NCBI RefSeq assembly: GCF_022430525.1
Contig: NZ_CP092519.1
Span: 186,001 to 250,000, forward strand
DNA length: 64,000 bases
Direction of reading: 5' to 3'
DNA from: Cetobacterium somerae
GTDB taxonomy: Bacteria; Fusobacteriota; Fusobacteriia; Fusobacteriales; Fusobacteriaceae
The notes beneath the pieces were generated by a model. That model made no database searches and had not been told where the DNA came from. It saw nothing but the letters and a program-made list of their open reading frames with translations. Numbering within the stretch: position 1 is the stretch's first letter; the number at the start of each line of letters is the position of its first letter. Position numbers and translations under genes: made by a program. Below are positions 1 through 64,000 of the stretch, in pieces.

Positions 1-998
1 TTTTAGGAAGTAATATGGCAGAATACTATTTAAATAAAGGAGACGAAGTAATAGTATTTGATAATCTTTATAGATTTGGTTCAGAAAAAAACTTAGAATG
101 GTTAAATGAATTAAATAAAAACTTTAAATTTATAAAAGGTGATATTAGAAATATATATGAAATAGAAAAAGTTATTCAAGAAGAAAAACCAGATGTAATT
201 TTCCATTTTGCTGGACAGGTAGCAATGACAACATCAATAGAAAATCCTTATTTTGATTTTGAAGTAAATACAAAAGGGGTAATAAATGTGTTGGAGAGTG
301 TAAGAAAGTATTCTCCAGAAACAATTGTTTGCTTCTCTTCTACAAATAAGGTATATGGAGATTTTGAGTATATTAATTTTAAAGAGGAAGGGTTAAGATA
401 TATACCCGAAGGATTTGAAAATGGTTTTGATGAGATGACTCATTTAGATTTCCATTCTCCATATGGTTGTTCAAAAGGAGCAGCAGATCAATATATGTTA
501 GATTACGCAAGAATATTTGGTTTAAAAACAATAGTTTTTAGACATTCATCTATTTTTGGGGGAAGACAATTTGCAACAAAAGATCAAGGATGGGTTGGAT
601 GGTTTTGTCAAAAAGCTTATGAGATAAAAAATAATTTAAATAAAGAAAAGTTTACTATTTCTGGAACTGGAAAACAAGTTAGAGATATACTTTTTTCATC
701 TGATTTAATGGAGTGCTATAGACTTGCTATAAAGAATATAGATAAAACAAAAGGTCAAGTTTATAATATTGGTGGTGGAATGTCTAATAGTTATTCATTA
801 TTAGAGCTATTCAAAGAGTTAGAAAATGAATTAGATATAAAAATGGATTATGAAGAACTCCCTTGGAGAGAGTCAGATCAAAAAGTATTTGTTGCAGATA
901 TATCTAAGGCCAAAAGAGATTTTGGATGGGAGCCTAAAGTAGATAAAAAAAATGGTTTATTATCAATGTATAAATGGGTAGAAAGAATAAATGAGTAA
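1..998 (+). CDS. CDP-paratose 2-epimerase-like NAD-dependent epimerase (5' partial)
   Basis: Short-chain dehydrogenase/reductase-type nucleotide-sugar epimerase. The reading frame is open to the window edge: codons from position 3 read L-G-S-N before the first Met at 15, which fits the end of a GxxGxxG cofactor loop, so the true start lies upstream. Visible motifs are STNKVYG, the catalytic Tyr-x-x-x-Lys in SPYGCSKGAADQ, and RHSSIFGGRQFATKDQGWVG. The last two resemble CDP-paratose/tyvelose 2-epimerases more than GalE. Its last 8 bases overlap the flippase gene, so it belongs to the surface-polysaccharide operon. The family is clear; the exact sugar is inferred. Confidence 0.82.
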   Translation, partial: LGSNMAEYYLNKGDEVIVFDNLYRFGSEKNLEWLNELNKNFKFIKGDIRNIYEIEKVIQEEKPDVIFHFAGQVAMTTSIENPYFDFEVNTKGVINVLESVRKYSPETIVCFSSTNKVYGDFEYINFKEEGLRYIPEGFENGFDEMTHLDFHSPYGCSKGAADQYMLDYARIFGLKTIVFRHSSIFGGRQFATKDQGWVGWFCQKAYEIKNNLNKEKFTISGTGKQVRDILFSSDLMECYRLAIKNIDKTKGQVYNIGGGMSNSYSLLELFKELENELDIKMDYEELPWRESDQKVFVADISKAKRDFGWEPKVDKKNGLLSMYKWVERINE

Positions 999-2421
999 TT
1001 TAAAAAAAAATTTTATATATACATCAATTTACAATTTAATAAATATAATAGTACCATTTATTTTGTTACCTTATATTGCTAGAGTATTAGGAAAAGAGAA
1101 TTTAGGAATAAATTCTTATACAAACTCAATAACTCAATATTTTTTATTGATGTCAATGTTAGGAATAAATTTGTATGGAACCAGAGAAATATCTTATATA
1201 AAAGATGATAAAAAAAAATTAAATATAACTATAATAGATTTATATTTAGTAAAAATATTCTCGACCTTATTTGCGTTTATATTCTTTTTAATTTTTATAA
1301 GATATCAACCTGTAAATCTAAAAAATTATTTATATATATATTCTTTAAGTTTTTTGACAAACCTATTGGATATAACATGGTTTTTTCAAGGTATCGAAGA
1401 TTTTAAAAAAATAAGTATCAGAAATATAATTTTTAAGTTATTAACATTAATATTAATACTAATTTTTGTAAGACATAAAAATGATTTAAATAAATATATA
1501 TATATAACTATATTGGGAAATATATTTGGACAAGTTACAATGTACACTTATATTTTAGAAAAAGTAGATTTTTCTATTTATGAAATTAACTTAAAAAGAT
1601 TAGTTTATCATTTAAAAAGAAATTTAAAATTATTTATATTACAAATAGCGGTACAAATTTATTTATATCTAGATAAAGTTATGTTAGGGTATTATGGACA
1701 ATATATCCAAGCAGGTTATTATGATATAGCTCAGCAAATAGTTAGACTAGGATTAGTCATAAGTGGTACGCTAAGCACTGTAATGTTACCTAAAATTTCA
1801 AGCTTAGTTTCTAATAAGAGGTATGATGAAATAAAATTAAATATAGGAAATGCTTTAGAATTTGTTATAACAATATCTTTTCCATTAATTTTTGGTTTGT
1901 TATCAATAAATCAAGAGTTTATAAAATGGTTTTTTGGAAGTGAATATTTAGGAGTTTCAAGTATAATCTCAATATTATCAGTAATATTATTAATTATACC
2001 AATAGGGAATGTACTAGGAATACAATTAATGATTCCTTTAGGAAAAGAAATGTTAGTATCTATATCTCCAATAGCAGGAGCAATAACAAACTTAATATTA
2101 AATATGTATTTAATACCTAAATATTCGGGTATTGGAGCTGCAATAGCCACATTATTTTCAGAATTAATAGGAACTGGATTAACTTGTTTTTTTATGAGAA
2201 AGTGGTTTAATATGTTTTCAATAATGGGAAAGACAAAAAAAAGTTTATTGGCAAGTATAACTATGTATATAGCTTTAAAATATTTAAATATAAAGATAGA
2301 ACTAATTCCTTTGTTATTATTTATAAAAATATTTATAGGGATAGCTATATATGTATCATTAATGTTTATTTTAAAAGATAAAAATATAATAAGAATAGTA
2401 GAAATGAGGAGAAAAAAGTGA
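991..2421 (+). CDS. wzx: Wzx-type polysaccharide repeat-unit flippase
   Basis: A 476-residue, highly hydrophobic protein of the MOP/MATE-like polysaccharide transporter family. It would flip undecaprenyl-linked repeat units across the inner membrane for O-antigen or capsule assembly. The N-terminus (NFIYTSIYNLINIIVPFILLPYIARVLGKENLG) is cut here to the usual pattern of Wzx proteins: a membrane span followed by a Y-I-A-R-V-L-G segment; about 12-14 spans are apparent. The gene overlaps the upstream epimerase by 8 bases and the downstream glycosyltransferase by 4. Substrate specificity cannot be read from the sequence. Confidence 0.88.
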   Translation: MSNLKKNFIYTSIYNLINIIVPFILLPYIARVLGKENLGINSYTNSITQYFLLMSMLGINLYGTREISYIKDDKKKLNITIIDLYLVKIFSTLFAFIFFLIFIRYQPVNLKNYLYIYSLSFLTNLLDITWFFQGIEDFKKISIRNIIFKLLTLILILIFVRHKNDLNKYIYITILGNIFGQVTMYTYILEKVDFSIYEINLKRLVYHLKRNLKLFILQIAVQIYLYLDKVMLGYYGQYIQAGYYDIAQQIVRLGLVISGTLSTVMLPKISSLVSNKRYDEIKLNIGNALEFVITISFPLIFGLLSINQEFIKWFFGSEYLGVSSIISILSVILLIIPIGNVLGIQLMIPLGKEMLVSISPIAGAITNLILNMYLIPKYSGIGAAIATLFSELIGTGLTCFFMRKWFNMFSIMGKTKKSLLASITMYIALKYLNIKIELIPLLLFIKIFIGIAIYVSLMFILKDKNIIRIVEMRRKK

Positions 2422-3401
2422 AAAAATTAGGGATTTGCATACCTACTTACAATAGAGAAAATCTTTTAAAAGAGTTATTAGAAAGTATTTTTTCTATTGT
2501 TTCATCTGAAGATAGAGATAGAATTCAAATATGTATTTCTGACAATGCCTCAAATGATCAAACAGAAATAATGGTTGAAAGTTTTCAAAATAAAGGTATC
2601 GAAATAATTTATTATAAAAATTTTGAAAATATTGGTCCAGATTTGAATTATTTAAAATGTGTTGAGATTGCAACTTCAGAATATTGTTGGTTAATGGGAA
2701 GTGATGATAAAGTTGAAAAAGATAGTATCTCGTATATATTAAAAGAACTAAATGCTGATAAAGAAATTGATATTTTTATAGGAAATAGAAATGAGTATGA
2801 TTTTAATTTTAATTTTATAAAAAAAAGATATTGGTTAAATGAAAATATAGATGATTATAAGTTTAAATTTTCTAATAAGGAAGATACGATATTTTATTTG
2901 AAAAATTCTTATTCAATAGGAGCTATGTATAGTTATTTATCATCAATAATTGTAAAGAAAGAAAAGTGGAAGGATGTTGTATATGATGAAAATTATACAG
3001 GAACAGCGTATTCACATGCATATTTATTGTTAAAAATTTTATTAAATAATGGAAGTCAAAAATATTTGAAAAAATCAATAGTAGGCTCAAGAGGAGGTAA
3101 TGATACATTTTTAGTAAATATAAAACAAAGATTTTATTTAGATTATTTAGGATATTTGAAATTAAGTTCAGAAATTTTAGATGAAAAAATAAAAGATGAA
3201 TTTCTTAAAATCTTAACAAAAGAGCATCCAAAAAGTCACTTATTATCAATGAGTTTGAATAGTGAACTTAATTTAGAAGAGGTGGAGATTTTAAAAAAGG
3301 TTAGATATGGTAAAAGAGATATAGTATTTATAAAAAGTTGTATATTTTTTAAAAAACCTTTAAAAATAGCCTATAAAATATATAAAAAAATAAAAAAGTA
3401 A
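2418..3401 (+). CDS. Family 2 glycosyltransferase
   Basis: A 327-residue GT-A fold transferase. It starts LGICIPTYNRENLLKELL, the standard GT2 nucleotide-binding strand, and has a D-D dyad in MGSDDKVEKD near residue 95 acting as the DxD-like metal site. It starts with GTG at 2418, overlapping the wzx stop, with GAGGAG just upstream. It probably adds one sugar to the lipid-linked repeat unit at the cytoplasmic face of the membrane. Donor and acceptor are unknown. About 80 bases without a gene follow, before the broken manC. Confidence 0.85.
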   Translation: MKKLGICIPTYNRENLLKELLESIFSIVSSEDRDRIQICISDNASNDQTEIMVESFQNKGIEIIYYKNFENIGPDLNYLKCVEIATSEYCWLMGSDDKVEKDSISYILKELNADKEIDIFIGNRNEYDFNFNFIKKRYWLNENIDDYKFKFSNKEDTIFYLKNSYSIGAMYSYLSSIIVKKEKWKDVVYDENYTGTAYSHAYLLLKILLNNGSQKYLKKSIVGSRGGNDTFLVNIKQRFYLDYLGYLKLSSEILDEKIKDEFLKILTKEHPKSHLLSMSLNSELNLEEVEILKKVRYGKRDIVFIKSCIFFKKPLKIAYKIYKKIKK

Positions 3402-3481
3402 TTAATAATGGAAAAAATATAATTCTAATTAAAAATATTTTATTAAAGTTAATAAGTTAAAGAAAACTAATAGGAGAAAAT

Positions 3482-4557
3482 ATGTTAACAGCACTTATAA
3501 TGGCAGGAGGAAGTGGGGAGAGATTTTAGCCACTATCAACTCCAACAAAACCAAAACAATTATTGTCTCTTTTTTCTGATGAATCTATGATAAGAGAGAC
3601 TGTTAATCGAGTTTTACCAATAATATCAGCAGATAAAGTTTTTATAGCAACAAATATTTTACAGGCAGAAGAAATAAAAAAAGAATTACCAGATATACCT
3701 GAAGAAAATATAATAATTGAGCCTTCTTTTAAAGATACAGAAGCAGCAATAGGTTATACTTCTTTGATAATAGAAGAAAAATTTAAAAATTTAAATGAAA
3801 AGATAGAGGTAGTTGTACTAGCTTCAGATCATCTTATAAAAAATGATGAAAATTTTAGACAAATTATTTTAAAAGGAGCAGAGGAAGCTAGAGAGAATTC
3901 AACTATTGTAACTTTAGGAATAAAACCAGATAAACCAGAAACTGGTTATGGTTATATTGAAGTTAATAATAATGAAGTGTTACTTTTAGATGAAATATAT
4001 AGAGTTAGAAGATTTCGTGAAAAACCGAATAAAGAAACAGCAGAGCAATATGTAATGTCTGGAAAATATTTATGGAATTCAGGAATGTTTATTTTTACAA
4101 CAGATACAATTTTTAAGAATTTTGAGGTTCTTATGCCAGAACATATGGAAATTTTTAATAAAATAAGAGAAGAGATTTCAAAAAAAAGATAGGGTTAGAG
4201 TTAAGCAGTTCTGTAAAAGATTATTTTAATGAATTTGAAAAAATTTCAATAGATTTTGGAATAATGGAGTATTCTAAAAATATAAAAGTTATACCAGTTT
4301 CTATTGGATGGAATGATATAGGAAGCTATACAGCTTTAACAGAAATTTTTTCACCAGATGAAGCAGGAAATAGAATTAGAGATACTAAAACTATAATTCA
4401 TGATGCAAATAATAATATTGTTATTTGTAAAGATTGTACAGTGTCATTATTAGGAGTAAAAAATGGAGAAAATATTTTGATATCTCATAAAGATAGTGCT
4501 CAGGATATTAAAAAAATTGCTAATAAATATAATGAGTTAAAAAATAGAGGAGTTTAA
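3482..4557 (+). pseudogene. manC: Broken mannose-1-phosphate guanylyltransferase
   Basis: Reads M-L-T-A-L-I-M-A-G-G-S-G-E-R-F, the pyrophosphorylase signature of ManC/CpsB, then hits an in-frame TAG at 3527-3529. Family members have Trp there (GERFWPLS), so this is a TGG to TAG change. The frame continues through HLIKND, GYGYIEV, FREKPNKETA and LWNSGMFIF. A second lesion follows: an eight-A run at 4180-4187 leaves the frame one base short, and the C-terminal third (IGWNDIGSYTAL) lies in the -1 frame to 4557. Two independent disruptions make a functional full-length GDP-mannose synthase unlikely. The C-terminal isomerase domain of bifunctional forms is absent. Confidence 0.85.
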
Positions 4558-4560
4558 TAT

Positions 4561-5498
4561 GTGAAGTATGGTATGTATCTTGTCATGGGATTTAGTCATG
4601 TCACAGGGTACATTGCTCAAATAGAAAAAAAGTTAGAATCAAATAAAACTTATAAGTGTATAATTATTTGTGGAGAAAGTCAGATAAATTTTACAAAACT
4701 TTATTTAAAAGAGTTTTTAGATAGAATTGTTTTGAGAGAAATTCTAACAGATATTGGTTTAATAAATAAAATTAATAGTTTAGAAGTGGATAAGGAAAAG
4801 TTAGAGTACAAGTTAAAAAAACTTATAAAATCTTGGAATATTTTAATAAAAGAAGAAATAAATTTTTTGAAAAACTATAAAATAAGCAATATTTTTGTGA
4901 TATATCTCCAATTGGAGTTTTAGTTATTAAAAAAGCGAATAAAAAAGTAAATTTAATAAGTAATTTTACTTGGTATCAACAATATAAATATTTAAAGTTA
5001 GATAGATTAGTAGATAATTTATATATTTATCCATTAAATTTTTCATACATGAATCCTAGAATAATAAAAATGGATTTTATTTGTAGAAAAATAGATAATA
5101 AAAAAATTCAAGAGATAAAAGAAAAATATGGACATTCTATTTTCATATCTTGTGGTAAATCAGCTCAACTTGAAAAAATAACCATAAGAAATTTTAAAGG
5201 AACAGTTTTTACAACAAGTGGAATAGATGTAGAAAATAGAGATGGAGTAGTTGTAAAATTACAGTTAGATATATTAGATACTCAAAGTTATATAGGAGCA
5301 TCAGAGTTTGTTATAACAAAAGCTGGATGGGTAACTATTGCAGAGTGTATTTGTAATAAAACAAAAATGATTTTATTAGAAAGAGATGGAGTATTAGAGG
5401 ATACTCATATAATAAATGAACTAAAAAAAAAATCGAATGCAAAATCTATAAAATTTGAAGAGTTGATAGAGTTAGATTATTTAAAAATAAAGTTTTAA
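4561..5498 (+). pseudogene. Frameshifted MurG/GT28-like glycosyltransferase
   Basis: Two consecutive frames form one glycosyltransferase of about 310 residues. The first part (GTG at 4561 with AGAGGAG upstream) ends at 4923. From about 4893 the next frame continues with C-D-I-S-P-I-G-V-L-V and ends at 5498. A five-T run at 4892-4896 is the likely site; restoring one T gives N-I-F-C-D-I-S-P. The C-terminal part (FVITKAGWVTIAECICNKTKMILLER) resembles the UDP-sugar binding loop of GT28/MurG-like enzymes. Neighbours place it in repeat-unit assembly. It may be a real decay, a phase-variable tract or a sequencing indel. Confidence 0.72.
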
Positions 5499-5508
5499 GG
5501 AGTTGAAA

Positions 5509-6375
5509 ATGAAAGGAATAATACTAGCAGGAGGATCTGGAACAAGACTGTATCCCGTAACAAAAGCAATTAGTAAGCAAATAACACCGATTTATGACAA
5601 GCCACTAATTTATTATCCTCTATCTGTTTTAATGTTAGCAGGAATTAAAGATATTTTAGTTATATCTACTCCTAGGGATATTGGAACTTTTGAGGAGTTA
5701 CTAGGTAATGGAAGTGATTTAGGACTTAAAATAGAATATGCTATTCAGGAACATCCAAATGGTCTTGCAGAAGCATTTATAATAGGAGAAAATTTTATAG
5801 GAAATGATTCGTGTGCATTAGTTCTTGGAGATAATATGTTCTACGGTCATGGACTTACAGGAATAGTTAAAGAAGCTGCTAAAAGAGAAATAGGAGCTAC
5901 AATATTTGGTTACTATGTAAATAATCCTAAATCTTTTGGTGTAGTAGAGTTTGATGAAACTGGTAAAGCTATATCTTTAGAGGAGAAACCAGAGAAACCA
6001 AAATCTAACTTTGCAATTCCAGGATTATATTTTTATGACAATACTGTTGTAGAAAAAGCTAAAGCTGTTAAGCCATCTCATAGAGGAGAGCTAGAGATAA
6101 CAACATTAAATGAAATGTATTTAAATGAAGGGACTTTAAATGTGTTAAGCTTAGGAAGAGGAATGGCTTGGCTTGATACAGGAACTCATGATGGTCTTTT
6201 AGAAGCATCTAATTTTGTAAAAACAATTCAAAGTAGACAAGGAGTAATGGTAGCTTGTTTAGAAGAGATTGCTTATAAAAATGGATGGGTATCTAAAGAG
6301 AAGATAGAGGAGTTAGCAAAACCATTGTTAAAATCACATTATGGTGAATATCTAATGAATCTAATAAAGGAGTAG
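5509..6375 (+). CDS. rmlA: Glucose-1-phosphate thymidylyltransferase
   Basis: First step of dTDP-L-rhamnose synthesis: dTTP plus glucose-1-phosphate to dTDP-glucose. It opens [18 protein letters not shown], the nucleotidyltransferase loop, with [22 protein letters not shown] and [20 protein letters not shown] following; at 288 residues it is family-typical. I chose ATG 5509, which has AAGGAG at 5497-5502, over an in-frame TTG at 5503 inside the ribosome site. It is the first of four tightly packed rml genes, with 2 bases to rmlC. Confidence 0.96.
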
Positions 6376-6377
6376 TC

Positions 6378-6959
6378 ATGAGTAAATTTAAAAGAGTTGA
6401 AACAGGAATAAAAGATTTAATAGTAATAGAGCCAACTGTATTTGGAGATAACAGAGGATTTTTTATGGAGAGTTACTCTAAAAAAGATTTCTCTGAAATA
6501 GGAATGGATGTTGAGTTTGTTCAAGATAATCACTCAAAATCTAAAAAAGGTGTATTGAGAGGATTACATTTTCAAACGCAACATGTTCAAGGAAAATTAG
6601 TTAGAGTTACAGCTGGATCTGTTTTAGATGTAGCGGTAGATCTTAGAAAAGATAGCCCTACTTTTGGAAAGCACTATTTAGTAGAGTTAACAGCAGACAA
6701 TAAAAAGATGTTTTATATTCCACCAGGGTTTGCTCATGGATTTTTAACATTAGAGGATAACACTGAGTTTCAATATAAGTGTACAGACTATTATGCTCCA
6801 GAGTTTGATTCAGGAGTGTTATGGAATGATTCTGATATAGGAATAGAGTGGAACTTTGAAAAATATGGATTATCAGTAGAGGAAATTTTACTTTCTGATA
6901 AAGATAAGAAGCAGCAAACACTTAAAGAGTTTATAGAAAGTGGTGTGGTAATAGGATGA
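6378..6959 (+). CDS. rmlC: dTDP-4-dehydrorhamnose 3,5-epimerase
   Basis: A cupin-fold double epimerase converting dTDP-4-keto-6-deoxyglucose to dTDP-4-keto-L-rhamnose. Hallmarks are FGDNRGFFMESY, QDNHSKSKKGVLRGLHFQ with the catalytic His, and FYIPPGFAHGFLTL. At 193 residues it is slightly longer than typical enzymes of about 185. ATG 6378 lies two bases after rmlA and its stop overlaps the rmlD start (ATGA at 6956), indicating translational coupling. Confidence in the function is high. Confidence 0.96.
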   Translation: MSKFKRVETGIKDLIVIEPTVFGDNRGFFMESYSKKDFSEIGMDVEFVQDNHSKSKKGVLRGLHFQTQHVQGKLVRVTAGSVLDVAVDLRKDSPTFGKHYLVELTADNKKMFYIPPGFAHGFLTLEDNTEFQYKCTDYYAPEFDSGVLWNDSDIGIEWNFEKYGLSVEEILLSDKDKKQQTLKEFIESGVVIG

Positions 6960-7810
6960 TACTGATTACTGGAGCCAATGGACAATTAGGGTATGATTTT
7001 CAAAGAATTTTTAAAGAAAGAAATTTAGATTTTATAGCAACTGACTATAAAGAACTGGATATTACAAATATAGAGGCAGTGAGAGAGTTTGTAAAAGATA
7101 AAAATATAAATCTTATTATAAACTGTGCTGCTTATAACAATGTTGATAAAGCAGAGCAAGAAATAGAGATGTGTTATAAACTAAACGCTGCAGCACCAAG
7201 AGATTTAGCATTAGTAGCTAAAGAGATAGGAGCAGATTATATAACATACTCGACAGACTTTGTTTTTGATGGAAGTAAGAATATTCCATACACAGAAGAG
7301 GATATTCCAAAGCCACTTTCTGTGTATTCAGAAGCTAAAGCAGAAGGTGAAAAGTTAGTATTAGAGGTTTATGATAAAAGTTTTGTAGTAAGAACATCTT
7401 GGGTATTTGGAATAGCTAATAACAACTTTAACAAACAAGTTATAAACTGGAGTAAGTCTAGAGATATTTTAGGAATAGTTGATGATCAAGTATCAGTTCC
7501 TACATACTCATATGATTTAGCATTATACTCATTAAAACTTCTTGAAACTAAAAAGTATGGGTTATATCACCTAAGTAATAGCGGAGTAGCTTCAAAATAT
7601 GATCAAGCAAAGTATGTTTTAGATTCTATTGGATGGAAAGGAACTCTAAACAGAGCTAAAAGTAGTGACTTTATATTACCAGCTAAAAGAGCTGAATATT
7701 CAAAGCTTGATAGTAGTAAAATAGAGACAGTTATAGGAGAGAAAATTCCAACTTGGGAAAGTGGAATAGATAGATTCCTAAATGAGATGAGAGAGAAGGG
7801 GGAACTTTAA
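6956..7810 (+). CDS. rmlD: dTDP-4-dehydrorhamnose reductase
   Basis: Last step of dTDP-L-rhamnose synthesis, NAD(P)H-dependent. The 284-residue SDR enzyme begins MILITGANGQLGYDF (GxxGxxG), with INCAAYNNVDKAE, STDFVFDG and a catalytic Tyr-x-x-x-Lys in SVYSEAKAEGE, then VVRTSWVFG. It overlaps rmlC by 4 bases and rmlB by 1 base. Gene order here is rmlA-C-D-B, one of the common arrangements. Confidence 0.96.
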   Translation: MILITGANGQLGYDFQRIFKERNLDFIATDYKELDITNIEAVREFVKDKNINLIINCAAYNNVDKAEQEIEMCYKLNAAAPRDLALVAKEIGADYITYSTDFVFDGSKNIPYTEEDIPKPLSVYSEAKAEGEKLVLEVYDKSFVVRTSWVFGIANNNFNKQVINWSKSRDILGIVDDQVSVPTYSYDLALYSLKLLETKKYGLYHLSNSGVASKYDQAKYVLDSIGWKGTLNRAKSSDFILPAKRAEYSKLDSSKIETVIGEKIPTWESGIDRFLNEMREKGEL

Positions 7811-9006
7811 TGAAAACTTACTTAGTAACAGGTGGAGCAGGTTTTATTGGTGCAAACTTTGTTAAATATATGTTAGAAAAGCATGAAGATATAAAGTTAG
7901 TTGTATTAGATAAACTGACTTATGCTGGAAATCTTGGAACAATAAGAGAAGAATTAAAAGACTCTAGAGTTTCTTTTGTTAAAGGTGATATTTGTAATAG
8001 AGAACTAGTTGAAAACATATTTATGCAACATGATGTTGATTTTGTTGTAAACTTTGCAGCAGAGAGCCATGTGGATAGAAGTATAGAAAATCCTCAGATA
8101 TTCTTAGAGACAAATATACTTGGAACGCAAAACCTAATGGAAGTTGCTAAAAATTTTTGGACAGTTGGAAAAGATAGCAATGGATATCCAATCTATAAAG
8201 AAGGAAAAAAATTCCATCATGTTTCAACAGATGAGGTATATGGAAGTTTAAGTAAAGACTTTGATATTCCAAGAGAGTTAATTTTAGATGAAGCAGTAGC
8301 TGCAATTGCAACTGGAAGAACTAACCTTCAAACTTATGGAGAGAAGATGTTTACAGAAAGTACTCCACTAGATCCAAGAAGTCCATATTCAGCATCTAAA
8401 ACAGCATCAGATATGATAGTTATGGCTTATGGAGAAACATATAAATTTCCATTTAACATAACAAGATGCTCAAATAACTATGGACCATATCACTTCCCAG
8501 AGAAGTTAATTCCACTAATTATTAAAAACATCTTAGCTGGAAAGAAACTTCCTGTATATGGAAAAGGAGATAATGTTAGAGACTGGTTATATGTAATGGA
8601 TCACTGTAAAGGTATTGATATGGTTATCTCTAATGCTAAGGCACATGAGATATATAATATTGGTGGATTCAATGAGGAGCAAAACATTAATATAGTAAAA
8701 CTTACTATAGATACAATAGCTAGAATCATGAAAGAGGAGCCAAAATATCAGGCAGTTTTAACTACTGATTTAGCTAATATCAATTATGATTTAATAACTT
8801 ACGTACAAGATAGATTAGGGCATGATGCAAGATATGCCATTGATCCAACTAAGATAGTAACTGAACTTGGATGGTATCCAGAAACACCATTTACAGAAGG
8901 AATAGAGAAGACTATTAGATGGTACTTAGATAATCAAGGGTGGGTAGAAGAAGTAGCATCTGGAGATTATCAAAAGTATTATGAAGAGATGTATAATAAT
9001 AGATAA
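7810..9006 (+). CDS. rmlB: dTDP-glucose 4,6-dehydratase
   Basis: Second enzyme of the rhamnose pathway. It opens TYLVTGGAGFIGANFVKYM, then carries FAAESHVDRSIENP, STDEVYG, the Tyr-x-x-x-Lys in SPYSASKTASD and TRCSNNYGPYHFPEKLIP, all diagnostic. At 398 residues it is longer than the usual 340-360. The extra length lies mainly in the region around residues 115-175 between the FAAESHVD and SPYSASK motifs, a long form also seen in some anaerobes. A T-tailed hairpin sits 7 bases after the stop. Confidence 0.95.
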   Translation: MKTYLVTGGAGFIGANFVKYMLEKHEDIKLVVLDKLTYAGNLGTIREELKDSRVSFVKGDICNRELVENIFMQHDVDFVVNFAAESHVDRSIENPQIFLETNILGTQNLMEVAKNFWTVGKDSNGYPIYKEGKKFHHVSTDEVYGSLSKDFDIPRELILDEAVAAIATGRTNLQTYGEKMFTESTPLDPRSPYSASKTASDMIVMAYGETYKFPFNITRCSNNYGPYHFPEKLIPLIIKNILAGKKLPVYGKGDNVRDWLYVMDHCKGIDMVISNAKAHEIYNIGGFNEEQNINIVKLTIDTIARIMKEEPKYQAVLTTDLANINYDLITYVQDRLGHDARYAIDPTKIVTELGWYPETPFTEGIEKTIRWYLDNQGWVEEVASGDYQKYYEEMYNNR

Positions 9007-9012
9007 AAAAAC

Positions 9013-9045
9013 TTCCCAAAAGAAAATCTTTTGGGAAATTTTATT
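9013..9045 (+). terminator. Hairpin terminator after rmlB
   Basis: An 11-bp perfect stem (TTCCCAAAAGA at 9013-9023, TCTTTTGGGAA at 9027-9037) with a 3-base loop is followed by ATTTTATTT. It separates the rml operon from galU. No clear promoter is visible in the 33 bases between it and galU, so it may only reduce read-through. Confidence 0.8.
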
Positions 9046-9070
9046 TAAAATTATATTAAAGGAGAAAAGG

Positions 9071-9943
9071 ATGAAAAAAGTAACTAAAGCTGTTATACCT
9101 GCAGCAGGATTGGGGACTAGAGTTTTACCTGCAACAAAAGCACAACCTAAGGAGATGCTAGTTATCGTTGATAAACCATCTCTACAATATATAGTTGAAG
9201 AGCTAGTAGAATCAGGAATAGAAGATATACTAATTGTAACTGGAAGAAATAAAAACTCTATAGAGGATCACTTCGATCACTCTTTTGAATTAGAAAATAC
9301 ACTAGCTAAACATGGAAAGGATGAACTTTTAGAAAAAGTAAAAACTATTCATGGAATGGCAAATATTTATTATGTTAGACAAAATCATCCACTAGGACTT
9401 GGACACGCAATACTAAAAGCAAAGAGTTTTATAGGAGATGATCCTTTTGTGATAGCTCTTGGAGATGACATTATGTATAATCCAGAGAAAGAGGTAACTG
9501 CACAAATAATAGAGAAATACGAAGAGTATGGTCATTCTATAATTGGAGTTCAAGAAGTTGAACCTAAAGATGTATCAAAATATGGAGTTATAAAACCAGT
9601 GGAAGATTTAGATTCTAAAACTGTAGTTATGTGTGACTTTGTAGAGAAACCAAAATTAGAAGAAGCTCCATCATTAAAAGCTTGTTTAGGAAGATATCTA
9701 TTAACTCCAGATGTATTCCAATATTTAGAAAATACAGCTCCAGGAAAAGGTGGAGAGATTCAACTTACAGATGGAATTTTAGCTATGATAAATGATAATA
9801 AAAAAGTGTTAGCTTATAATTTTGATGGAATAAGATATGACATTGGAAATAAAATTGGATTGTTAAAAGCTAATATTGAATTTGGATTACGTAATAGTGA
9901 AACAAGTGAAGATTTAAAAGAATATTTAAAGGGACTTCAGTAA
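9071..9943 (+). CDS. galU: UTP-glucose-1-phosphate uridylyltransferase
   Basis: Makes UDP-glucose for envelope polysaccharides. The 290-residue protein starts MKKVTKAVIPAAGLGTRVLPATKAQPKEM, the GalU signature, with GLGHAILKAKSFIGDDPFVIALGDDI and GGEIQLTDGI following. I chose ATG 9071 with AAAGGAG and GAAAAGG directly upstream. An open frame extends back to 8981, but that stretch runs through the rmlB end and the terminator hairpin and is not plausible coding. Confidence 0.95.
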   Translation: MKKVTKAVIPAAGLGTRVLPATKAQPKEMLVIVDKPSLQYIVEELVESGIEDILIVTGRNKNSIEDHFDHSFELENTLAKHGKDELLEKVKTIHGMANIYYVRQNHPLGLGHAILKAKSFIGDDPFVIALGDDIMYNPEKEVTAQIIEKYEEYGHSIIGVQEVEPKDVSKYGVIKPVEDLDSKTVVMCDFVEKPKLEEAPSLKACLGRYLLTPDVFQYLENTAPGKGGEIQLTDGILAMINDNKKVLAYNFDGIRYDIGNKIGLLKANIEFGLRNSETSEDLKEYLKGLQ

Positions 9944-10002
9944 TTTTATAAAAAAAATTTGCTTTAAATTTTTTTGTGTGATATTATGTGTCTAATAAAA
10001 AA

Positions 10003-10175
10003 TACAAAGGTAGAGGTTGCAGAGGACAAGAGTAAGTTGGTGGAGCTAGACAAAGCTATGAAGTCAGTTGAAAGGGGAATTTGCCGAAATAAAAATTCGT
10101 CAAAATTTTTATTGGGGATATAGAGAATATCTATATAACTGTCATTAGATATCTAATGTTGTGCTATCCAAAGTT
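10003..10175 (+). promoter_or_regulatory. Lysine riboswitch (L-box) aptamer
   Basis: The 367-base gap before the AGCS gene contains the conserved core of the lysine riboswitch in the right order: AGAGGTTGC (10012-10020), a loop-E-like AGAGTAAG (10029-10036), GAAAGGGGAATTTGCCGAAA (10069-10088), TTGGGGA (10112-10118) and CTGTCATTAG (10139-10148). The closing stem is GGTAG with CTATC. A transcription terminator follows at 10216. The downstream genes, a transporter and lysA, fit lysine control. In this class, ligand binding normally favours the terminator. Confidence 0.88.
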
Positions 10176-10215
10176 GTAAAGCAATTTTCTTATATATCAT
10201 ATAGTGAAATTTTAC

Positions 10216-10254
10216 AAAACTACCATTAAATTTTTTTTGGTAGTTTTTTTTATT
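10216..10254 (+). terminator. Riboswitch expression-platform terminator
   Basis: A 10-bp perfect stem, AAAACTACCA (10216-10225) with TGGTAGTTTT (10238-10247), has a T-rich 12-base loop and is followed by TTTTATT. It lies between the lysine aptamer and the AGCS start codon, so it is probably the conditional terminator of the riboswitch and not the end of galU. Confidence 0.82.
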
Positions 10255-10311
10255 GGAAAAATATAAAATATATGAAAAATTGTAAAAAATTAAAAAAGGT
10301 GGGAATTAAAT

Positions 10312-11784
10312 ATGAGTTATTTAAGTAGGGTAAATGATGTTTTTAGTTTTTTAAATCCAATAACGGATGTTCTGTGGGAGTTTCCAAGAAACTTTGAGTT
10401 TTATAAGAGTATCCCAATAATAGGGGAGTTTTCACTAGCTATTTTACTACTAATAGGGTGTGGGCTATATTTCACTCTAAAATTAAATTTTGTACAGATT
10501 AGATATTTTAAAAGAAGTATAGATATTTTAAAAGTAAAAAATGAAACTAAAATTGGAATATCTCCAATGGCTTCTTTTTTACTAAGTAGTGCTACAAGAA
10601 TTGGACCAGGAAATATAATGGGAGTAACAGGTGCTGTTTTAGCAGGAGGGCCTGGAGCACTATTTTGGATGTGGGTTAGTGCTTTCTTTGGAATGGCAAC
10701 GTGTTTTGTAGAGGCTACTCTTTCTCAAATTTTTAAAGAGAAAAATGGAGATGATTATGTTGGAGGAATAGCTTATTATGGTAGAAGATTATTAAACAAT
10801 AGTAAGTTAGCTGGATTTGTAATAGCAGTGGCATATATTTTCTATGCACTATTTACATTACCATCTCAGGTATTTCATATGTTTACAGCATTTGGATCAG
10901 TTGCTAGCCAAATTACTGGAAGTGTTTATGCTAGAACAGATACTTTATACATTGTAATAGGTTTAACTATTATCTTAATTACAACAATAATTATCTTTGG
11001 TGGAATTAGAAGAGTTGCACTAGCTACAGACTTTATAGTTCCAATAATGGCAGTGACATATTTTATAATAGCACTATTTTTAATAGGAATAAATTTAGAT
11101 AAAGTTCCATACTTTTTTACAGCGGTATTTGCAGGAGCTTTCAGTCCTGAAGCTATCTTTGGAGGAGCTATGGGAATAGCACTACAACAAGGTATAAAAA
11201 GAGGTCTGATGTCTAATGAAGCTGGACAAGGAACAGTTACCATGGCAGCGGCAGCAGCAGAAGCAAAGCATCCAGTGGAGCAAGGATTCATTCAATCTTT
11301 TGGAGTTTTCGTAGATACTTTTGTAATTTGTACAATCTCTGGATTCTTAGTTATAATTGCTAATGTTTGGAATTTAGATGGATTTGATTTTATGGCTTTA
11401 AGAAGTGATAAGCTAGGTTATTTTATAACATCACTAAAAGTATTGTCTCCTGGAATGTTAGAAAAACCTATTCAGTTTTTAGTTGCTCTATGTTATGGAA
11501 TGTTTGCTTTCTCAACAATTTTAGGGATGATAGCCTTTATAGAGGTTTCAGCAACTGAGATATCAAGAAATAAGGCATTTTTAAATATTATGAAACTAAT
11601 CTCTTCACTAGTTTTCATACCTTTTGGAGTAGCATGTGTATGGTCAGGAGCAGAGTTAGATAATATTTGGATAATAAGTGATTTAACAAATATAATGATG
11701 GTATATATTAACGTACCTTTAATTATAATGGGATTTAAGTATACACAGATAGCTTTAAAAGATTATGAAGAAAAAGGAGACTAA
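10312..11784 (+). CDS. AGCS-family sodium:amino-acid symporter
   Basis: A 490-residue integral membrane protein of the alanine/glycine:cation symporter family. Typical family stretches are SATRIGPGNIMGVTGA near residue 97 and GIKRGLMSNEAGQGT (the conserved SNEAG-Q-G motif) near residue 300; about 10-11 membrane spans are apparent. Most annotated relatives carry alanine or glycine, but the lysine riboswitch immediately upstream and lysA immediately downstream suggest that lysine or a precursor is the physiological substrate here. ATG 10312 has GGTGGGA upstream. Confidence 0.88.
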   Translation: MSYLSRVNDVFSFLNPITDVLWEFPRNFEFYKSIPIIGEFSLAILLLIGCGLYFTLKLNFVQIRYFKRSIDILKVKNETKIGISPMASFLLSSATRIGPGNIMGVTGAVLAGGPGALFWMWVSAFFGMATCFVEATLSQIFKEKNGDDYVGGIAYYGRRLLNNSKLAGFVIAVAYIFYALFTLPSQVFHMFTAFGSVASQITGSVYARTDTLYIVIGLTIILITTIIIFGGIRRVALATDFIVPIMAVTYFIIALFLIGINLDKVPYFFTAVFAGAFSPEAIFGGAMGIALQQGIKRGLMSNEAGQGTVTMAAAAAEAKHPVEQGFIQSFGVFVDTFVICTISGFLVIIANVWNLDGFDFMALRSDKLGYFITSLKVLSPGMLEKPIQFLVALCYGMFAFSTILGMIAFIEVSATEISRNKAFLNIMKLISSLVFIPFGVACVWSGAELDNIWIISDLTNIMMVYINVPLIIMGFKYTQIALKDYEEKGD

Positions 11785-11785
11785 T

Positions 11786-13096
11786 ATGAAATACTTAGGA
11801 ACTATGAAAGATGTTGATGGAGTTTTAGAAATTGGAGGAGTTTTAGTAACAAAGTTACAAAAAGACTATGGAACACCTCTTTACATATATGATTTAGAGC
11901 TTATGGAGAAAAAAACAACAGCTTTAAAAGAGGGATTTCATAGTGAGAAATTTAAAACAACTATTGTTTATGCATCAAAAGCTTATCTGTCAAAAGGGAT
12001 GGTTCAAGTAGTTGATAAAATGGGATTAGATATAGACGCTGTTTCAGCAGGAGAACTACATACAATACTATCTACAAAAATAAATCCTAAAAAGATTCAT
12101 ATGCATGGAAATAACAAATCATTAGAAGAGTTAGAGATGTGTGTAGGTAGTGAGATTGGAAGCATAATTTTAGATAATAGATTTGAGGCTAAAAGAGTTG
12201 CTGAAGTTTGTAAAAGATTAGGTAAAAAAATAGATGTGATGTTAAGACTAAACATAGGAATAGATGCTCACACTCATGAGTATATAAAAACAGCAAAGCA
12301 CACTTCGAAATTTGGAGAGTCTATTTTTGATAAGGATATAGTGGAGATTGTAAAAGAGATAGTAGGAAAGCAGGAGCTAAACTTCTTAGGATTTCATTGT
12401 CATATAGGGTCACAGATATTTGATGAGTTAGCATTTGGTGAAGGTATAGAAACTATGGTTAAGTTCACAAAGGAGATTTCGGAAAAGTTAAATATAAAAA
12501 TACCTGAGATAAACCTTGGTGGAGGATTTGGAGTTAGATATACAGAAGAGGATACAGATGTAGATCTGAAAAAGTTAATGAAAAAAATTGTGAAATCTTT
12601 GGAAGAAACTTTAGAAACTGAAAACTTCACTATTGAAAAGGTATCAATAGAACCAGGGCGTTCTATAGTGGCTCAAGCTGGAAGTACTCTTTATACAGTT
12701 GGAGGAAAGAAGAAAACTTTTGGTGGAGAGAAGTATGTTTTTATAGATGGAGGAATGACAGATAATATAAGACCAGCTCTTTATAGTGCTAAGTACGAAA
12801 GTGTTGTAGCTAATAGATTAAAGGAAGAGAGGAGAGAGACTATCTCTTTAGCTGGAAAGTGCTGTGAGTCTGGAGATGTAATTATAAAGGATACAAAGTT
12901 AGGAAAGTGTGACGAAGGGGATCTAGTTCTTGTTAGTTGTACAGGTGCCTATGGACACTCGATGAGTAGCAACTACAATAAGGCTCTAAAACCAGCTGTA
13001 GTTTTTGTAAAAGGTGGACGTAGTTATTTAGTTTCTAAAAGAGAAACCTATGAGGATCTGGTAAGAAACGATTTGATGTTAGAGGATAACTTTTAA
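11786..13096 (+). CDS. lysA: Diaminopimelate decarboxylase
   Basis: A PLP enzyme removing CO2 from meso-diaminopimelate to give L-lysine. Signature regions are YASKAYLSKGMVQVV (PLP-Lys), LGFHCHIGSQI, EINLGGGFGVRY, EPGRSIVA and KCCESGDVI with the substrate-contacting Cys, then TGAYGHSMSSNYN. I chose ATG 11786 (436 residues), which has AAGGAG at 11774-11779. The longer frame from 11765 would start inside the symporter gene and place the ribosome site inside the coding sequence. It sits in the same riboswitch-controlled transcript as the symporter. Confidence 0.95.
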   Translation: MKYLGTMKDVDGVLEIGGVLVTKLQKDYGTPLYIYDLELMEKKTTALKEGFHSEKFKTTIVYASKAYLSKGMVQVVDKMGLDIDAVSAGELHTILSTKINPKKIHMHGNNKSLEELEMCVGSEIGSIILDNRFEAKRVAEVCKRLGKKIDVMLRLNIGIDAHTHEYIKTAKHTSKFGESIFDKDIVEIVKEIVGKQELNFLGFHCHIGSQIFDELAFGEGIETMVKFTKEISEKLNIKIPEINLGGGFGVRYTEEDTDVDLKKLMKKIVKSLEETLETENFTIEKVSIEPGRSIVAQAGSTLYTVGGKKKTFGGEKYVFIDGGMTDNIRPALYSAKYESVVANRLKEERRETISLAGKCCESGDVIIKDTKLGKCDEGDLVLVSCTGAYGHSMSSNYNKALKPAVVFVKGGRSYLVSKRETYEDLVRNDLMLEDNF

Positions 13097-13128
13097 TAAA
13101 GATATTCAATTATAAAGTATTGCCATTT

Positions 13129-13162
13129 GCTAGAGTAAAAATTGTACTCTAGCTTTTTTTAT
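13129..13162 (+). terminator. Terminator after lysA
   Basis: A 9-bp stem GCTAGAGTA (13129-13137) / TACTCTAGC (13145-13153) is followed by seven T. It ends the lysine transcript before the next promoter box. Confidence 0.85.
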
Positions 13163-13177
13163 TAAAAAAATTACAAA

Positions 13178-13211
13178 ATAGGATATAAATACGAAAAAAA
13201 AAGGTTATGAT
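13178..13211 (+). promoter_or_regulatory. Direct-repeat box and -10 upstream of the OMP/radical SAM operon
   Basis: The box ATAGGATATAAATACGA (13178-13194) holds two half-sites, ATAGGA and ATACGA, starting 11 bases apart. A TATGAT -10 hexamer follows 17 bases after the second half-site start (13206-13211). No TTGACA-like -35 is present; the repeat occupies that place. Near-identical boxes lie at 17558-17574 (+) and 17518-17534 (-). Spacing of 11 bp is typical of OmpR/PhoB-type regulators, and one is encoded at 16825-17469. Confidence 0.7.
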
Positions 13212-13273
13212 GTCCACACTAGGATTTAGAAGGTTACTAAAGATTTAAAATATGTCATGTGGAGGGATGCTAA

Positions 13274-13945
13274 TTGAGAAAAAGTTTAATTCTATCTTTT
13301 GCCAGTTTGTTAGCAATATGTTCTTTGGGAAAAGAGGTACCAACATCAGTGCCAGAGGTAAAAAAAGAGGTGGTAAATGAAGAGAAAGTTATTTTAGATG
13401 ATTTTTTAATTGAAGAGGAGGAGGCAACGATAACTTCTGATGTAATAGAGGTTAAAGATGAAGAGAGTTCAACTAATCTATATTTAAGATTTGGAGGAGA
13501 TGCATATTCAAAGTACTCTAAGGGTAAAACTAAAGATTTAGGTTATCTTTTTGCAGTTGAAATGACTAGAAATGTAACTGATTCTTTTGAAGCAGGTGTT
13601 GGAACAGGGTATCAAATAAATCCTAAAAATAAAGATACTTCCATTGGAAAGTATGATTCTGTTCCAGTTTATATGACTTTTAAGTATGATTTTAATTTAG
13701 ATAGTCAATGGACTCCATATTTAAAGGGAAATCTAGGATATGCTTTTAATTTTAAAGAAACAGCAAAAAATAAAGTTAATAATGGTGCGTACGTCGGAGC
13801 AGGAGGGGGAGTTGAATACGAGAATTTCTTTACAGATGTTATGTATCAAGTAACTTTTGCAAAGATAGAACCTGAGAATGGAAAAAAAGAAAATTTAGAT
13901 TACTCGAGAGTTATTTTATCTTTAGGATATAAATTTAACATGTAG
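13274..13945 (+). CDS. Small outer-membrane beta-barrel protein
   Basis: A 223-residue exported protein. It has a signal peptide of about 20 residues (LILSFASLLAICSLG), then an acidic, low-complexity linker (residues 20-65, rich in E and V). The rest is made of alternating amphipathic strands: NLYLRFGGDAYSK, VGTGYQI, YMTFKYDFN, YLKGNLGYAFNF, YVGAGGGVEY and a terminal VILSLGYKFNM. This resembles 8-stranded OmpW/OmpA-like barrels, though the last residue is Met, not Phe. The start is TTG 13274, 7 bases after GGAGGG. It is the first gene of a three-gene unit under the direct-repeat box; ligand unknown. Confidence 0.75.
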   Translation: MRKSLILSFASLLAICSLGKEVPTSVPEVKKEVVNEEKVILDDFLIEEEEATITSDVIEVKDEESSTNLYLRFGGDAYSKYSKGKTKDLGYLFAVEMTRNVTDSFEAGVGTGYQINPKNKDTSIGKYDSVPVYMTFKYDFNLDSQWTPYLKGNLGYAFNFKETAKNKVNNGAYVGAGGGVEYENFFTDVMYQVTFAKIEPENGKKENLDYSRVILSLGYKFNM

Positions 13946-13963
13946 TTTTAGGAGTTAAAAACT

Positions 13964-14944
13964 ATGAGTAAAAAAGAGAAAAAAGAAGATATATTGAAAG
14001 GACGAGAAATAGAGTTAAGTTATATTAGAAAAGTAGGGAATTATGAAAATAATGAAGTTGAAAATGAACTAGTTTTTTTCCTGCCTGTAGGTTGTTTTTG
14101 GGCTAGAACTTTAGGTGGTTGTTACCATTGTGGTTTTCAAGATATTATAAATAAAATTACTAGAAAATATTATTGTAATTTAGTTGAAATAGTTAAAGTT
14201 GAATATAAAAAATATTTAGATGTCAATATTAAAAGAGTATTTTTTTATGTAGGTGGATCATTTTTTGAAATTAAAGATGAAGTTCAAAATGAAATTTTAA
14301 GTTTTATTGGTGCACAAGGAACAGTAAGAGATATTTATATAGAAAGCAGATATGAATTTATAACAAGGGAGAATATCCAAAGATTAAAATTTCTGTTACA
14401 GGCTAAAAATTTAGTAGTAGCAATAGGATTAGAAACTTACAGTGAAAAAATAAGAAATGAAGTACTGACTAAAGGCATTAGTAATAATAACTTTGAACTT
14501 GCTATGTATATTTTAAAAAGTGAAAATGTAAAAGCTTTGGTGTATATTTTTATAAAGCCCCCTATAAAAAATATTTCTGATAAAAAAGCTTATGAAGATG
14601 TTTTAAAAAGTTTAGAATTTGTTGTAGAGAGAGGAGTTTCATTTGTTGAACTGAAATCAGGATGTATTATGTACAACACAAAAGCATACAAGCTTTACAA
14701 AACAGGTCAATATACACCACTAAATCTTTGGACTGTGAATAAACTTTTAATAGAAGCTAATGAAAGGTATAAAAATATACCTATAAGATTAGGGGTTTTT
14801 AACGAAATATTTAGCTCTATTGATGTTCCAAAAGGCTGTATTTTATGTGATGAATTTTTAAAAGAGAAATTACAGCTTTACAGAGAAACTATGGATTATA
14901 AAGTGCTAACAAAATATACAACTTGTTATTGTAGCATCATTTAA
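13964..14944 (+). CDS. Radical SAM protein with archaeosine-synthase-like (RaSEA/TIGR01210-type) cysteine motif
   Basis: A 326-residue protein with an unusual cluster motif: C44-F-W-A-R-x4-G-G-C53-x2-C56-G (CX8CX2C). The Gly-Cys-x-Trp-Ala/Gly...GGC-x-x-CG pattern resembles the RaSEA/TIGR01210 Elp3-like branch better than the usual CX3CX2C. Radical SAM barrel features follow: FFYVGGSFFEI, DIYIESRYEFIT, VAIGLETYS and YIFIKPP. Extra cysteines at the C-terminus (KGCILCDEF, TTCYC) could hold an auxiliary cluster. It lies 18 bases after the OMP gene and 13 bases before a lipoprotein gene. No queuosine/archaeosine genes are nearby, so the substrate is unknown; a peptide or nucleoside target is equally possible. 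Confidence 0.7.
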   Translation: MSKKEKKEDILKGREIELSYIRKVGNYENNEVENELVFFLPVGCFWARTLGGCYHCGFQDIINKITRKYYCNLVEIVKVEYKKYLDVNIKRVFFYVGGSFFEIKDEVQNEILSFIGAQGTVRDIYIESRYEFITRENIQRLKFLLQAKNLVVAIGLETYSEKIRNEVLTKGISNNNFELAMYILKSENVKALVYIFIKPPIKNISDKKAYEDVLKSLEFVVERGVSFVELKSGCIMYNTKAYKLYKTGQYTPLNLWTVNKLLIEANERYKNIPIRLGVFNEIFSSIDVPKGCILCDEFLKEKLQLYRETMDYKVLTKYTTCYCSII

Positions 14945-14957
14945 AGAAAGGATAGGT

Positions 14958-15167
14958 ATGAAAAGTAAAATTTTAAAAATAGGATTTGGATTTTTTTTAA
15001 TGTGTCTATTTGTAGCATGTAATGAATCAGGAACTGGAAGTGATGATTTAAATGTAAGTCCAGAGGATCAGCCTATTTTAAAATCTCAGGCTGAAGAATC
15101 AATAAAAACCCCCATCACTACTGAAGAGGCAGTTCCAGTTAGTGAGCCTGAAATTCCAATAAATTAG
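14958..15167 (+). CDS. Small lipoprotein
   Basis: A 69-residue protein with a classic lipoprotein signal: K-rich N-terminus, hydrophobic core, and lipobox F-V-A-C with Cys21 as the lipidated residue. The mature 49 residues are acidic, rich in Ser, Thr, Pro and Glu and apparently unstructured, with no recognised domain. ATG 14958 has AAAGGATAGGT upstream. It closes the OMP/radical SAM operon, followed by a strong bidirectional terminator. It might be a partner of the barrel or a substrate of the radical SAM enzyme; neither is shown. Confidence 0.72.
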   Translation: MKSKILKIGFGFFLMCLFVACNESGTGSDDLNVSPEDQPILKSQAEESIKTPITTEEAVPVSEPEIPIN

Positions 15168-15182
15168 AGCATTTAAATATTG

Positions 15183-15224
15183 AAAATATCCCCCATTTCT
15201 TAAAAAAGAAGTGGGGGATATTTT
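15183..15224. terminator. Bidirectional terminator
   Basis: A 19-bp stem (15183-15201 with 15206-15224; one U-G pair) has a four-A loop. It has T-runs in both orientations and serves the lipoprotein operon (+) and the histidine kinase operon (-), whose stop codon starts at 15225 reading leftward. Confidence 0.88.
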
Positions 15225-16815
15225 ATTCATTTTTATCAAGATAAAAGTAAAAGGCTATTCCATTTTCAGTTAAATCCACTCCATACGTATTTTCATGCAA
15301 TTTAATAATTTCTGAAGTTATATATAGTCCTAACCCTCTTCCATGATTACTCTTAGTTGAATAATATTTTTTCCAGATATTATTTAAATTTTTATTACTT
15401 AATTTTTCTCCATCATTTTCAATTGTAAATTTAATTTTTCCTTCGATATCTTCTTCAATATCTATTTTTATTAAAGAGTTGGCATGTTCTATAGCATTTG
15501 ACAATAAATTTATGATAACTTGTTTTATTTTTTCTTTATCTGCATTTACAAAGATACTTGGTGAGAGAAATACAACATTTAAGTTTTGTAGTTCATTTTC
15601 ATAGATTTTTAAAATAAGGTCAGTTAATTCTGTAATATCAAAACCCTCTTTGTTTAAAACAATTTGATTTGTAACATTTTTTTTATGAATAAGTTCATTT
15701 GCTAACCGTAAAAGACGTTTACCCTCTTCGTTAACTATTTTTATATTTTCAGATTCATTTTTTTCTAAAAAAAGATCAGTAAAGCCAATTATAGCAGATA
15801 AAGGAGTTTTTATTTCATGCATAAAGAGCTTTAATTCATTTTCAAACTCTAATTTAGATTTTATATTATCTTGATTTTCTTTTTTATAAAAGTAAATTAT
15901 ATTTTCTAATTTCTCAGTCATTCTTTTGATATTTTTATAAAGATACCCAATTTCATCATTAGATGAATAGTTTAAAGAGAAATTGTGATTTAAACTTCCT
16001 ATTTTATTAGTGTTATTTGCAAGGGAGATAATAGGTTTAATAATAAGTTTTTCAATTAAAAATCCTAGAAAAACAGTTACTAAAATAAGAAGTCCTATTT
16101 TCATTGAAAAATAGAGTTTTAACATAGGAAATATCTCATTAACTGGTTTAAATTTATAAAATATTAAAACTTTAAATCTATCAATATCTGTTGTTATTAA
16201 CTGAAATTTTCTTTTATCTTTTAACTCTATAGATCTATTTTGAACAGCTGTTAAATCTAAATAAGGGTATAGTTCCAAAAATTCATTGGCTGTTTCTAAT
16301 CCTTTATTTGGCGTTGTGTAAACTTCACCAGAAAGAGTAACTATTTTACTTTTATTGAGATTAATATCAAAATCTTTTATTGTTTCATCTTTTTTTTCAA
16401 TTTCATAAGCCATTAAATAGTTATTAAAAATTTTAATGGCTTTCACTATTACTTTTTCGTTTTTATTTAAAGAAAATTTATTTTGTAAAAATATTTTGTT
16501 AATATAAGGACTTAAAAAAACAATATTTTTTTGCTGTTTATTTTTTAAAATAAAATATGTAAAATCACTTTGTTTGATAAATTTATTTGTGTATTTATTA
16601 AGTAAAATAACATCAGCACTTTTAGAAAATTTATATTCTGTTAATTTATCAGGCTCTAATTTGCCATTGGAAATAAAATCTATTTTTTCTAAAGATTTAA
16701 TTTTGGCAAATCTAAAATATTTTTCGAAATATAAATTTCCTAAATAGAAATCTAAAAGTAATGTTAGAAAGAATATACTCGATAAAATTATTATTAGTTT
16801 AGGTTTAAGTTTCAT
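15223..16815 (-). CDS. Sensor histidine kinase
   Basis: A 530-residue membrane kinase. Span 1 is near residues 7-25, an extracytoplasmic sensor region of about 210 residues follows, span 2 is near 236-256, then a HAMP-like linker, the HisKA H-box (FMHEIKTPLSAI, His333), N-box (NLLSNAIEHA, Asn440), G1 (ENDGE) and G2 (GRGLGLYI, 492-499). The sensor region matches no domain I recognise. Its start lies 9 bases after the response-regulator stop, so the two form one minus-strand operon, convergent to the radical SAM operon. Confidence 0.92.
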   Translation of the reverse strand: MKLKPKLIIILSSIFFLTLLLDFYLGNLYFEKYFRFAKIKSLEKIDFISNGKLEPDKLTEYKFSKSADVILLNKYTNKFIKQSDFTYFILKNKQQKNIVFLSPYINKIFLQNKFSLNKNEKVIVKAIKIFNNYLMAYEIEKKDETIKDFDINLNKSKIVTLSGEVYTTPNKGLETANEFLELYPYLDLTAVQNRSIELKDKRKFQLITTDIDRFKVLIFYKFKPVNEIFPMLKLYFSMKIGLLILVTVFLGFLIEKLIIKPIISLANNTNKIGSLNHNFSLNYSSNDEIGYLYKNIKRMTEKLENIIYFYKKENQDNIKSKLEFENELKLFMHEIKTPLSAIIGFTDLFLEKNESENIKIVNEEGKRLLRLANELIHKKNVTNQIVLNKEGFDITELTDLILKIYENELQNLNVVFLSPSIFVNADKEKIKQVIINLLSNAIEHANSLIKIDIEEDIEGKIKFTIENDGEKLSNKNLNNIWKKYYSTKSNHGRGLGLYITSEIIKLHENTYGVDLTENGIAFYFYLDKNE

Positions 16816-16824
16816 CTTTTCTCC

Positions 16825-17469
16825 TTAAATTTCAAATTTATATCCGATTTTTTTTATTGTTTTTATATAAGCTCCACCTTCTTCTAAAAAAAATCGTAAT
16901 CTCGAAATATGTTTATCTACAGATCTATCATCCCCAAAATAGTCATACCCCCACACAGCACTTAAAATTTGGTCTCTTGTTTTAACAACTCCCATATGTT
17001 CAGCTAAGTAAAAGAGTATATCTCTTTCTTTGGTAGGAAGAGTAATCTCTTTTTTATTTAAAAGAACCTTTTTACTTTTGAAAAAAATTTTTAAGTTACC
17101 GATAGTTTTAATATCCTCTTTTTTTTCAAAAAATCTTCCAACAATGGAAAGAAGAATATGAGGAGAAAAAGGTTTGGTTATATATGCATCAGCTCCTGAA
17201 TTATATGCTTGAACTTGATTTTTTTCATCAGAAAGAGCAGTTAAAAATATAATAGGAACATTTGAAAACTCTCTGATTATTTTAGTTAATTCTAATCCGT
17301 TTATTTTAGGCATCATTATATCAACAATAACTAAATCAAAAGTGTTTTTTTTCATAAGTTTTAAAGCTTGGTCGCCATTAATTGCTTCCATTGAAGGTAT
17401 ATTTTTTTCTGCTAATACCTCTACAATTAATTTTCTAATAACTAAAGAATCTTCAACAATTAATATCAT
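16825..17469 (-). CDS. OmpR-family response regulator
   Basis: A 214-residue regulator. The receiver domain has acidic residues E6-D7, phospho-acceptor D50 (VDIMMPKINGLE), T77 and K99, and is joined to a C-terminal winged helix ending SVDKHISRLRFFLEEGGAYIKTIKKIGYKFEI-type, cut short in family-typical fashion. OmpR/PhoB-type regulators bind direct repeats spaced about 11 bp. Such repeats occur upstream of this gene itself (minus strand, 17518-17534), of the divergent gene at 17626 and of the OMP operon at 13274. It is the natural candidate regulator of all three. Confidence 0.93.
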   Translation of the reverse strand: MILIVEDSLVIRKLIVEVLAEKNIPSMEAINGDQALKLMKKNTFDLVIVDIMMPKINGLELTKIIREFSNVPIIFLTALSDEKNQVQAYNSGADAYITKPFSPHILLSIVGRFFEKKEDIKTIGNLKIFFKSKKVLLNKKEITLPTKERDILFYLAEHMGVVKTRDQILSAVWGYDYFGDDRSVDKHISRLRFFLEEGGAYIKTIKKIGYKFEI

Positions 17470-17500
17470 AAATATCTCCTCCTCTAATGTTGTATTTTAT

Positions 17501-17534
17501 AGTTTAACATTTTTGTGTCGCATTTATATCTTAA
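17501..17534 (-). promoter_or_regulatory. Direct-repeat box upstream of the response regulator (minus strand)
   Basis: Read on the minus strand, 17534 to 17518 gives TTAAGATATAAATGCGA. It matches the box at 13178 at 14 of 17 positions, with the same 11-bp half-site spacing. The hexamer TAAACT (17506 to 17501) lies at exactly the same 17-base offset as TATGAT in the other two copies. This suggests autoregulation of the two-component operon. Confidence 0.6.
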
Positions 17535-17557
17535 AAAATTTATTAAAAATTTAAAAA

Positions 17558-17591
17558 ATAGGATACAAATACGAAATAAAAAAGTTATGAT
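17558..17591 (+). promoter_or_regulatory. Direct-repeat box and -10 upstream of the 17626 gene
   Basis: The box ATAGGATACAAATACGA (17558-17574) differs from the 13178 box at one of 17 positions. TATGAT (17586-17591) has the identical offset, and there is again no -35 hexamer. It shares the short divergent region with the minus-strand copy at 17518-17534. Confidence 0.7.
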
Positions 17592-17625
17592 TTAGTTATC
17601 ATATATTTTGGAGAAAGGAGATATT

Positions 17626-18234
17626 ATGAAAATTAGAAATCTTTTTGGAAAAAAAGAGTTAACAGAAAAAGAGTTAGAGGAACTTTCTAAAATAGAAAGT
17701 ATTTCAAAGAATGAGTTAAGTAAAGAGATATTAGAAAGTTGGTATAAGATTCATTCTGAAGGATACTGGGTGGGAGAACAAAATGGAGAGATTGTAGCTT
17801 ATGCATATTTTATAAGACTAAATGCAAGAGATATAATTACTAAAAAAAGATGGGAATTAATAACAGAAAATGGTATTTGTAAAACTCATAAGAAAGATGG
17901 GAACGCTCTATTTCTAGCAACTCTTGGAAGCAAAACATTTAGTGGTGAAAGTTTTTTAATGAGAGGGATTTTTAAAGAGATTGATAAAGGTTTTTACGAG
18001 AAAATATATGGTATCTACGCTTGTTCAAGAGTTCCTAGTTTAAATAAAAAAAATAATTTACCTTATTCAGAGGATTCTATGATTAAATTATTTAAAAAGA
18101 ACAAATTTATGATTGTTAATATTGAAGAGGAAAAATTAAATAAAGATTCAATTAAAAATTTTAATATTCTTGTTAAAAGAGGAGTTTATGGAGATGATAG
18201 ATTAAAGCTTATTTGGAGGAGAACATGGTGTTAA
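17626..18234 (+). CDS. Unrecognised cytoplasmic protein, possibly GNAT-like
   Basis: A 202-residue soluble protein with no signal peptide. I cannot place it firmly. The strand order W-V-G-E-Q-N-G-E-I-V-A-Y-A-Y-F (near residue 50) and a later loop LMRGIFKEIDKGFYEKIYGIYACSRVPS faintly resemble the acetyl-CoA fold of GNAT acetyltransferases, but no clean Q/RxxGxG/A motif is seen. I chose ATG 17626, preceded by GAAAGGAG, over TTG 17608, which would include the ribosome site in the coding sequence. It is divergent from the two-component operon and carries the same promoter box as the OMP/radical SAM operon. Confidence 0.65.
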   Translation: MKIRNLFGKKELTEKELEELSKIESISKNELSKEILESWYKIHSEGYWVGEQNGEIVAYAYFIRLNARDIITKKRWELITENGICKTHKKDGNALFLATLGSKTFSGESFLMRGIFKEIDKGFYEKIYGIYACSRVPSLNKKNNLPYSEDSMIKLFKKNKFMIVNIEEEKLNKDSIKNFNILVKRGVYGDDRLKLIWRRTWC

Positions 18235-18321
18235 AATTACAAAATAGAGTACACCAAATGAATTTACATAAAAAGTGAGAGAATATGCCCCTGACTAAAA
18301 ATGATTCTCAAACTAAAAAGG

Positions 18322-18349
18322 CCAGACAATTTTGTTGTCTGGTTTTTTT
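18322..18349 (+). terminator. Terminator after the 17626 gene
   Basis: An 8-bp stem CCAGACAA (18322-18329) / TTGTCTGG (18335-18342) is followed by seven T. The preceding 18235-18321 holds nothing else I can identify. Confidence 0.82.
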
Positions 18350-18475
18350 ATAATTTTTGAAAGAAAGATTTTATGATATAATATAATGGGTTAACGATTT
18401 AAGACAGCTTCCCTCTTACCTTAAGCAAAATTTTGAGGTATAATATATCATAAAATAAACTAGGAGGATGAGGTT

Positions 18476-18760
18476 GTGGCTAGAAAATCATATTCACCAG
18501 AATTTAAATTTGCAGTTGTTTTGGAAGCACTTAAAGAAAGAAAAACTCTTCAAGAAATCGCTTCAGAACATCATATTGCACCTTCTCAAATATCTCGTTG
18601 GGTAGATGAGTTTAAATCGGCGGGTATCTCTGTTTTTTCTAAAGATATGTCTAGCTCTAAAAAGATTGAACTTCTTGAAGAGCAACAACATGAGCTTTAT
18701 GCTAAAATTGGTAAACTTAGCTCTGAGAACGATTGGTTAAAAAAAAAGCTCGAGAGATAG
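18476..18760 (+). CDS. IS3-family transposase OrfA
   Basis: A 94-residue helix-turn-helix protein: YSPEFKFAVVLEAL then LQEIASEHHIAPSQISRWVDEF, with a C-terminal leucine-zipper-like helix (ELLEEQQHELYAKIGKLSSENDWLKKKL is the heptad region, residues 66-93). The start is GTG 18476 after AGGAGGATGAGG. Near its end lies the slippery heptamer A AAA AAG at 18742-18748 in a nine-A run, from which ribosomes can slip -1 into orfB. Confidence 0.9.
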   Translation: MARKSYSPEFKFAVVLEALKERKTLQEIASEHHIAPSQISRWVDEFKSAGISVFSKDMSSSKKIELLEEQQHELYAKIGKLSSENDWLKKKLER

Positions 18761-19617
18761 CTGATTTATTAGGTAATCCAGTTTCTTTAATCGAAGAAAA
18801 CCTTTATTTTAGCATCTCAGAACAATGTAGAATATTTGGCGCTAGTCGAAGCTCATACTATTACGCTCCTAGGCCTAAAGTTGATATTCAGGTTCAATTA
18901 AAAGAAAAAATAAAGGAACAATACAGTCTAGATCCTTCAGCGGGTTCTAGACGTATTACTGCAGCTTTGAATAGAGCTGGAATACCTGTAAAAAGATCAG
19001 TCATTAGAAGACTCATGAGGCAGCTAAACCTTAAAGGAATTGCACCTAAAAGAAATTTAAGTAAACCTAAAGCTGGAGCGCAGAAATTCCCTTACCTTTT
19101 GAGAAATCTAAAGATTGAAAAGCCTAATGCAGTATGGTCAACTGATATTACGTATTTAAAAACACCAACAGGTTTTATGTATTTAACTGCAATAATTGAT
19201 GTTTATAGTCGTAAAATACTAACTTGGGAATTGTCAAACAGTATGTCTAAAGATTTCTGCATTAATTGTTACAAAGAAGCAGTAAAAACTTATGGTTCAC
19301 CAGAAATATTAAATACGGATCAAGGTAGTCAATATACAAGTAATGAGTTTATCGAAACAGTGCTTTCATCAGGCGCTTTATTAAGTATGGATGGAAAAGG
19401 CCGTTGTTTAGACAATGTCTGGATAGAAAGATTTTGGAGAACAATTAAATATGATTATTTATATCTTTACGAGCATAAAACAACACTGGAATTATACAAA
19501 GGAATCCAATCATATTTAAATTTTTACAACTCAGAAAGAGGACATAGTTCTTTAGGATATTCTACTCCAAATGAAGCTTTTGAATTATCAACTTTTGAGT
19601 ACAAAAAAATTGCTTAG
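18733..19617 (+). CDS. IS3-family transposase OrfB (DDE integrase domain)
   Basis: The frame is one base back from orfA and has no convincing ribosome site of its own, so the product is probably the OrfAB fusion made by slippage at 18742-18748. The rve-type catalytic core is complete: Asp in WSTDITYL, Asp in LNTDQGSQYTSNEF, and Glu in NVWIERFWRTIKYDYLY, followed by YNSERGHSSLGYSTPNEAF. An N-terminal HTH_21-like region (SAGSRRITAALNRAGI) precedes it. No disruption is seen. Confidence 0.92.
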   Translation: MVKKKAREIADLLGNPVSLIEENLYFSISEQCRIFGASRSSYYYAPRPKVDIQVQLKEKIKEQYSLDPSAGSRRITAALNRAGIPVKRSVIRRLMRQLNLKGIAPKRNLSKPKAGAQKFPYLLRNLKIEKPNAVWSTDITYLKTPTGFMYLTAIIDVYSRKILTWELSNSMSKDFCINCYKEAVKTYGSPEILNTDQGSQYTSNEFIETVLSSGALLSMDGKGRCLDNVWIERFWRTIKYDYLYLYEHKTTLELYKGIQSYLNFYNSERGHSSLGYSTPNEAFELSTFEYKKIA

Positions 19618-19634
19618 GTTTTAAGAGAAACTGT

Positions 19635-19664
19635 TTGACAAAAGAGCCCACCATATAATATAAA
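19635..19664 (+). promoter_or_regulatory. Possible IS-borne outward promoter for the helicase
   Basis: TTGACA at 19635-19640 lies inside the right end of the insertion sequence. An 18-base spacer that crosses the element boundary leads to TATAAA at 19659-19664 in the flanking DNA. The helicase start codon is 28 bases further on, so the insertion may supply a hybrid promoter. Confidence 0.5.
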
Positions 19665-19691
19665 ATAAAAGAAAAAAGTTGGAGGGTACAA

Positions 19692-22600
19692 TTGGATTTT
19701 TTGAAAAGACTAGAAAATGAAGTTGGATATACAATTTATAGTCGTGGGAAAGACTATTACAATAGAGGCAAAGCTGGGAACTTCAAACTTTATGGTGTAG
19801 AAAAGGAGTATTACGGAGAGGGAGTTCGTAATCTTGAGGGAATAGTTAAGGGAAGCAACTATTTAAACTATAAAACTGAAGTTATTTTTAGCAGTGATGA
19901 AGTTTTAGATTTTAATTGTAGCTGTATGTATTTTAGAGAGAATACAAAACCTTGTAAACACATTGTGGCTGTTGCTATGGCAGCTTATAACCTTGTGTTG
20001 AAAAAAGAAAAAGCGGAAAAAGTAGCCATAGATATCCATCTAGATTTTTTAAAAAATCCAATGGGTGAGAAAAAAAATCTAATATTTTTAAAAATCACCC
20101 CTAAAATTGAAAACATAAGGGGATATATAGATTTTAAATTGGATATAGAGATTGTAACAAAAGACAAAAACTATAAACTGACAAATAAACTATCTAAGTT
20201 TTTAAAAGCTTATGGTCTTACATCTTTTGACTTTGGAAAGTCTTATGAGTATAATCCTGCAACAGATTATTTTCAAGGGTGGGAGAAAAAGTTTTTAGAT
20301 TTTCTAAAAGAGTATGAGGGGATATTAGAAAAAAATTACTATGGAGAGTTTAATCTTTCAACTATATTAAGCAATAAGTTTAGCTTTGATAGACTTATAG
20401 ATATTCTAGTTGAGGGAGATCAGATAACTTTAAAAAGTGGTAGTTTAAAAGAGATTTTAGAGATAGATGTAAAAAATTCAGGTAGTGATATTGAACTAGC
20501 TTTTAAAAATATATCTAATTTTATTCAAAGAGGAGAGAGAACACTGCTTCACTTAGATAATGGAACTCCAGTATTTTATAGAGTTTCAAGTGATGATATA
20601 GAGATTTATAAAAAAATTCGTCAAAAAACTAGTAGAAGTGAAACTATGGTAATTAGTGAAAGTAATCTTCCTGTAGTTATGAACTCTATTCAGAAAATGG
20701 CAAAATTAGAGTTATCTGAGGATATAAAAAAGAGGGTTTATACACCTAAAAAGACAGAGGATAAAATCTATATAGACTCATATAACACCTATGGATTAAA
20801 GGTTTATACGAAAAGATTCTATGATGGGGTGTATGAGGGAGATTTAGATGGAGTTATAATTTTAAGTGACCAACTTGAAGGATATTCACTTTATAAAGAT
20901 GTTTTAAAAGATTATAAAAATAACTTTGAAAATGGAGCTTATCACATTACAAATGTTGAAAGTATATATAAGTTTGTAGTAGAGGGAATACCAGAGTTAG
21001 AGAGATACTATGAGATGTATTACTCTGAGGAGTTTAAAAATAAAAATTATACCACTGCTAGTTATCGTGTAGAAACAAAGGTTACTGATATTTTAGATAT
21101 CAGTTTTAATATAGATGGAATAGATAAGGATGAAGTAGTTAGATTTTTAACTGCAGTTCGTGAAAAGAAAAAATACTATCTTTTAAAAAATGGTGGAATT
21201 ATTGATATAGGAGATAGTTCTGAATTAGCTGAATTAAATGACCTTTTAGATATTTCAGAAGCTAGTAAAAAAGAGATTGAGGCTGGAGTTATATCAAGAG
21301 CTAAAAACTATAGTTACTTTTTAAGTTCAACTTTAAAAAAGATAAAAAATCTGGTTTTAGATGAAAATTTTAAAGAGATGGAAAATAATCTAAAATCTAT
21401 TACTAGTAAAGAGGAAGAAGCCTCTATTAAAAAGAGTTTTCCTATTCTAAGAGATTATCAACTCTATGGAGTTCAGTGGTTAAATACTCTTAAAAAACTA
21501 GGTCTTGGAGGAATCTTAGCTGATGATATGGGACTTGGAAAAACACTGCAAACTATAGTGTATTTAGCAATGGAAAAAAGAGAGTTACCAAGTATAGTTA
21601 TAGCTCCTAAATCACTAGTTTATAACTGGAAAAGTGAGTTTGAAAGATTTGCTCCGGGTATAGTAGTTAAAATGTGTGTAGGAGTAAAGTGGGAAAGAGA
21701 AGAGGCTATTAAAAATCTAAAAAGTGGTGAGGTTTTAATAACTACTTATGGAGTATTAAAAAATGATTTAGATCTATATGAAAAGATGCCATTTAAAGAG
21801 GGGTTTGCTAATATAATTATAGATGAAGCACAGAACATAAAAAATATTTTAGGGAAAACTTCTAGTGCTATAAAAGAGATAAAGGGTGAAACTAAAATAG
21901 CTCTTACAGGTACTCCTATTGAAAACAACATACTTGAGCTTTGGAGTATATTTGATTTTGCTTTTCCAGGGTATCTTGGAAAGCATACAACATTTAAAAA
22001 GAGATATTTAGATAATCTAAAAAGTTTAAAAAGTGTTGTGGGACCATTTATATTAAGACGTACAAAGAGTGAGGTTCTACAAGAACTTCCAGATAAAATT
22101 GAACAAGATGTTGTAGTTGAGTTAGGTGAAAAGCAAAGAAAGTTATATCTAGGGTATTTGGAAAAATATAAAAGAGAGGTTGAAGCTGTTGGTAGTGACG
22201 CTATAAAGATACTCTCTTGTTTAACAAGGCTTCGTCAGCTATGTAACCATCCAAAGCTATTTATTGAGGACTATAAAGGAGAGAGTGCAAAATTAGATGC
22301 TCTTTTAGAAATTCTTCAAGAGGCTAAAAGTGGAGGACATAGAGTGTTACTTTTCTCTCAATTTACAGAGATGTTAGGTATAATAAAAAATCATTTAAAA
22401 GATGATTACAATATTTTATATTTAGATGGAAAAACTAAGGTTGAAGAACGTTTAAACTTAGTTGAGAGGTTTAATAGTGGAGAGGGGGATATATTTGTAA
22501 TCTCTCTTAAAGCTGGAGGAAGTGGACTAAATTTAACAGGTGCAGATACAGTTATACACTTTGATCCTTGGTGGAATCCATCTGTAGAGAATCAAGCTAC

Positions 22601-22787
22601 AGATAGAGCTCATAGAATGGGACAAAAAAATGTGGTAAATGTATTTAGACTTATAACTAAGGGCACTATTGAGGAAAAGATAAATCTTATAAAAGATGAG
22701 AAATCTAAAGTTATTAGTGAAGTTTTAGATGGAGAGAAACGTGAACTTCTAAAGATGAATAGGGATGAGCTATTAAAGCTATTCTAA
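19692..22787 (+). CDS. SNF2-family helicase with SWIM zinc finger
   Basis: A 1,031-residue Swi2/Snf2 ATPase. The N-terminal SWIM finger reads C-S-C...K-P-C-K-H (about residues 76-96), and a long middle region is of bacterial SNF2_assoc type. The helicase core has motif I LADDMGLGKT (about 609-618), motif II DEAQ (about 710), motif III LTGTPIEN, motif V SLKAGGSGLNL and motif VI DRAHRMGQ (about 970). It would act as an ATP-driven dsDNA translocase; the partner is unknown. The start is TTG 19692, 5 bases after GGAGGG. It stands alone, just downstream of the IS element. Confidence 0.92.
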   Translation: MDFLKRLENEVGYTIYSRGKDYYNRGKAGNFKLYGVEKEYYGEGVRNLEGIVKGSNYLNYKTEVIFSSDEVLDFNCSCMYFRENTKPCKHIVAVAMAAYNLVLKKEKAEKVAIDIHLDFLKNPMGEKKNLIFLKITPKIENIRGYIDFKLDIEIVTKDKNYKLTNKLSKFLKAYGLTSFDFGKSYEYNPATDYFQGWEKKFLDFLKEYEGILEKNYYGEFNLSTILSNKFSFDRLIDILVEGDQITLKSGSLKEILEIDVKNSGSDIELAFKNISNFIQRGERTLLHLDNGTPVFYRVSSDDIEIYKKIRQKTSRSETMVISESNLPVVMNSIQKMAKLELSEDIKKRVYTPKKTEDKIYIDSYNTYGLKVYTKRFYDGVYEGDLDGVIILSDQLEGYSLYKDVLKDYKNNFENGAYHITNVESIYKFVVEGIPELERYYEMYYSEEFKNKNYTTASYRVETKVTDILDISFNIDGIDKDEVVRFLTAVREKKKYYLLKNGGIIDIGDSSELAELNDLLDISEASKKEIEAGVISRAKNYSYFLSSTLKKIKNLVLDENFKEMENNLKSITSKEEEASIKKSFPILRDYQLYGVQWLNTLKKLGLGGILADDMGLGKTLQTIVYLAMEKRELPSIVIAPKSLVYNWKSEFERFAPGIVVKMCVGVKWEREEAIKNLKSGEVLITTYGVLKNDLDLYEKMPFKEGFANIIIDEAQNIKNILGKTSSAIKEIKGETKIALTGTPIENNILELWSIFDFAFPGYLGKHTTFKKRYLDNLKSLKSVVGPFILRRTKSEVLQELPDKIEQDVVVELGEKQRKLYLGYLEKYKREVEAVGSDAIKILSCLTRLRQLCNHPKLFIEDYKGESAKLDALLEILQEAKSGGHRVLLFSQFTEMLGIIKNHLKDDYNILYLDGKTKVEERLNLVERFNSGEGDIFVISLKAGGSGLNLTGADTVIHFDPWWNPSVENQATDRAHRMGQKNVVNVFRLITKGTIEEKINLIKDEKSKVISEVLDGEKRELLKMNRDELLKLF

Positions 22788-22792
22788 TGGGA

Positions 22793-22820
22793 TAAAAAAG
22801 CTAGGTATAAAATACCTAGC
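22793..22820 (-). terminator. Hairpin terminator between helicase and PAP2 genes
   Basis: The stem GCTAGGTAT (22800-22808) / ATACCTAGC (22812-22820) has a long T-run only when read leftward (TTTTTTATC on the minus strand). It mainly ends the PAP2 gene, whose TAG stop lies within the right arm. Rightward function is weak. Confidence 0.75.
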
Positions 22821-23568
22821 TTAAATCATTTAAAGAGGATGGATCAAGGCTGTCTCTATATTTTTTAGCAAGGAAAAGACCCAATAGTAAACTTGCTAAA
22901 ACATCACTTAACCAGTGATACGACAGATAAACTCTTGAAAGAGCAACAAGGATTGGAATAATTGACCAAAATATCTTTATATGAATATTTTTATTCATCA
23001 TAGCTAAGTAGAAGAAAGCACAAGAAGCTACCATAGTATGTCCTGATGGGAATGACATATAGTCTCCGTTATAAGGAACTCTTTTTTGTAGGACATCTGT
23101 GATAAAGTAAAAACCAAAATTATTCCACTCTTGGTAAGGTCGACTTCTCATAAAAACAGCCTTTAAAATAGTAGAAATTAAAGAACCAAACATCATGATT
23201 ACAACAGCACTTAATATTAAAGTTTGAAGCTTTGTATTTTTCTTATATCTAAAATATAAGAAAGCAGGAAGTGCTATAAAAGCTAAGTAATTAGGTTCAC
23301 CTAGACGTGTTATCACTTTAAAAATATCTGTTAGAGTTTCATTTAATGCAGGGTAGTTAGCAAGTAACCCTTGAGGATAACTACTAGAAATCATAAAAGC
23401 TACTTTTTTGTCTAAGAAGTTTATTATAAAAAGTAAAAATATAACGAAAACTATAAAAAGTATATACTGCATACGCTCTATTCTTAGGTTTAATTTAATA
23501 AGATCTCTTCTTTTTACTAAAATATAAATAATTAAACAGATTAAAAATATCGTACCTATATCTATCAT
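22816..23568 (-). CDS. PAP2-family membrane phosphatase
   Basis: A 250-residue integral membrane protein with about six spans. The three PAP2 phosphatase motifs are present: K-A-V-F-M-R-S-R-P (KX6RP), F-P-S-G-H-T (PSGH) and S-R-V-Y-L-S-Y-H-W-L-S-D (SRX5HX3D). It probably dephosphorylates lipid phosphates at the outer face of the inner membrane, for example undecaprenyl pyrophosphate or a phosphatidate. It is monocistronic, with a GGAGGG ribosome site before the ATG at 23568. Confidence 0.88.
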   Translation of the reverse strand: MIDIGTIFLICLIIYILVKRRDLIKLNLRIERMQYILFIVFVIFLLFIINFLDKKVAFMISSSYPQGLLANYPALNETLTDIFKVITRLGEPNYLAFIALPAFLYFRYKKNTKLQTLILSAVVIMMFGSLISTILKAVFMRSRPYQEWNNFGFYFITDVLQKRVPYNGDYMSFPSGHTMVASCAFFYLAMMNKNIHIKIFWSIIPILVALSRVYLSYHWLSDVLASLLLGLFLAKKYRDSLDPSSLNDLS

Positions 23569-23683
23569 TGAACCCTCCTAAAAAATTTGATTTTATACAC
23601 CTCTGATACTCTCTAGAATACAAAAAAAAGAGTATGTTTCCTTTGTTATTTTATATAGAATACAATTGAGTAATTTTTTTAAT

Positions 23684-23724
23684 TAGTATGACTAGTATAC
23701 ATTTATCTGAAATGCTGATATAAT
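23684..23724 (+). promoter_or_regulatory. Promoter with FadR-type operator before the first GntR gene
   Basis: TAGTATGACTA (23684-23694) is a perfect palindrome about its central T and matches the TNGTNNNACNA consensus known for FadR-subfamily (FCD) GntR regulators. It ends directly before a TATACA -35 (23696-23701), which is 17 bases from TATAAT (23719-23724). Autoregulation by the encoded FCD regulator is the simplest reading. Confidence 0.6.
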
Positions 23725-23753
23725 ATATAAAAAGAGAGATAGGAGAGAAAAGG

Positions 23754-24449
23754 ATGAGATTAGAAGGGGTAAATAAAAATTCTAAAGAAAATACAAGACA
23801 ATACATCTATAGAGTTCTAAGAGAGAATATTATGAGTCTAAATTTAAAGCCAGGGGAATCAATTGGGGAGATTGAACTGAGCAAAATATTAAACGTTAGT
23901 AGAACACCACTTAGAGAGGCTATAGTTCAGTTAGTAGAGGAGAAGTTACTTCAAGTTTTTCCTCAAAGAGGGTCTTTTGTTTCTAAGATAGATTATAACT
24001 TAGTAGAAGAAGCTATATTTGTTAGAGAAACGTGTGAAGAGAGAATATTGAAAATGGCGATACAGGATAAAAATGTAGATGAATTAGTGATGAAACTAGA
24101 AAAAAATATAGAGTATCAAAAGATAATTCTAAATTTTGATGGGGATTTACATGAATTTTTTACATTGGATAATGAGTTTCACTATATTTTATTTGAGCAC
24201 TATAATAAAAAAAATAGCTGGAAGGCTATAAAAAGATTATCAACTCATTACGATAGACTTAGACTTTTAGACGCTCTAGAGAAAACAAATATAGAAGCTA
24301 CATTAAATCAACATATAAAAATTGTAGAGCTAATAAAAAATAAAGATGAAAAAAATATTGATACTCTAATAGAGAAGCATCTTTTAAACTATAAAGATGT
24401 AATTAAAAAATATGAAGCAAAATATCCTGAGTATTTTTGTAGTAAATAA
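23754..24449 (+). CDS. GntR-family (FCD-type) transcriptional regulator
   Basis: A 231-residue regulator. The N-terminal winged helix has LKPGESIGEIELSKILNVSRTPLREAIVQL (about residues 36-65), and a helical FCD ligand domain follows with metal-ligand-like His residues (HEFFTLDNEFHYILFEHY, and a later NQHIKIVELI). FCD regulators commonly sense carboxylates or sugar acids. ATG 23754 has AGGAGAGAAAAGG upstream. The effector is unknown. Candidate targets are its own promoter, the adjacent MFS transporter, or the uronate operon further on. Confidence 0.88.
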   Translation: MRLEGVNKNSKENTRQYIYRVLRENIMSLNLKPGESIGEIELSKILNVSRTPLREAIVQLVEEKLLQVFPQRGSFVSKIDYNLVEEAIFVRETCEERILKMAIQDKNVDELVMKLEKNIEYQKIILNFDGDLHEFFTLDNEFHYILFEHYNKKNSWKAIKRLSTHYDRLRLLDALEKTNIEATLNQHIKIVELIKNKDEKNIDTLIEKHLLNYKDVIKKYEAKYPEYFCSK

Positions 24450-24450
24450 A

Positions 24451-24508
24451 TTGCTAAATAGATATACTTATGATATAATAAGTAAAACATACTTAAAAAG
24501 TATGTTTT
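24451..24508 (+). promoter_or_regulatory. Promoter and start-site hairpin before the second GntR gene
   Basis: TTGCTA (24451-24456), a 17-base spacer and TATAAT (24474-24479) form a good promoter whose start point would be near 24486. An 11-bp inverted repeat, AAAACATACTT (24484-24494) / AAGTATGTTTT (24498-24508), begins there and is followed by CTTTTT. It can be the terminator of the preceding gene, an operator over the start site, or a 5'-end RNA hairpin. Confidence 0.6.
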
Positions 24509-24509
24509 C

Positions 24510-24541
24510 TTTTTACAAATTAAAAACGTAGGATGATAGGA
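24510..24541 (+). repeat. 32-nt leader element, copy 1
   Basis: The stretch (TTTTTACAAATT, two variable bases, then AAACGTAGGATGATAGGA) recurs at 50217-50248 with 30 of 32 identities. In both places it follows a hairpin at the predicted transcript start and leads into the ribosome site of the gene (a GntR regulator here, rubrerythrin there). Confidence 0.7.
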
Positions 24542-24548
24542 GGACTAG

Positions 24549-25193
24549 ATGAATATTATAAAAAACTCTTTACCAAAGCAGGTTTCTCAAGCTATAGAGG
24601 AGTTAATATTAAATGATACATATAAAATTGGAGATAAAATACCCACGGAACCAGAACTTATGGAGATGTTCAAAGTTAGTAGGAATAGTGTGAGAGAAGC
24701 TATTCAATCGCTTATTCAAGCAGGATTACTAGAAGCTAAACAAGGAAAGGGAACTTTTGTTATTGCTAAAAAAAGATTAGAAGTTGAGTTAATTAACTCT
24801 CTAATTAAAGTTGATAGTAAAGATATTTCAGAAGTGAGAAACTTTTTAGAAGAGAATATAGTAGTTTTAGCGATAAAGCACGCAACTGAAGAGGATTTAG
24901 ATAGAATAGAGTTCAGTTTAAAAAATAGAAATAATAATTTAGATGAAGTGAAAGAGAATACAGAGGCAGATATAAACTTCCATATGTCAATAGCACAAGC
25001 TACTCACAATGTGTTACTAATAGATCTTTATCAATATATATCTAAATATTTTGTAACTTATATAGCTTCTAAAATTGAGAAAAAAGAGAGTGTTGAAGAG
25101 ATAGATAAGCTGCATAAAGAGCTATTTTTATCTATAAAAAATAGAGATGAAATCTCCGCTAAAGAGATTGTAAAAAAGATAATATCTTTATAA
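24549..25193 (+). CDS. GntR-family (FadR/FCD-type) transcriptional regulator
   Basis: A 214-residue regulator. The winged helix is classical FadR type: LPKQVSQAIEELIL, GDKIPTEPELMEMFKVSRNSVREAIQSL, then AGLLEAKQGKGTFV. A C-terminal FCD helical domain follows with ADINFHMSIAQATHN and HKELFLSIKNRD, carrying the usual His positions. ATG 24549 has GATAGGAGGA upstream. It lies 44 bases before the CynX-type transporter gene and may control it. It is related to, but not a close copy of, the regulator at 23754. Confidence 0.9.
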   Translation: MNIIKNSLPKQVSQAIEELILNDTYKIGDKIPTEPELMEMFKVSRNSVREAIQSLIQAGLLEAKQGKGTFVIAKKRLEVELINSLIKVDSKDISEVRNFLEENIVVLAIKHATEEDLDRIEFSLKNRNNNLDEVKENTEADINFHMSIAQATHNVLLIDLYQYISKYFVTYIASKIEKKESVEEIDKLHKELFLSIKNRDEISAKEIVKKIISL

Positions 25194-25237
25194 TTTTATA
25201 TTACATGGCTAATGTACTGGAGAAAGGAAAATAAAAA

Positions 25238-26422
25238 ATGAAAAAATCTGAAAAAATACTGTTAATCTTAGGAATAATGTTTCTATCTTTTAACTTAAGA
25301 GCACCAATTACAGCGGTGGGATCAATAGTAGATTTAATAAAAAATGAGTATTTATTATCAAGTAGTGGAGCTGGAATAATAACAGGACTTCCACTATTGG
25401 CTTTTGCTTTTATATCACCAATTATTCCAAAGATATCTAAAAAATATCCATATTCTAAGTTAATAATAATATCTTTAGTAGTTATTTTTATCGGAATTTA
25501 TATTCGATCTTATACGAATATTCAAGGGTTATTTTTAGGAACACTTCTAATAGGAGTGGGAATATCAACGGGAAATGTACTTATTCCAAGTATAATTAAG
25601 CAGCATTTTGCAAATAGAGTTGGATTAGTTACAAGTTTATATATAGCTAGTATGTGTATATTTGCTGCTATAGGAGCTGGTGGAAGTTCTTTTCTAGCTA
25701 AAAATTTAGGTTGGAAAAATGCTTTAGGAGTTTGGGGAGCTTTAACTTTTTTTACAGTGATAATTTGGATGTCTCAAAAAAAAGTTCAGTTTAAAGAGGC
25801 ACCTTCAACTTTAAAAAACGATTTAGATAAGGTGTTAGAGAAAGAGGAAGAAAGTATATGGAAACATAGATTGGCGTGGTGGGTTACATTTTTCATGGGA
25901 CTTCAATCGTTGATATTCTATGCTTTAGTAGCTTGGTTACCATCAGTTGTTAGTTCAAAGGGCTTAGGAGATTCGTACCCAAGTACAATGGCTTTAGTTT
26001 TTCAATTGACAGCGATACCTGTAACATTAATAATTCCATCACTAGGAACTAAATTTAAAAAGCAGCAAGGTTTAGTTATCTTTATATGTATTTCATATGT
26101 TTTAGGAATGGGGCTATTGATACTTGCTAAAACTAAATTATTAGTTTTAATCTCAGTTATTCTAATGTCTTTAGGTATGGGAGGGTTAATTAGTTTATCA
26201 ATAATCTTTATAACTCTTAGAACTTCAAACTCTTCTAAATCGAGTCAATTATCAGGTATGTCTCAATCAGCAGGGTATTTATTAGCAGCAACAGGACCAT
26301 TAATTATAGGTTATCTTTATGATTTCTCACACAACTGGACACTTCCACTTATAGTTTTAATGATGATTACACTTATTACATGTATTTGTGGTTGGTTCGC
26401 AGGAGACAATAAAATAATATAA
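25238..26422 (+). CDS. CynX/NimT-type MFS transporter
   Basis: A 394-residue major facilitator with about 12 spans. The N-terminus LRAPITAVGSIVDLIKNEYLLSSSGAGIITGLPLLAFAF cut to its core (F-N-L-R-A-P-I-T-A-V-G) is the typical opening of the CynX/NimT (cyanate/nitroimidazole) subfamily, whose true substrates are mostly unknown. ATG 25238 follows GAGAAAGGAAA. It sits directly after a FadR-type regulator gene, with a hairpin terminator 7 bases after the stop, which suggests a regulated two-gene unit. Confidence 0.85.
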   Translation: MKKSEKILLILGIMFLSFNLRAPITAVGSIVDLIKNEYLLSSSGAGIITGLPLLAFAFISPIIPKISKKYPYSKLIIISLVVIFIGIYIRSYTNIQGLFLGTLLIGVGISTGNVLIPSIIKQHFANRVGLVTSLYIASMCIFAAIGAGGSSFLAKNLGWKNALGVWGALTFFTVIIWMSQKKVQFKEAPSTLKNDLDKVLEKEEESIWKHRLAWWVTFFMGLQSLIFYALVAWLPSVVSSKGLGDSYPSTMALVFQLTAIPVTLIIPSLGTKFKKQQGLVIFICISYVLGMGLLILAKTKLLVLISVILMSLGMGGLISLSIIFITLRTSNSSKSSQLSGMSQSAGYLLAATGPLIIGYLYDFSHNWTLPLIVLMMITLITCICGWFAGDNKII

Positions 26423-26428
26423 AAGGAT

Positions 26429-26475
26429 AAGCACTTGAAGTATAGTTCAAAACACTATATTTTAAGTGCTTTTTG
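26429..26475 (+). repeat. 47-bp hairpin repeat, copy 1 (acts as terminator)
   Basis: A perfect 47-of-47 duplicate of 28707-28753 in the same orientation. It folds into a long stem (AAGCACTT with AAGTGCTT, continued by TATAGT with ACTATA) followed by TTTTT, so it can terminate the MFS gene. The two copies bracket the sialidase gene. Confidence 0.85.
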
Positions 26476-26504
26476 AAATCTAAAAGTTGTAAATAAAACA
26501 AAAA

Positions 26505-26581
26505 TTGACAAATAAAAAAAAATAAAGTATATAAATATTACAAAAATTTTTTATTTTTCAAAAAAAATGTTCTCGCGAACA
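26505..26581 (+). promoter_or_regulatory. Sialidase promoter and inverted repeat
   Basis: TTGACA (26505-26510), a 17-base spacer and TATATA (26528-26533) give a near-consensus promoter. About 30 bases further, TGTTCTCGCGAACA (26568-26581) is a 5-bp inverted repeat around TCGC. It stands out as GC-rich in an otherwise A/T-only leader and lies just before the GGGGG ribosome site. It could be an operator or an RNA hairpin. Confidence 0.55.
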
Positions 26582-26603
26582 AAAATATGGGGGTATTGTT
26601 TTT

Positions 26604-28676
26604 ATGAAAAAAATTTCAACAGCAGCAATTTTTTGCTCACTACTATTATCAACAACAACTTTATCAGATGGATACAATTCAGCTTTAGTACTTTTTAAAA
26701 ACAAAACAGTAACAAGCAGCAATGGTTTTAGAATACCTGCTATTACAACAACAGCACAAGGTACAGTTATTGCAGTAACTGATATAAGATATGCAGGAAC
26801 TTCAGGAAATACAGATATGCCTAGAAAAGTTGAATTAATGGTAAAAGTATCTAATGATGGAGGAGCGACATGGGGAGAGGGTGAAATACTAACAAGTCCT
26901 ACAACGATTAATGGAAAAAATTATATAACAGATGCTTGTATAGTTAGTAATAAAGATACAGGAACTACATTTTTATTTGGATATCAAAACGATAAAGCAA
27001 TAAATACAGCAGGTGGGGAGTTTGATTGGATTGTTTATAGTTCTAATGATGGTGGGAAGTCATGGGATAGTGGAAGTAGTATAAAAGAAATTTTACCAAA
27101 AGGGTTTGAGTATGCTTTACAAGGACCTGGAAATGGAATGTATTACAATGGAACTTTATATGTGCCTTATCAAGCTTGGAATAATAAGGGTGGTGAAGCA
27201 CCAAAAGCTACTTCAGGATTTATATATAGTAAAGATAATGGAAAAACTTGGGAATCATCAGAGTTATTATCCAATGTCACATCTTTATTAACAAGTGAAA
27301 GTAGTGTTTTTCATCACAAAGGTAAAATATATTTAGCAGCCAAAAATGAAAGTAAGGATACAACAACTACAGAGGGAGAAAAGGCAAGAATAGTTTATTC
27401 TACATCTGATAATGGAAAAACTTGGGAAAAAGTAGAAGAGAATTTTCTTCCGGATAATATAGCTAAGGCTGAAACAAGTACTTTGTCTTTAAGTGAAGAT
27501 GTATATTTAGTTGGATATGCCCTTCAAGGAAATAAACCGTGGGATAGAAATGATATATATTTAACTACAAATACAGGAAAGAGTATTAAGCTTTGGGAAG
27601 GAGATTCTTACGGGTATACTTCAACAGCTATGGATGATGATAATTTGTATGCTCTTTATGAAGGATCAAGCACAACTGGGGATGTAATGATGAGAAGGTT
27701 TGATATAGCAGCCAAAGAATATGCCAATGTAAATGCTCAAATAGTTAGAAGAGGTCATGATTTATTAAAAGATCAAGAGAAGTTATTTGCAACACATTCA
27801 TATTTAAATGGAGCTTATGGAACAGATGATGAAAATAAAGTAGAGGGAATTTTACAACATAATAACTATAAATTAGGAGTGTTCCATAAAAAGGAAAAGA
27901 AAAATAATGAAGACGTATATAGAACTATAGAGTATACTTCTGAAGATACTATTTTAGTGTTATCTCAAAATGATGTTATAAAAAATAATGATAATATTTT
28001 TATAGGATATGAATATTCTAAAATAAAGTATATAAATGGAAGTAAAAATGATGTCAACTCATTTGTAGCTGGATATTCTCAAAAATATAAATTTCAAGAC
28101 AAATTAACATATGATCTTGGAATTAATGGGATTTACAGTAATAATAAATTAAAAAGAAATGATAAAGAGGGACTTGGAAAAACTGCAGATTTTGATTCAT
28201 ACAGTTTTGGCCTAAGAAATAAATTATCAAAAGATGTAAGTATGGATAAAGTGGATTTGAAATTTTTAGGAGGATTGGATACTCAATATTTTGGACATGA
28301 AAAAATTAAAGAGAAAAATGGTAATGATTTTAATGATGCAACAGTATCTAAGAGCAATAATTTTTCAAATGAAGTATTTATAAATGCGATAGCATTAAAG
28401 GATATAACTATAAAAAATGGAGTTAAGACAAGTTTTGGATTAAACTTAGAATATAGAAACGAACTTATGGACGTGGATAAATGGAGTGATAAGTTTACAG
28501 TATTGGATGTTGAAAAGGAATATGCAACACCTGTTGAAGATAATAGAGGAGGAGTTGCATCAGCTGAAATATTTACAAATTTAGAGTTAAGTAATAAAGT
28601 TGAAATAGGAATTTCATATAAAAGAGATTCATTAGGAAAAGATAAAACTATGGGAAGATTAACTTATAAATTTTAA
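26604..28676 (+). CDS. Sialidase fused to an autotransporter beta-barrel
   Basis: A 690-residue GH33-type exo-sialidase anchored by a type V barrel. The signal peptide spans residues 1-21, the FRIP motif is at 42-45 and four Asp boxes (SNDGGATW about 83, SNDGGKSW about 147, SKDNGKTW about 209, SDNGKTW about 268) complete the propeller. From about residue 455 a barrel-like domain has alternating aromatic strands and ends R-L-T-Y-K-F, with the C-terminal Phe expected for outer-membrane assembly. It would release terminal sialic acid from host glycans at the cell surface. No nan catabolic genes are in this window. Confidence 0.88.
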   Translation: MKKISTAAIFCSLLLSTTTLSDGYNSALVLFKNKTVTSSNGFRIPAITTTAQGTVIAVTDIRYAGTSGNTDMPRKVELMVKVSNDGGATWGEGEILTSPTTINGKNYITDACIVSNKDTGTTFLFGYQNDKAINTAGGEFDWIVYSSNDGGKSWDSGSSIKEILPKGFEYALQGPGNGMYYNGTLYVPYQAWNNKGGEAPKATSGFIYSKDNGKTWESSELLSNVTSLLTSESSVFHHKGKIYLAAKNESKDTTTTEGEKARIVYSTSDNGKTWEKVEENFLPDNIAKAETSTLSLSEDVYLVGYALQGNKPWDRNDIYLTTNTGKSIKLWEGDSYGYTSTAMDDDNLYALYEGSSTTGDVMMRRFDIAAKEYANVNAQIVRRGHDLLKDQEKLFATHSYLNGAYGTDDENKVEGILQHNNYKLGVFHKKEKKNNEDVYRTIEYTSEDTILVLSQNDVIKNNDNIFIGYEYSKIKYINGSKNDVNSFVAGYSQKYKFQDKLTYDLGINGIYSNNKLKRNDKEGLGKTADFDSYSFGLRNKLSKDVSMDKVDLKFLGGLDTQYFGHEKIKEKNGNDFNDATVSKSNNFSNEVFINAIALKDITIKNGVKTSFGLNLEYRNELMDVDKWSDKFTVLDVEKEYATPVEDNRGGVASAEIFTNLELSNKVEIGISYKRDSLGKDKTMGRLTYKF

Positions 28677-28706
28677 GAGTAGTTTAATATATAAATAAGA
28701 ATTAAA

Positions 28707-28753
28707 AAGCACTTGAAGTATAGTTCAAAACACTATATTTTAAGTGCTTTTTG
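28707..28753 (+). repeat. 47-bp hairpin repeat, copy 2 (acts as terminator)
   Basis: Identical to 26429-26475 and in the same orientation, 31 bases after the sialidase stop. With its T-tail it is a good terminator. Perfect identity over stem, loop and tail points to recent duplication and not to convergent terminators. Confidence 0.85.
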
Positions 28754-28798
28754 TTTAAAATAGAACAGTAGACTCTAAAAATAGAACAAAAAAATTTG

Positions 28799-28844
28799 TT
28801 GACAAATTGTAAAAGATTGGTTATCATACTTGCATACAACTAAT
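28799..28844 (+). promoter_or_regulatory. Promoter and candidate operator of the hexuronate operon
   Basis: TTGACA (28799-28804), a 17-base spacer and TATCAT (28822-28827) form a strong promoter. An imperfect inverted repeat, ATTGGTTAT (28816-28824) and ACAACTAAT (28836-28844; 7 of 9 pairs), covers the -10 and start point, a good place for a repressor such as a UxuR/ExuR-type GntR protein. Confidence 0.65.
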
Positions 28845-28868
28845 ACAAAAAGATTTGAAGGAGTTTCT

Positions 28869-30272
28869 ATGAGAAAATTTATGGATTCAGATTTTTTATT
28901 AAAAAATGATGTAAGTAAAAAACTATATGAATACGCAGAGAAAATGCCAATATTCGATTATCACTGTCACCTTAATCCAAAGGAGATAGCTGAGAATAAA
29001 AGCTATGAAAATATAACACAGATTTGGCTTTATGGAGACCACTATAAGTGGAGAGCTATGAGATCAAATGGTGTAGATGAAAAGTATATTACAGGAGATG
29101 CAACTGACTATGAGAAGTTCTTAGCTTTTGCAGAAACTATGGAATACGCTTATGGAAACCCACTTTTCCACTGGTCTCACTTAGAGCTTAAGAGATTCTT
29201 TGGAATAGAAGAGGTATTAAATAGAAAGACTGCTGAGAGCATCTGGAACAGAGCTAATGAGCTTTTAAAAACAAGTGAGTTTACAGCTAAAAGACTTATT
29301 GAAAGATCAAATGTAAAAGCACTTTGTACAACAGATGATCCTGCTGATACATTAGAGTTCCACCAAGAGATTTTAAAAGATGAGAACTTTAAAGTAAAAG
29401 TTTTACCAACTTTCAGACCTGATAAAGCTATCTACTTAGAAAAAGATGATTACTTAATCTGGTTAGAGAAATTAGAAACTGTTTCAAATGAAAAGATAGA
29501 CACTTTCAAAAAACTAGTAGATGTTTTAGAAGGTAGAGTACAGTTCTTCGTAGAAAATGGTTGTGTTGTAACTGACCACAGTTTAGAGGCACCTTTTTAT
29601 AGAAGAGATACTGAGAACAAAATAGAGGCAATCTTCGCTAAGAGATTAGCAGGGGAGACTTTAACAAAAGAGGAAGCGGATACTTATAAAACTGAGATCT
29701 TCTTAGCTCTTGGAAAAATCTACTACAAAAATGATTTAGGAATGCAACTACATATGGGTGCTCTTAGAAATAATAACGAAAGAATGTTTAAAAAACTAGG
29801 TGCAGATGTTGGTTTTGATTCAATAGCAGATAATAACTACGGAGAGGTTTTATCAAAGTTATTAAACAGTTTAGATAAAGATGGAGAGCTTCCAAAAACA
29901 ATTCTTTACTGTTTAAATCCAAAGGACAATGAAGTTCTTGGAACAATGATTGGTAACTTCCAAAATAGTGATACTCCAGGAAAGATTCAGTTTGGATCTG
30001 GATGGTGGTTTAACGACCAAAAGGATGGAATGATTCGTCAAATGACAGCTCTATCTCAACTGGGACTTTTAAGAAGATTTGTAGGAATGCTTACAGACTC
30101 TAGAAGTTTCCTATCTTACACAAGACACGAGTACTTCAGAAGAATACTTTGTAATCTAGTTGGAACTTGGGTAGAAGATGGAGAGGTTCCATATGATGAG
30201 GAGATTTTAAAAGCGATGATTGAAGAGATTTGCTTCATCAATGCAAAGAACTACTTTAAGTTAGAAATTTAA
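28869..30272 (+). CDS. uxaC: Glucuronate (uronate) isomerase
   Basis: Converts D-glucuronate to D-fructuronate (and D-galacturonate to D-tagaturonate). The 467-residue protein starts MRKFMDSDFLL and carries MPIFDYHCHLNPKEIAENKS, the metal-binding HxH region, plus TTDDPADTLEFH and MLTDSRSFLSYTRHEYFRRILCN near the end, all typical of UxaC. I chose ATG 28869 with GAAGGAG upstream. An open frame back to 28830 would start before the predicted transcript start. It is the first gene of an operon running to 38188. Confidence 0.96.
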   Translation: MRKFMDSDFLLKNDVSKKLYEYAEKMPIFDYHCHLNPKEIAENKSYENITQIWLYGDHYKWRAMRSNGVDEKYITGDATDYEKFLAFAETMEYAYGNPLFHWSHLELKRFFGIEEVLNRKTAESIWNRANELLKTSEFTAKRLIERSNVKALCTTDDPADTLEFHQEILKDENFKVKVLPTFRPDKAIYLEKDDYLIWLEKLETVSNEKIDTFKKLVDVLEGRVQFFVENGCVVTDHSLEAPFYRRDTENKIEAIFAKRLAGETLTKEEADTYKTEIFLALGKIYYKNDLGMQLHMGALRNNNERMFKKLGADVGFDSIADNNYGEVLSKLLNSLDKDGELPKTILYCLNPKDNEVLGTMIGNFQNSDTPGKIQFGSGWWFNDQKDGMIRQMTALSQLGLLRRFVGMLTDSRSFLSYTRHEYFRRILCNLVGTWVEDGEVPYDEEILKAMIEEICFINAKNYFKLEI

Positions 30273-30299
30273 TTAATATAGATATTTAAGGAGGAGAAA

Positions 30300-31346
30300 G
30301 TGAAATTATCATTTAGATGGTATGGAGAATCTGATCCAGTAAAACTGGAATATATAAAGCAGATTCCAACAATGGATAGTATTGTAACAGCTATATATGA
30401 TGTTCCAGTTGGAGAAGTTTGGCCAATGGATAAAATATTAGCTTTAAAGGAGACAGTTGAAAAAGCTGGACTAAAATTTGATGTTATAGAGAGTGTACCA
30501 GTACACGAAGATATAAAATTAGGTATTGGAAAAAGAGATGAGTATATAGCAAACTACAAGCAGAACATAAAAAACTTAGGAGCTGCAGGAGTTAAAGTTA
30601 TATGCTATAATTTCATGCCTGTATTTGACTGGACTAGATCACAGTTAGATAAAGAGTTAGAGGATGGTTCAACAGCACTTGTTTACTACAAGGACCAAGT
30701 TGATGCATTAGATCCATTAAACAGTAACCTATCACTACCAGGATGGGATTCAAGTTACACAAAAGAGCAATTAGCAGAGCTATTTGCAGGATATAAAAGT
30801 ATAGGACAAGAGGGACTTTGGGCTAATTTAGAGTATTTCTTAAAAGAGATTATTCCAGTAGCTGAAGAGGCTGATGTAAAAATGGCTATTCACCCGGACG
30901 ATCCACCTTGGCCAATCTTTGGACTTCCAAGAATCATAACATGTGAAGAAAATGTTGATAGATTCTTAAGTCTAGTTGATAGCAAGTACAATGGATTAAC
31001 TCTTTGTACAGGATCATTAGGATGTGCTAACTTCAACAATATGGAGAAATTAGTAGATAAGTACAGTGCAATGGGAAGAATCCACTTTATGCACGTAAGA
31101 AACGTAAAACTTCTTGAGGATGGAGTAAGCTTTGAAGAGTCAGCTCACTACTCAGGGTGTGGATCATTAGATATAGTTAAGATTATGGCAGCACTTCATA
31201 AGAATAACTTTGATGGATATTTAAGACCAGATCACGGAAGAATGATTTGGGGAGAAACAGGAAAACCAGGATACGGATTATATGATAGAGCTTTAGGAGC
31301 AAGTTATATAACAGGAATTTGGGAGACTCTTTCTAAGTTAAAGTAA
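30300..31346 (+). CDS. uxuA: Mannonate dehydratase
   Basis: Converts D-mannonate to 2-keto-3-deoxy-D-gluconate. The 348-residue TIM barrel begins [22 protein letters not shown], with [31 protein letters not shown] and [13 protein letters not shown], all diagnostic. It starts with GTG 30300 after AAGGAGGAGAAA. It lies 27 bases after uxaC and 26 before uxuB. In this operon it follows the isomerase, although the reaction order is uxaC, uxuB, uxuA. Confidence 0.96.
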
Positions 31347-31372
31347 CAGTTATTAACAAAAGGAGATTTGAG

Positions 31373-32977
31373 ATGAAATTAAACTTAAAGGATATAAAAA
31401 ACATAGATGGTTCATTAGGGGTAATAGTACCAAAATATGATATTGAAACGGTAAAAGAGGAAACTTTAAAAACTCCAAAGTGGTTACACTTTGGTGCTGG
31501 AAATATCTTTAGAGCATACATGGGGAAAGTACAACAAGTTTTAATTGAAAAAAATCTAGAGAATACAGGGATTATTGTAGCAGAGAGCTTTGATACTGAG
31601 ATCATTGATAAAGCTTACACACCATTTGATAACTTAACTATCTTAACGACGTTAAATAAAAATGGAGATTTCCAAAATGAGATTATTGGTAGTATCGTTG
31701 AGTCGATAAAAGCTACTGATGAGAACTTCAATACTTTAGAGGAGATTGTAAAAAAAGATTCACTTCAGATGATCAGTTTTACAATAACTGAAAAAGGATA
31801 TAACTTAAAGGATCCTTCTGGAAACTACTTTGGAGTTATATTAGAGGATTTCAAAAACGGATTTACTTCTCCAAAGCATGTAATGGCTTTAATTACAAAA
31901 CTACTTTACTCAAGATTTAAAACTAATGGAACACCAATAAGTTTAGTAAGTATGGATAACTGTTCTGGAAACGGGGATAAAATAAAGGCAGCTGTTTTAG
32001 AGATAGCTACTGCTTGGAACACTAATGGATATGTTGAAGATGAGTTCTTAACATATTTAAAAGATGAGTCTAAAGTATCTTACCCTGTGACTATGATTGA
32101 TAAAATCACTCCTAGACCAGCTGAAGAGGTAAAAATCTCTTTAGAGAAGTTAGGATTTGAGGATATGGCACCAGTTATCACAAATAGAAACAGCTTTGTG
32201 GCTCCTTTTGTTAACGCTGAAATACCAGAGTACTTTATAGTTGAGGATAAATTCCCTAATGGAAGACCAAACTTAGAGGCAGCTGGGGTATTTTTAACAG
32301 ATAGAGAAACTGTTGAAAAAACAGAAAAAATGAAAGTAACTACATGTTTAAATCCACTACATACAACACTTGCAATATTTGGATGTATCTTAAATAAGAA
32401 ATCAATTTATGATGCTGCAAGCGATGAGGATTTAAATAGATTAATAAAAGAGGTTGGTTATAACGAGGCTTTAAAAGTTGTTGAAAGTCCAAAGATAATC
32501 GATCCAAAGGCCTTTATAGATGAGGTTATAGATGAGAGATTCTTAAATCCATATATCCCAGATCAACCAGAAAGAATAGCTACAGATACATCTCAAAAGA
32601 TAGCTATCAGATTTGGAGAGACTATTAAGTCGTATATGGCTGATGAGAATTTAGACGTTAAATCATTAAAATACATTCCACTAGTTTTAGCAGGGTGGTT
32701 TAGATACCTTTTAGGAGTGGATGATAAGGGATTAGAGAGATCAATTAGTAATGACCCAATGTTAGAGATGCTTAAGGGAGAGTTAGCAGGTATAGAGTTT
32801 GGAAAACCTGAGAGCTACAAAGGGCAACTTAAAACTGTGCTTACAAATGATAGAATCTTTGGAGTTAACTTAGAAGAAGTTGGTCTTTCAGAATTAATAG
32901 AAAATTATTTTGTAGAAATGTTATCTGGGGAGGATGCAGTTAGAAATACTTTACATAAATATTTAGAAGCAAAATAA
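31373..32977 (+). CDS. uxuB: Fructuronate reductase (mannitol dehydrogenase family)
   Basis: NADH-dependent reduction of D-fructuronate to D-mannonate. The 534-residue polyol dehydrogenase has LHFGAGNIFRAYMGKVQQ (cofactor loop), SMDNCSGNGDKI, YPVTMIDKITPRP, and the catalytic-region KVTTCLNPLHTTLAIFG. The length fits the long-chain mannitol/fructuronate dehydrogenase group. ATG 31373 follows AAGGAGATTTGAG. With uxaC and uxuA it completes conversion of glucuronate to 2-keto-3-deoxygluconate; kdgK and kdgA are not in the window. Confidence 0.93.
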   Translation: MKLNLKDIKNIDGSLGVIVPKYDIETVKEETLKTPKWLHFGAGNIFRAYMGKVQQVLIEKNLENTGIIVAESFDTEIIDKAYTPFDNLTILTTLNKNGDFQNEIIGSIVESIKATDENFNTLEEIVKKDSLQMISFTITEKGYNLKDPSGNYFGVILEDFKNGFTSPKHVMALITKLLYSRFKTNGTPISLVSMDNCSGNGDKIKAAVLEIATAWNTNGYVEDEFLTYLKDESKVSYPVTMIDKITPRPAEEVKISLEKLGFEDMAPVITNRNSFVAPFVNAEIPEYFIVEDKFPNGRPNLEAAGVFLTDRETVEKTEKMKVTTCLNPLHTTLAIFGCILNKKSIYDAASDEDLNRLIKEVGYNEALKVVESPKIIDPKAFIDEVIDERFLNPYIPDQPERIATDTSQKIAIRFGETIKSYMADENLDVKSLKYIPLVLAGWFRYLLGVDDKGLERSISNDPMLEMLKGELAGIEFGKPESYKGQLKTVLTNDRIFGVNLEEVGLSELIENYFVEMLSGEDAVRNTLHKYLEAK

Positions 32978-33007
32978 AAAATTAAAATTTATGGGGAGCA
33001 AAAAGAT

Positions 33008-33982
33008 ATGAAAAAAATAATTTTTTTAATTGTCACACTTTTTACAATGATAGGTTGTAATAAAAAGGATAATAGTGGGGATTTAAATTTAAAGTTAGCT
33101 CATGGATTAAGTGAAACACATCCAGTTCACAAAGGAATGCTAAAGTTTATTGAATTAGTGGAAACAAAAACAAATGGAGAAGTAAAAATTCAAATATTTC
33201 CTAATGGTCAATTAGGGCAAGAAAGAGAATTAATTGAATTAATGCAAGCTGGAGCAATTGATATGACAAAAGCTAGTGCTTCTCCAATAGAAGGATTCGT
33301 AAAAGAGTATGCAATATTTTCAATGCCGTACTTATTTAATAGTTATGAGCACTTTTTAAAAGCATTAAAAAGTCCTGTTGGGGATGAGTTTTTAGAGATG
33401 ACTGAAAAAAGTGGATTCGTAGGATTAGGGTATTTTACGGCAGGAACTAGAAACTTTTATGGGTCAAAACCAATCGAATCACCAGATGATTTAAAAGGAT
33501 TAAAAATAAGAGTTCAGCCAAGTAATACAGCTATAAAAATGGTTGAGTATTTAGGTGGAACAGCAACACCATTATCTTATGGAGAGTTATATACGGCATT
33601 ACAGCAAAGAGTCGTAGATGGTGCTGAAAATAATATTTCAGCTATAACAACAGATAGACATGGAGAGGTATCAAAATTTTATTCATATGATGAGCATACA
33701 ATTGTACCGGATGTTTTCTTTATTAGTAATTCCACTTGGAGAAAGTTAAATGATGATCAAAAGAAAGTTTTTAAAGATTCGGCAGAAGAAGCTTTTGAGT
33801 ATCAAGTAGCTTTATGGGATGAAATGGAAAAAATACAAATAGAGCAGGCTAAAGAGATGAATGTAAAATTTGTATATCCAGATAAAAAACCATTTCAAGA
33901 GAAAGTTAAACCTATGTATGATGAGTTGATGAAAAATGAAACGATGGCTAGATTAATCAATTCAATCAAAGATACAAAATAA
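33008..33982 (+). CDS. TRAP transporter solute-binding protein (DctP family)
   Basis: A 324-residue extracytoplasmic binding protein. A lipoprotein-type signal ends M-I-G-C (Cys17), so it is probably tethered to the membrane. DctP features follow: LAHGLSETHPVHKGMLKF, GQLGQERELIELMQAGAIDM, KIRVQPSNTAIKMVEYLGGTATPLSYGELYTALQQ cut by its R-V-Q (carboxylate-clamp Arg), and VVDGAENN. It probably binds a hexuronate, given the adjacent uxa/uxu genes and the known uronate-binding TRAP proteins. Confidence 0.92.
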   Translation: MKKIIFLIVTLFTMIGCNKKDNSGDLNLKLAHGLSETHPVHKGMLKFIELVETKTNGEVKIQIFPNGQLGQERELIELMQAGAIDMTKASASPIEGFVKEYAIFSMPYLFNSYEHFLKALKSPVGDEFLEMTEKSGFVGLGYFTAGTRNFYGSKPIESPDDLKGLKIRVQPSNTAIKMVEYLGGTATPLSYGELYTALQQRVVDGAENNISAITTDRHGEVSKFYSYDEHTIVPDVFFISNSTWRKLNDDQKKVFKDSAEEAFEYQVALWDEMEKIQIEQAKEMNVKFVYPDKKPFQEKVKPMYDELMKNETMARLINSIKDTK

Positions 33983-33994
33983 AGGGGGCTAATA

Positions 33995-34477
33995 ATGGAA
34001 AGCATAAGAAATAAAATAAATAAAATAATCATTTTATTTTCCTCGCTAGTTTTAACACTGTTAGTTTTAGCAGTTACTTGGCAGGTTATATCAAGATATG
34101 TATTAAATAATCCAAGTACATTTACAGATGAGTTTTCAAGATTTAGTTTAATATGGATAGGATTATTAGGAGCAACATATTCTTTTGGAGTAAAAGCACA
34201 TTTATCAATAGATTTATTATTTAATAAGTTAACAAAAGAGAAGACAATAAGATTGCAAATGCTTATTTCAGCAATTGTTTTAATTTTTATATTACTAGTT
34301 CAAGTAATTGGTGGAGGACAACTATCACTAAATACAATGGGGCAACTATCACCATCTTTACAAATTCCAATGGGAATTGTATACTCTATACTTCCTATTT
34401 CAGGAATAATAAATCTTCTATATATGTTGATAGATATAGTTGAATTAAAAGGTATTTTAAAGGAGGGGAATAAATAA
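33995..34477 (+). CDS. TRAP transporter small permease (DctQ family)
   Basis: A 160-residue protein with four membrane spans. The family pattern is TWQVISRYVLNNPSTFTDEFSRF-type, with the conserved W-Q-V-x-x-R-Y and the E-F-S-R-F loop, then LGATYSFGVKAHLSIDLLF. It lies 12 bases after the binding protein and overlaps the large permease start by one base (TAATG). It forms the DctQM complex with the next gene. Confidence 0.92.
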   Translation: MESIRNKINKIIILFSSLVLTLLVLAVTWQVISRYVLNNPSTFTDEFSRFSLIWIGLLGATYSFGVKAHLSIDLLFNKLTKEKTIRLQMLISAIVLIFILLVQVIGGGQLSLNTMGQLSPSLQIPMGIVYSILPISGIINLLYMLIDIVELKGILKEGNK

Positions 34478-35775
34478 TGGCTTTAACGATAAGCGTTTTA
34501 TTTATAAGTTTTTTCATTCTATTAGCCATAGGAACACCAATATCTATAGGAATTGGATTAGCTTCTTTTTTAACAATACTTATTAATTTACCTTTTGATG
34601 TAGCAGTTATAGCATCTGCTCAAAAGATGATAACTGGAATGGATAGTTTTACGCTGTTGGCGATACCATTCTTTATTCTGTCAGGAAGTATAATGAATAC
34701 AGGTGGAATTGCAATAAAATTAGTTAACTTTGCTAAGCTATTAGGTGGAAGATTACCTGGATCCCTTGCTCAAGTTAATGTTTTAGGAAATATGCTATTT
34801 GGATCAATTTCTGGATCAGCAGTAGCGGCGGCAGCAGCTATTGGAGGAACATTGGATCCTTTACAGAAGAAAGAGGGATATGATCCTAAATTCTCAGCAG
34901 CAGTAAATATAGCATCATCTCCAACAGGATTACTTATTCCACCAAGTGGATCTCTAATCGTTTTCTCACTAGTAAGTGGAGGAACGTCAATAGGAGCTCT
35001 ATTCGTAGCAGGATATATACCTGGAATACTTATGGGTCTTAGTGTAATGATAATAGCATATTTTATAGCTAAAAAGAATAACTATCCAGTTGAAGGGAAA
35101 GTTTCATTTGGGGAAGCTACAAAAATTATTTTAGATGCAATTCCGAGTTTATTACTAATAGTTATAGTAATTGGTGGAATAATTGCTGGAATATTTACAG
35201 CAACAGAAGCATCTGCAATATCTGTAGTTTATACACTATTTTTATCTGTCGTAGTTTATAAAAGTCTAACATTTGAGCATATGCAAACGATATTTAAAGA
35301 TACTATAAAAATGACTGGAATAATAATGTTTTTAATAGGTGCGTCAAGTATCATGTCTTGGGCGATGGCATTTTCAACGATACCTCAATTCATAACAAAT
35401 GCAATTTTAGGATTATCAGATAATAAAATCATAATATTGCTGTTAATGAATGTTATTTTATTAATAACTGGAACATTTATGGATTTAACACCAGCAATAT
35501 TGATATTTACACCGATATTTTTACCAATTGCAACAAAATTAGGATTACACCCAGTACATTTTGGTATAATGTTAGTATCAAATTTATGTATTGGAATATG
35601 TACTCCACCAGTGGGAAGTGTATTATTTATAGGGTGTGGAATAGCCAAGGTTAAAATTGAAGAGGTTATAAAAGAATTAATACCATTCTTTATAGGTTTA
35701 ATAATAACTCTTTTAATGATAACGTATATTCCATGGATAAGTTTAGGATTACCAAAACTATTTAAATTATTATAA
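34477..35775 (+). CDS. TRAP transporter large permease (DctM family)
   Basis: A 432-residue, roughly 12-span ion-coupled permease. DctM hallmarks are IPFFILSGSIMNTGGIA, GSISGSAVAAAAAIG, PTGLLIPPSG and GICTPPVGSVLF. It would use the sodium gradient to import substrate delivered by DctP. It is translationally coupled to the small permease. Expected substrate: glucuronate or a related uronate, by operon context only. Confidence 0.94.
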   Translation: MALTISVLFISFFILLAIGTPISIGIGLASFLTILINLPFDVAVIASAQKMITGMDSFTLLAIPFFILSGSIMNTGGIAIKLVNFAKLLGGRLPGSLAQVNVLGNMLFGSISGSAVAAAAAIGGTLDPLQKKEGYDPKFSAAVNIASSPTGLLIPPSGSLIVFSLVSGGTSIGALFVAGYIPGILMGLSVMIIAYFIAKKNNYPVEGKVSFGEATKIILDAIPSLLLIVIVIGGIIAGIFTATEASAISVVYTLFLSVVVYKSLTFEHMQTIFKDTIKMTGIIMFLIGASSIMSWAMAFSTIPQFITNAILGLSDNKIIILLLMNVILLITGTFMDLTPAILIFTPIFLPIATKLGLHPVHFGIMLVSNLCIGICTPPVGSVLFIGCGIAKVKIEEVIKELIPFFIGLIITLLMITYIPWISLGLPKLFKLL

Positions 35776-35790
35776 AAAGATTGTATAAAT

Positions 35791-35833
35791 AAGGAGGGTG
35801 AGGGTAAATTAAATTTACCCTCATAAGTATATT
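35791..35833 (+). promoter_or_regulatory. Hairpin between ribosome site and start codon of the GH31 gene
   Basis: The only good ribosome site, AAGGAGG (35791-35797), lies 36 bases before ATG 35834. Between them an 11-bp perfect hairpin (35799-35809 with 35813-35823) occupies 25 bases. If folded, it would bring the site to about 11 unpaired bases from the start codon. There is no T-run, so it is not a terminator. Confidence 0.55.
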
Positions 35834-38188
35834 ATGGGAATAAAATTGAACTATCTATTTGAAAAAATAGACAATAGAGAAAATATAGTAACATTTGCTT
35901 CAAAAGAGCTAAACTTAGAAGTAAAGCTTTCGATTTTAGAAAAAGATATCTTTAAAGTAACATTTTTAAAAGAGGGTAAATTAAAACTTGGAAAAACTTG
36001 GACTGTAACACCTGGAATGGAAGATTTTCCAATAGAAGGAAGAGACAGATTTGATCATTCAGCATTCCAATTACCAAAATTTGAAATTGAAGAAACTCAA
36101 GGAATAGTAACAATTTCAACTGAACTTTTAAAAGTTATTGTAGATCTTAATGGTATGAAGATGACTTGGTTTGGAAAATCAGAAAATGAGTGGATAAAGA
36201 TAGCTCAAGATAGAAAAACTCAAGCTTATAATTTTGGATACTGGGATGAAAATATATACCATTATTTAGAGAGAGATTTAAAAGAACAATACTTTGGATT
36301 TGGAGAAAAAAGTGGAAAAGTAAATAAGCATTTTAGAAGAATGAGAATGAAAAACTTAGATCCAATGGGATACGATGCAGAATATAGTGATCCACTATAT
36401 AAGCATATACCATTTTATATAACTAGAAATCCAGAAACTAAATATTCTTTTGGATTATTCTATGATAATTTCTCAACAGTAACTTTTGAAATGGGAACAG
36501 AGTTGGATAACTACCACGGATTATATAGATATTTTGAAGCCAAAGATGGAGATTTAGATTATTATGTTATAGCTGGACCACAAGTAAAAGATGTAACAGA
36601 AAGATTTTCATGGTTAACTGGAAAAACTATATTTTCACCAAAATGGAGTATAGGGTATTCAGGATCAACTATGACTTATACAGATTTACCAGAATCACAA
36701 AAGCTTTTAAATAATTTTCTAGATGATTGTAAAGAAAATGTAATTCCATGTGATTCATTTCAATTATCTTCAGGATATACTTCTATTGGAGATAAGAGAT
36801 ATGTATTTAACTGGAATAATGAGAAGTTTCCAAATGTAAAAGAGTTTACAAATAATTATCACGCAAATGGAGTTAGACTATGTGCTAATATAAAACCAGC
36901 ATTTTTACATGATCATCCAAAATTTAATGAGATGAAAGAGATGGGATTGTTTGTAAAAGAAAGAAATAGTAATGAACCTGAGTTAGTTCAATTCTGGGAT
37001 GATAATGGAGCTTACATAGATTTTACAAATAAAGAAGCTGTTAAATGGTGGAAAGATAATGTAAAAGAAAAGCTTTTAGAATTAGGAATTGATTCAACTT
37101 GGAATGATAATAACGAGTATGAAATTTGGGATTCAAAAGCAAGATGTAATGGGTTTGGAGAAGAGTTAGATATAGAGTTGATAAGACCTATTCAAACTTT
37201 ACTTATGATGAAATCATCTTTTGAAGCTCAAAAAGAGTTTGATGGAAATATAAGACCGTACTTAATCTCAAGAGCAGGATGTCCAGGTATGCAAAAGTAT
37301 GTGCAGACATGGTCTGGGGACAATAGAACAGAGTGGAAAACATTGAGATATAATAACTATATGGCGATAAGTTTAGCTCTTTCTGGAGTGTATAACTTAG
37401 GTCATGATGTTGGAGGATTTTCAGGCCCTGCACCAACACCAGAATTATTTGTAAGATGGGTACAAAACGGAATTTTCTATCCAAGATTTACAATTCACTC
37501 ATGGAACGATGATAAATCGGTAAATGTACCATGGATGTATCCAGAAGTTTTACCTGAAATAAAAAAGGCTATGGATTTTAGAAGAAGGATAACACCTTAT
37601 ATCTATAATTTACTATATAGAGCCCATACAGATGGAACTCCAATAATGAAACCAACTTTCTATAACTATGAAAATGATAGAAATACATTTAATGAAAATG
37701 ATGAGTTCTTATTAGGTGACGATATGTTAGTAGCAACAGTAGTTACAGAGGGAGAAAAAGTAAGGAGGGTGTATTTACCAGAAGGAAACTCATGGTATGA
37801 CTATAATACTAATCAGCTTTATAAAGGTGGACAAACTATCGAGGTAGAAGCTAATTTAGGTACTTTCCCACTATTTATAAAAGAGGGAGCAATTATACCA
37901 ATAAACTCTACTGATAGTTATACTTTTGAAACAAAAGATGAAGATAAGAGAGCTTTTGTTATATATGCAAGTGAAGTAACAGGCAAATCAGAATTTACAT
38001 CTTTTGAGGATGATGGATTAACTCAAAGTTATAAAAAAGGAAATTGTGCAAAAATAACAGTAAAAGTAGAAACAAAAGATGATTCTATTGAAGTAGTTAT
38101 TGAAAAAAATGGAGATAAAGCATTTATTCAGGATGATTATGAAATTATTGTAATAGATTCTAAAAATAGAAAAGTGATAAAAAAATAA
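35834..38188 (+). CDS. GH31 family glycosidase
   Basis: A 784-residue glycoside hydrolase family 31 enzyme (alpha-glucosidase/alpha-xylosidase clan). Its beta-sandwich N-terminal region is followed by the catalytic barrel, with the nucleophile Asp in S-T-W-N-D-N-N-E (about residue 424) and the acid/base Asp in W-S-G-D-N (about 494), plus GHDVGGFSGPAP and RRRITPYIYNLLYRAHTDG. There is no signal peptide, so it is cytoplasmic and would act on imported glycosides. It is the last gene of the hexuronate operon, so an alpha-linked, perhaps uronate-containing, disaccharide is a plausible substrate, though this is inference. Confidence 0.9.
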   Translation: MGIKLNYLFEKIDNRENIVTFASKELNLEVKLSILEKDIFKVTFLKEGKLKLGKTWTVTPGMEDFPIEGRDRFDHSAFQLPKFEIEETQGIVTISTELLKVIVDLNGMKMTWFGKSENEWIKIAQDRKTQAYNFGYWDENIYHYLERDLKEQYFGFGEKSGKVNKHFRRMRMKNLDPMGYDAEYSDPLYKHIPFYITRNPETKYSFGLFYDNFSTVTFEMGTELDNYHGLYRYFEAKDGDLDYYVIAGPQVKDVTERFSWLTGKTIFSPKWSIGYSGSTMTYTDLPESQKLLNNFLDDCKENVIPCDSFQLSSGYTSIGDKRYVFNWNNEKFPNVKEFTNNYHANGVRLCANIKPAFLHDHPKFNEMKEMGLFVKERNSNEPELVQFWDDNGAYIDFTNKEAVKWWKDNVKEKLLELGIDSTWNDNNEYEIWDSKARCNGFGEELDIELIRPIQTLLMMKSSFEAQKEFDGNIRPYLISRAGCPGMQKYVQTWSGDNRTEWKTLRYNNYMAISLALSGVYNLGHDVGGFSGPAPTPELFVRWVQNGIFYPRFTIHSWNDDKSVNVPWMYPEVLPEIKKAMDFRRRITPYIYNLLYRAHTDGTPIMKPTFYNYENDRNTFNENDEFLLGDDMLVATVVTEGEKVRRVYLPEGNSWYDYNTNQLYKGGQTIEVEANLGTFPLFIKEGAIIPINSTDSYTFETKDEDKRAFVIYASEVTGKSEFTSFEDDGLTQSYKKGNCAKITVKVETKDDSIEVVIEKNGDKAFIQDDYEIIVIDSKNRKVIKK

Positions 38189-38191
38189 TTA

Positions 38192-38229
38192 AAAAGGACA
38201 ATATCATCAATGGGTGATATTGTCCTTTT
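38192..38229 (+). terminator. Terminator of the hexuronate operon
   Basis: A 15-bp stem AAAAGGACAATATCA (38192-38206) / TGATATTGTCCTTTT (38215-38229), directly after the GH31 stop. It ends the operon started at 28.8 kb. Confidence 0.88.
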
Positions 38230-38307
38230 AGTATTGTGAAAAAAATGGTGAAAATCATGTTCAAATTGAAAAAAGTAATCATAAAAAGATTTTTTTGTTT
38301 ATAATAT

Positions 38308-38336
38308 TGACATTTTTTAATCGAAATGCTACTATA
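38308..38336 (+). promoter_or_regulatory. Promoter of the DUF5058/peptidase operon
   Basis: TTGACA near 38308 is followed after about 17 bases by TACTAT (or after 20 by TATAAT). It is the only promoter-like sequence in the 200-base gap after the uronate operon terminator. Confidence 0.5.
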
Positions 38337-38388
38337 ATCAAGTGTTTCAAGAATTAGAGACTTATTTAAGACATTTTAGGAGGGATTT

Positions 38389-39090
38389 ATGAACGGGCAT
38401 ATGATTTATGCATCACACCCAATTATATGGGGAACAGCTATTTTTGGTATTATTATTGTTTTACTTCAATCGGGGTTAATCATTAAAAAATCAATATCAA
38501 CAGCTAAAGAGTTAGGGATATCTAACGATAAAATAACTAAGGGAATTAAAGTTAGTGCAATGGCCAGTGTTGGACCAGCATTAGGAGTAGTTGGAAGTTT
38601 ATTAGCACTTTTAGTTACAATGGGATCACCAGTTTCAACATTGAGACTAAGTTTAATAGGAAGTTCAAACTTTGAGGCAATGGCAGCAAACTTTGGAGCT
38701 CAAGCTATGGGATCTGAGCTTTCAACAAATATGTTACCAGTTGTATTTACAAATGCACTTTGGACTATGGCGTTAGGATCAATGGGATGGATTGTTTTCG
38801 TTTTCCTATTTGCACATAAAATGGATAAAGTTAATGGATTATTAACAAATGGAAGAAAAGCTCTTTTACCAGCAGTTGGACTTGGAGCTATGTTAGGATC
38901 TTTCGCATTCTTTAACATTGGAAACTTAATGAAGTTTAATACAAATCCTGATGTAACTGTTGCCGCTATATCTGGAATGATAATTATGGTAGTTTGCCTA
39001 AAGATAGGAGAGAAGATGGCTTGGCTAAAAGAGTGGGCACTTACTTTTGCTATGTTTGGTGGAGCAGCTATAGGACTTTTAGCAGCATAA
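38389..39090 (+). CDS. DUF5058-type membrane protein
   Basis: A 233-residue integral membrane protein with about six spans. The N-terminal region (HPIIWGTAIFGIIIVLLQSGLIIKKS, then KVSAMASVGPALGVVGSLLALLVTMGSP) resembles proteins annotated DUF5058. Function unknown. Start ATG 38389 after AGGAGGGATTT. It lies 16 bases before a second small membrane protein and then an M20 peptidase. The trio looks like a two-component permease plus a cytoplasmic hydrolase for an imported amide or peptide, but the transport role is inference. Confidence 0.75.
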   Translation: MNGHMIYASHPIIWGTAIFGIIIVLLQSGLIIKKSISTAKELGISNDKITKGIKVSAMASVGPALGVVGSLLALLVTMGSPVSTLRLSLIGSSNFEAMAANFGAQAMGSELSTNMLPVVFTNALWTMALGSMGWIVFVFLFAHKMDKVNGLLTNGRKALLPAVGLGAMLGSFAFFNIGNLMKFNTNPDVTVAAISGMIIMVVCLKIGEKMAWLKEWALTFAMFGGAAIGLLAA

Positions 39091-39106
39091 ATTGGGAGGA
39101 TAAAAT

Positions 39107-39769
39107 ATGGGAATTTATAATAGATATATAGATGATGTTACAAAAATAGGAAGAAGCACGATGGTTTTAGGATTTTTCGCTTCTCTTTTACCAGCATTAA
39201 TTATGACTTTTTACTTTGGATTTAATCCAGGATTGGCAGCTATAGTTGCTGGAGCTATATCACAAGCTTCTGTTTCTGGAGCTTTCTACTTTAGTGAGCC
39301 AATTAGTTACTATCCAATAGTTGGTAGAGCTGGATTATATATGGGATTCTTATCAGGAAATCTTGTAAATATGAGAATACCTGCTGCTATCTCTGCTCAA
39401 GAAGCTTCTGAGTGTCCTGCAGGAACTGAAGAGGGTTCTATAATGGGAACTATTGGAATAGGAGTTTCTATATGGATTGGTATTGTATTCTTAATACTAT
39501 CAGTTTTAGCTGGGCAAGCATTATTAAGTCAATTACCACCAAGTTTTATGGCACTATTAACTCTAGTTATACCTGGTCTTTTTGGAGGAGTTTTTGCACA
39601 GTTTGCAATAAAGTCACCAAAAGTTGCAGTTTTTGCTTTAGCAGTGTCATTTGCTATGACAAAGTTAGTTAACTTTATTCCAGGAAAACCAGCGTTTTTA
39701 ATTACATTAGTATCGGTTTTCTCAAGTATATTATTTGCTAAAAAACTTATGGAAAAGAAGGTTGGATAA
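39107..39769 (+). CDS. Multi-span membrane protein paired with DUF5058
   Basis: A 220-residue integral membrane protein with about six spans. I do not recognise a named family. A charged stretch, QEASECPAGTEEGSIMGTIG (about residues 98-117), interrupts the hydrophobic pattern between spans and may be a re-entrant or substrate loop. ATG 39107 follows GGGAGGATAAAAT. Its stop overlaps the peptidase start by one base, so the two are translationally coupled. Probably one half of a small permease with the preceding protein. Confidence 0.65.
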   Translation: MGIYNRYIDDVTKIGRSTMVLGFFASLLPALIMTFYFGFNPGLAAIVAGAISQASVSGAFYFSEPISYYPIVGRAGLYMGFLSGNLVNMRIPAAISAQEASECPAGTEEGSIMGTIGIGVSIWIGIVFLILSVLAGQALLSQLPPSFMALLTLVIPGLFGGVFAQFAIKSPKVAVFALAVSFAMTKLVNFIPGKPAFLITLVSVFSSILFAKKLMEKKVG

Positions 39770-40887
39770 TGAAAAAAGAGAGAGTTATAAATAGTTTTAT
39801 AGATATGGTAAAAATATACTCTCCATCGTTAAATGAGAAGGAGTATAGTGAGTACCTAGTAAAGCAATTAGAAAGATTAGGACTTGAAGTATATTTAGAT
39901 TTAGGTTTTAAAAAGTATGGTGGAAATGCCCCTACAATTTTTGCTAAATTAAAGGGAAATATTTCTGGAGAGGGAGTTACATTAGTAGCTCATATGGATG
40001 TAGTAGAGCCATGTGCAAATATAAATCCAATAGTAGATGGAGATTTTATAAAAACTGATGAAACTACAACTTTAGGTGGAGATGATAAAGCTGGTATCGC
40101 AGCTATATTAGAGGTTTTAGAAAACCTAATAGAGAGTGAAGCAAAACACGAAGATATATTTGTTCTTTTAACTCCATGTGAAGAGAATGGAATGCTAGGA
40201 GCAAAGAATATAGATTGGAATTTAGTTCCAGCTCATATGGTTCCAGCAAAGAATATGATTGTTATAGATAACTCTGGTAGAGCTGGACTAATAGCTCACA
40301 CAGCTCCAAGTAAGTATGATTTTAAAATCACTTTTAAAGGTAGAAAAGCTCATGCTGGAATTGAACCTGAAAAGGGAATAAATGCTATAACTCTTGCTGG
40401 AGTAGCTATTTCTAATATGAACATAGGAAGAATAGACACTCTTACAACTTCTAACTTAGGGACAATTCATTCAGAGTTTCCAAGTAATGTTGTAGCTGAC
40501 CTTTGTGTTGTTACAGGAGAGGTTAGAGGTCACTCTTTAGAGTCTATATTTGAAACGTTAAACTCTTATGAAAAGGCTTGTGAAAACAGTGTTGAAAAGT
40601 TAGGTGGAGAGTTTGTATTTGAAAAGGTATGTGTTTTCCCAACTTTAAAACCAACAGATGATCTTGTATTTGCAAAGGAGTTTGCAAAAGTGTATGAGAA
40701 TATGGGAATAGCTACTGAGCTTCAAGTTATAGGTGGAGGATCAGATAGTAACATATTTGCAGAAAAGGGATATAACTCAATAATCATTGGAGTGGGAATG
40801 GAAGGCGTTCACACTGTAAATGAAAAGTTAGATACAAGAGAGTTATTTAAAACTATTGAGGCACTAAAGAGTTATATTGTAAAATAA
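39769..40887 (+). CDS. M20-family peptidase (PepT-like)
   Basis: A 372-residue di-zinc aminoacylase/tripeptidase-type enzyme. Metal and catalytic positions are visible: VAHMDVVEP (first His, Asp), TLGGDDKAG (bridging Asp), TPCEENGMLGA (catalytic Glu-Glu), VIDNSG, and a C-terminal VGMEGVHTVNE with the last His. A dimerisation/lid domain begins near KITFKGRKAHAGIEPEKG. No signal peptide: cytoplasmic. With the two preceding membrane proteins it probably hydrolyses an imported peptide or N-acyl amino acid. A T-tailed hairpin follows. Confidence 0.9.
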   Translation: MKKERVINSFIDMVKIYSPSLNEKEYSEYLVKQLERLGLEVYLDLGFKKYGGNAPTIFAKLKGNISGEGVTLVAHMDVVEPCANINPIVDGDFIKTDETTTLGGDDKAGIAAILEVLENLIESEAKHEDIFVLLTPCEENGMLGAKNIDWNLVPAHMVPAKNMIVIDNSGRAGLIAHTAPSKYDFKITFKGRKAHAGIEPEKGINAITLAGVAISNMNIGRIDTLTTSNLGTIHSEFPSNVVADLCVVTGEVRGHSLESIFETLNSYEKACENSVEKLGGEFVFEKVCVFPTLKPTDDLVFAKEFAKVYENMGIATELQVIGGGSDSNIFAEKGYNSIIIGVGMEGVHTVNEKLDTRELFKTIEALKSYIVK

Positions 40888-40905
40888 AAGTAAAAAGATG
40901 AAAGG

Positions 40906-40933
40906 GACAGTTTTCTTAAAAACTGTCTTTTTT
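40906..40933 (+). terminator. Terminator after the M20 peptidase
   Basis: The stem GACAGTTTT (40906-40914) / AAAACTGTC (40919-40927) is followed by TTTTTTATTTTT. Confidence 0.85.
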
Positions 40934-40945
40934 ATTTTTAATCAA

Positions 40946-40985
40946 AATAAAGGGATGGCAATAGTTATATTGAATAATGCTCATA
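40946..40985 (+). promoter_or_regulatory. Promoter motif shared by two autotransporter genes, copy 1
   Basis: A 40-base region upstream of the trimeric adhesin, starting AATAAAGGGAT and ending in an ATAATGC -10-like segment. It aligns without gaps to 51583-51622 upstream of the second autotransporter (33 of 40 identical). The -35 position holds AAGGGA in both, not TTGACA. Confidence 0.6.
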
Positions 40986-41014
40986 CAATAGAATGATATG
41001 AGGAGAGTGAAAAG

Positions 41015-42067
41015 ATGAAAAGATTATGGTTAACATTGCTACTTTTGGGGATATCAGTAACAGTTTATTGCAACAATTTTGTGGGAGGAGATGGAGCAAC
41101 TGCTAGTGGGAGTTATTCCACAGCAGTTGGAGAGGGATCCAGTGCAAGTGGAGAGTACTCTACAGCCATTGGTTCAGAAACTACAGCAAGTGGATCAAAC
41201 ACGGTTGGAGTAGGATCTTTTGTTAATGCAAGTGGAGATAATTCATCAGCATTTGGAACAGGAAGTCAGTCAACTGGAGTATCGTCTGTAGCAGTAGGTG
41301 CTTTTAGTGAATCGAGTGGTTCAAATTCAACAGCTTTAGGAACAAGTAGTGTGGCAACAGGAGAAAGCTCTACATCGATAGGAATGCAAAGTGAATCAAG
41401 TGGTTCAAACTCTTCAGCTATGGGAACAGATAGTAAAGCAACAGGAGAAAATTCAACAGCTTTAGGAGCTTCAAGTAGTGCAACAGGGAATAATTCTGTT
41501 GCATTAGGAAAAGGATCTGTTGCTTCAGAAGATAATACAGTGTCTGTGGGAAGTGATGATACAAAAAGAAGAGTAACTAACATGGGAGAGGGAGTTGCAG
41601 AAAGTGATGGGGTTACAGTTTCTCAATTGAAAAAGAAAGCTGATGCAACAACAGTGGAGAAAAATACGCAAAAGATAGGTGAAAACACACAAAAGATAGG
41701 TGAAAATACACAAGCGATAAAAGAAAATAAAAAAGCAATTGAAGAAAATACTCAAGGAATAGCTCAAAATGGAAAAAGAATAAATGATTTAAGTGGTAGA
41801 TTGGATAAAGTTGAAAAGAAAGTAAATAAAGGATTATCCCTAATGGCAGCAATGGCAGCAATAGATTTTGGGCATGCTGAAACAGGAGATTTATTATTAG
41901 GAGCAGGAGTAGGTCATTTTCAAAATTCTCAAGGTGTAGCATTAGGAGTTATGTATGCACCAACTGATTCTACAAGAGCAGCTTTAAAATATTCAGTTAG
42001 TTCAGATGATATAAAAACATCAGCAGTGGGAGTAGGAATAACACATAAAATAGCAAATTTTAAATAA
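41015..42067 (+). CDS. Trimeric autotransporter adhesin (YadA-like)
   Basis: A 350-residue type Vc adhesin. The signal peptide covers residues 1-20 (ending VYC-NN). About nine YadA-head repeats of 14 residues (pattern S/T-x-A-x-G-x-x-S-x-A-S/T-G) span residues 25-175, then the neck (GEGVAESDGVTVSQL), and a coiled coil with tandem E-N-T-Q-K-I-G heptads (about 215-265). The C-terminal four-strand membrane anchor (from AIDFGHAETGDLLLGAG) completes it. The protein is short for the family. It probably mediates adhesion to host matrix or autoaggregation. ATG 41015 follows GAGGAGAGTG. Confidence 0.9.
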   Translation: MKRLWLTLLLLGISVTVYCNNFVGGDGATASGSYSTAVGEGSSASGEYSTAIGSETTASGSNTVGVGSFVNASGDNSSAFGTGSQSTGVSSVAVGAFSESSGSNSTALGTSSVATGESSTSIGMQSESSGSNSSAMGTDSKATGENSTALGASSSATGNNSVALGKGSVASEDNTVSVGSDDTKRRVTNMGEGVAESDGVTVSQLKKKADATTVEKNTQKIGENTQKIGENTQAIKENKKAIEENTQGIAQNGKRINDLSGRLDKVEKKVNKGLSLMAAMAAIDFGHAETGDLLLGAGVGHFQNSQGVALGVMYAPTDSTRAALKYSVSSDDIKTSAVGVGITHKIANFK

Positions 42068-42080
42068 AGTGTATTAAATG

Positions 42081-42114
42081 AAAAGCTAAGAGAAAAATAT
42101 CTCTTAGCTTTTTT
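42081..42114. terminator. Bidirectional terminator between adhesin and transaldolase
   Basis: A 13-bp stem AAAAGCTAAGAGA (42081-42093) / TCTCTTAGCTTTT (42100-42112) with T-runs in both orientations. It serves the adhesin (+) and the PTS/transketolase operon (-). Confidence 0.87.
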
Positions 42115-42119
42115 AATCT

Positions 42120-42755
42120 TTATCTATTCCAATCAGCTAAAAACTTAGCTATTCCAGCATCTGTAAGTGGATGCTCTAGCATTTTACAAAGCACAGGGTA
42201 TGGAATTGTACCAATGTGGGCTCCAGCTTTAGCAGCCTCTTTAGAGTGGTAAGTATTTCTGATACTAGCAGCTATAATTTCACTACTGATATTGTGAATT
42301 TTAAAAATCTCAGCAATCTCTTTTATTAGTTCAATACCATTTACTCCAGTATCATCAAGTCTTCCAAGGAAAGGACTAACGTAAGTAGCTCCAGCTCTTG
42401 CAGCTAAAAGAGCTTGATTAGCTGTAAAAATCAGAGTTACATTTGTTTTAATTCCTCTATTTACAAGGTGTCTACAAGCCTCTAATCCATCCTTTGTAAT
42501 AGGAAGTTTTATAACTATATTACTATGAATTTTTGCAAGTTCTAAAGCCTCAGCAATCATCTCATCAGCTTTTAAAGAGATAACCTCAGCACTGATAGGT
42601 CCATCTACAATTTCACAAATCTCAGTTACAACCTCTTTAAAATCTCTTCCCTCTTTAGCAATTAGAGATGGATTTGTAGTAACTCCAGAGATACACCCCA
42701 TCTTTGCAGCCTCTCTAATCTCATTTACATTAGCAGTATCAATAAAAATTTTCAT
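42120..42755 (-). CDS. Transaldolase / fructose-6-phosphate aldolase-like protein
   Basis: A 211-residue TalC/FSA-type short transaldolase. It starts [36 protein letters not shown] in the classical way (D-T-A-N, TTNPSL), with the Schiff-base Lys in [13 protein letters not shown], then [19 protein letters not shown] and [10 protein letters not shown]. It transfers a dihydroxyacetone unit between sugar phosphates. It overlaps the transketolase C-half by 4 bases and is the last gene of the minus-strand PTS operon. Confidence 0.94.
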
Positions 42756-43708
42756 AGCTTTCCTCCCAAAGCAAGTTCACTTGCTTTTTCTATAATTTTT
42801 TCAGCTGTTAAACCATACTCTTTCTGTAGGAAGTCTTGAGTTCCAACTTGTCCAAATCTATCTTCAACACCAACTTTTCTCATAGGTACTGGGTAGTTTT
42901 CCACAAGGACATCAGCAACAGCACTTCCAAGACCACCAGTGACATTATGATTTTCAGCTGTTATAATCTTTCCTGTTTTTTTAGCATATTCAATAATTAG
43001 GTCTTTATCTATAGGTTTTACAGTAAACATATCAATAACAGCGGCACTGATTCCTTGTTTTTCAAGCTCTTCAGCAGCTTTTAAAGCTTCTGCAACCATT
43101 ATTCCATTAGATATTATCGTAAAGTCTTTACCATCTTTTAGAACTTTTCCTTTTCCAATTTCAAACTTTTCATTTTCATCATATATTTTATAAGCATTTT
43201 TTCTAATTGTTGTTATATAGTGGATTCCATAGATATCTTTTATCTCACGAATTAGGTATTTTAACATAGTAGAATCAGTTGCTGTAATAACTGTAGCTCC
43301 AGGAATCTCTCTCATAAGAGCTATATCTTCAAAAGATGTATGAGTTCCACCATTGTGTTGTGATGTAATCCCTGTGTCTGAACCTAATATTTTTATATTT
43401 GTTTTAGCGTAAGCTCCAGATAAAAATATTTGATCATAACATCTTCTAGTGGCAAATGGGCTAAATGTATGAATAAAAGGGATCTTTCCAAGAAGAGATA
43501 ATCCACTTGCAACTCCAACCATATTAGCTTCCATAATTCCACAATTAACAAAGTTATTAGGATAATCCACACCAATAGATGTTGTAGTGATAGCTTCAGA
43601 AAGGTCAGCTTCTAAAACATAGACATTTTTATCCTCTTTAATAAGTTCTTTTAATGTTTCACTATATGCTTTTCTCATCTCTGTAGTTTCTAATATAAGA
43701 TTACTCAT
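42752..43708 (-). CDS. Transketolase, C-terminal subunit
   Basis: A 318-residue half-transketolase with the pyrimidine-binding and C-terminal domains. Key stretches are [40 protein letters not shown] (with the catalytic Glu of the pyrimidine half), [24 protein letters not shown], and [19 protein letters not shown] chose ATG at 43708, which has GAGGAGG upstream and overlaps the N-subunit stop by 8 bases. The longer frame to 43735 lies wholly inside the upstream gene. Confidence 0.93.
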
Positions 43709-44540
43709 TTTCAGCCTCCTCATCACCATTTTCAAAGTTTTGAATCTCCCAAAGAAGAACTCCCTTCATCTCATCGTTGAATCTAACGTGGTGATTCGCT
43801 TTTAAATCTTCAAAGTATTTAACACCTTGACCTTTAATAGTATCTAAAATAATGGCTTTAGGTTTTCCAAAGTTATCACCTTTTAAAGCTGTTTCAATCT
43901 CTCCAACAGAGTCACCTTTAACTTGCATAGAGTGAAATCCAAAGCTTCTAAGTTTTTCTAAGATACTAAAAGTTTCACAGATTTCCTCAGTTGTTCCATC
44001 TAGTTGCTTTTTATTGTTATCCACAAAAAGAGTGAAGTTAGTTAGTTTAAAGTGAGCAGCAAACTGGATAGCCTCCCAACACTGCCCCTCGTTTAGTTCA
44101 CCATCTCCAACAATACAGTAAACATGTCTTTCGCTACCATCTCTTAAAAGGCCTAAAGCTATTCCAACAGCAGCAGAGATACCCTGTCCTAAAGAACCAG
44201 TTGTCATATCAATTCCTGGAGTTAAATTTCTATCAGGGTGACTAGGTAAAGTTGTTCCATTGTCATTTAGTGTCATTAGAGTTTCTAATGGGAAAAAACC
44301 TTTTAATGCAAGAGTAGAGTAAAGACTAGGACCTGCATGGCCTTTAGATAAAACTAGAAAATCTCTATCTAAATTTTTAGGATCTTGGGGATTAATCTTC
44401 ATATTTGAATATAGTACCGCAAGAGTTTCTACAATGGACATAGCTCCACCAATATGTCCAAAACCTCTATTTAAAAGCATTTTTAATGTCTCTTTTCGAA
44501 TATCTTTAGCAAACTTTTCCATTTGAATAATATCGCTCAT
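43701..44540 (-). CDS. Transketolase, N-terminal subunit
   Basis: A 279-residue thiamine-diphosphate-binding half: GFGHIGGAMSIVETLAVLY, LSKGHAGPSLY, MTTGSLGQGISAAVGIALG and the TPP motif VGDGELNEGQCWEA...NN, with FVDNNKKQLDG. The two-subunit form of transketolase is a natural arrangement in many anaerobes and archaea, so this is not a broken gene. It follows the PTS IIC gene by 75 bases. Pentose phosphates or other ketose phosphates would be its substrates. Confidence 0.94.
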   Translation of the reverse strand: MSDIIQMEKFAKDIRKETLKMLLNRGFGHIGGAMSIVETLAVLYSNMKINPQDPKNLDRDFLVLSKGHAGPSLYSTLALKGFFPLETLMTLNDNGTTLPSHPDRNLTPGIDMTTGSLGQGISAAVGIALGLLRDGSERHVYCIVGDGELNEGQCWEAIQFAAHFKLTNFTLFVDNNKKQLDGTTEEICETFSILEKLRSFGFHSMQVKGDSVGEIETALKGDNFGKPKAIILDTIKGQGVKYFEDLKANHHVRFNDEMKGVLLWEIQNFENGDEEAENE

Positions 44541-44615
44541 AAAAACCTCCCAATGAAATATCTTGTAAAAATTTATGGATACCTATAAGGTATCCATAAT
44601 ATAGTTCTATAAATT

Positions 44616-45872
44616 TTAGAAATAACCTACAATATATCCTAAAATAATTCCTACAACTCCAAAGTCTGCATCAGAGAAAGTCGTATTAGCAAATCCTAAA
44701 CTTCCTAAAATTGGAAGTAGTGCTACAGGTAGGAATGTTATTAAAAGACCATGAATAAAAGCTCCAATAGTTGCTCCTTTTCTACCACCAGTTGCGTTTC
44801 CGAAAACTCCAGCAGTAGCTCCACAGAAGAAGTGAGGTACAACACCAGGTAAAATTAGAATCATTTTAAGTTGTCCTAGAATTAAAAGTCCAACAATACC
44901 TCCAACAAAACTGCTTAAGAATCCGATTAAAACAGCATTTGGTGCATATGGGAAAACAATTGGACAATCTAGAGCTGGTTTAGCATTAGGTACTAACTTT
45001 TGAGAGATACCAGTGAATGCAGGAACAATCTCTGCAAGAAGTAATCTAACACCTTGAAGGATAATGTATACTCCAGCAGCAAAAGTGATAGCTTGAACAA
45101 CGGCAAATACAATGTAGTTTTGTCCACCACTTAAGTTTTGTTCAACATACTCAGGCCCAGCAGCAACAGCAACTATAATGTATAGAATACTCATAGTTAA
45201 AGAGATTGAAATTGAACTGTCTCTTAAGAAACTTAAGTTCTTAGGAAGAGCCATCTCTTCAGTTGATTTAGAGTTTTTTCCAACAAGAGATCCAACCCAA
45301 GCTGATAAAACATATCCAACTGTACCAAAGTGTCCAAAGGCAACATCGTCAGAACCTATGATTTTTCTCATAGTAGGTTGTGCAATAGCTGGGAAGAACG
45401 CCATGATAAATCCAAGAACTAAAGCTCCAACTCCAATTAGAGTAGTTCCAGTTAATCCACCAACTGCAAGAATAACAGCAATCATACAAGCCATATAGAA
45501 AGTATGGTGCCCAGTTAAGAAGATATATTTTAAAGGTGTAAACTTAGCAATTAAGATATTTGCTAACATACCAAAAGCCATAATAAGTGCTGTTGCAGTA
45601 CCATACTCTTTTAAAGCCATCCCTACTATAGCCTCGTTGTTAGGTACAATTCCTTGAACGTTGAAACCAACTTCAAACAGCTCACCAAATGGAACTAAAG
45701 CTCCAACTAAAATACCAGCTCCACCACCAATAATAATAAATCCTAATATAGTTTTAATAGTTCCCTTAATCGTGTCTGAAGCACTTTTTTTCTGTAATAG
45801 TAAACCGATTAATGAGATTAAACCAACTAAGATAGCTGGAACTTTTAAAATGTCTAAAATAACATTTAACAT
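44616..45872 (-). CDS. PTS EIIC component, ascorbate (UlaA/SgaT) family
   Basis: A 418-residue membrane permease. The opening LNVILDILKVPAILVGLISLIGLLLQKK, and later GFIIIGGGAGILVGAL, HHTFYMACMIAV and GFLSSFVGGIVGLLILG, follow the UlaA/SgaT pattern with about 11-12 spans. It would import and phosphorylate a sugar acid or pentitol with the IIA and IIB genes upstream. UlaD/E/F-like ascorbate-6-phosphate enzymes are absent; transketolase and transaldolase sit here in their place, so the substrate may not be ascorbate. Confidence 0.9.
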   Translation of the reverse strand: MLNVILDILKVPAILVGLISLIGLLLQKKSASDTIKGTIKTILGFIIIGGGAGILVGALVPFGELFEVGFNVQGIVPNNEAIVGMALKEYGTATALIMAFGMLANILIAKFTPLKYIFLTGHHTFYMACMIAVILAVGGLTGTTLIGVGALVLGFIMAFFPAIAQPTMRKIIGSDDVAFGHFGTVGYVLSAWVGSLVGKNSKSTEEMALPKNLSFLRDSSISISLTMSILYIIVAVAAGPEYVEQNLSGGQNYIVFAVVQAITFAAGVYIILQGVRLLLAEIVPAFTGISQKLVPNAKPALDCPIVFPYAPNAVLIGFLSSFVGGIVGLLILGQLKMILILPGVVPHFFCGATAGVFGNATGGRKGATIGAFIHGLLITFLPVALLPILGSLGFANTTFSDADFGVVGIILGYIVGYF

Positions 45873-45894
45873 CTCTACCCACTCCCTTTTTCTT

Positions 45895-46170
45895 TTATAA
45901 AACCCCTTTAGCTTTTAAAACTTCCTCAAGTTTTTCTTTAAGTTCTGCAAGGTTGATAATACTATTAAGTGAAACTACATTTTTAAGTGATGTACTATTA
46001 GCTAAATCTGATGACATAATAAAGATATCAGCTGATCCCTCTGTTGCTGAAGCTAAATCTGTATGATCTACTTCTGCATCAACACCAAGTTGAGTTAAAA
46101 CCTTTTTGATATTCATCTCTAACATAAAACTACTTCCTAAACCTGATCCACAAACTGCTAATATTTTCAT
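45895..46170 (-). CDS. PTS EIIB component, ascorbate/lactose-type fold
   Basis: A 91-residue cytoplasmic phosphocarrier. It opens MKILAVCGSGLGSSFMLEMN, with the phosphorylated Cys6 in the C-G-x-G-x-G-S-S loop characteristic of SgaB/UlaB, followed by a D-H-T-D strand. The length is typical. It lies 22 bases upstream of the IIC gene and 11 bases downstream of the IIA gene. It takes phosphate from His65 of IIA and passes it to the sugar bound by IIC. Confidence 0.92.
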   Translation of the reverse strand: MKILAVCGSGLGSSFMLEMNIKKVLTQLGVDAEVDHTDLASATEGSADIFIMSSDLANSTSLKNVVSLNSIINLAELKEKLEEVLKAKGVL

Positions 46171-46181
46171 AAAAAAACCTC

Positions 46182-46604
46182 CTATATTATCTCTAAAATC
46201 TCTTGATTTGTTTTTGCCAATTTAATTTTTTCAATTTTTTCATCATCATTCAAAAGCTCAACTAAATTTGTTAAAGCATCTATATGGGACTCATTATCCT
46301 TTGCTGCTAAAGTTATAACAATTTGAATATTGTTATTCCCAAACTTTGCAGGAGTATCTAATTTAAGTAAAGACATTCCCATTTTTAAAACACCATCCTC
46401 TGGGCGAGAGTGGGGCATTGCCACATCTTCAGAAAGGACAATGTAAAATCCAAGTTCATTAACTTTAGATATCATAGTGTCAATATATCTAGGTTCAATA
46501 TATCCTTTTTCTAGAAGAGGGCGAGAAGCAATCTTTATAGCTTCCTCCCAACTGTCAACTTGAGGTAGGATTTGAATGTTACTTTCTAACAGCTCTTTTA
46601 TCAT
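46182..46604 (-). CDS. PTS EIIA component (mannitol/fructose/ascorbate type)
   Basis: A 140-residue EIIA domain. The phosphorylated His65 lies in D-V-A-M-P-H-S-R-P-E-D-G, followed by GMSLLKLDTPAKFG and ITLAAKDNESHIDAL. It is similar to the EIIA domain at the C-terminus of the neighbouring PRD regulator, which suggests shared ancestry. First gene of the PTS operon, with GGAGGATATTGAG before the start. The operon is IIA, IIB, IIC, tktN, tktC, talC. Confidence 0.93.
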   Translation of the reverse strand: MIKELLESNIQILPQVDSWEEAIKIASRPLLEKGYIEPRYIDTMISKVNELGFYIVLSEDVAMPHSRPEDGVLKMGMSLLKLDTPAKFGNNNIQIVITLAAKDNESHIDALTNLVELLNDDEKIEKIKLAKTNQEILEII

Positions 46605-46677
46605 CTCAATATCCTCCAGTTATCTTTATGCTTTAATTATATTTCAAGAGAAAATAAAAATAAACTCTCTATTTTAT

Positions 46678-48675
46678 TCAAAATTTTTTTACAAAATTAT
46701 TTATGTTAAATCTTTTTTCATTGGCAATTTCCACAAGCTGAACAAATGGATCTAGGTGTTCTTTGTTATCTTTTGATGCAAAAGCCACTACAGTTTGCAC
46801 TAATTTGTCATTTGGAAAAAGTACAGGTTCCTTTAAAGTTACTAAAGAGAAGGCTGTTCTAAAAACATCATTTTCATTTCTTGCATGAGGGAAGGCCATA
46901 TTGGGAGCTAATATAATATATCCTCCATATTTCTCAATAATTTCAATCATATTTTCAGTATATTTTTTAGTTACACATCCATTTTTTTCTAAAATTTCAC
47001 CTGCTAGTTGAACAGCTTCCTGCCAAGTATTAGCTAAAACCCCTTCTTTTATATAGGTTCTATCTAGCAAGTCAAAAATTGTAAGTTTTTTTGGAGAAAT
47101 ATCGTCCACCAAAGTTGAATCAAGTAACTCTTTTAGTTGTGATAGAAGATTATCTTTGTCAGTAATTGTGGTATTTTTTTCAATCACTTCTAAAACTTGA
47201 GAAAAAAGTACCTTCTTACTACGTCTAGGAACGTTAAAACTCTCTAAAATCTCCATATCTTCATTAGAAAGTAGAGGATTAACTTTAATTATAGGTTGAG
47301 TTATATCACTATTTTCTAAATCTAAAGTTGTAATTATATAATCTATGGAGTTTTTTTCTAAAGATTTTGTCAAAAGATGACTTGGAATAATATCTACAAT
47401 ATCTAATGAGTAAAACTCTTTTATCTGCTGAGCAAGAAGTTTAGAAGTTCCATAACCTAAACCACATACAAGAAGAACTTTCTTTTTATTTTTACTTTTA
47501 ACTCTATTTCTATCAATAGCAGCTTTAAAATGTATTGTTATAAAAGCTATCTCATCTTTTGTAAATTTTTTCTCTATAAATTTTTCAAGTCCTTCTAAAA
47601 CTTCAGAAGTAATATCAAAAAGTTGTGGATAACTTTCTAATACCTCTTGGTAGATTGAGTTTTCAAGCTCAATGCCATTTTGAATTCTATATATAGTAGG
47701 CTTTATGTGATTTAGTAATCCATCTATTAGAGTTTCATCTTGAGAGATATCTACATCTACTCTTTTATTGAATTCAGTTATTAGTTTTTTCACAAGAATC
47801 TCCATCTCTACCCAGTTCTCGTAATATGAATAATTTAGGTTATATGTATGACTTCCTAAAAAGTAGTCTGTGATTTTAAGATACTCTACTTTAGAAAGTT
47901 CTATATCATAATGAGCTTCTAAAAGTGTGCTACCTTTTTTAACTGCTTCATACTCTTTTGTATTTTCTAAGAAGTTTTCATTTTTAATTTTATCTATATG
48001 ATGCCCAGCTCTAACCATAAGAATAGTTATTTTAAGATAGTTTTTAATAATCTGGTAAGCTTCATCAGAGATTATTCTATCCATAATTTTTTGACAGTAA
48101 TTTAAAAATAGCTTAATTCCCTCTTCATTAACAGACAAATACTCTTTTAAGATATTTTTGAAAAATATATTTTTTCTATTTTTAATAGTTGTTAGAAACT
48201 TTAAAAGACATTGTCTAATATCCTCCTCTTTTCCAACTAGTTCAAGACCTTTTTTATGACAAATTTCTAAAGATAGATGGTATTTATCAAGAGTCTCTTT
48301 AAGCTCTTTTAGATGTAGTTTAATAGTACTTCTACTAATATCTAGTTCTTCAGAAAGTTGCACTTGGTTAATAACTCTTTTAAAAAGAATTAGCATAAGA
48401 ATATATAGTTCTCTCTCTTCAGAGGAGAAAGTAGTTTTATCATAGTTATCTTTTAAAAACTCCTCTAAAGATTTGAAGTTAGATATTTTAACAATACCCT
48501 TTGAAATCTCAATGTTATCAAGAGAGTTTTCACTTAAAAGTTCAGAAATTTTTTCTAGCTCATAACGAACAGTTCTTTCACTTACTCCAAGTTCTTCAGA
48601 AAGCTCTTTTAAACTCTTCTCTTTTTTATGTAATATTAGGTTTTGTAAAATTAAAGTTGAACGACTATTTAACAT
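46678..48675 (-). CDS. PRD-containing transcriptional regulator (MtlR/BglG type)
   Basis: A 665-residue PTS-controlled regulator. Two N-terminal HTH segments (LKELSEELGVSERTVRYELEKI and VQLSEELDISRSTIKLHLKELK) are followed by two PRD domains, an EIIB-like domain (KVLLVCGLGYGTSKLLAQQI with the Cys) and a C-terminal EIIA-like domain (NMAFPHARNEND with the His). This order is that of MtlR/LicR-type activators. It lies directly upstream of, and in line with, the PTS operon. Phosphorylation by HPr or the PTS components should link its activity to substrate flux. Confidence 0.92.
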   Translation of the reverse strand: MLNSRSTLILQNLILHKKEKSLKELSEELGVSERTVRYELEKISELLSENSLDNIEISKGIVKISNFKSLEEFLKDNYDKTTFSSEERELYILMLILFKRVINQVQLSEELDISRSTIKLHLKELKETLDKYHLSLEICHKKGLELVGKEEDIRQCLLKFLTTIKNRKNIFFKNILKEYLSVNEEGIKLFLNYCQKIMDRIISDEAYQIIKNYLKITILMVRAGHHIDKIKNENFLENTKEYEAVKKGSTLLEAHYDIELSKVEYLKITDYFLGSHTYNLNYSYYENWVEMEILVKKLITEFNKRVDVDISQDETLIDGLLNHIKPTIYRIQNGIELENSIYQEVLESYPQLFDITSEVLEGLEKFIEKKFTKDEIAFITIHFKAAIDRNRVKSKNKKKVLLVCGLGYGTSKLLAQQIKEFYSLDIVDIIPSHLLTKSLEKNSIDYIITTLDLENSDITQPIIKVNPLLSNEDMEILESFNVPRRSKKVLFSQVLEVIEKNTTITDKDNLLSQLKELLDSTLVDDISPKKLTIFDLLDRTYIKEGVLANTWQEAVQLAGEILEKNGCVTKKYTENMIEIIEKYGGYIILAPNMAFPHARNENDVFRTAFSLVTLKEPVLFPNDKLVQTVVAFASKDNKEHLDPFVQLVEIANEKRFNINNFVKKF

Positions 48676-48811
48676 TTGTGACTCCTTTTGTTACTTTTTA
48701 AGTTGATTATAACATAAAAAATGAAAATTAAAAGAAAGTGTATTATAAATAGGTATAATAGTGCAATATATGTATGATTAACGTATGTAAACTATATATG
48801 TACAAAAAAAG

Positions 48812-48841
48812 TTGAACCTTGGTTCAAAAGTGTGTTATAAT
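48812..48841 (+). promoter_or_regulatory. Promoter with palindromic operator before the TDT transporter
   Basis: TTGAACCTTGGTTCAA (48812-48827) has two 7-bp arms around TT. Its first six bases also serve as a TTGAAC -35, 18 bases from TATAAT (48836-48841). A repressor bound here would block RNA polymerase directly. Confidence 0.65.
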
Positions 48842-48881
48842 GTGATATAAAAATATATATTAAAACCAGAGGCGAGGAAAA

Positions 48882-49835
48882 ATGAAGAATTTGAAAAACT
48901 ATTTTAAGTATTTGCCAGTGGCTCTTACAGGGTTAGCTCTAGGTGTTTCTGGAGTGAGCGGTGCAGTAGCAGTTATACTTAATCCAAAAGCGTTATATAT
49001 AGGAAACTTTATATCTTTGATGTTACTCCTACCTATAATTATAAAAAATGTATTACATTTTGATGTATTTAAAGAGGAACTGAAGCATCCAACATTAGGA
49101 AGTTTTATACCTACTTTAGATATGGCTTTAATGAATTTCTCAGTTGTACTATATGAGTTTTCACCATCTTTAGGAAAAGGTTTATGGCTACTATGTATAC
49201 TTTTACATCTAATATTTGGAGTCTCATTTATATATCATAGATTTCGTTCTTGGAATATTGAGCACATGGTTCCAAGTTGGTTTGTACCACCAATTGGGAT
49301 AGTTGTAGCATCAGTGGATTCAGCAGTTATGGGGATGCCACAGTTAGCACAAGTGATATTTTACATAGGTTTTGCTTTTTATATAGTGATGTTACCTATG
49401 ATGTTATATAGAGTTATATTTGTTGAAAAGATTGATGATGCGAGACTTCCAACTTTTGCAATTATGGCAGCTCCACCTAATCTTTGTTTAGCAGGATATT
49501 TAGTAGCTTTTAAAACTCCAAATCCAGCAATGGTAGGATTTTTATTTCCACTAGGAATATTTATGACAGCACTGCTTTACATATCAATGGTTAAAATAAT
49601 AAGACTTAAATTTACACCAGTATACGCATCGTTTACATTCCCTTTAGCAATAGGATCTACAGCAATTTTAAAATATTCAAAATATATTGCAACAGTTGAT
49701 GAAAATAGAGGAATTTTCTGGTATAACTTTGGAGTAGCAGCAACAACATTGGCGGTATTCTTTATATCAATTATCTTTGTGAGAATAGTAAGAATAGTTA
49801 TAAACCAAATAAAAGAGATAAGAGGAAGTTTATAA
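48882..49835 (+). CDS. TDT-family (TehA/SLAC1-like) transporter
   Basis: A 317-residue membrane protein with about ten spans. The family is suggested by LKYLPVALTGLALGVSGVSGAV-like opening, WNIEHMVPSWFVPPIGIVVAS, FAIMAAPPNLCLAGY and a repeated ten-helix pattern. Relatives include TehA, anion channels and C4-dicarboxylate transporters; the substrate here is unknown. ATG 48882 follows GAGGCGAGG. It is monocistronic, with a palindromic operator over the -35 and a terminator overlapping the stop. Confidence 0.85.
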   Translation: MKNLKNYFKYLPVALTGLALGVSGVSGAVAVILNPKALYIGNFISLMLLLPIIIKNVLHFDVFKEELKHPTLGSFIPTLDMALMNFSVVLYEFSPSLGKGLWLLCILLHLIFGVSFIYHRFRSWNIEHMVPSWFVPPIGIVVASVDSAVMGMPQLAQVIFYIGFAFYIVMLPMMLYRVIFVEKIDDARLPTFAIMAAPPNLCLAGYLVAFKTPNPAMVGFLFPLGIFMTALLYISMVKIIRLKFTPVYASFTFPLAIGSTAILKYSKYIATVDENRGIFWYNFGVAATTLAVFFISIIFVRIVRIVINQIKEIRGSL

Positions 49836-49851
49836 AACTTCCTCTTTTTTA
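49821..49851 (+). terminator. Terminator overlapping the TDT gene stop
   Basis: The stem AGAGGAAGTT (49821-49830) / AACTTCCTCT (49836-49845) is followed by TTTTTTATTT. The stop codon lies in the loop. Confidence 0.82.
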
Positions 49852-49945
49852 TTTAATAAAATAAAAAAGAGATATAGAAGAGATTTTGAGGATATAAAAT
49901 ATTTATAGATAACAACTAAAAATTTTATAAAAGAAAGAGGAGTTA

Positions 49946-50146
49946 ATGAACAAAAGGTATACTGATAAAGAAAGAAGACAAGAATTAATTAAGTGGTTTA
50001 AAGAGAACTATTTTTTAGAAGAGAGAGTGAGGTATTACATCTTAATTTTTGATAAAATTTCAAAATTAAAAGACATTGTCATTAAAAGAGAAAAATATTT
50101 AGAATTTCAAACGGAGATACTAGATGAGTTTGATAATAGAATTTAA
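49946..50146 (+). CDS. Small hypothetical protein
   Basis: 66 residues, highly charged (27 acidic or basic residues by eye) and predicted helical, with no signal peptide or known motif. ATG 49946 has a good AGAGGAG site 5 bases upstream, which supports translation. It lies between the TDT gene terminator and the rubrerythrin promoter, so it has its own transcript. I do not recognise it. Confidence 0.6.
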   Translation: MNKRYTDKERRQELIKWFKENYFLEERVRYYILIFDKISKLKDIVIKREKYLEFQTEILDEFDNRI

Positions 50147-50157
50147 TATATTTCGTA

Positions 50158-50214
50158 TTGACTTTTTTTTAAGAATTTGATAGAATCAATTAATTATACT
50201 TTAAGGGTATAATT
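50158..50214 (+). promoter_or_regulatory. Rubrerythrin promoter and start-site palindrome
   Basis: TTGACT (50158-50163), a 17-base spacer and TAGAAT (50181-50186) predict a start near 50193. An inverted repeat, AATTATAC (50192-50199) / GTATAATT (50207-50214), begins exactly there. Its position suits either a repressor of the PerR type or a 5'-end RNA hairpin. Confidence 0.65.
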
Positions 50215-50216
50215 TA

Positions 50217-50248
50217 TTTTTACAAATTTTAAACGTAGGATGATAGGA
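50217..50248 (+). repeat. 32-nt leader element, copy 2
   Basis: Matches 24510-24541 at 30 of 32 positions, again placed just after a start-site hairpin and just before the start region of the gene. It lies wholly within the predicted 5' untranslated region of rubrerythrin. Confidence 0.7.
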
Positions 50249-50274
50249 TGATGCGTTTATACAAGGGAGGAATA

Positions 50275-50817
50275 ATGAGCAACATTAAAGGAACAAAAAC
50301 AGAAAAGAACTTATTAGAAGCTTTTGCAGGGGAATCTATGGCGAGAAACAAATATTCTTACTATGCAAGTAAAGCTAAAAAAGAGGGGTATGTTCAAGTA
50401 GCTAAATTATTTGAAGAGACAGCTCATAATGAGCAGGAACATGCTAAAATTTGGTTTAAACTTCTTCATGGAGGAACAGTAGCTTCTACTATTGAGAATT
50501 TAAAAGATGCAGCTGAAGGTGAAAATTATGAGTGGACAGATATGTATGCAATTTTTGCTAAAGAAGCTAGAGAAGAGGGATTAGAAGATATTGCTATTCT
50601 TTTTGAAGAGGTTGGAAAAATAGAAAAACAACATGAAGCTAGATACAAACAGCTTTTAGAAAATATAGAGTCAGGAAATGTATTTAAAAGAGAGTCAGTA
50701 AAAGAGTGGGAATGTATGAACTGTGGGCACATACATATAGGAGAGTCAGCTCCAGAGTTATGTCCAGTTTGTAAGCATCCAAAAGCTTACTTTATGTTAC
50801 AACCTAAAAATTTCTAA
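50275..50817 (+). CDS. Rubrerythrin
   Basis: A 180-residue non-haem di-iron peroxidase protecting anaerobes from hydrogen peroxide. The ferritin-like domain has the Glu/His iron ligands in AFAGESMARNKYSYYA, FEETAHNEQEHAKIW and FEEVGKIEKQHEARY. The C-terminal rubredoxin domain has C-x-x-C twice (CMNCG, CPVCK). I chose ATG 50275 with GGGAGG four bases upstream; the open frame from 50248 starts inside the shared leader element and adds nine non-conserved residues. A bidirectional terminator follows. Confidence 0.96.
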   Translation: MSNIKGTKTEKNLLEAFAGESMARNKYSYYASKAKKEGYVQVAKLFEETAHNEQEHAKIWFKLLHGGTVASTIENLKDAAEGENYEWTDMYAIFAKEAREEGLEDIAILFEEVGKIEKQHEARYKQLLENIESGNVFKRESVKEWECMNCGHIHIGESAPELCPVCKHPKAYFMLQPKNF

Positions 50818-50828
50818 GATTATATAAT

Positions 50829-50862
50829 AAAAAAAATAGCAGTATAAACTGCTATTTTTTAT
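50829..50862. terminator. Bidirectional terminator after rubrerythrin
   Basis: A 12-bp stem AAAAAATAGCAG (50831-50842) / CTGCTATTTTTT (50849-50860) serves rubrerythrin (+) and the 183-residue gene (-). Confidence 0.87.
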
Positions 50863-51413
50863 TATATGGCTTTGTCTAAAGTTTCAATAATATTGATACT
50901 TCCTTCTATTAAATATTCTGTTGTAGGTAAAAAGTGAATATCTCTATCATGACATTTTTCCCATTTAATATCCCCAGTCCAATAATCTTTTAATATATTT
51001 GATATAGACTTAAAATCAGAGTTTCTAATTTCAGATATTATATCAGCGTTATGCTTAGAAAGAGTGTACTCTTTACTTGTATCAATAGATACTTTATAAA
51101 TAGTTCCTTTCCAGCCATACATCTTAGCTGCAGTTAAAAGATCAGTTAATTTTTCAAAGGCAAATTGTGCTCCGCATCTAGATGGAAGTTCAGGAAAGAA
51201 TTTTAAACGATATTTTTCTAATTCTTGCTCAGCTTCAATATTAACTAAATCCTCCCTTAAAAAAGTTGGGAATTTATTTAGATTGAAATTTAATATATAG
51301 TTAATTTTCTCCTCTTTATTTAGAAGATTATAGTGAAAGTCATCAATAAAGTTAATTAAATAAAGTTGATTATTTATAACCTCGCCAGTATTAGCAATAG
51401 TTATTAAAGACAT
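50862..51413 (-). CDS. Unrecognised protein, 183 residues
   Basis: A soluble protein without signal peptide or membrane span. A central stretch, F-P-E-L-P-S-R-C-G-A-Q-F-A-F-E-K-L (about residues 74-90), followed by Y-G-W-K-G-T-I-Y-K-V, recalls uncharacterised DUF2441-type proteins, in which an LPSR segment precedes short strands; this is a weak resemblance. A late C-H-D-R-D-I-H motif could bind metal. The start has GGAGG upstream. Expression looks tightly controlled: a palindrome over the -10 and an intrinsic terminator in the leader. Confidence 0.6.
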   Translation of the reverse strand: MSLITIANTGEVINNQLYLINFIDDFHYNLLNKEEKINYILNFNLNKFPTFLREDLVNIEAEQELEKYRLKFFPELPSRCGAQFAFEKLTDLLTAAKMYGWKGTIYKVSIDTSKEYTLSKHNADIISEIRNSDFKSISNILKDYWTGDIKWEKCHDRDIHFLPTTEYLIEGSINIIETLDKAI

Positions 51414-51436
51414 ATTTGTACCTCCGATTGTTTCTT

Positions 51437-51541
51437 ACAAAAAAAAGCCCTTAAATAAGAGCTTTTTCTTGATTTGATTTTTGGAAAAAGTTTAAAAATT
51501 TCTTACACTTGAATTATAATTCAAATTCCACAAAAAGTCAA
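51437..51541 (-). promoter_or_regulatory. Minus-strand promoter, palindrome and leader terminator
   Basis: On the minus strand, TTGACT (51541-51536) and TATAAT (51518-51513) are 17 bases apart. The perfect 16-bp palindrome TTGAATTATAATTCAA (51509-51524) covers the -10. Within the leader an 11-bp hairpin (51467-51457 with 51452-51442, one U-G pair), followed by T residues, forms an intrinsic terminator just before the ribosome site. Confidence 0.65.
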
Positions 51542-51582
51542 AGCTTTTTTGAATCATGAGTCAAAAAATAAAGTGAAGTTGG

Positions 51583-51622
51583 AATAAAGGGATTGATATA
51601 GTTATTTTGTATAATGCATATA
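51583..51622 (+). promoter_or_regulatory. Promoter motif shared by two autotransporter genes, copy 2
   Basis: Gapless match (33 of 40) to 40946-40985. It includes AATAAAGGGAT at the -35 position and TATAAT (51610-51615). It lies 23 bases before the ATG of the proline-rich autotransporter. Confidence 0.6.
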
Positions 51623-51645
51623 AATTTGTAAAAGGAGTGATAAAT

Positions 51646-54504
51646 ATGAAAAAGTATAGATTCTTGCTACTTTTTTTAGCTCTACATGGAACGAGAATTT
51701 TTTCTCAAGATAAGGGACTAATTTTTTGGTCAGATTTTATGTATTTTAAAAATCAAGAGGAAGACTATTATTTAAAAAATGGATCTTTATATTCGAGAAA
51801 AGAGATTGAAACCCCACCCCCAGTTCTACCACCTGTTGACCCACCAGTAAAGCCCCCAGTAGATCCACCGATAGATCCTCCGGTAAACCCACCAGTGGAT
51901 CCACCAGTAACTCCTCCAGTAGACCCACCGGTAACACCACCAATAGACCCACCAGTAGATCCACCGATAATTACACCACCAAAACCACCAATTGTAAAAC
52001 CTACAGATCCGCCAGTAAAACCCCCTACACCAATACAGCCAATACCTGATCCAGTAGTACCAGATACACCAAAACCACCAGTAGAAAAATATATATTTTA
52101 TAATAATGTATTCTATGAAGGAGTTGACTTGAAAACAGGAGTATCTCCATTGGGAGGAGATTTAACTGTGGATATGAGCAATAAAATAGGAATGGGAAGT
52201 GTAAAGGAAGGACATACAATAGAAAATGAAAATACTATATCACTAAATAAACTTCCAGAGATTCAAACGTTAGTAGGAATGCAAGGTTCTAATGGAGGTA
52301 CAATAATAAATCAAGGTAGTGGAATCATAAATATAGCTTCTTATGGTGGAATAGGAATGAATATATTAAATTCTGGATATGCTGAGAATAATGGAACAAT
52401 AAATGCAACTATGCCTTTTTCAAATAATACAGTAGCCATGCAATTATTAGGTACTGGAAGTGGTTTAAATAATGGAACAATAAATTTATATAATACTTAT
52501 ACAGTAGGTGCAACGGTAGAAAACGGAAGTTTTATAAATAAAGGTAGTATTTTAGGTGCTGCAAGATATGCTATGGTTGTAACAGGGACTGGTAGTATAG
52601 AGAATGCAAGTTCTGGAAAAGTATCTCTTTTGGGAGTTTTTGCAGGGATGTATGTAAGCGGTGGTGGAAGTGCTGTAAATAATGGAGATTTAACAGTTTT
52701 AGATAGTAATTCTGCTATGATGACTACAAATGGGAGTATTTTAAACAATGGAACAATAACTATGACTACTCCAAGTTATAACGTGGGAAGTAATCCTTTA
52801 GAATATCCGAGTGGAGCTATGTTTATAAATGGATTTGGAACAGCAGTGAATTCAGAAACAGGAGTTATAAATATAGGAACACCAGAGAGTTTAATGAGAG
52901 GAACAAATGCTATGACAGGTGAGGGTGCTGTTGTACTAGAAAATAGAGGAACAATAACTATGTATACTAATGCTCCAGTACCAGGAGAGGTATTAACAAC
53001 AGATTACGCATATTTTTTAAAAGATGGTGCCATAGGTAAAAATATGGCGACAGGAGTTATAAACTTAGGTAAATATGGAATGGTAAACTACGGTGGTACA
53101 GTTTATAACTGGGGAGTTATTTCTAAGGATCCGACTAATACTCAAACTCTTTCTTATGGTGGAAAAGTGATTATGGAAAAAGGAGGAGTTTTAAATACTA
53201 CTGCTCCAAAATCATTTAGAACAGTTTTAATAGGAAGAAGTTATATAGGATCTAATTATTCTAATTCAGGAAGTTTAAACTTACATTCTTCAATTCCAAG
53301 TAGCTCAAAAGAAGTGAAGAGTAATAGTGCTTTGTATGAGGTAGTTGAAAATAATGGAGTTTATGAGTTTAAAAGAAATAGTTTTGAAATATTAACTAAT
53401 GATGTTTTAGCTAAGTATTTAGAAGATGTTTACTATGACTCTAATAATTCTACAAAAAATGAGCTTTTTGATATACTAGCCTCTTCAGAAAGTGGAGCTC
53501 AATTTGAATGGTATTTAGATGAAGTTTTTGGTAGAGGATATTTTCCATCTTTAATCTATCAAACAAATGATGCAATAGTATTTACAAATGAAACTATTTT
53601 AAATCAAATATCTGAAAAAACTCAAGCAACAAATAAAGAAAGCTATATTTTTGGATATTCTTTTGAAAAAATGAAAAAAAGTGGATATGAAAATATTTTA
53701 GGATATACAGATGAATTAAATAGTTTTTTTATAGGTAAAAACTATCCAATAAAAGAGAGTTTAAGCTCTGGATGGATTTTAAGTTATACTAGATTAAACT
53801 CTAAATTTGAAGATGGAAAAGGAAAAAGAGAGGACAATATGTTCCAAGGAACAGGATATTTAAATTACAATAAAGATAGTATAAATGCCTTTGGTAGCTT
53901 CTTTGTAGGATATTCTAAAGGTGATTTAGATAGAAATGTTCAACTGGGATATTTAGATTATAATGATGATTTTTCAGATATAACTTTTGAAAATTTAAAT
54001 GAAAAATTAAGTTCAGATATTAAAAACTATTATGTTGGAGCTCTAGGAAAAATATCTAAAAGATATGAATTTGATCCGATTTATTTAGAGCCAATTGCAA
54101 GAGTTGAAGGTATTGGAATATTTCAAAGAGGAATAAGTGAGAGTGGAGGAACTTATAATTTAGATTTAGATAATTTAAATGGATTTTTGAGTAGTGGATA
54201 TGTGGGAACTGGTTTAGGAAAGATATTTAATGTTGGAAAAGGTTCCTTGAATTTAGCCTTAAATTTAGGAGTAAAACAAGAACTTAATAGTCTGGATGAA
54301 ACAGTTAAATTTAAAGTTAATAGTTTAGGAGATGAAACTGGAGAGATTGATTTAAAAAATAAAAATAGATTTTCGAAAGAGGTTGGAGTAAGAGCTGAAG
54401 TTGGAAATCTATGGGATGGATTATCTCTTTATGGTGAGTATAAATATATATTTTCAGAGGATAACTCTTGGAGAGTTGCAGGAGGAATTAGAGTTAAGTT
54501 TTAA
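51646..54504 (+). CDS. Autotransporter with proline-rich stalk
   Basis: A 952-residue type Va autotransporter. A signal peptide (residues 1-21) ends R-I-F-S-Q. About residues 48-145 are a P-P-V-D/P-P-I-D/P-P-V-T tandem repeat, forming a rigid extended stalk near the N-terminus. A passenger follows with beta-helix-like N-N-G-T-I turns (about 170-520), and a C-terminal beta-barrel domain of about 280 residues ends R-V-K-F. I chose ATG 51646 with AAAGGAGTG upstream; the open frame from 51607 overlaps the promoter. The proline stalk before the passenger is unusual. Likely an adhesin; target unknown. Confidence 0.88.
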   Translation: MKKYRFLLLFLALHGTRIFSQDKGLIFWSDFMYFKNQEEDYYLKNGSLYSRKEIETPPPVLPPVDPPVKPPVDPPIDPPVNPPVDPPVTPPVDPPVTPPIDPPVDPPIITPPKPPIVKPTDPPVKPPTPIQPIPDPVVPDTPKPPVEKYIFYNNVFYEGVDLKTGVSPLGGDLTVDMSNKIGMGSVKEGHTIENENTISLNKLPEIQTLVGMQGSNGGTIINQGSGIINIASYGGIGMNILNSGYAENNGTINATMPFSNNTVAMQLLGTGSGLNNGTINLYNTYTVGATVENGSFINKGSILGAARYAMVVTGTGSIENASSGKVSLLGVFAGMYVSGGGSAVNNGDLTVLDSNSAMMTTNGSILNNGTITMTTPSYNVGSNPLEYPSGAMFINGFGTAVNSETGVINIGTPESLMRGTNAMTGEGAVVLENRGTITMYTNAPVPGEVLTTDYAYFLKDGAIGKNMATGVINLGKYGMVNYGGTVYNWGVISKDPTNTQTLSYGGKVIMEKGGVLNTTAPKSFRTVLIGRSYIGSNYSNSGSLNLHSSIPSSSKEVKSNSALYEVVENNGVYEFKRNSFEILTNDVLAKYLEDVYYDSNNSTKNELFDILASSESGAQFEWYLDEVFGRGYFPSLIYQTNDAIVFTNETILNQISEKTQATNKESYIFGYSFEKMKKSGYENILGYTDELNSFFIGKNYPIKESLSSGWILSYTRLNSKFEDGKGKREDNMFQGTGYLNYNKDSINAFGSFFVGYSKGDLDRNVQLGYLDYNDDFSDITFENLNEKLSSDIKNYYVGALGKISKRYEFDPIYLEPIARVEGIGIFQRGISESGGTYNLDLDNLNGFLSSGYVGTGLGKIFNVGKGSLNLALNLGVKQELNSLDETVKFKVNSLGDETGEIDLKNKNRFSKEVGVRAEVGNLWDGLSLYGEYKYIFSEDNSWRVAGGIRVKF

Positions 54505-54512
54505 TGGTTACT

Positions 54513-54545
54513 AAAGCTAGGTGTTAATTTACCTAGCTTTTTTAT
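54513..54545 (+). terminator. Terminator after the proline-rich autotransporter
   Basis: The stem AAAGCTAGGT (54513-54522) / AAACCTAGCT-type partner (ACCTAGCTTT, 54531-54540) is followed by TTTATT. Confidence 0.83.
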
Positions 54546-54585
54546 TGTGCTATAATGATTTTAATAAAGACTAGGAGGAAATAAA

Positions 54586-55677
54586 ATGTTGAAAAAAATA
54601 GTGATACTATCATGTTTAATAGCTTTTAGTAAAATAGATGTAGATGCTTGTACGGGAATATCTTTAAAAACAGAAAATGAAAATAATATACAAGCAAGAA
54701 CAATTGAATGGTCTAAAAATAAGTTAAATAGTCAAATAATAATAGAACCAAGAGGTAAAGAGTATCAATCGCATATGCCAAATGGGAAACTTGGGAAAAA
54801 ATGGAAAGGAAAATATGGATTTGTGGGAGCTTCTGTTGAACATGAATCGTTAATAGGTGAAGGAGTTAATGAAAAAGGGTTAAATGCAGGAGTATTTTTC
54901 TTTTTAAACTATGGAGAGTTAGCACCTTTTAATGAGAAAAAAGTGAAAAATTCTTTAAATGATATGGATTTAGTTAAATGGATGCTAACAAGTTTTACCA
55001 CTGTTGAAGAGGTAAAGGAAGCTATTAAAAAAATAGATGTAGTACCAATAATAATTCAAGATGGACAACCATCTCCAACAGGACACTGGAGAGTATCAGA
55101 TGCTAATGGAGGGAACATTGTAATTGAGATTATAAAAGGTGGAGAACTAAAAATATACGATAATCCAGTTGGAGTATTAACAAACTCTCCAGGATTTGAT
55201 TGGCAGCTTACAAATTTGAATAACTATGTAAACTTAAGTTTAAATGGAAACAAACCAGAGATGTTAGGTAGACAAAAAGTATTTGCACTTGGAGCGGGGT
55301 CAGGAATGTGGGGATTACCAGGAGATGTAACACCACCTTCAAGATTTGTAAGGGCAGCTTTTTATGCTAATAATACTCCTAAAATGTCTGGAAATGAGGA
55401 GGGAATAGCTCAAGCTTTCCATATTTTAAATAATTTTGATATTCCAATTGGAATGACTTATGCAGATAAAAATCAAATACCAGAGGATGTAACAAGTGCA
55501 ACTCAGTGGACAACAGCTATAAATTTAAATGAAAAGTTATTTTATTATAAAACTATGTATAATCAAAATATAAGAGTCATTGATTTAAAGAAGATAGACT
55601 TTGGAAAAGTTAAGGAACAAATACTTCCAATGGATAAAAATAAGGTTCAACCAGTAGAAGAAATTCTAATAAAATAA
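54586..55677 (+). CDS. Exported Ntn hydrolase, choloylglycine hydrolase family
   Basis: A 363-residue protein of the bile-salt hydrolase/penicillin V acylase family. Residues 1-21 are a signal peptide; cleavage after D-A would expose Cys22 (C-T-G-I-S-L), the N-terminal nucleophile, so signal removal would itself activate the enzyme, as in Gram-negative family members. Other landmarks: ARTIEWS (Arg), GEGVNEKGLNAG, and VLTNSPGFDWQLTNLNNYVNL with the Asn/Asp positions, then TTAINL and Y-Y-K-T-M-Y. It could deconjugate bile salts or cut acyl-homoserine lactones or penicillin V; which one is undecided. Confidence 0.88.
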   Translation: MLKKIVILSCLIAFSKIDVDACTGISLKTENENNIQARTIEWSKNKLNSQIIIEPRGKEYQSHMPNGKLGKKWKGKYGFVGASVEHESLIGEGVNEKGLNAGVFFFLNYGELAPFNEKKVKNSLNDMDLVKWMLTSFTTVEEVKEAIKKIDVVPIIIQDGQPSPTGHWRVSDANGGNIVIEIIKGGELKIYDNPVGVLTNSPGFDWQLTNLNNYVNLSLNGNKPEMLGRQKVFALGAGSGMWGLPGDVTPPSRFVRAAFYANNTPKMSGNEEGIAQAFHILNNFDIPIGMTYADKNQIPEDVTSATQWTTAINLNEKLFYYKTMYNQNIRVIDLKKIDFGKVKEQILPMDKNKVQPVEEILIK

Positions 55678-55751
55678 TAAAAAAAGTTCCAAAGGAACAT
55701 TCTTTAAGTAGACGTAAATATCTTTAGGGACTATGAAAAGGGGATGGGAAA

Positions 55752-57866
55752 ATGAAATTGTTGAAAGTTATAGCGATGTCTGTTGTTACAACTATTTGCA
55801 TATTCTCTCAAGAAAAGGCAATAAAGCTAGAGGATTCAGTTATTCTTTCAACTAGTGGATTTGAAACGCCTCTTCTTACAGAGAATAAAAACGTTACACT
55901 TTTACTTAAAGAGCAGATAGATAATGGGAATTATAAAAACTTAGAGGATACTTTAAGAGGAGCGCCTAATATAATTGTTCAAGATACATATTTTGGGCCA
56001 AGAGTTGATATTCGAGGAAATGGAGAAAAATCTATTTCTAAAGTTAAAGTTTTACAAGATGGAGTAAGTTTAAATCCAATTGATGATTCTATGGGAACAC
56101 TTCCAATAAATACGATACCTTTAAACTCTATAGAGAAAATAGAGATAATACCTGGTGGTGGAACTGTATTAAATGGATCTGGAAGTTCTGGAGGAATTAT
56201 AAATATTATAACAAAATCATCTTTGAGAAAAGACTACTTAGTTTTAGAGGGATCAATAAAATCATATAATTTTAGAAATACAGGATTATCTTTAGGTCAA
56301 AATTTAACTGATAATCTATATGGAAATTTTAACTATAACTACTTAAAAGGAGATGGTTATAGAGATGGAGATTCTCAAGAATCTAATGGTTTTAGTGGTG
56401 GAGTAGACTATATAATTAATGATAAAAATAGAGTGAAGTTTCAAATGTCATATTTTGATGAAAATAGAGATTACTCAACAGGAGTAGAGAAAGAGCTGTT
56501 AGAAAAAGATAGAAAAGCTAAGGGCTTTCCAGTAATAAGTAGCTCAAAAAGAGAGGCTTATTCTTTGGATTATGAGTTTAAATTTAGTGATTCGCTTACA
56601 TTTTTAAGTACTTTTTATTATCAAAGTTATAAAAGAGATTTTACAGAAAAATCTTTAATAGACTACGAGATCCCAAAACTAGGGCATATGCCTTTTGATA
56701 TTTTAGGTGAGGATTTACTAGCAACTATGAGTGGTCAGTTTAAAGAGGATACTAGAGGAGCTAAAATAAGAGGAAAACACACTTATGAAAAGGGTGAGTT
56801 TATTTTAGGGTATGATTATAGCTATACAAAACTTTTACGTAGTAGTGAAATTAGAGCTAACGGAGAATTTTTTCCAAAAAAGAAACCAAATTATAAAATA
56901 AAAGGTGATGTTAGGGTAGATCTTAAAAATGATATTTTTAAAGAGACAAATGCTATCTATGGATTTAATAGATATGATTTAGGAAGAGAGTGGGAACTTG
57001 TTCTAGGGGCTAGATATGAACATTCAAAATTTGGTGGAAAAAGAGATAGTGAAACAGAAGTAATCTCTATGAGCAAAATCCATGAGTATAAGAGTATTGA
57101 AGATGAAGAGAAAAGTGATAACTATGCCTTTGAGATTGGAACAAACTACAGATATAGTGAATCAGGAACTTTTTATACAAGATATGAGAGAGGTTTTACA
57201 TCACCACTTCCAGGACAGATAACTGATAAGGTGGATATGAAGTACATAAAGAATAATTTAAAATCTGAAACATCAGATAATTTTGAAGTAGGAGTTAGAG
57301 ATTTAGTAGAAAACACTTACATAAATTTATCTCTATTTGCAACATTTACTCATGATGAAATAATGTTGATTCAAAAAAATTCGTATAATCCAGCTATTAA
57401 AGAGTGGCAGTATAAAAATCTAAATAAAGTTAGAAAGTTTGGAGGAGAACTATATTTAGAGCAGTATTTTGGAAAGTTAACAATGTATGAATCTTTTTCT
57501 TATGTAAATACAGAGATAACTAAAGGACTATATAGTGGAGAAGAGTTACCTATGGTTCCGAAAGGAAAAGTTATTTTAGGAGCTGGTTATGGAGTTACTG
57601 ATAAAGTTAAATTAAATGTAAATTTTAATTTTGTTGGAAGTTATTTAGTCAAAGAGTATGGGAAAGACAATAATGCAATAGATACTAAGATTAGTAGTCA
57701 TAACTATACAGACCTAATGGTTACGTATGAGGTAACAGAGATGTTTAATGTAAGTTTTGGAGTGAATAATATATTTAATCAGAAATATAATTATGAAGAG
57801 ACAATTCAAACAGCAGTACCAGCCTCAGGAATAAACTATTTTCTTTCAGGGAAGTTATATATGTAA
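55752..57866 (+). CDS. TonB-dependent outer-membrane receptor
   Basis: A 704-residue receptor. The signal peptide covers about residues 1-19 (IFSQ). The plug domain is at about 40-150: LEDTLRGAPNIIVQDTYFGPRVDIRGNG, VLQDGVSLNP, IEKIEIIPGGGTVLNGSGSSGGIINIITK cut at its I-E-I-I-P-G-G core. A 22-strand-type barrel follows, with a late VSFGVNNIFNQKYNYEE near the end. It imports iron complexes, vitamin B12 or glycans using TonB energy; the ligand is not evident, and no Fur-type box is obvious upstream. It lies 74 bases after the Ntn hydrolase gene, with only a weak hairpin between. Confidence 0.9.
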   Translation: MKLLKVIAMSVVTTICIFSQEKAIKLEDSVILSTSGFETPLLTENKNVTLLLKEQIDNGNYKNLEDTLRGAPNIIVQDTYFGPRVDIRGNGEKSISKVKVLQDGVSLNPIDDSMGTLPINTIPLNSIEKIEIIPGGGTVLNGSGSSGGIINIITKSSLRKDYLVLEGSIKSYNFRNTGLSLGQNLTDNLYGNFNYNYLKGDGYRDGDSQESNGFSGGVDYIINDKNRVKFQMSYFDENRDYSTGVEKELLEKDRKAKGFPVISSSKREAYSLDYEFKFSDSLTFLSTFYYQSYKRDFTEKSLIDYEIPKLGHMPFDILGEDLLATMSGQFKEDTRGAKIRGKHTYEKGEFILGYDYSYTKLLRSSEIRANGEFFPKKKPNYKIKGDVRVDLKNDIFKETNAIYGFNRYDLGREWELVLGARYEHSKFGGKRDSETEVISMSKIHEYKSIEDEEKSDNYAFEIGTNYRYSESGTFYTRYERGFTSPLPGQITDKVDMKYIKNNLKSETSDNFEVGVRDLVENTYINLSLFATFTHDEIMLIQKNSYNPAIKEWQYKNLNKVRKFGGELYLEQYFGKLTMYESFSYVNTEITKGLYSGEELPMVPKGKVILGAGYGVTDKVKLNVNFNFVGSYLVKEYGKDNNAIDTKISSHNYTDLMVTYEVTEMFNVSFGVNNIFNQKYNYEETIQTAVPASGINYFLSGKLYM

Positions 57867-57868
57867 AT

Positions 57869-57906
57869 AAAAAAGCTAAGCATATTTAGGTATGCTTAGC
57901 TTTTTT
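57869..57906. terminator. Bidirectional terminator
   Basis: A 16-bp stem (57869-57884 with 57891-57906) ends in six T in both directions. It serves the TonB receptor (+) and the Mga/BglG-like regulator (-), whose stop lies in the loop. Confidence 0.88.
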
Positions 57907-59409
57907 ATTATTAAGATAACGATTAAAAAGAAGCTTATTTACTAAATAGCTAGCTTCAAAGTAATCTAAATAATCAAGAATAATAAGTTTATCCTTTAGT
58001 AAAACTAGACTAGGTGGGATAGTAGAAGTATCAGAATATAAAGAGTAAATAATAAAATCATAAGATTCTAAAACCTTAGTACTAAAAAAATCTAGCATAT
58101 ATATTGATAAAATATCTATATTTTTAAATTTAAAATTTTTACTTAATTTAGATTTTATATTAGTTCCAATCCAATTATTATTACTATAATCTAAAATAAG
58201 AATTTTTTTATTAACTAGAATTTTTAAATAAGTATTAAAAATTAAGTTATATAGAAAATGAGCTAAAATATAAAAATCTTGAGGAAGAATTTTATAATTA
58301 TGTTTAATTGAAAACTCTTTAAGCACATCAACTAACAATTCAGGAAATTTAAATTTTTCTTTAGGAATTTTATGATAGTTATATATATCGTACTCATAAT
58401 TGAATTTTGAAATATCTAAAAGAGTTAAAAACTCCACTTTATCTAGAATATTAAACTTTAAATTAAAGAGATTTTCAATATCAGCAATAATAGGAGGGGT
58501 ATTTTTTTTAACCTTTAAAAATAAAATTTTTTTTTGAAGAAGAATTAAAGAGATAACTATAAACTCTATATTGTTAAGCATAACTTTATTATTGTCTAAA
58601 AGTCTTGATGTTAGAAGTTTATTAAGTGTTTTAGTATAAGTCTCTTCTATTTCTTTAAATTTTTCAAGAAAGATAAGGCTATTTTTAAATACAGCATTAT
58701 GATTTTCATTTAATGTTAAAAAAATAAAAATAGCTTTTAATGTATTTACTCCATAAAGATCAATTTCAATATGAAAGTATTTTAAAATCTCAATAGAAAG
58801 TTTTTTAAATTCATAGTCAAGATTAGGTGGAAGGTGATTGTCATAGTAATTTTTTATTGTAGGATTAATAAGATTTTCATAAATATTATAAACTAATTGG
58901 TTAGATTCTCTTTTTACTAAAAACTTTAAAATAGTTTTAATAGAGAAAATATATATGTCTCGAGCGTCTCCTTTTAAATAAAGTCCTTTCCATGGAATAG
59001 AATCAAGGGTCAAATTATAGTTAGAAAGCTTGTTTTTTAAAGTTTTAATATCAGAAGATAGAGTATTTCTAGTTACATCAAAACATTTTGCAACTGAGCA
59101 TATCTTTATTTTTTTTTCAAAAGCTAGAATTATTAAAAAGTAATTAATTCGTTCTTCAGATGAAAGCGCAGGAAAACTATTTAAAGATTTATCAAATTTT
59201 TTATTAGGAGTTAAATGTAAACTATAGGTAGTATTTTTTTTAGATACATAACCGTAATTAAAGTTAACTAGAAAATAATCAAGTCTATTTAAACTGGCTT
59301 TTATATTACTTTCACTTTCACTGTAAATTTTAATAATCTCGTTTAGTGCGATTTTTTTATTAGCTATTAATATTTTAAAAATATGAATATCTATATTTTT
59401 AAGTTTCAC
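57886..59409 (-). CDS. BglG/Mga-like transcriptional regulator
   Basis: A 507-residue regulator with the layout of PRD/Mga proteins. Its N-terminal HTH regions (about residues 15-45 and 100-130, the second reading KICSVAKCFDVTRNTLSSDIKTLKNKL) are followed by helical PRD-like segments. A C-terminal part (KKILILDYSNNNWIGTNIKSKL) looks like an EIIB fold but lacks the usual Cys in the phosphate loop (L-D-Y-S-N-N-N instead of C-x-x-G-x-G). Control by PTS phosphorylation is therefore doubtful. It is convergent to the TonB receptor and divergent from the HD-GYP gene; targets unknown. Confidence 0.75.
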   Translation of the reverse strand: MKLKNIDIHIFKILIANKKIALNEIIKIYSESESNIKASLNRLDYFLVNFNYGYVSKKNTTYSLHLTPNKKFDKSLNSFPALSSEERINYFLIILAFEKKIKICSVAKCFDVTRNTLSSDIKTLKNKLSNYNLTLDSIPWKGLYLKGDARDIYIFSIKTILKFLVKRESNQLVYNIYENLINPTIKNYYDNHLPPNLDYEFKKLSIEILKYFHIEIDLYGVNTLKAIFIFLTLNENHNAVFKNSLIFLEKFKEIEETYTKTLNKLLTSRLLDNNKVMLNNIEFIVISLILLQKKILFLKVKKNTPPIIADIENLFNLKFNILDKVEFLTLLDISKFNYEYDIYNYHKIPKEKFKFPELLVDVLKEFSIKHNYKILPQDFYILAHFLYNLIFNTYLKILVNKKILILDYSNNNWIGTNIKSKLSKNFKFKNIDILSIYMLDFFSTKVLESYDFIIYSLYSDTSTIPPSLVLLKDKLIILDYLDYFEASYLVNKLLFNRYLNNKKAKHT

Positions 59410-59612
59410 TTAGCAAATTCCCTCCTTAATTATACAAAAAATAGAATACTAATCTAAATATAATACTAGTAAATAAGAATGATGTCTACTAAAAAAATAA
59501 TATATATGCACAATTAAATTTTCTTTTTTTAAAAAAAAATTGGCATTACTCAATAGAAGTAATAGTGTTAAAATAGAAATATTCTAAATTTAGAGTTTAA
59601 TCGGAGGGATAA

Positions 59613-60278
59613 TTGGGGAGTACTATTCATAAGAAATATCAAGAGTTGGTATCGTATATTTTAGAGTTTTTTATAAGATTGTATGATAAAGATACTTGGT
59701 TACATGTCAAAAGAATAAAATTATATTCAAAAGAGATTGCTCTTGAATTAGAGTGTCCAAGTAGTTTAGTTTCAGAAATATCATTGGTTTCATCACTGCA
59801 TGATTTGGGGAAAGTATTTATATCTAAAAAAATATTAAATAAAAATGGGAAGTTAACTAAAGAAGAGTTTAATCAAATGAAGAAGCATTCCTTATACGGA
59901 AGAAAAATATTGCTGTATTTAGGTTTTGGAAAAGTAGCTAAAAATATAGCTTTATATCACCATGAACATTTTGATGGCAATGGATATCCTAAAGGTTTAA
60001 AAAGTGATTCTATTCCTATTGAAGCAAGGATAGTTGCTTTAGTAGATGTTTATGATGCCTTAAGGCAAAAGCGTTGTTATAAAAAATCTTTTTCTCATGA
60101 AGAGGCTAGTGAAATTATTAAAAGTCAAGAGGGAAAGCAATTTGAAAGAATAGTTGTTAAAGCTTTTTTAAAAAATAATAGAAAATTTAATGAAATTTTT
60201 GAAAAAATGTCAATAGAAGAGGAGAAGAAATTTAATAGATTAAAAATTATAGAGAAAATAAAGGTGGCTGTTAAATGA
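59613..60278 (+). CDS. Stand-alone HD-GYP phosphohydrolase
   Basis: A 221-residue HD-GYP domain without sensor or receiver. It shows the metal-binding H in DTWLHVKRIKLYS, HD in VSSLHDLGKVFI, and HHEHFDGNGYPKGLKSDSIPIEARIVALVDVYDAL, with GYP-like G-N-G-Y-P-K-G-L intact, cut short at residue 165. It probably hydrolyses c-di-GMP or a related dinucleotide; catalytic residues appear complete. The start is TTG 59613 after CGGAGGG. It overlaps the next gene by 4 bases. Confidence 0.87.
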   Translation: MGSTIHKKYQELVSYILEFFIRLYDKDTWLHVKRIKLYSKEIALELECPSSLVSEISLVSSLHDLGKVFISKKILNKNGKLTKEEFNQMKKHSLYGRKILLYLGFGKVAKNIALYHHEHFDGNGYPKGLKSDSIPIEARIVALVDVYDALRQKRCYKKSFSHEEASEIIKSQEGKQFERIVVKAFLKNNRKFNEIFEKMSIEEEKKFNRLKIIEKIKVAVK

Positions 60279-60523
60279 AGTTATCAAAAGGTAATATGAA
60301 GCTGTTAAAATTTATAAATGAGAATCCAGGAGTAACTCAATTGGAAATTGCTCAAGAGATAGGTATATCTAAGGGAAGTATTTCAATTTTTGTAAAAAAA
60401 GCAAAAGAAAATAATTATATTTTAGAAATAAAAAAAGAGCAAAAAGTCAAAATTCATCCTACTAAACTAGGAAAAGATATAGTTATGGAAAATACATTAA
60501 AAAATTTAGCGGGTATATGTTAA
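60275..60523 (+). CDS. Small winged-helix DNA-binding protein
   Basis: 82 residues, essentially one MarR-like winged helix: LKFINENPGVTQLEIAQEIGISKGSISIFVKKAKENNYI followed by a wing K-E-Q-K-V-K-I-H-P-T-K-L-G-K; the recognition helix is about residues 31-44. It is translationally coupled (ATGA) to the HD-GYP gene, suggesting the pair act together, perhaps linking nucleotide signalling to transcription. No ligand domain is present. A strong bidirectional terminator overlaps its stop. Confidence 0.8.
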   Translation: MKLSKGNMKLLKFINENPGVTQLEIAQEIGISKGSISIFVKKAKENNYILEIKKEQKVKIHPTKLGKDIVMENTLKNLAGIC

Positions 60524-60541
60524 ATATACCCGCTACTTTTT
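60508..60541. terminator. Bidirectional terminator
   Basis: A perfect 11-bp, GC-rich stem AGCGGGTATAT (60508-60518) / ATATACCCGCT (60524-60534) is followed by ACTTTTTTAT. The stop of the winged-helix gene is in the loop. It also lies just past the DnaJ-like gene end. Confidence 0.85.
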
Positions 60542-61563
60542 TATAATTTAAAAAATCTCTTAACTTTTTCTATAAAGCTAGTTTTTATTTTTCTATTTTT
60601 ATCTTTTAATTTTTCATCAAACTCTTTAAGTAAAGTCTTTTGTTCCTCATCTAAATCAACAGGAACCTCAATCACTATTTCAGCATAATGGTTTCCTTTT
60701 TTCTTAGTTTTAGGATTGAAAATACCATATTCTCTTAAAGCAAAACGTTTTCCACTTTGAGTTCCAGCAGGTATCTTAATTTTTTTATTTCCACTCAAAG
60801 TTGGAACTTCCACTTCGCCACCAAGGGCGGCAGTATAATAGCTAATAGGAACTTTACATATAACATCATATCCATCTCTTACAAAAAGATCATCAGGTTT
60901 AATTTTTATATGTATGTAAAGATCACCATGTGATCCTCCACTTGTACTAGCGTTACCAAATTTAGCTAATTTTAATTTTTGACCATCAGCTATACCAGCA
61001 GGTATTTTGAATTTTTTCTCTACCTCTTCAGGTGCACCATTTTTTCCAGTACGAGCATAACGAATAGTTTTTTCACCACCTTTAGCAGACTCTTCTAAAG
61101 ATATTTCAATCTCCATAGATAAATCTCCACCAGGTTGAGGGCCTCTTTTCTTAGCTCCTCTACCACCGAAGAAAGATCCAAAGATATCTCCTAAATCTTC
61201 GTCACCTCCTCCACCTCCAAATTCATTGAAGTTAAAATTGAAATTACCAAAGTTAAAATCTTGATAGTTTTGTCCACCACCATATTGACCATAACTTTGA
61301 GAACTACTAGGACCACCTTGTTCAAAAGCAGCATGACCAAAATTATCATATTGAGTTCTTTTTTCTGGATCAGATAGTATTTGGTAAGCTTCGTTTACCT
61401 CTTTAAACTTTTTTTCAGCTGTAGCTTTTTCAGCTTCGCTTGAAGAACTAAATTTGTCAGGGTGATATTTTCGAGCTTGTTTTCTATAAGCCTTTTTTAT
61501 CTCAGCCTCACTGGCATTTTTGTTAACTTCTAAAATCTTATAAAAATCCTCTTTTAGAGCCAT
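60541..61563 (-). CDS. DnaJ-family co-chaperone lacking the zinc finger (CbpA-like)
   Basis: A 340-residue J-protein. The J domain spans residues 4-70, with H34-P-D-K, the DnaK-stimulating motif. A G/F-rich linker at about 78-150 follows ([42 protein letters not shown]), then DnaJ C-terminal substrate-binding domains with [14 protein letters not shown] and [11 protein letters not shown]. The four C-x-x-C-x-G-x-G repeats of DnaJ are missing, so it is a type II (CbpA-like) chaperone. Monocistronic. Confidence 0.92.
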
Positions 61564-61769
61564 TGTAGCCTCCTTCTATAGTTAAACTATAATTAAATTA
61601 TTTATATGATTGTATGTTTTACTTTACTAACTTAAGAAAGAAATTCCTTTAGAATTGTGAAATAAAAAAATATATAAAAAAATAAAAGAAAAATCTATTT
61701 TTTGTAGAAGAAGAGTTACAGAGAGTAAAAAATAAAACTAATATATATTTAAGGGAAAGGTGAATTACT

Positions 61770-62081
61770 ATGTCTAAAAAAATAACAGTAGAAAAGTTTG
61801 AAGCATTTATTTTAGATTGTGTTAACAACATGAAAACAGGAGAAAAAGTTGAGTTTAGTAAAGAGGAGAGAGAAGAGTTTACTAAAAAAGGAAAACCGTT
61901 CTCAAAAGCTCACAAAATAACTTTAACAAAGGTTGACGATGATAGATTCACTATTATAGATAGAGGAATTGAAGACTTAGAGTACTCAAATATTGACTTT
62001 AACGAGGTTATAAAAGAGTTAATGAAGTTAAAAGAGAAAGAGTTTGGAGATTGTGAACATTTCTTCGCATATAGAGATTAA
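61770..62081 (+). CDS. Conserved-looking hypothetical protein
   Basis: 103 residues, strongly charged, with no signal peptide or membrane span. Predicted order is a helix (TVEKFEAFILDCVNNM), charged loop, two strands (HKITLTKVDDDRFTIIDRG) and a helix (FNEVIKELMKLKEKEF). A Cys-Glu-His-Phe-Phe tail ends the protein. I do not recognise the family. ATG 61770 follows GGGAAAGGTG. It is divergent from the DnaJ-like gene and followed by its own terminator, so it appears to be an independent transcript. Confidence 0.65.
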   Translation: MSKKITVEKFEAFILDCVNNMKTGEKVEFSKEEREEFTKKGKPFSKAHKITLTKVDDDRFTIIDRGIEDLEYSNIDFNEVIKELMKLKEKEFGDCEHFFAYRD

Positions 62082-62090
62082 TCAAAAGAT

Positions 62091-62121
62091 AAAAGACTAG
62101 TTGATCTAGTCTTTTTTTTTA
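62091..62121 (+). terminator. Terminator after the 61770 gene
   Basis: The stem AAAGACTAG (62092-62100) / CTAGTCTTT (62106-62114) is followed by six more T. Confidence 0.85.
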
Positions 62122-62159
62122 TAAAAAGTGTTAAAATTTTTTTTAAAATGACATTTTTT

Positions 62160-62397
62160 TCTGTTAAAATAGAGTACTATAAGAACAAGACTATTTTACT
62201 AAAATCAAGAAGTTTCAGAAAGTCTATATCCTCTCGCATTTACTTTAAATAATTTTCGAATATAAAGATGTCCCCCGATGTCCTTTATTAAAGAAAAATA
62301 TGATTTGGTAATCAGTAAAATTAAAGATTTTTTATAAAAAAGTAGGTAGCGAGAGGATATCCAATTTATTGACTTTAAATAGGAGGATAGAAAATTA
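62160..62397 (+). promoter_or_regulatory. Long structured leader of the AraC-type gene
   Basis: The 316 bases before the AraC gene contain no frame of note but clear structure. A perfect 12-bp inverted repeat, ATATCCTCTCGC (62226-62237) and GCGAGAGGATAT (62349-62360), encloses 111 bases. The ribosome-site segment GAGGATA (62383-62389) can pair with the same upstream strand (TATCCTC). ACTTTAAATA occurs twice (62242, 62372), and GATGTCC is repeated in the loop (62268-62283). It fits no riboswitch class I know. Confidence 0.6.
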
Positions 62398-63192
62398 GTG
62401 TCTAGTGAAGTAGAGGTTATAAAGAATAGTTTTTATGAACTGTTTAGAGTTAATTATAGGGATATAAAAGGAAAAAGAAGATATTTTAAAGATTTAGAAA
62501 ATTTAAATGGTACAGTTATTAGGATTTGTGCAAAAGGAAAAGGGTTATATTACTATAGTTCAGAGGAGTATATTTTTTTTGAAGAGGGAGATTTGATAAT
62601 CTGTAATGAATTTTATTTTAATAGTATTTTAGTTCTAACAAAAGAGTGTAAACTAGATATTTTCAGAATAAAAGATTGTTCTTTATTAGAAACACTAAAT
62701 AACAAGATAAAAAAGAAAGAACATCGAAGAATAAAAATCTATAATTTAAAAAAAGTGTTATTTGAAATTGAAAAAGCTTTAAAAATAGAGGACAAAGAGT
62801 TAACGTTTTTTAAATTATTATTAGATATAATTTTTTATTTAGGTGAAAGAAAAAATAATATAGGTTTCAATTATTTAAATGATAAAAATTTTATGGATAT
62901 TCTTCTATATATAGACTCTAATATTGATAGGAGAGTTACTGTTAGTGATGTAGAAAAAGAGTTTAAAATATATAATAAAATATTAAAGGAGCAGTTTAAA
63001 AAATATTTAGGAGTTTTTCCATCAGAGTATATATTAAATCAAAAGTTAACTAAAGCAGCTATACTATTGAAAACTACAGATTACAAAATCGGATACATAT
63101 CTGATATTTTATCCTTTTCATCTCCAAGCGCATTTACTTTAATTTTTAAAAGAAAGTTTAAAGAATCCCCATTGAATTATAGAAAAAAATAA
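62398..63192 (+). CDS. AraC-family transcriptional regulator
   Basis: A 264-residue regulator. The C-terminal 100 residues form a typical AraC double HTH: MDILLYIDSNIDRRVTVSDVEKEFKIYNKILKEQFKKYLG, then FPSEYILNQKLTKAAILLKTTDYKIGYISDILSFSSPSAFTLIFKRKF, shown here only by its ends, with K-E-S-P-L-N-Y-R closing. The N-terminal 150 residues look like a cupin-type ligand domain. It starts with GTG 62398; AGGAGG (62381-62386) is 11 bases upstream. It precedes a PL8 lyase gene and may activate it in response to a breakdown product. Confidence 0.88.
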   Translation: MSSEVEVIKNSFYELFRVNYRDIKGKRRYFKDLENLNGTVIRICAKGKGLYYYSSEEYIFFEEGDLIICNEFYFNSILVLTKECKLDIFRIKDCSLLETLNNKIKKKEHRRIKIYNLKKVLFEIEKALKIEDKELTFFKLLLDIIFYLGERKNNIGFNYLNDKNFMDILLYIDSNIDRRVTVSDVEKEFKIYNKILKEQFKKYLGVFPSEYILNQKLTKAAILLKTTDYKIGYISDILSFSSPSAFTLIFKRKFKESPLNYRKK

Positions 63193-63231
63193 AGTGTATG
63201 TCTTGAAGTTAGAAGACGTACACTTTTTTAT
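63192..63231 (+). terminator. Terminator after the AraC gene
   Basis: The stem AAGTGTATGTCTT (63192-63204) / AAGACGTACACTT (63213-63225; one mismatch) is followed by TTTTTATT. It overlaps the stop codon. Confidence 0.82.
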
Positions 63232-63370
63232 TCTATAGAAGTTATATTTCTTATAGAAAAAAGATGATATTTAAAGAAAATGGTATATTTACTAAAAATA
63301 CTGTAGCAAGTATATTAAAGACAAAAGAGTTTAATAAATATAGAAAAAAGATTACAAGAGGGAGTGTAAA

Positions 63371-64000
63371 ATGGGGGACATATTAAAAAAACGTATAGAA
63401 TATTTAACAGGGAAAATTGCACCAGTAGAAACTTTAAAAAAATTAGAGCAAGAGTGTGAAGATATTTTAAAACAATATAAAGAGAATAAAACTTTAATTG
63501 AAGAGAACGAAAAAAGAGTTTTAGTAGAAAGAGTTAGAGATAGTTATAAAAAAATATTAACTTTAGGGGTAGCTTATAATACAGAGAATTCAATTTACTA
63601 TAAGGATGAGACAATATTTTTAATAGCTAACGAAGTATTGAAAAATCACTATGAAAATTACTATAATTTGGAATCTGTAGAACATACAAACTGGTGGCAG
63701 TGGGAGATTGGATATCCGTTACTATTAAATGATATATTGATTCTTTTTTTAGAGAGATTAGAAAAAGAGTTAATAGACAAGATAATAGATGTAACAAGAT
63801 ATTTTTTACCAGATGAGAGATACTTAGGAAATAATCCTGTGGCAATACATCCAAGTGGGTCGCCTTTAAGACCAGCAACTGGAGGAAACTTAATTGATAC
63901 TTGCAAAATTATATTTTTAAGAGGTGCTCTTTTAAAAGATTTAGAGATATGTCAAAAAGCTGTGGAGTCTATATCTGAAACTTTAGAGATAATATCTGAA
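63371..64000 (+). CDS. Polysaccharide lyase family 8 enzyme (3' partial)
   Basis: The open frame runs from ATG 63371 to the window edge (210 codons, no stop). H-T-N-W-W-Q-W-E-I-G-Y-P-L-L-L-N-D (about residues 106-122) and R-P-A-T-G-G-N-L-I-D-T-C-K (about 165-177) are hallmark stretches of the alpha/alpha-toroid domain of PL8 lyases, which cleave hyaluronan, chondroitin or xanthan. An in-frame TAG at 63341 and no other start upstream mean the protein begins without a signal peptide, so it is probably cytoplasmic, unlike most known PL8 lyases. The ribosome site is GAGGGAG. Confidence 0.85.
   Translation, partial: MGDILKKRIEYLTGKIAPVETLKKLEQECEDILKQYKENKTLIEENEKRVLVERVRDSYKKILTLGVAYNTENSIYYKDETIFLIANEVLKNHYENYYNLESVEHTNWWQWEIGYPLLLNDILILFLERLEKELIDKIIDVTRYFLPDERYLGNNPVAIHPSGSPLRPATGGNLIDTCKIIFLRGALLKDLEICQKAVESISETLEIISE

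What the first reader, a model, noticed from the sequence alone, without database searches (positions are those of the whole stretch)
13178..17591. Three matching direct-repeat boxes define a two-component regulon around the radical SAM operon
Seen: ATAGGATATAAATACGA at 13178 (+), ATAGGATACAAATACGA at 17558 (+) and TTAAGATATAAATGCGA at 17534-17518 (-). Each has two half-sites starting 11 bases apart and a -10 hexamer at the same 17-base offset, with no -35. The genes served are the OMP/radical SAM/lipoprotein operon, an unknown protein, and the response regulator itself. Known: OmpR/PhoB-type regulators bind direct repeats of about 11 bp overlapping the -35. Inference: the encoded pair controls all three units, forming a self-contained system.
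Basis: partly seen in the sequence, partly recalled or inferred. Interest (0 to 1): 0.75.

Follow-up and report, generated by a model that had tools for sequence, protein, structure and literature searches.

The report
Private switch for cell-envelope genes
A gut bacterium of the genus Cetobacterium carries a sensor-regulator gene pair whose predicted DNA docking site occurs, in the full promoter geometry searched, only in front of the pair itself and its immediate neighbours; relatives of the pair keep similar private docking sites, so this looks like a small self-contained switch for envelope proteins, built like well-known bacterial switches.

Summary
All three boxes are at the stated places with the stated geometry: hexamer-N5-hexamer-N11-(-10). 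In the 2.97-Mb genome the full element occurs with at most one mismatch only at these three places. Shuffled or simulated sequence does not give this. Comparative evidence supports the regulatory reading. In 12 Cetobacterium genomes the element occurs only in the three that carry the orthologous two-component system, always in or near its gene cluster. Related systems, including a paralogue in this same genome, have diverged boxes with the same geometry next to them. The outer-membrane protein recurs beside a related system in another genus, and small lipoproteins or secreted proteins recur throughout. The geometry equals the Salmonella PhoP 'architecture I' class II promoter (PMC3335776). Weak points: binding is untested; the third box is a poor repeat (3/6) with a poor, ambiguous -10; the acetyltransferase-like target is found only in this genome; the G004 regulator has no box of its own. 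Verdict: a genuine, local OmpR/PhoB-type regulon. It is a new member of a known kind, with an unusual cargo: a radical SAM enzyme distantly related to RaSEA/queuine lyase.

The parts
13178..13194 (+). Box 1: half-sites 13178-13183 and 13189-13194, upstream of the OMP/radical SAM/lipoprotein operon
   Evidence: identical 17/17 in G007
13206..13211 (+). -10 hexamer TATGAT, 11 nt after box 1
17558..17574 (+). Box 2: half-sites 17558-17563 and 17569-17574, upstream of the acetyltransferase-like gene
17586..17591 (+). -10 hexamer TATGAT, 11 nt after box 2
17518..17534 (-). Box 3: half-sites TTAAGA and ATGCGA, upstream of the response regulator
   Evidence: 16/17 identical in G007
17501..17506 (-). 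-10-like hexamer TAAACT, 11 nt after box 3 (weak; TATAAA a few bases further is an alternative)
13129..13153 (+). Intrinsic terminator that closes the upstream decarboxylase-like gene and separates it from box 1
13274..13945 (+). Outer-membrane beta-barrel protein, 223 aa (TTG start)
   Evidence: OMP_b-brl E 6e-6, just below cut-off; homologue beside a related system in G031, 32% identity, E 1e-24
13964..14944 (+). Radical SAM protein, 326 aa, TIGR01210 (RaSEA)-like
   Evidence: TIGR01210 E 3e-35, 121.8 bits against cut-off 212; PDB queuine lyase 6p78 E 1e-7
14958..15167 (+). Small lipoprotein, 69 aa (FVACNES lipobox by inspection)
   Evidence: counterpart of 52 aa in G007
15183..15224 (.). 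Strong hairpin terminator between the convergent operon and histidine kinase gene
   Evidence: 19 pairs
15223..16815 (-). Sensor histidine kinase, 530 aa (HAMP weak, HisKA, HATPase_c)
16120..16728 (-). Extracytoplasmic sensor domain of the kinase (residues 30-232)
   Evidence: Model pLDDT 88; no PDB match with E <= 0.001
16825..17469 (-). Response regulator, 214 aa (Response_reg + Trans_reg_C, OmpR/PhoB type)
17626..18234 (+). Acetyltransferase-like protein, 202 aa (weak GNAT match)
   Evidence: PF00583 E 0.027, below cut-off; in 98 phylum genomes found only here

Best explanation
The three boxes are binding sites of the OmpR/PhoB-type response regulator encoded beside them. An envelope signal received by the kinase's extracytoplasmic domain leads to phosphorylation of the regulator. 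Two regulator molecules bind the 11-bp direct repeat head to tail, at the place of the missing -35, and recruit RNA polymerase in class II fashion through the -10 placed 11 nt downstream. This switches on (1) the OMP/radical SAM/lipoprotein operon, (2) the acetyltransferase-like gene, and (3), less surely, the regulator-kinase genes themselves. The regulon is local. It belongs to a wider Fusobacteriaceae group of such systems, several of which have their own diverged repeat placed before neighbouring small exported proteins. Shown here: box geometry, genome-wide rarity, co-occurrence with the system, recurrence in relatives. Inferred: binding, phosphorylation dependence, activation rather than repression, the envelope nature of the signal.
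For: Only three sites with <=1 mismatch in the genome. In 12 genus genomes the element occurs in G000 (3), G007 (2) and G004 (6 listed, of which one pair appears to be the same site at two overlapping contig ends), the same three that carry the orthologous kinase; 0 in the other nine; 3/3 v 0/9, one-sided p 0.0045 before allowing for relatedness. A matrix trained on the three window boxes alone ranks the G007 and G004 boxes first in their loci. Relatives of the system have AAGGGATATAAAAGAGA-type boxes with the same N11 spacing; the five exact hits found in 61 family genomes all lie next to or within about 6 kb of such a system, and G006 has a perfect 9/9 repeat. Box 1 is 17/17 and box 3 16/17 conserved in G007. 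Geometry equals PhoP architecture I: hexanucleotide repeat separated by 5 nt, about 12 nt upstream of the -10, predicted class II (PMC3335776). Terminators bound the operon.
Against: No binding or expression data. Box 3 is a poor repeat (3/6) with a weak -10, and the G004 regulator lacks a box. Box 2 serves a gene found in no other of 98 phylum genomes. Several boxes of relatives (paralogue boxes, G020 lipoprotein box) overlap the 3' end of the kinase gene, so part of their conservation may be coding. The repeat-like sites in genomes G068-G071 run into intrinsic terminators and were discarded. The G017 system showed no box. The search fixed the spacing, so targets with another architecture would be missed.
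Confidence: 0.8

Rival explanations
1. The boxes bind the regulator but act as repressor sites, or as mixed sites (autorepression at box 3, activation at boxes 1 and 2).
For: The box occupies the -35/spacer region, so binding could also block polymerase. Box 3 differs from boxes 1 and 2 and has an alternative -10 (TATAAA) a few bases further on, conserved in G007.
Against: Boxes 1 and 2 replace a missing -35 at the spacing used by PhoP class II activation; without an activator these promoters should be weak.
Confidence: 0.12
2. The element is an extended promoter recognised by an alternative sigma factor or a global regulator, and its closeness to the two-component system is incidental.
For: The element includes a fixed -10 and an upstream hexamer, as a promoter would. 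Fusobacterium nucleatum has a sigma-E envelope response with common -10 and -35 motifs (PMC11005410).
Against: Only three copies in the genome, none in nine congeners without the system, and the sequence diverges together with the system in relatives.
Confidence: 0.05
3. Chance similarity of A+T-rich intergenic sequence plus recent duplication of one promoter.
For: Box 2 with its flanks closely resembles box 1 of G007, so a promoter copy may have been placed before the acetyltransferase-like gene. The window is A+T-rich.
Against: Simulated sequence gives 1 relaxed hit in 6 Mb. Boxes persist in G004, whose kinase is only 65% identical, while surrounding sequence has changed. A duplicated promoter would still be a functional box.
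Confidence: 0.03

Closest known systems
PhoP/PhoQ regulon of Salmonella, architecture I promoters (mgtA, phoP, slyB)
   Same: Hexamer direct repeat separated by 5 nt, about 12 nt upstream of the -10 and over the -35 position, predicted class II activation (PMC3335776); autoregulation and envelope targets (general knowledge).
   Different: Different repeat sequence ((T/G)GTTTA there), a large dispersed regulon there against a local cluster here, and a sensor domain with no solved counterpart here.
CarSR of Fusobacterium nucleatum
   Same: Two-component system of the same phylum with a 17-bp binding motif (PMC12186487).
   Different: CarR sites are almost purely A/T, 161 genome-wide, and at radA the site lies between the -10 and the start site; the box here has invariant G and C positions, few sites, and sits over the -35.
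RaSEA (archaeosine radical SAM, TIGR01210) and queuine lyase (6p78)
   Same: Full-length profile match of the radical SAM protein, E 3e-35; nearest solved relative is queuine lyase, E 1e-7.
   Different: Scores 121.8 bits against a cut-off of 212; sits in an envelope operon; no TIGR01210 match in 96 of 98 Fusobacteriota genomes. Substrate unknown.
Small regulatory membrane proteins under a two-component system, such as MgrB of PhoQ/PhoP
   Same: A small protein of the regulon encoded near the system could feed back on the kinase (MgrB: PMC8404706, abstract).
   Different: Here the small proteins are predicted lipoproteins or secreted proteins with no shown relation to MgrB; feedback is conjecture.

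Membership tests
OmpR/PhoB-type two-component system | Receiver plus winged-helix Trans_reg_C regulator, paired with a HisKA/HATPase_c kinase | tested here: met
   Response_reg E 8e-29, Trans_reg_C E 1e-22; HATPase_c E 8e-15, HisKA E 3e-9, all above cut-off
OmpR/PhoB-type direct-repeat regulon | Direct repeat with 11-bp register at the -35 | tested here: met
   5/6, 5/6 and 3/6 half-site identity here; up to 9/9 in relatives; N11 to the -10 in the counted sites
OmpR/PhoB-type direct-repeat regulon | Site bound by the cognate phosphorylated regulator | not testable with these tools
   Only co-occurrence and co-divergence could be shown
PhoP/PhoQ of enterobacteria | PhoP box sequence (T/G)GTTTA-N5-(T/G)GTTTA | tested here: not met
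   Half-sites are ATAGGA/ATACGA; only the geometry agrees with PMC3335776
CarR regulon | 17-bp almost purely A/T motif at many promoters | tested here: not met
   Boxes have invariant G and C positions and three genomic sites; CarR sites listed in PMC12186487
RaSEA (TIGR01210) | Score above the curated cut-off of 212 bits | tested here: not met
   121.8 bits
GNAT acetyltransferase (PF00583) | Score above the Pfam gathering score | tested here: not met
   15.2 bits against 20.7

The most novel reading that the evidence does not exclude
A Fusobacteriaceae-wide group of paralogous, mutually insulated two-component systems, each with a private diverged direct-repeat box. Each reads an envelope state through a periplasmic sensor fold without a solved counterpart and induces its own neighbouring small lipoproteins or barrels, which feed back on the kinase. 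In this Cetobacterium lineage the system has recruited a radical SAM enzyme of a new subfamily that modifies the envelope components.
Probability: 0.2. Interest if true: 0.6.

Novelty: new member of a known kind. Interest (0 to 1): 0.42.

Why it matters
It gives a predicted, testable operator for an uncharacterised Fusobacteriaceae sensor-kinase group and links it to small exported proteins. Two paralogous systems in one genome with diverged boxes (6 of 17 positions differ between box 1 and the box at the paralogue) offer a natural case for studying how regulator specificity separates after duplication. It also places a RaSEA-like radical SAM enzyme in an envelope operon, a context that suggests a role other than archaeosine synthesis.

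Tried and rejected
An RNA hairpin in the OMP leader over the Shine-Dalgarno site: not more stable than shuffles. Repeat-like sites after the kinase gene in genomes G068-G071: they run into intrinsic terminators, so not counted. Function of the small lipoprotein, the 99-aa gene and the 114-aa secreted protein by Pfam: no credible match. Function of the acetyltransferase-like protein: no relatives in 98 genomes. Sensor domain: no Pfam family and no PDB fold with E <= 0.001; the whole-kinase model matched only kinase cores. Wider search for the radical SAM protein: one congener in genome contigs and 31%-identical proteins on two Streptomyces plasmids.

Full report
Setting. The window lies in a 2.97-Mb genome. 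The closest relative found, G007, is an uncultured Cetobacterium MAG, so the host is taken to be Cetobacterium, Fusobacteriaceae. The region holds, left to right: a diaminopimelate-decarboxylase-like gene (by inspection) closed by a terminator; box 1; the OMP, radical SAM and small lipoprotein genes (gaps of 18 and 13 bp); a strong terminator hairpin; the convergent kinase and regulator genes; boxes 3 and 2 back to back; and the acetyltransferase-like gene.

Observation. All three boxes are present as described. The 17-mer alone is not rare at 3 mismatches. What makes it stand out is the combination with a -10 at N11: at up to 2 mismatches the genome holds 16 sites, of which the three window sites have 0, 0 and 1 mismatch and all others have 2. 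Simulation gave one such site in 6 Mb.

Test across genomes. The kinase orthologue (65-100% identity) occurs in three of 12 Cetobacterium genomes: G000, G007, G004. A pattern that also admits the G004 variant finds sites in exactly these three and in none of the other nine; the reversed control finds 0 or 1 per genome. That pattern was widened after seeing G004, so the cleaner test is: a matrix trained only on the three window boxes puts the two G007 sites and all G004 sites at the top of their loci. In G004 the sites stand before small lipoprotein genes, before a 99-aa gene divergent from the regulator, and as a mirror pair; contigs C30 and C138 overlap at their ends, so one listed site is probably counted twice. 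The G004 regulator itself has no box.

Relatives and paralogue. More distant members (36-51% kinase identity) include a paralogue in this same genome, about 45 kb away on contig C1. Near most of them lie boxes of the type AAGGGATATAAAAGAGA-N11-TANNAT. The exact (0-mismatch) hits in 61 family genomes, five in G020, G031, G009, G000 and G007, all lie near a system of this group; 5 of 5 genomes with exact hits are among the 12 carriers, p 1.3e-4 without correction for relatedness and with a pattern built from some of these sites. The repeat register is kept while both half-sites change, up to a perfect 9/9 repeat in G006. Caveat: some of these boxes overlap the end of the kinase gene; the G031 box and the second paralogue box in G000 (C1:163125) are intergenic. 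In G031 the box precedes a gene run with a homologue of the window's OMP, a CAP-domain protein, the regulator and the kinase. The terminator-embedded repeats in G068-G071 were discarded, and no box was recognised at the G017 system.

Mechanism. The spacing matches PhoP architecture I, where the box replaces the -35 and the regulator is predicted to act as a class II activator (PMC3335776). The kinase has a conserved core and an extracytoplasmic domain predicted with confidence (pLDDT 88) but without a Pfam family or solved fold, so the signal is unknown. Because the neighbouring exported genes are lipoproteins, barrels and secreted proteins, an envelope signal is the natural guess. Regulator binding, phosphorylation and the sign of control remain inference.

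Cargo. The radical SAM protein is a full-length but sub-threshold TIGR01210 relative, present in two of 98 Fusobacteriota genomes, with queuine lyase as nearest solved relative. It should not be called RaSEA. Its substrate is unknown; modification of an envelope component made by the same operon is a conjecture only.

Verdict. As biology it is a local OmpR/PhoB-type regulon, a new member of a known kind, of moderate interest.

Noticed in passing
L092 8431-11172 (G004); L076 2454-5228 (own genome, beside the paralogous system): A large exported-looking protein stands near the system in G004 and near the paralogue in G000, G006 and G007. The G004 copy has GGDEF and EAL domains; the others look alike by sequence start and length. 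A possible link to c-di-GMP signalling.
   Followed up: partly
L071 2778-2860 (G004): Two boxes face away from each other about 16 bp apart between the 99-aa gene and a small lipoprotein gene.
   Followed up: no
L092 7440-8053 and 12177-12774 (G004): A box + small lipoprotein + secreted protein unit is present twice, as near-identical copies about 4.7 kb apart.
   Followed up: no
window 16120-16728: The sensor domain gives a confident model (pLDDT 88) but no PDB match at E <= 0.001; it may be a new sensor fold.
   Followed up: partly
window 18476-19617: A two-ORF transposase of IS3 type by inspection lies directly downstream of the acetyltransferase-like gene, which occurs in no other of 98 genomes; in G007 the gene divergent from the regulator reads instead as the start of an RND transporter.
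   Followed up: no
L120, L121, L122, L123 just after the kinase gene: An 11-bp direct repeat lies at the end of the kinase gene and runs into an intrinsic terminator; not counted as a promoter box, cause unknown.
   Followed up: partly
L076 14059-15045: An omptin-family outer-membrane protein (E 3e-45) lies beside the second box of the paralogous system, which itself points to a short membrane-protein ORF.
   Followed up: no
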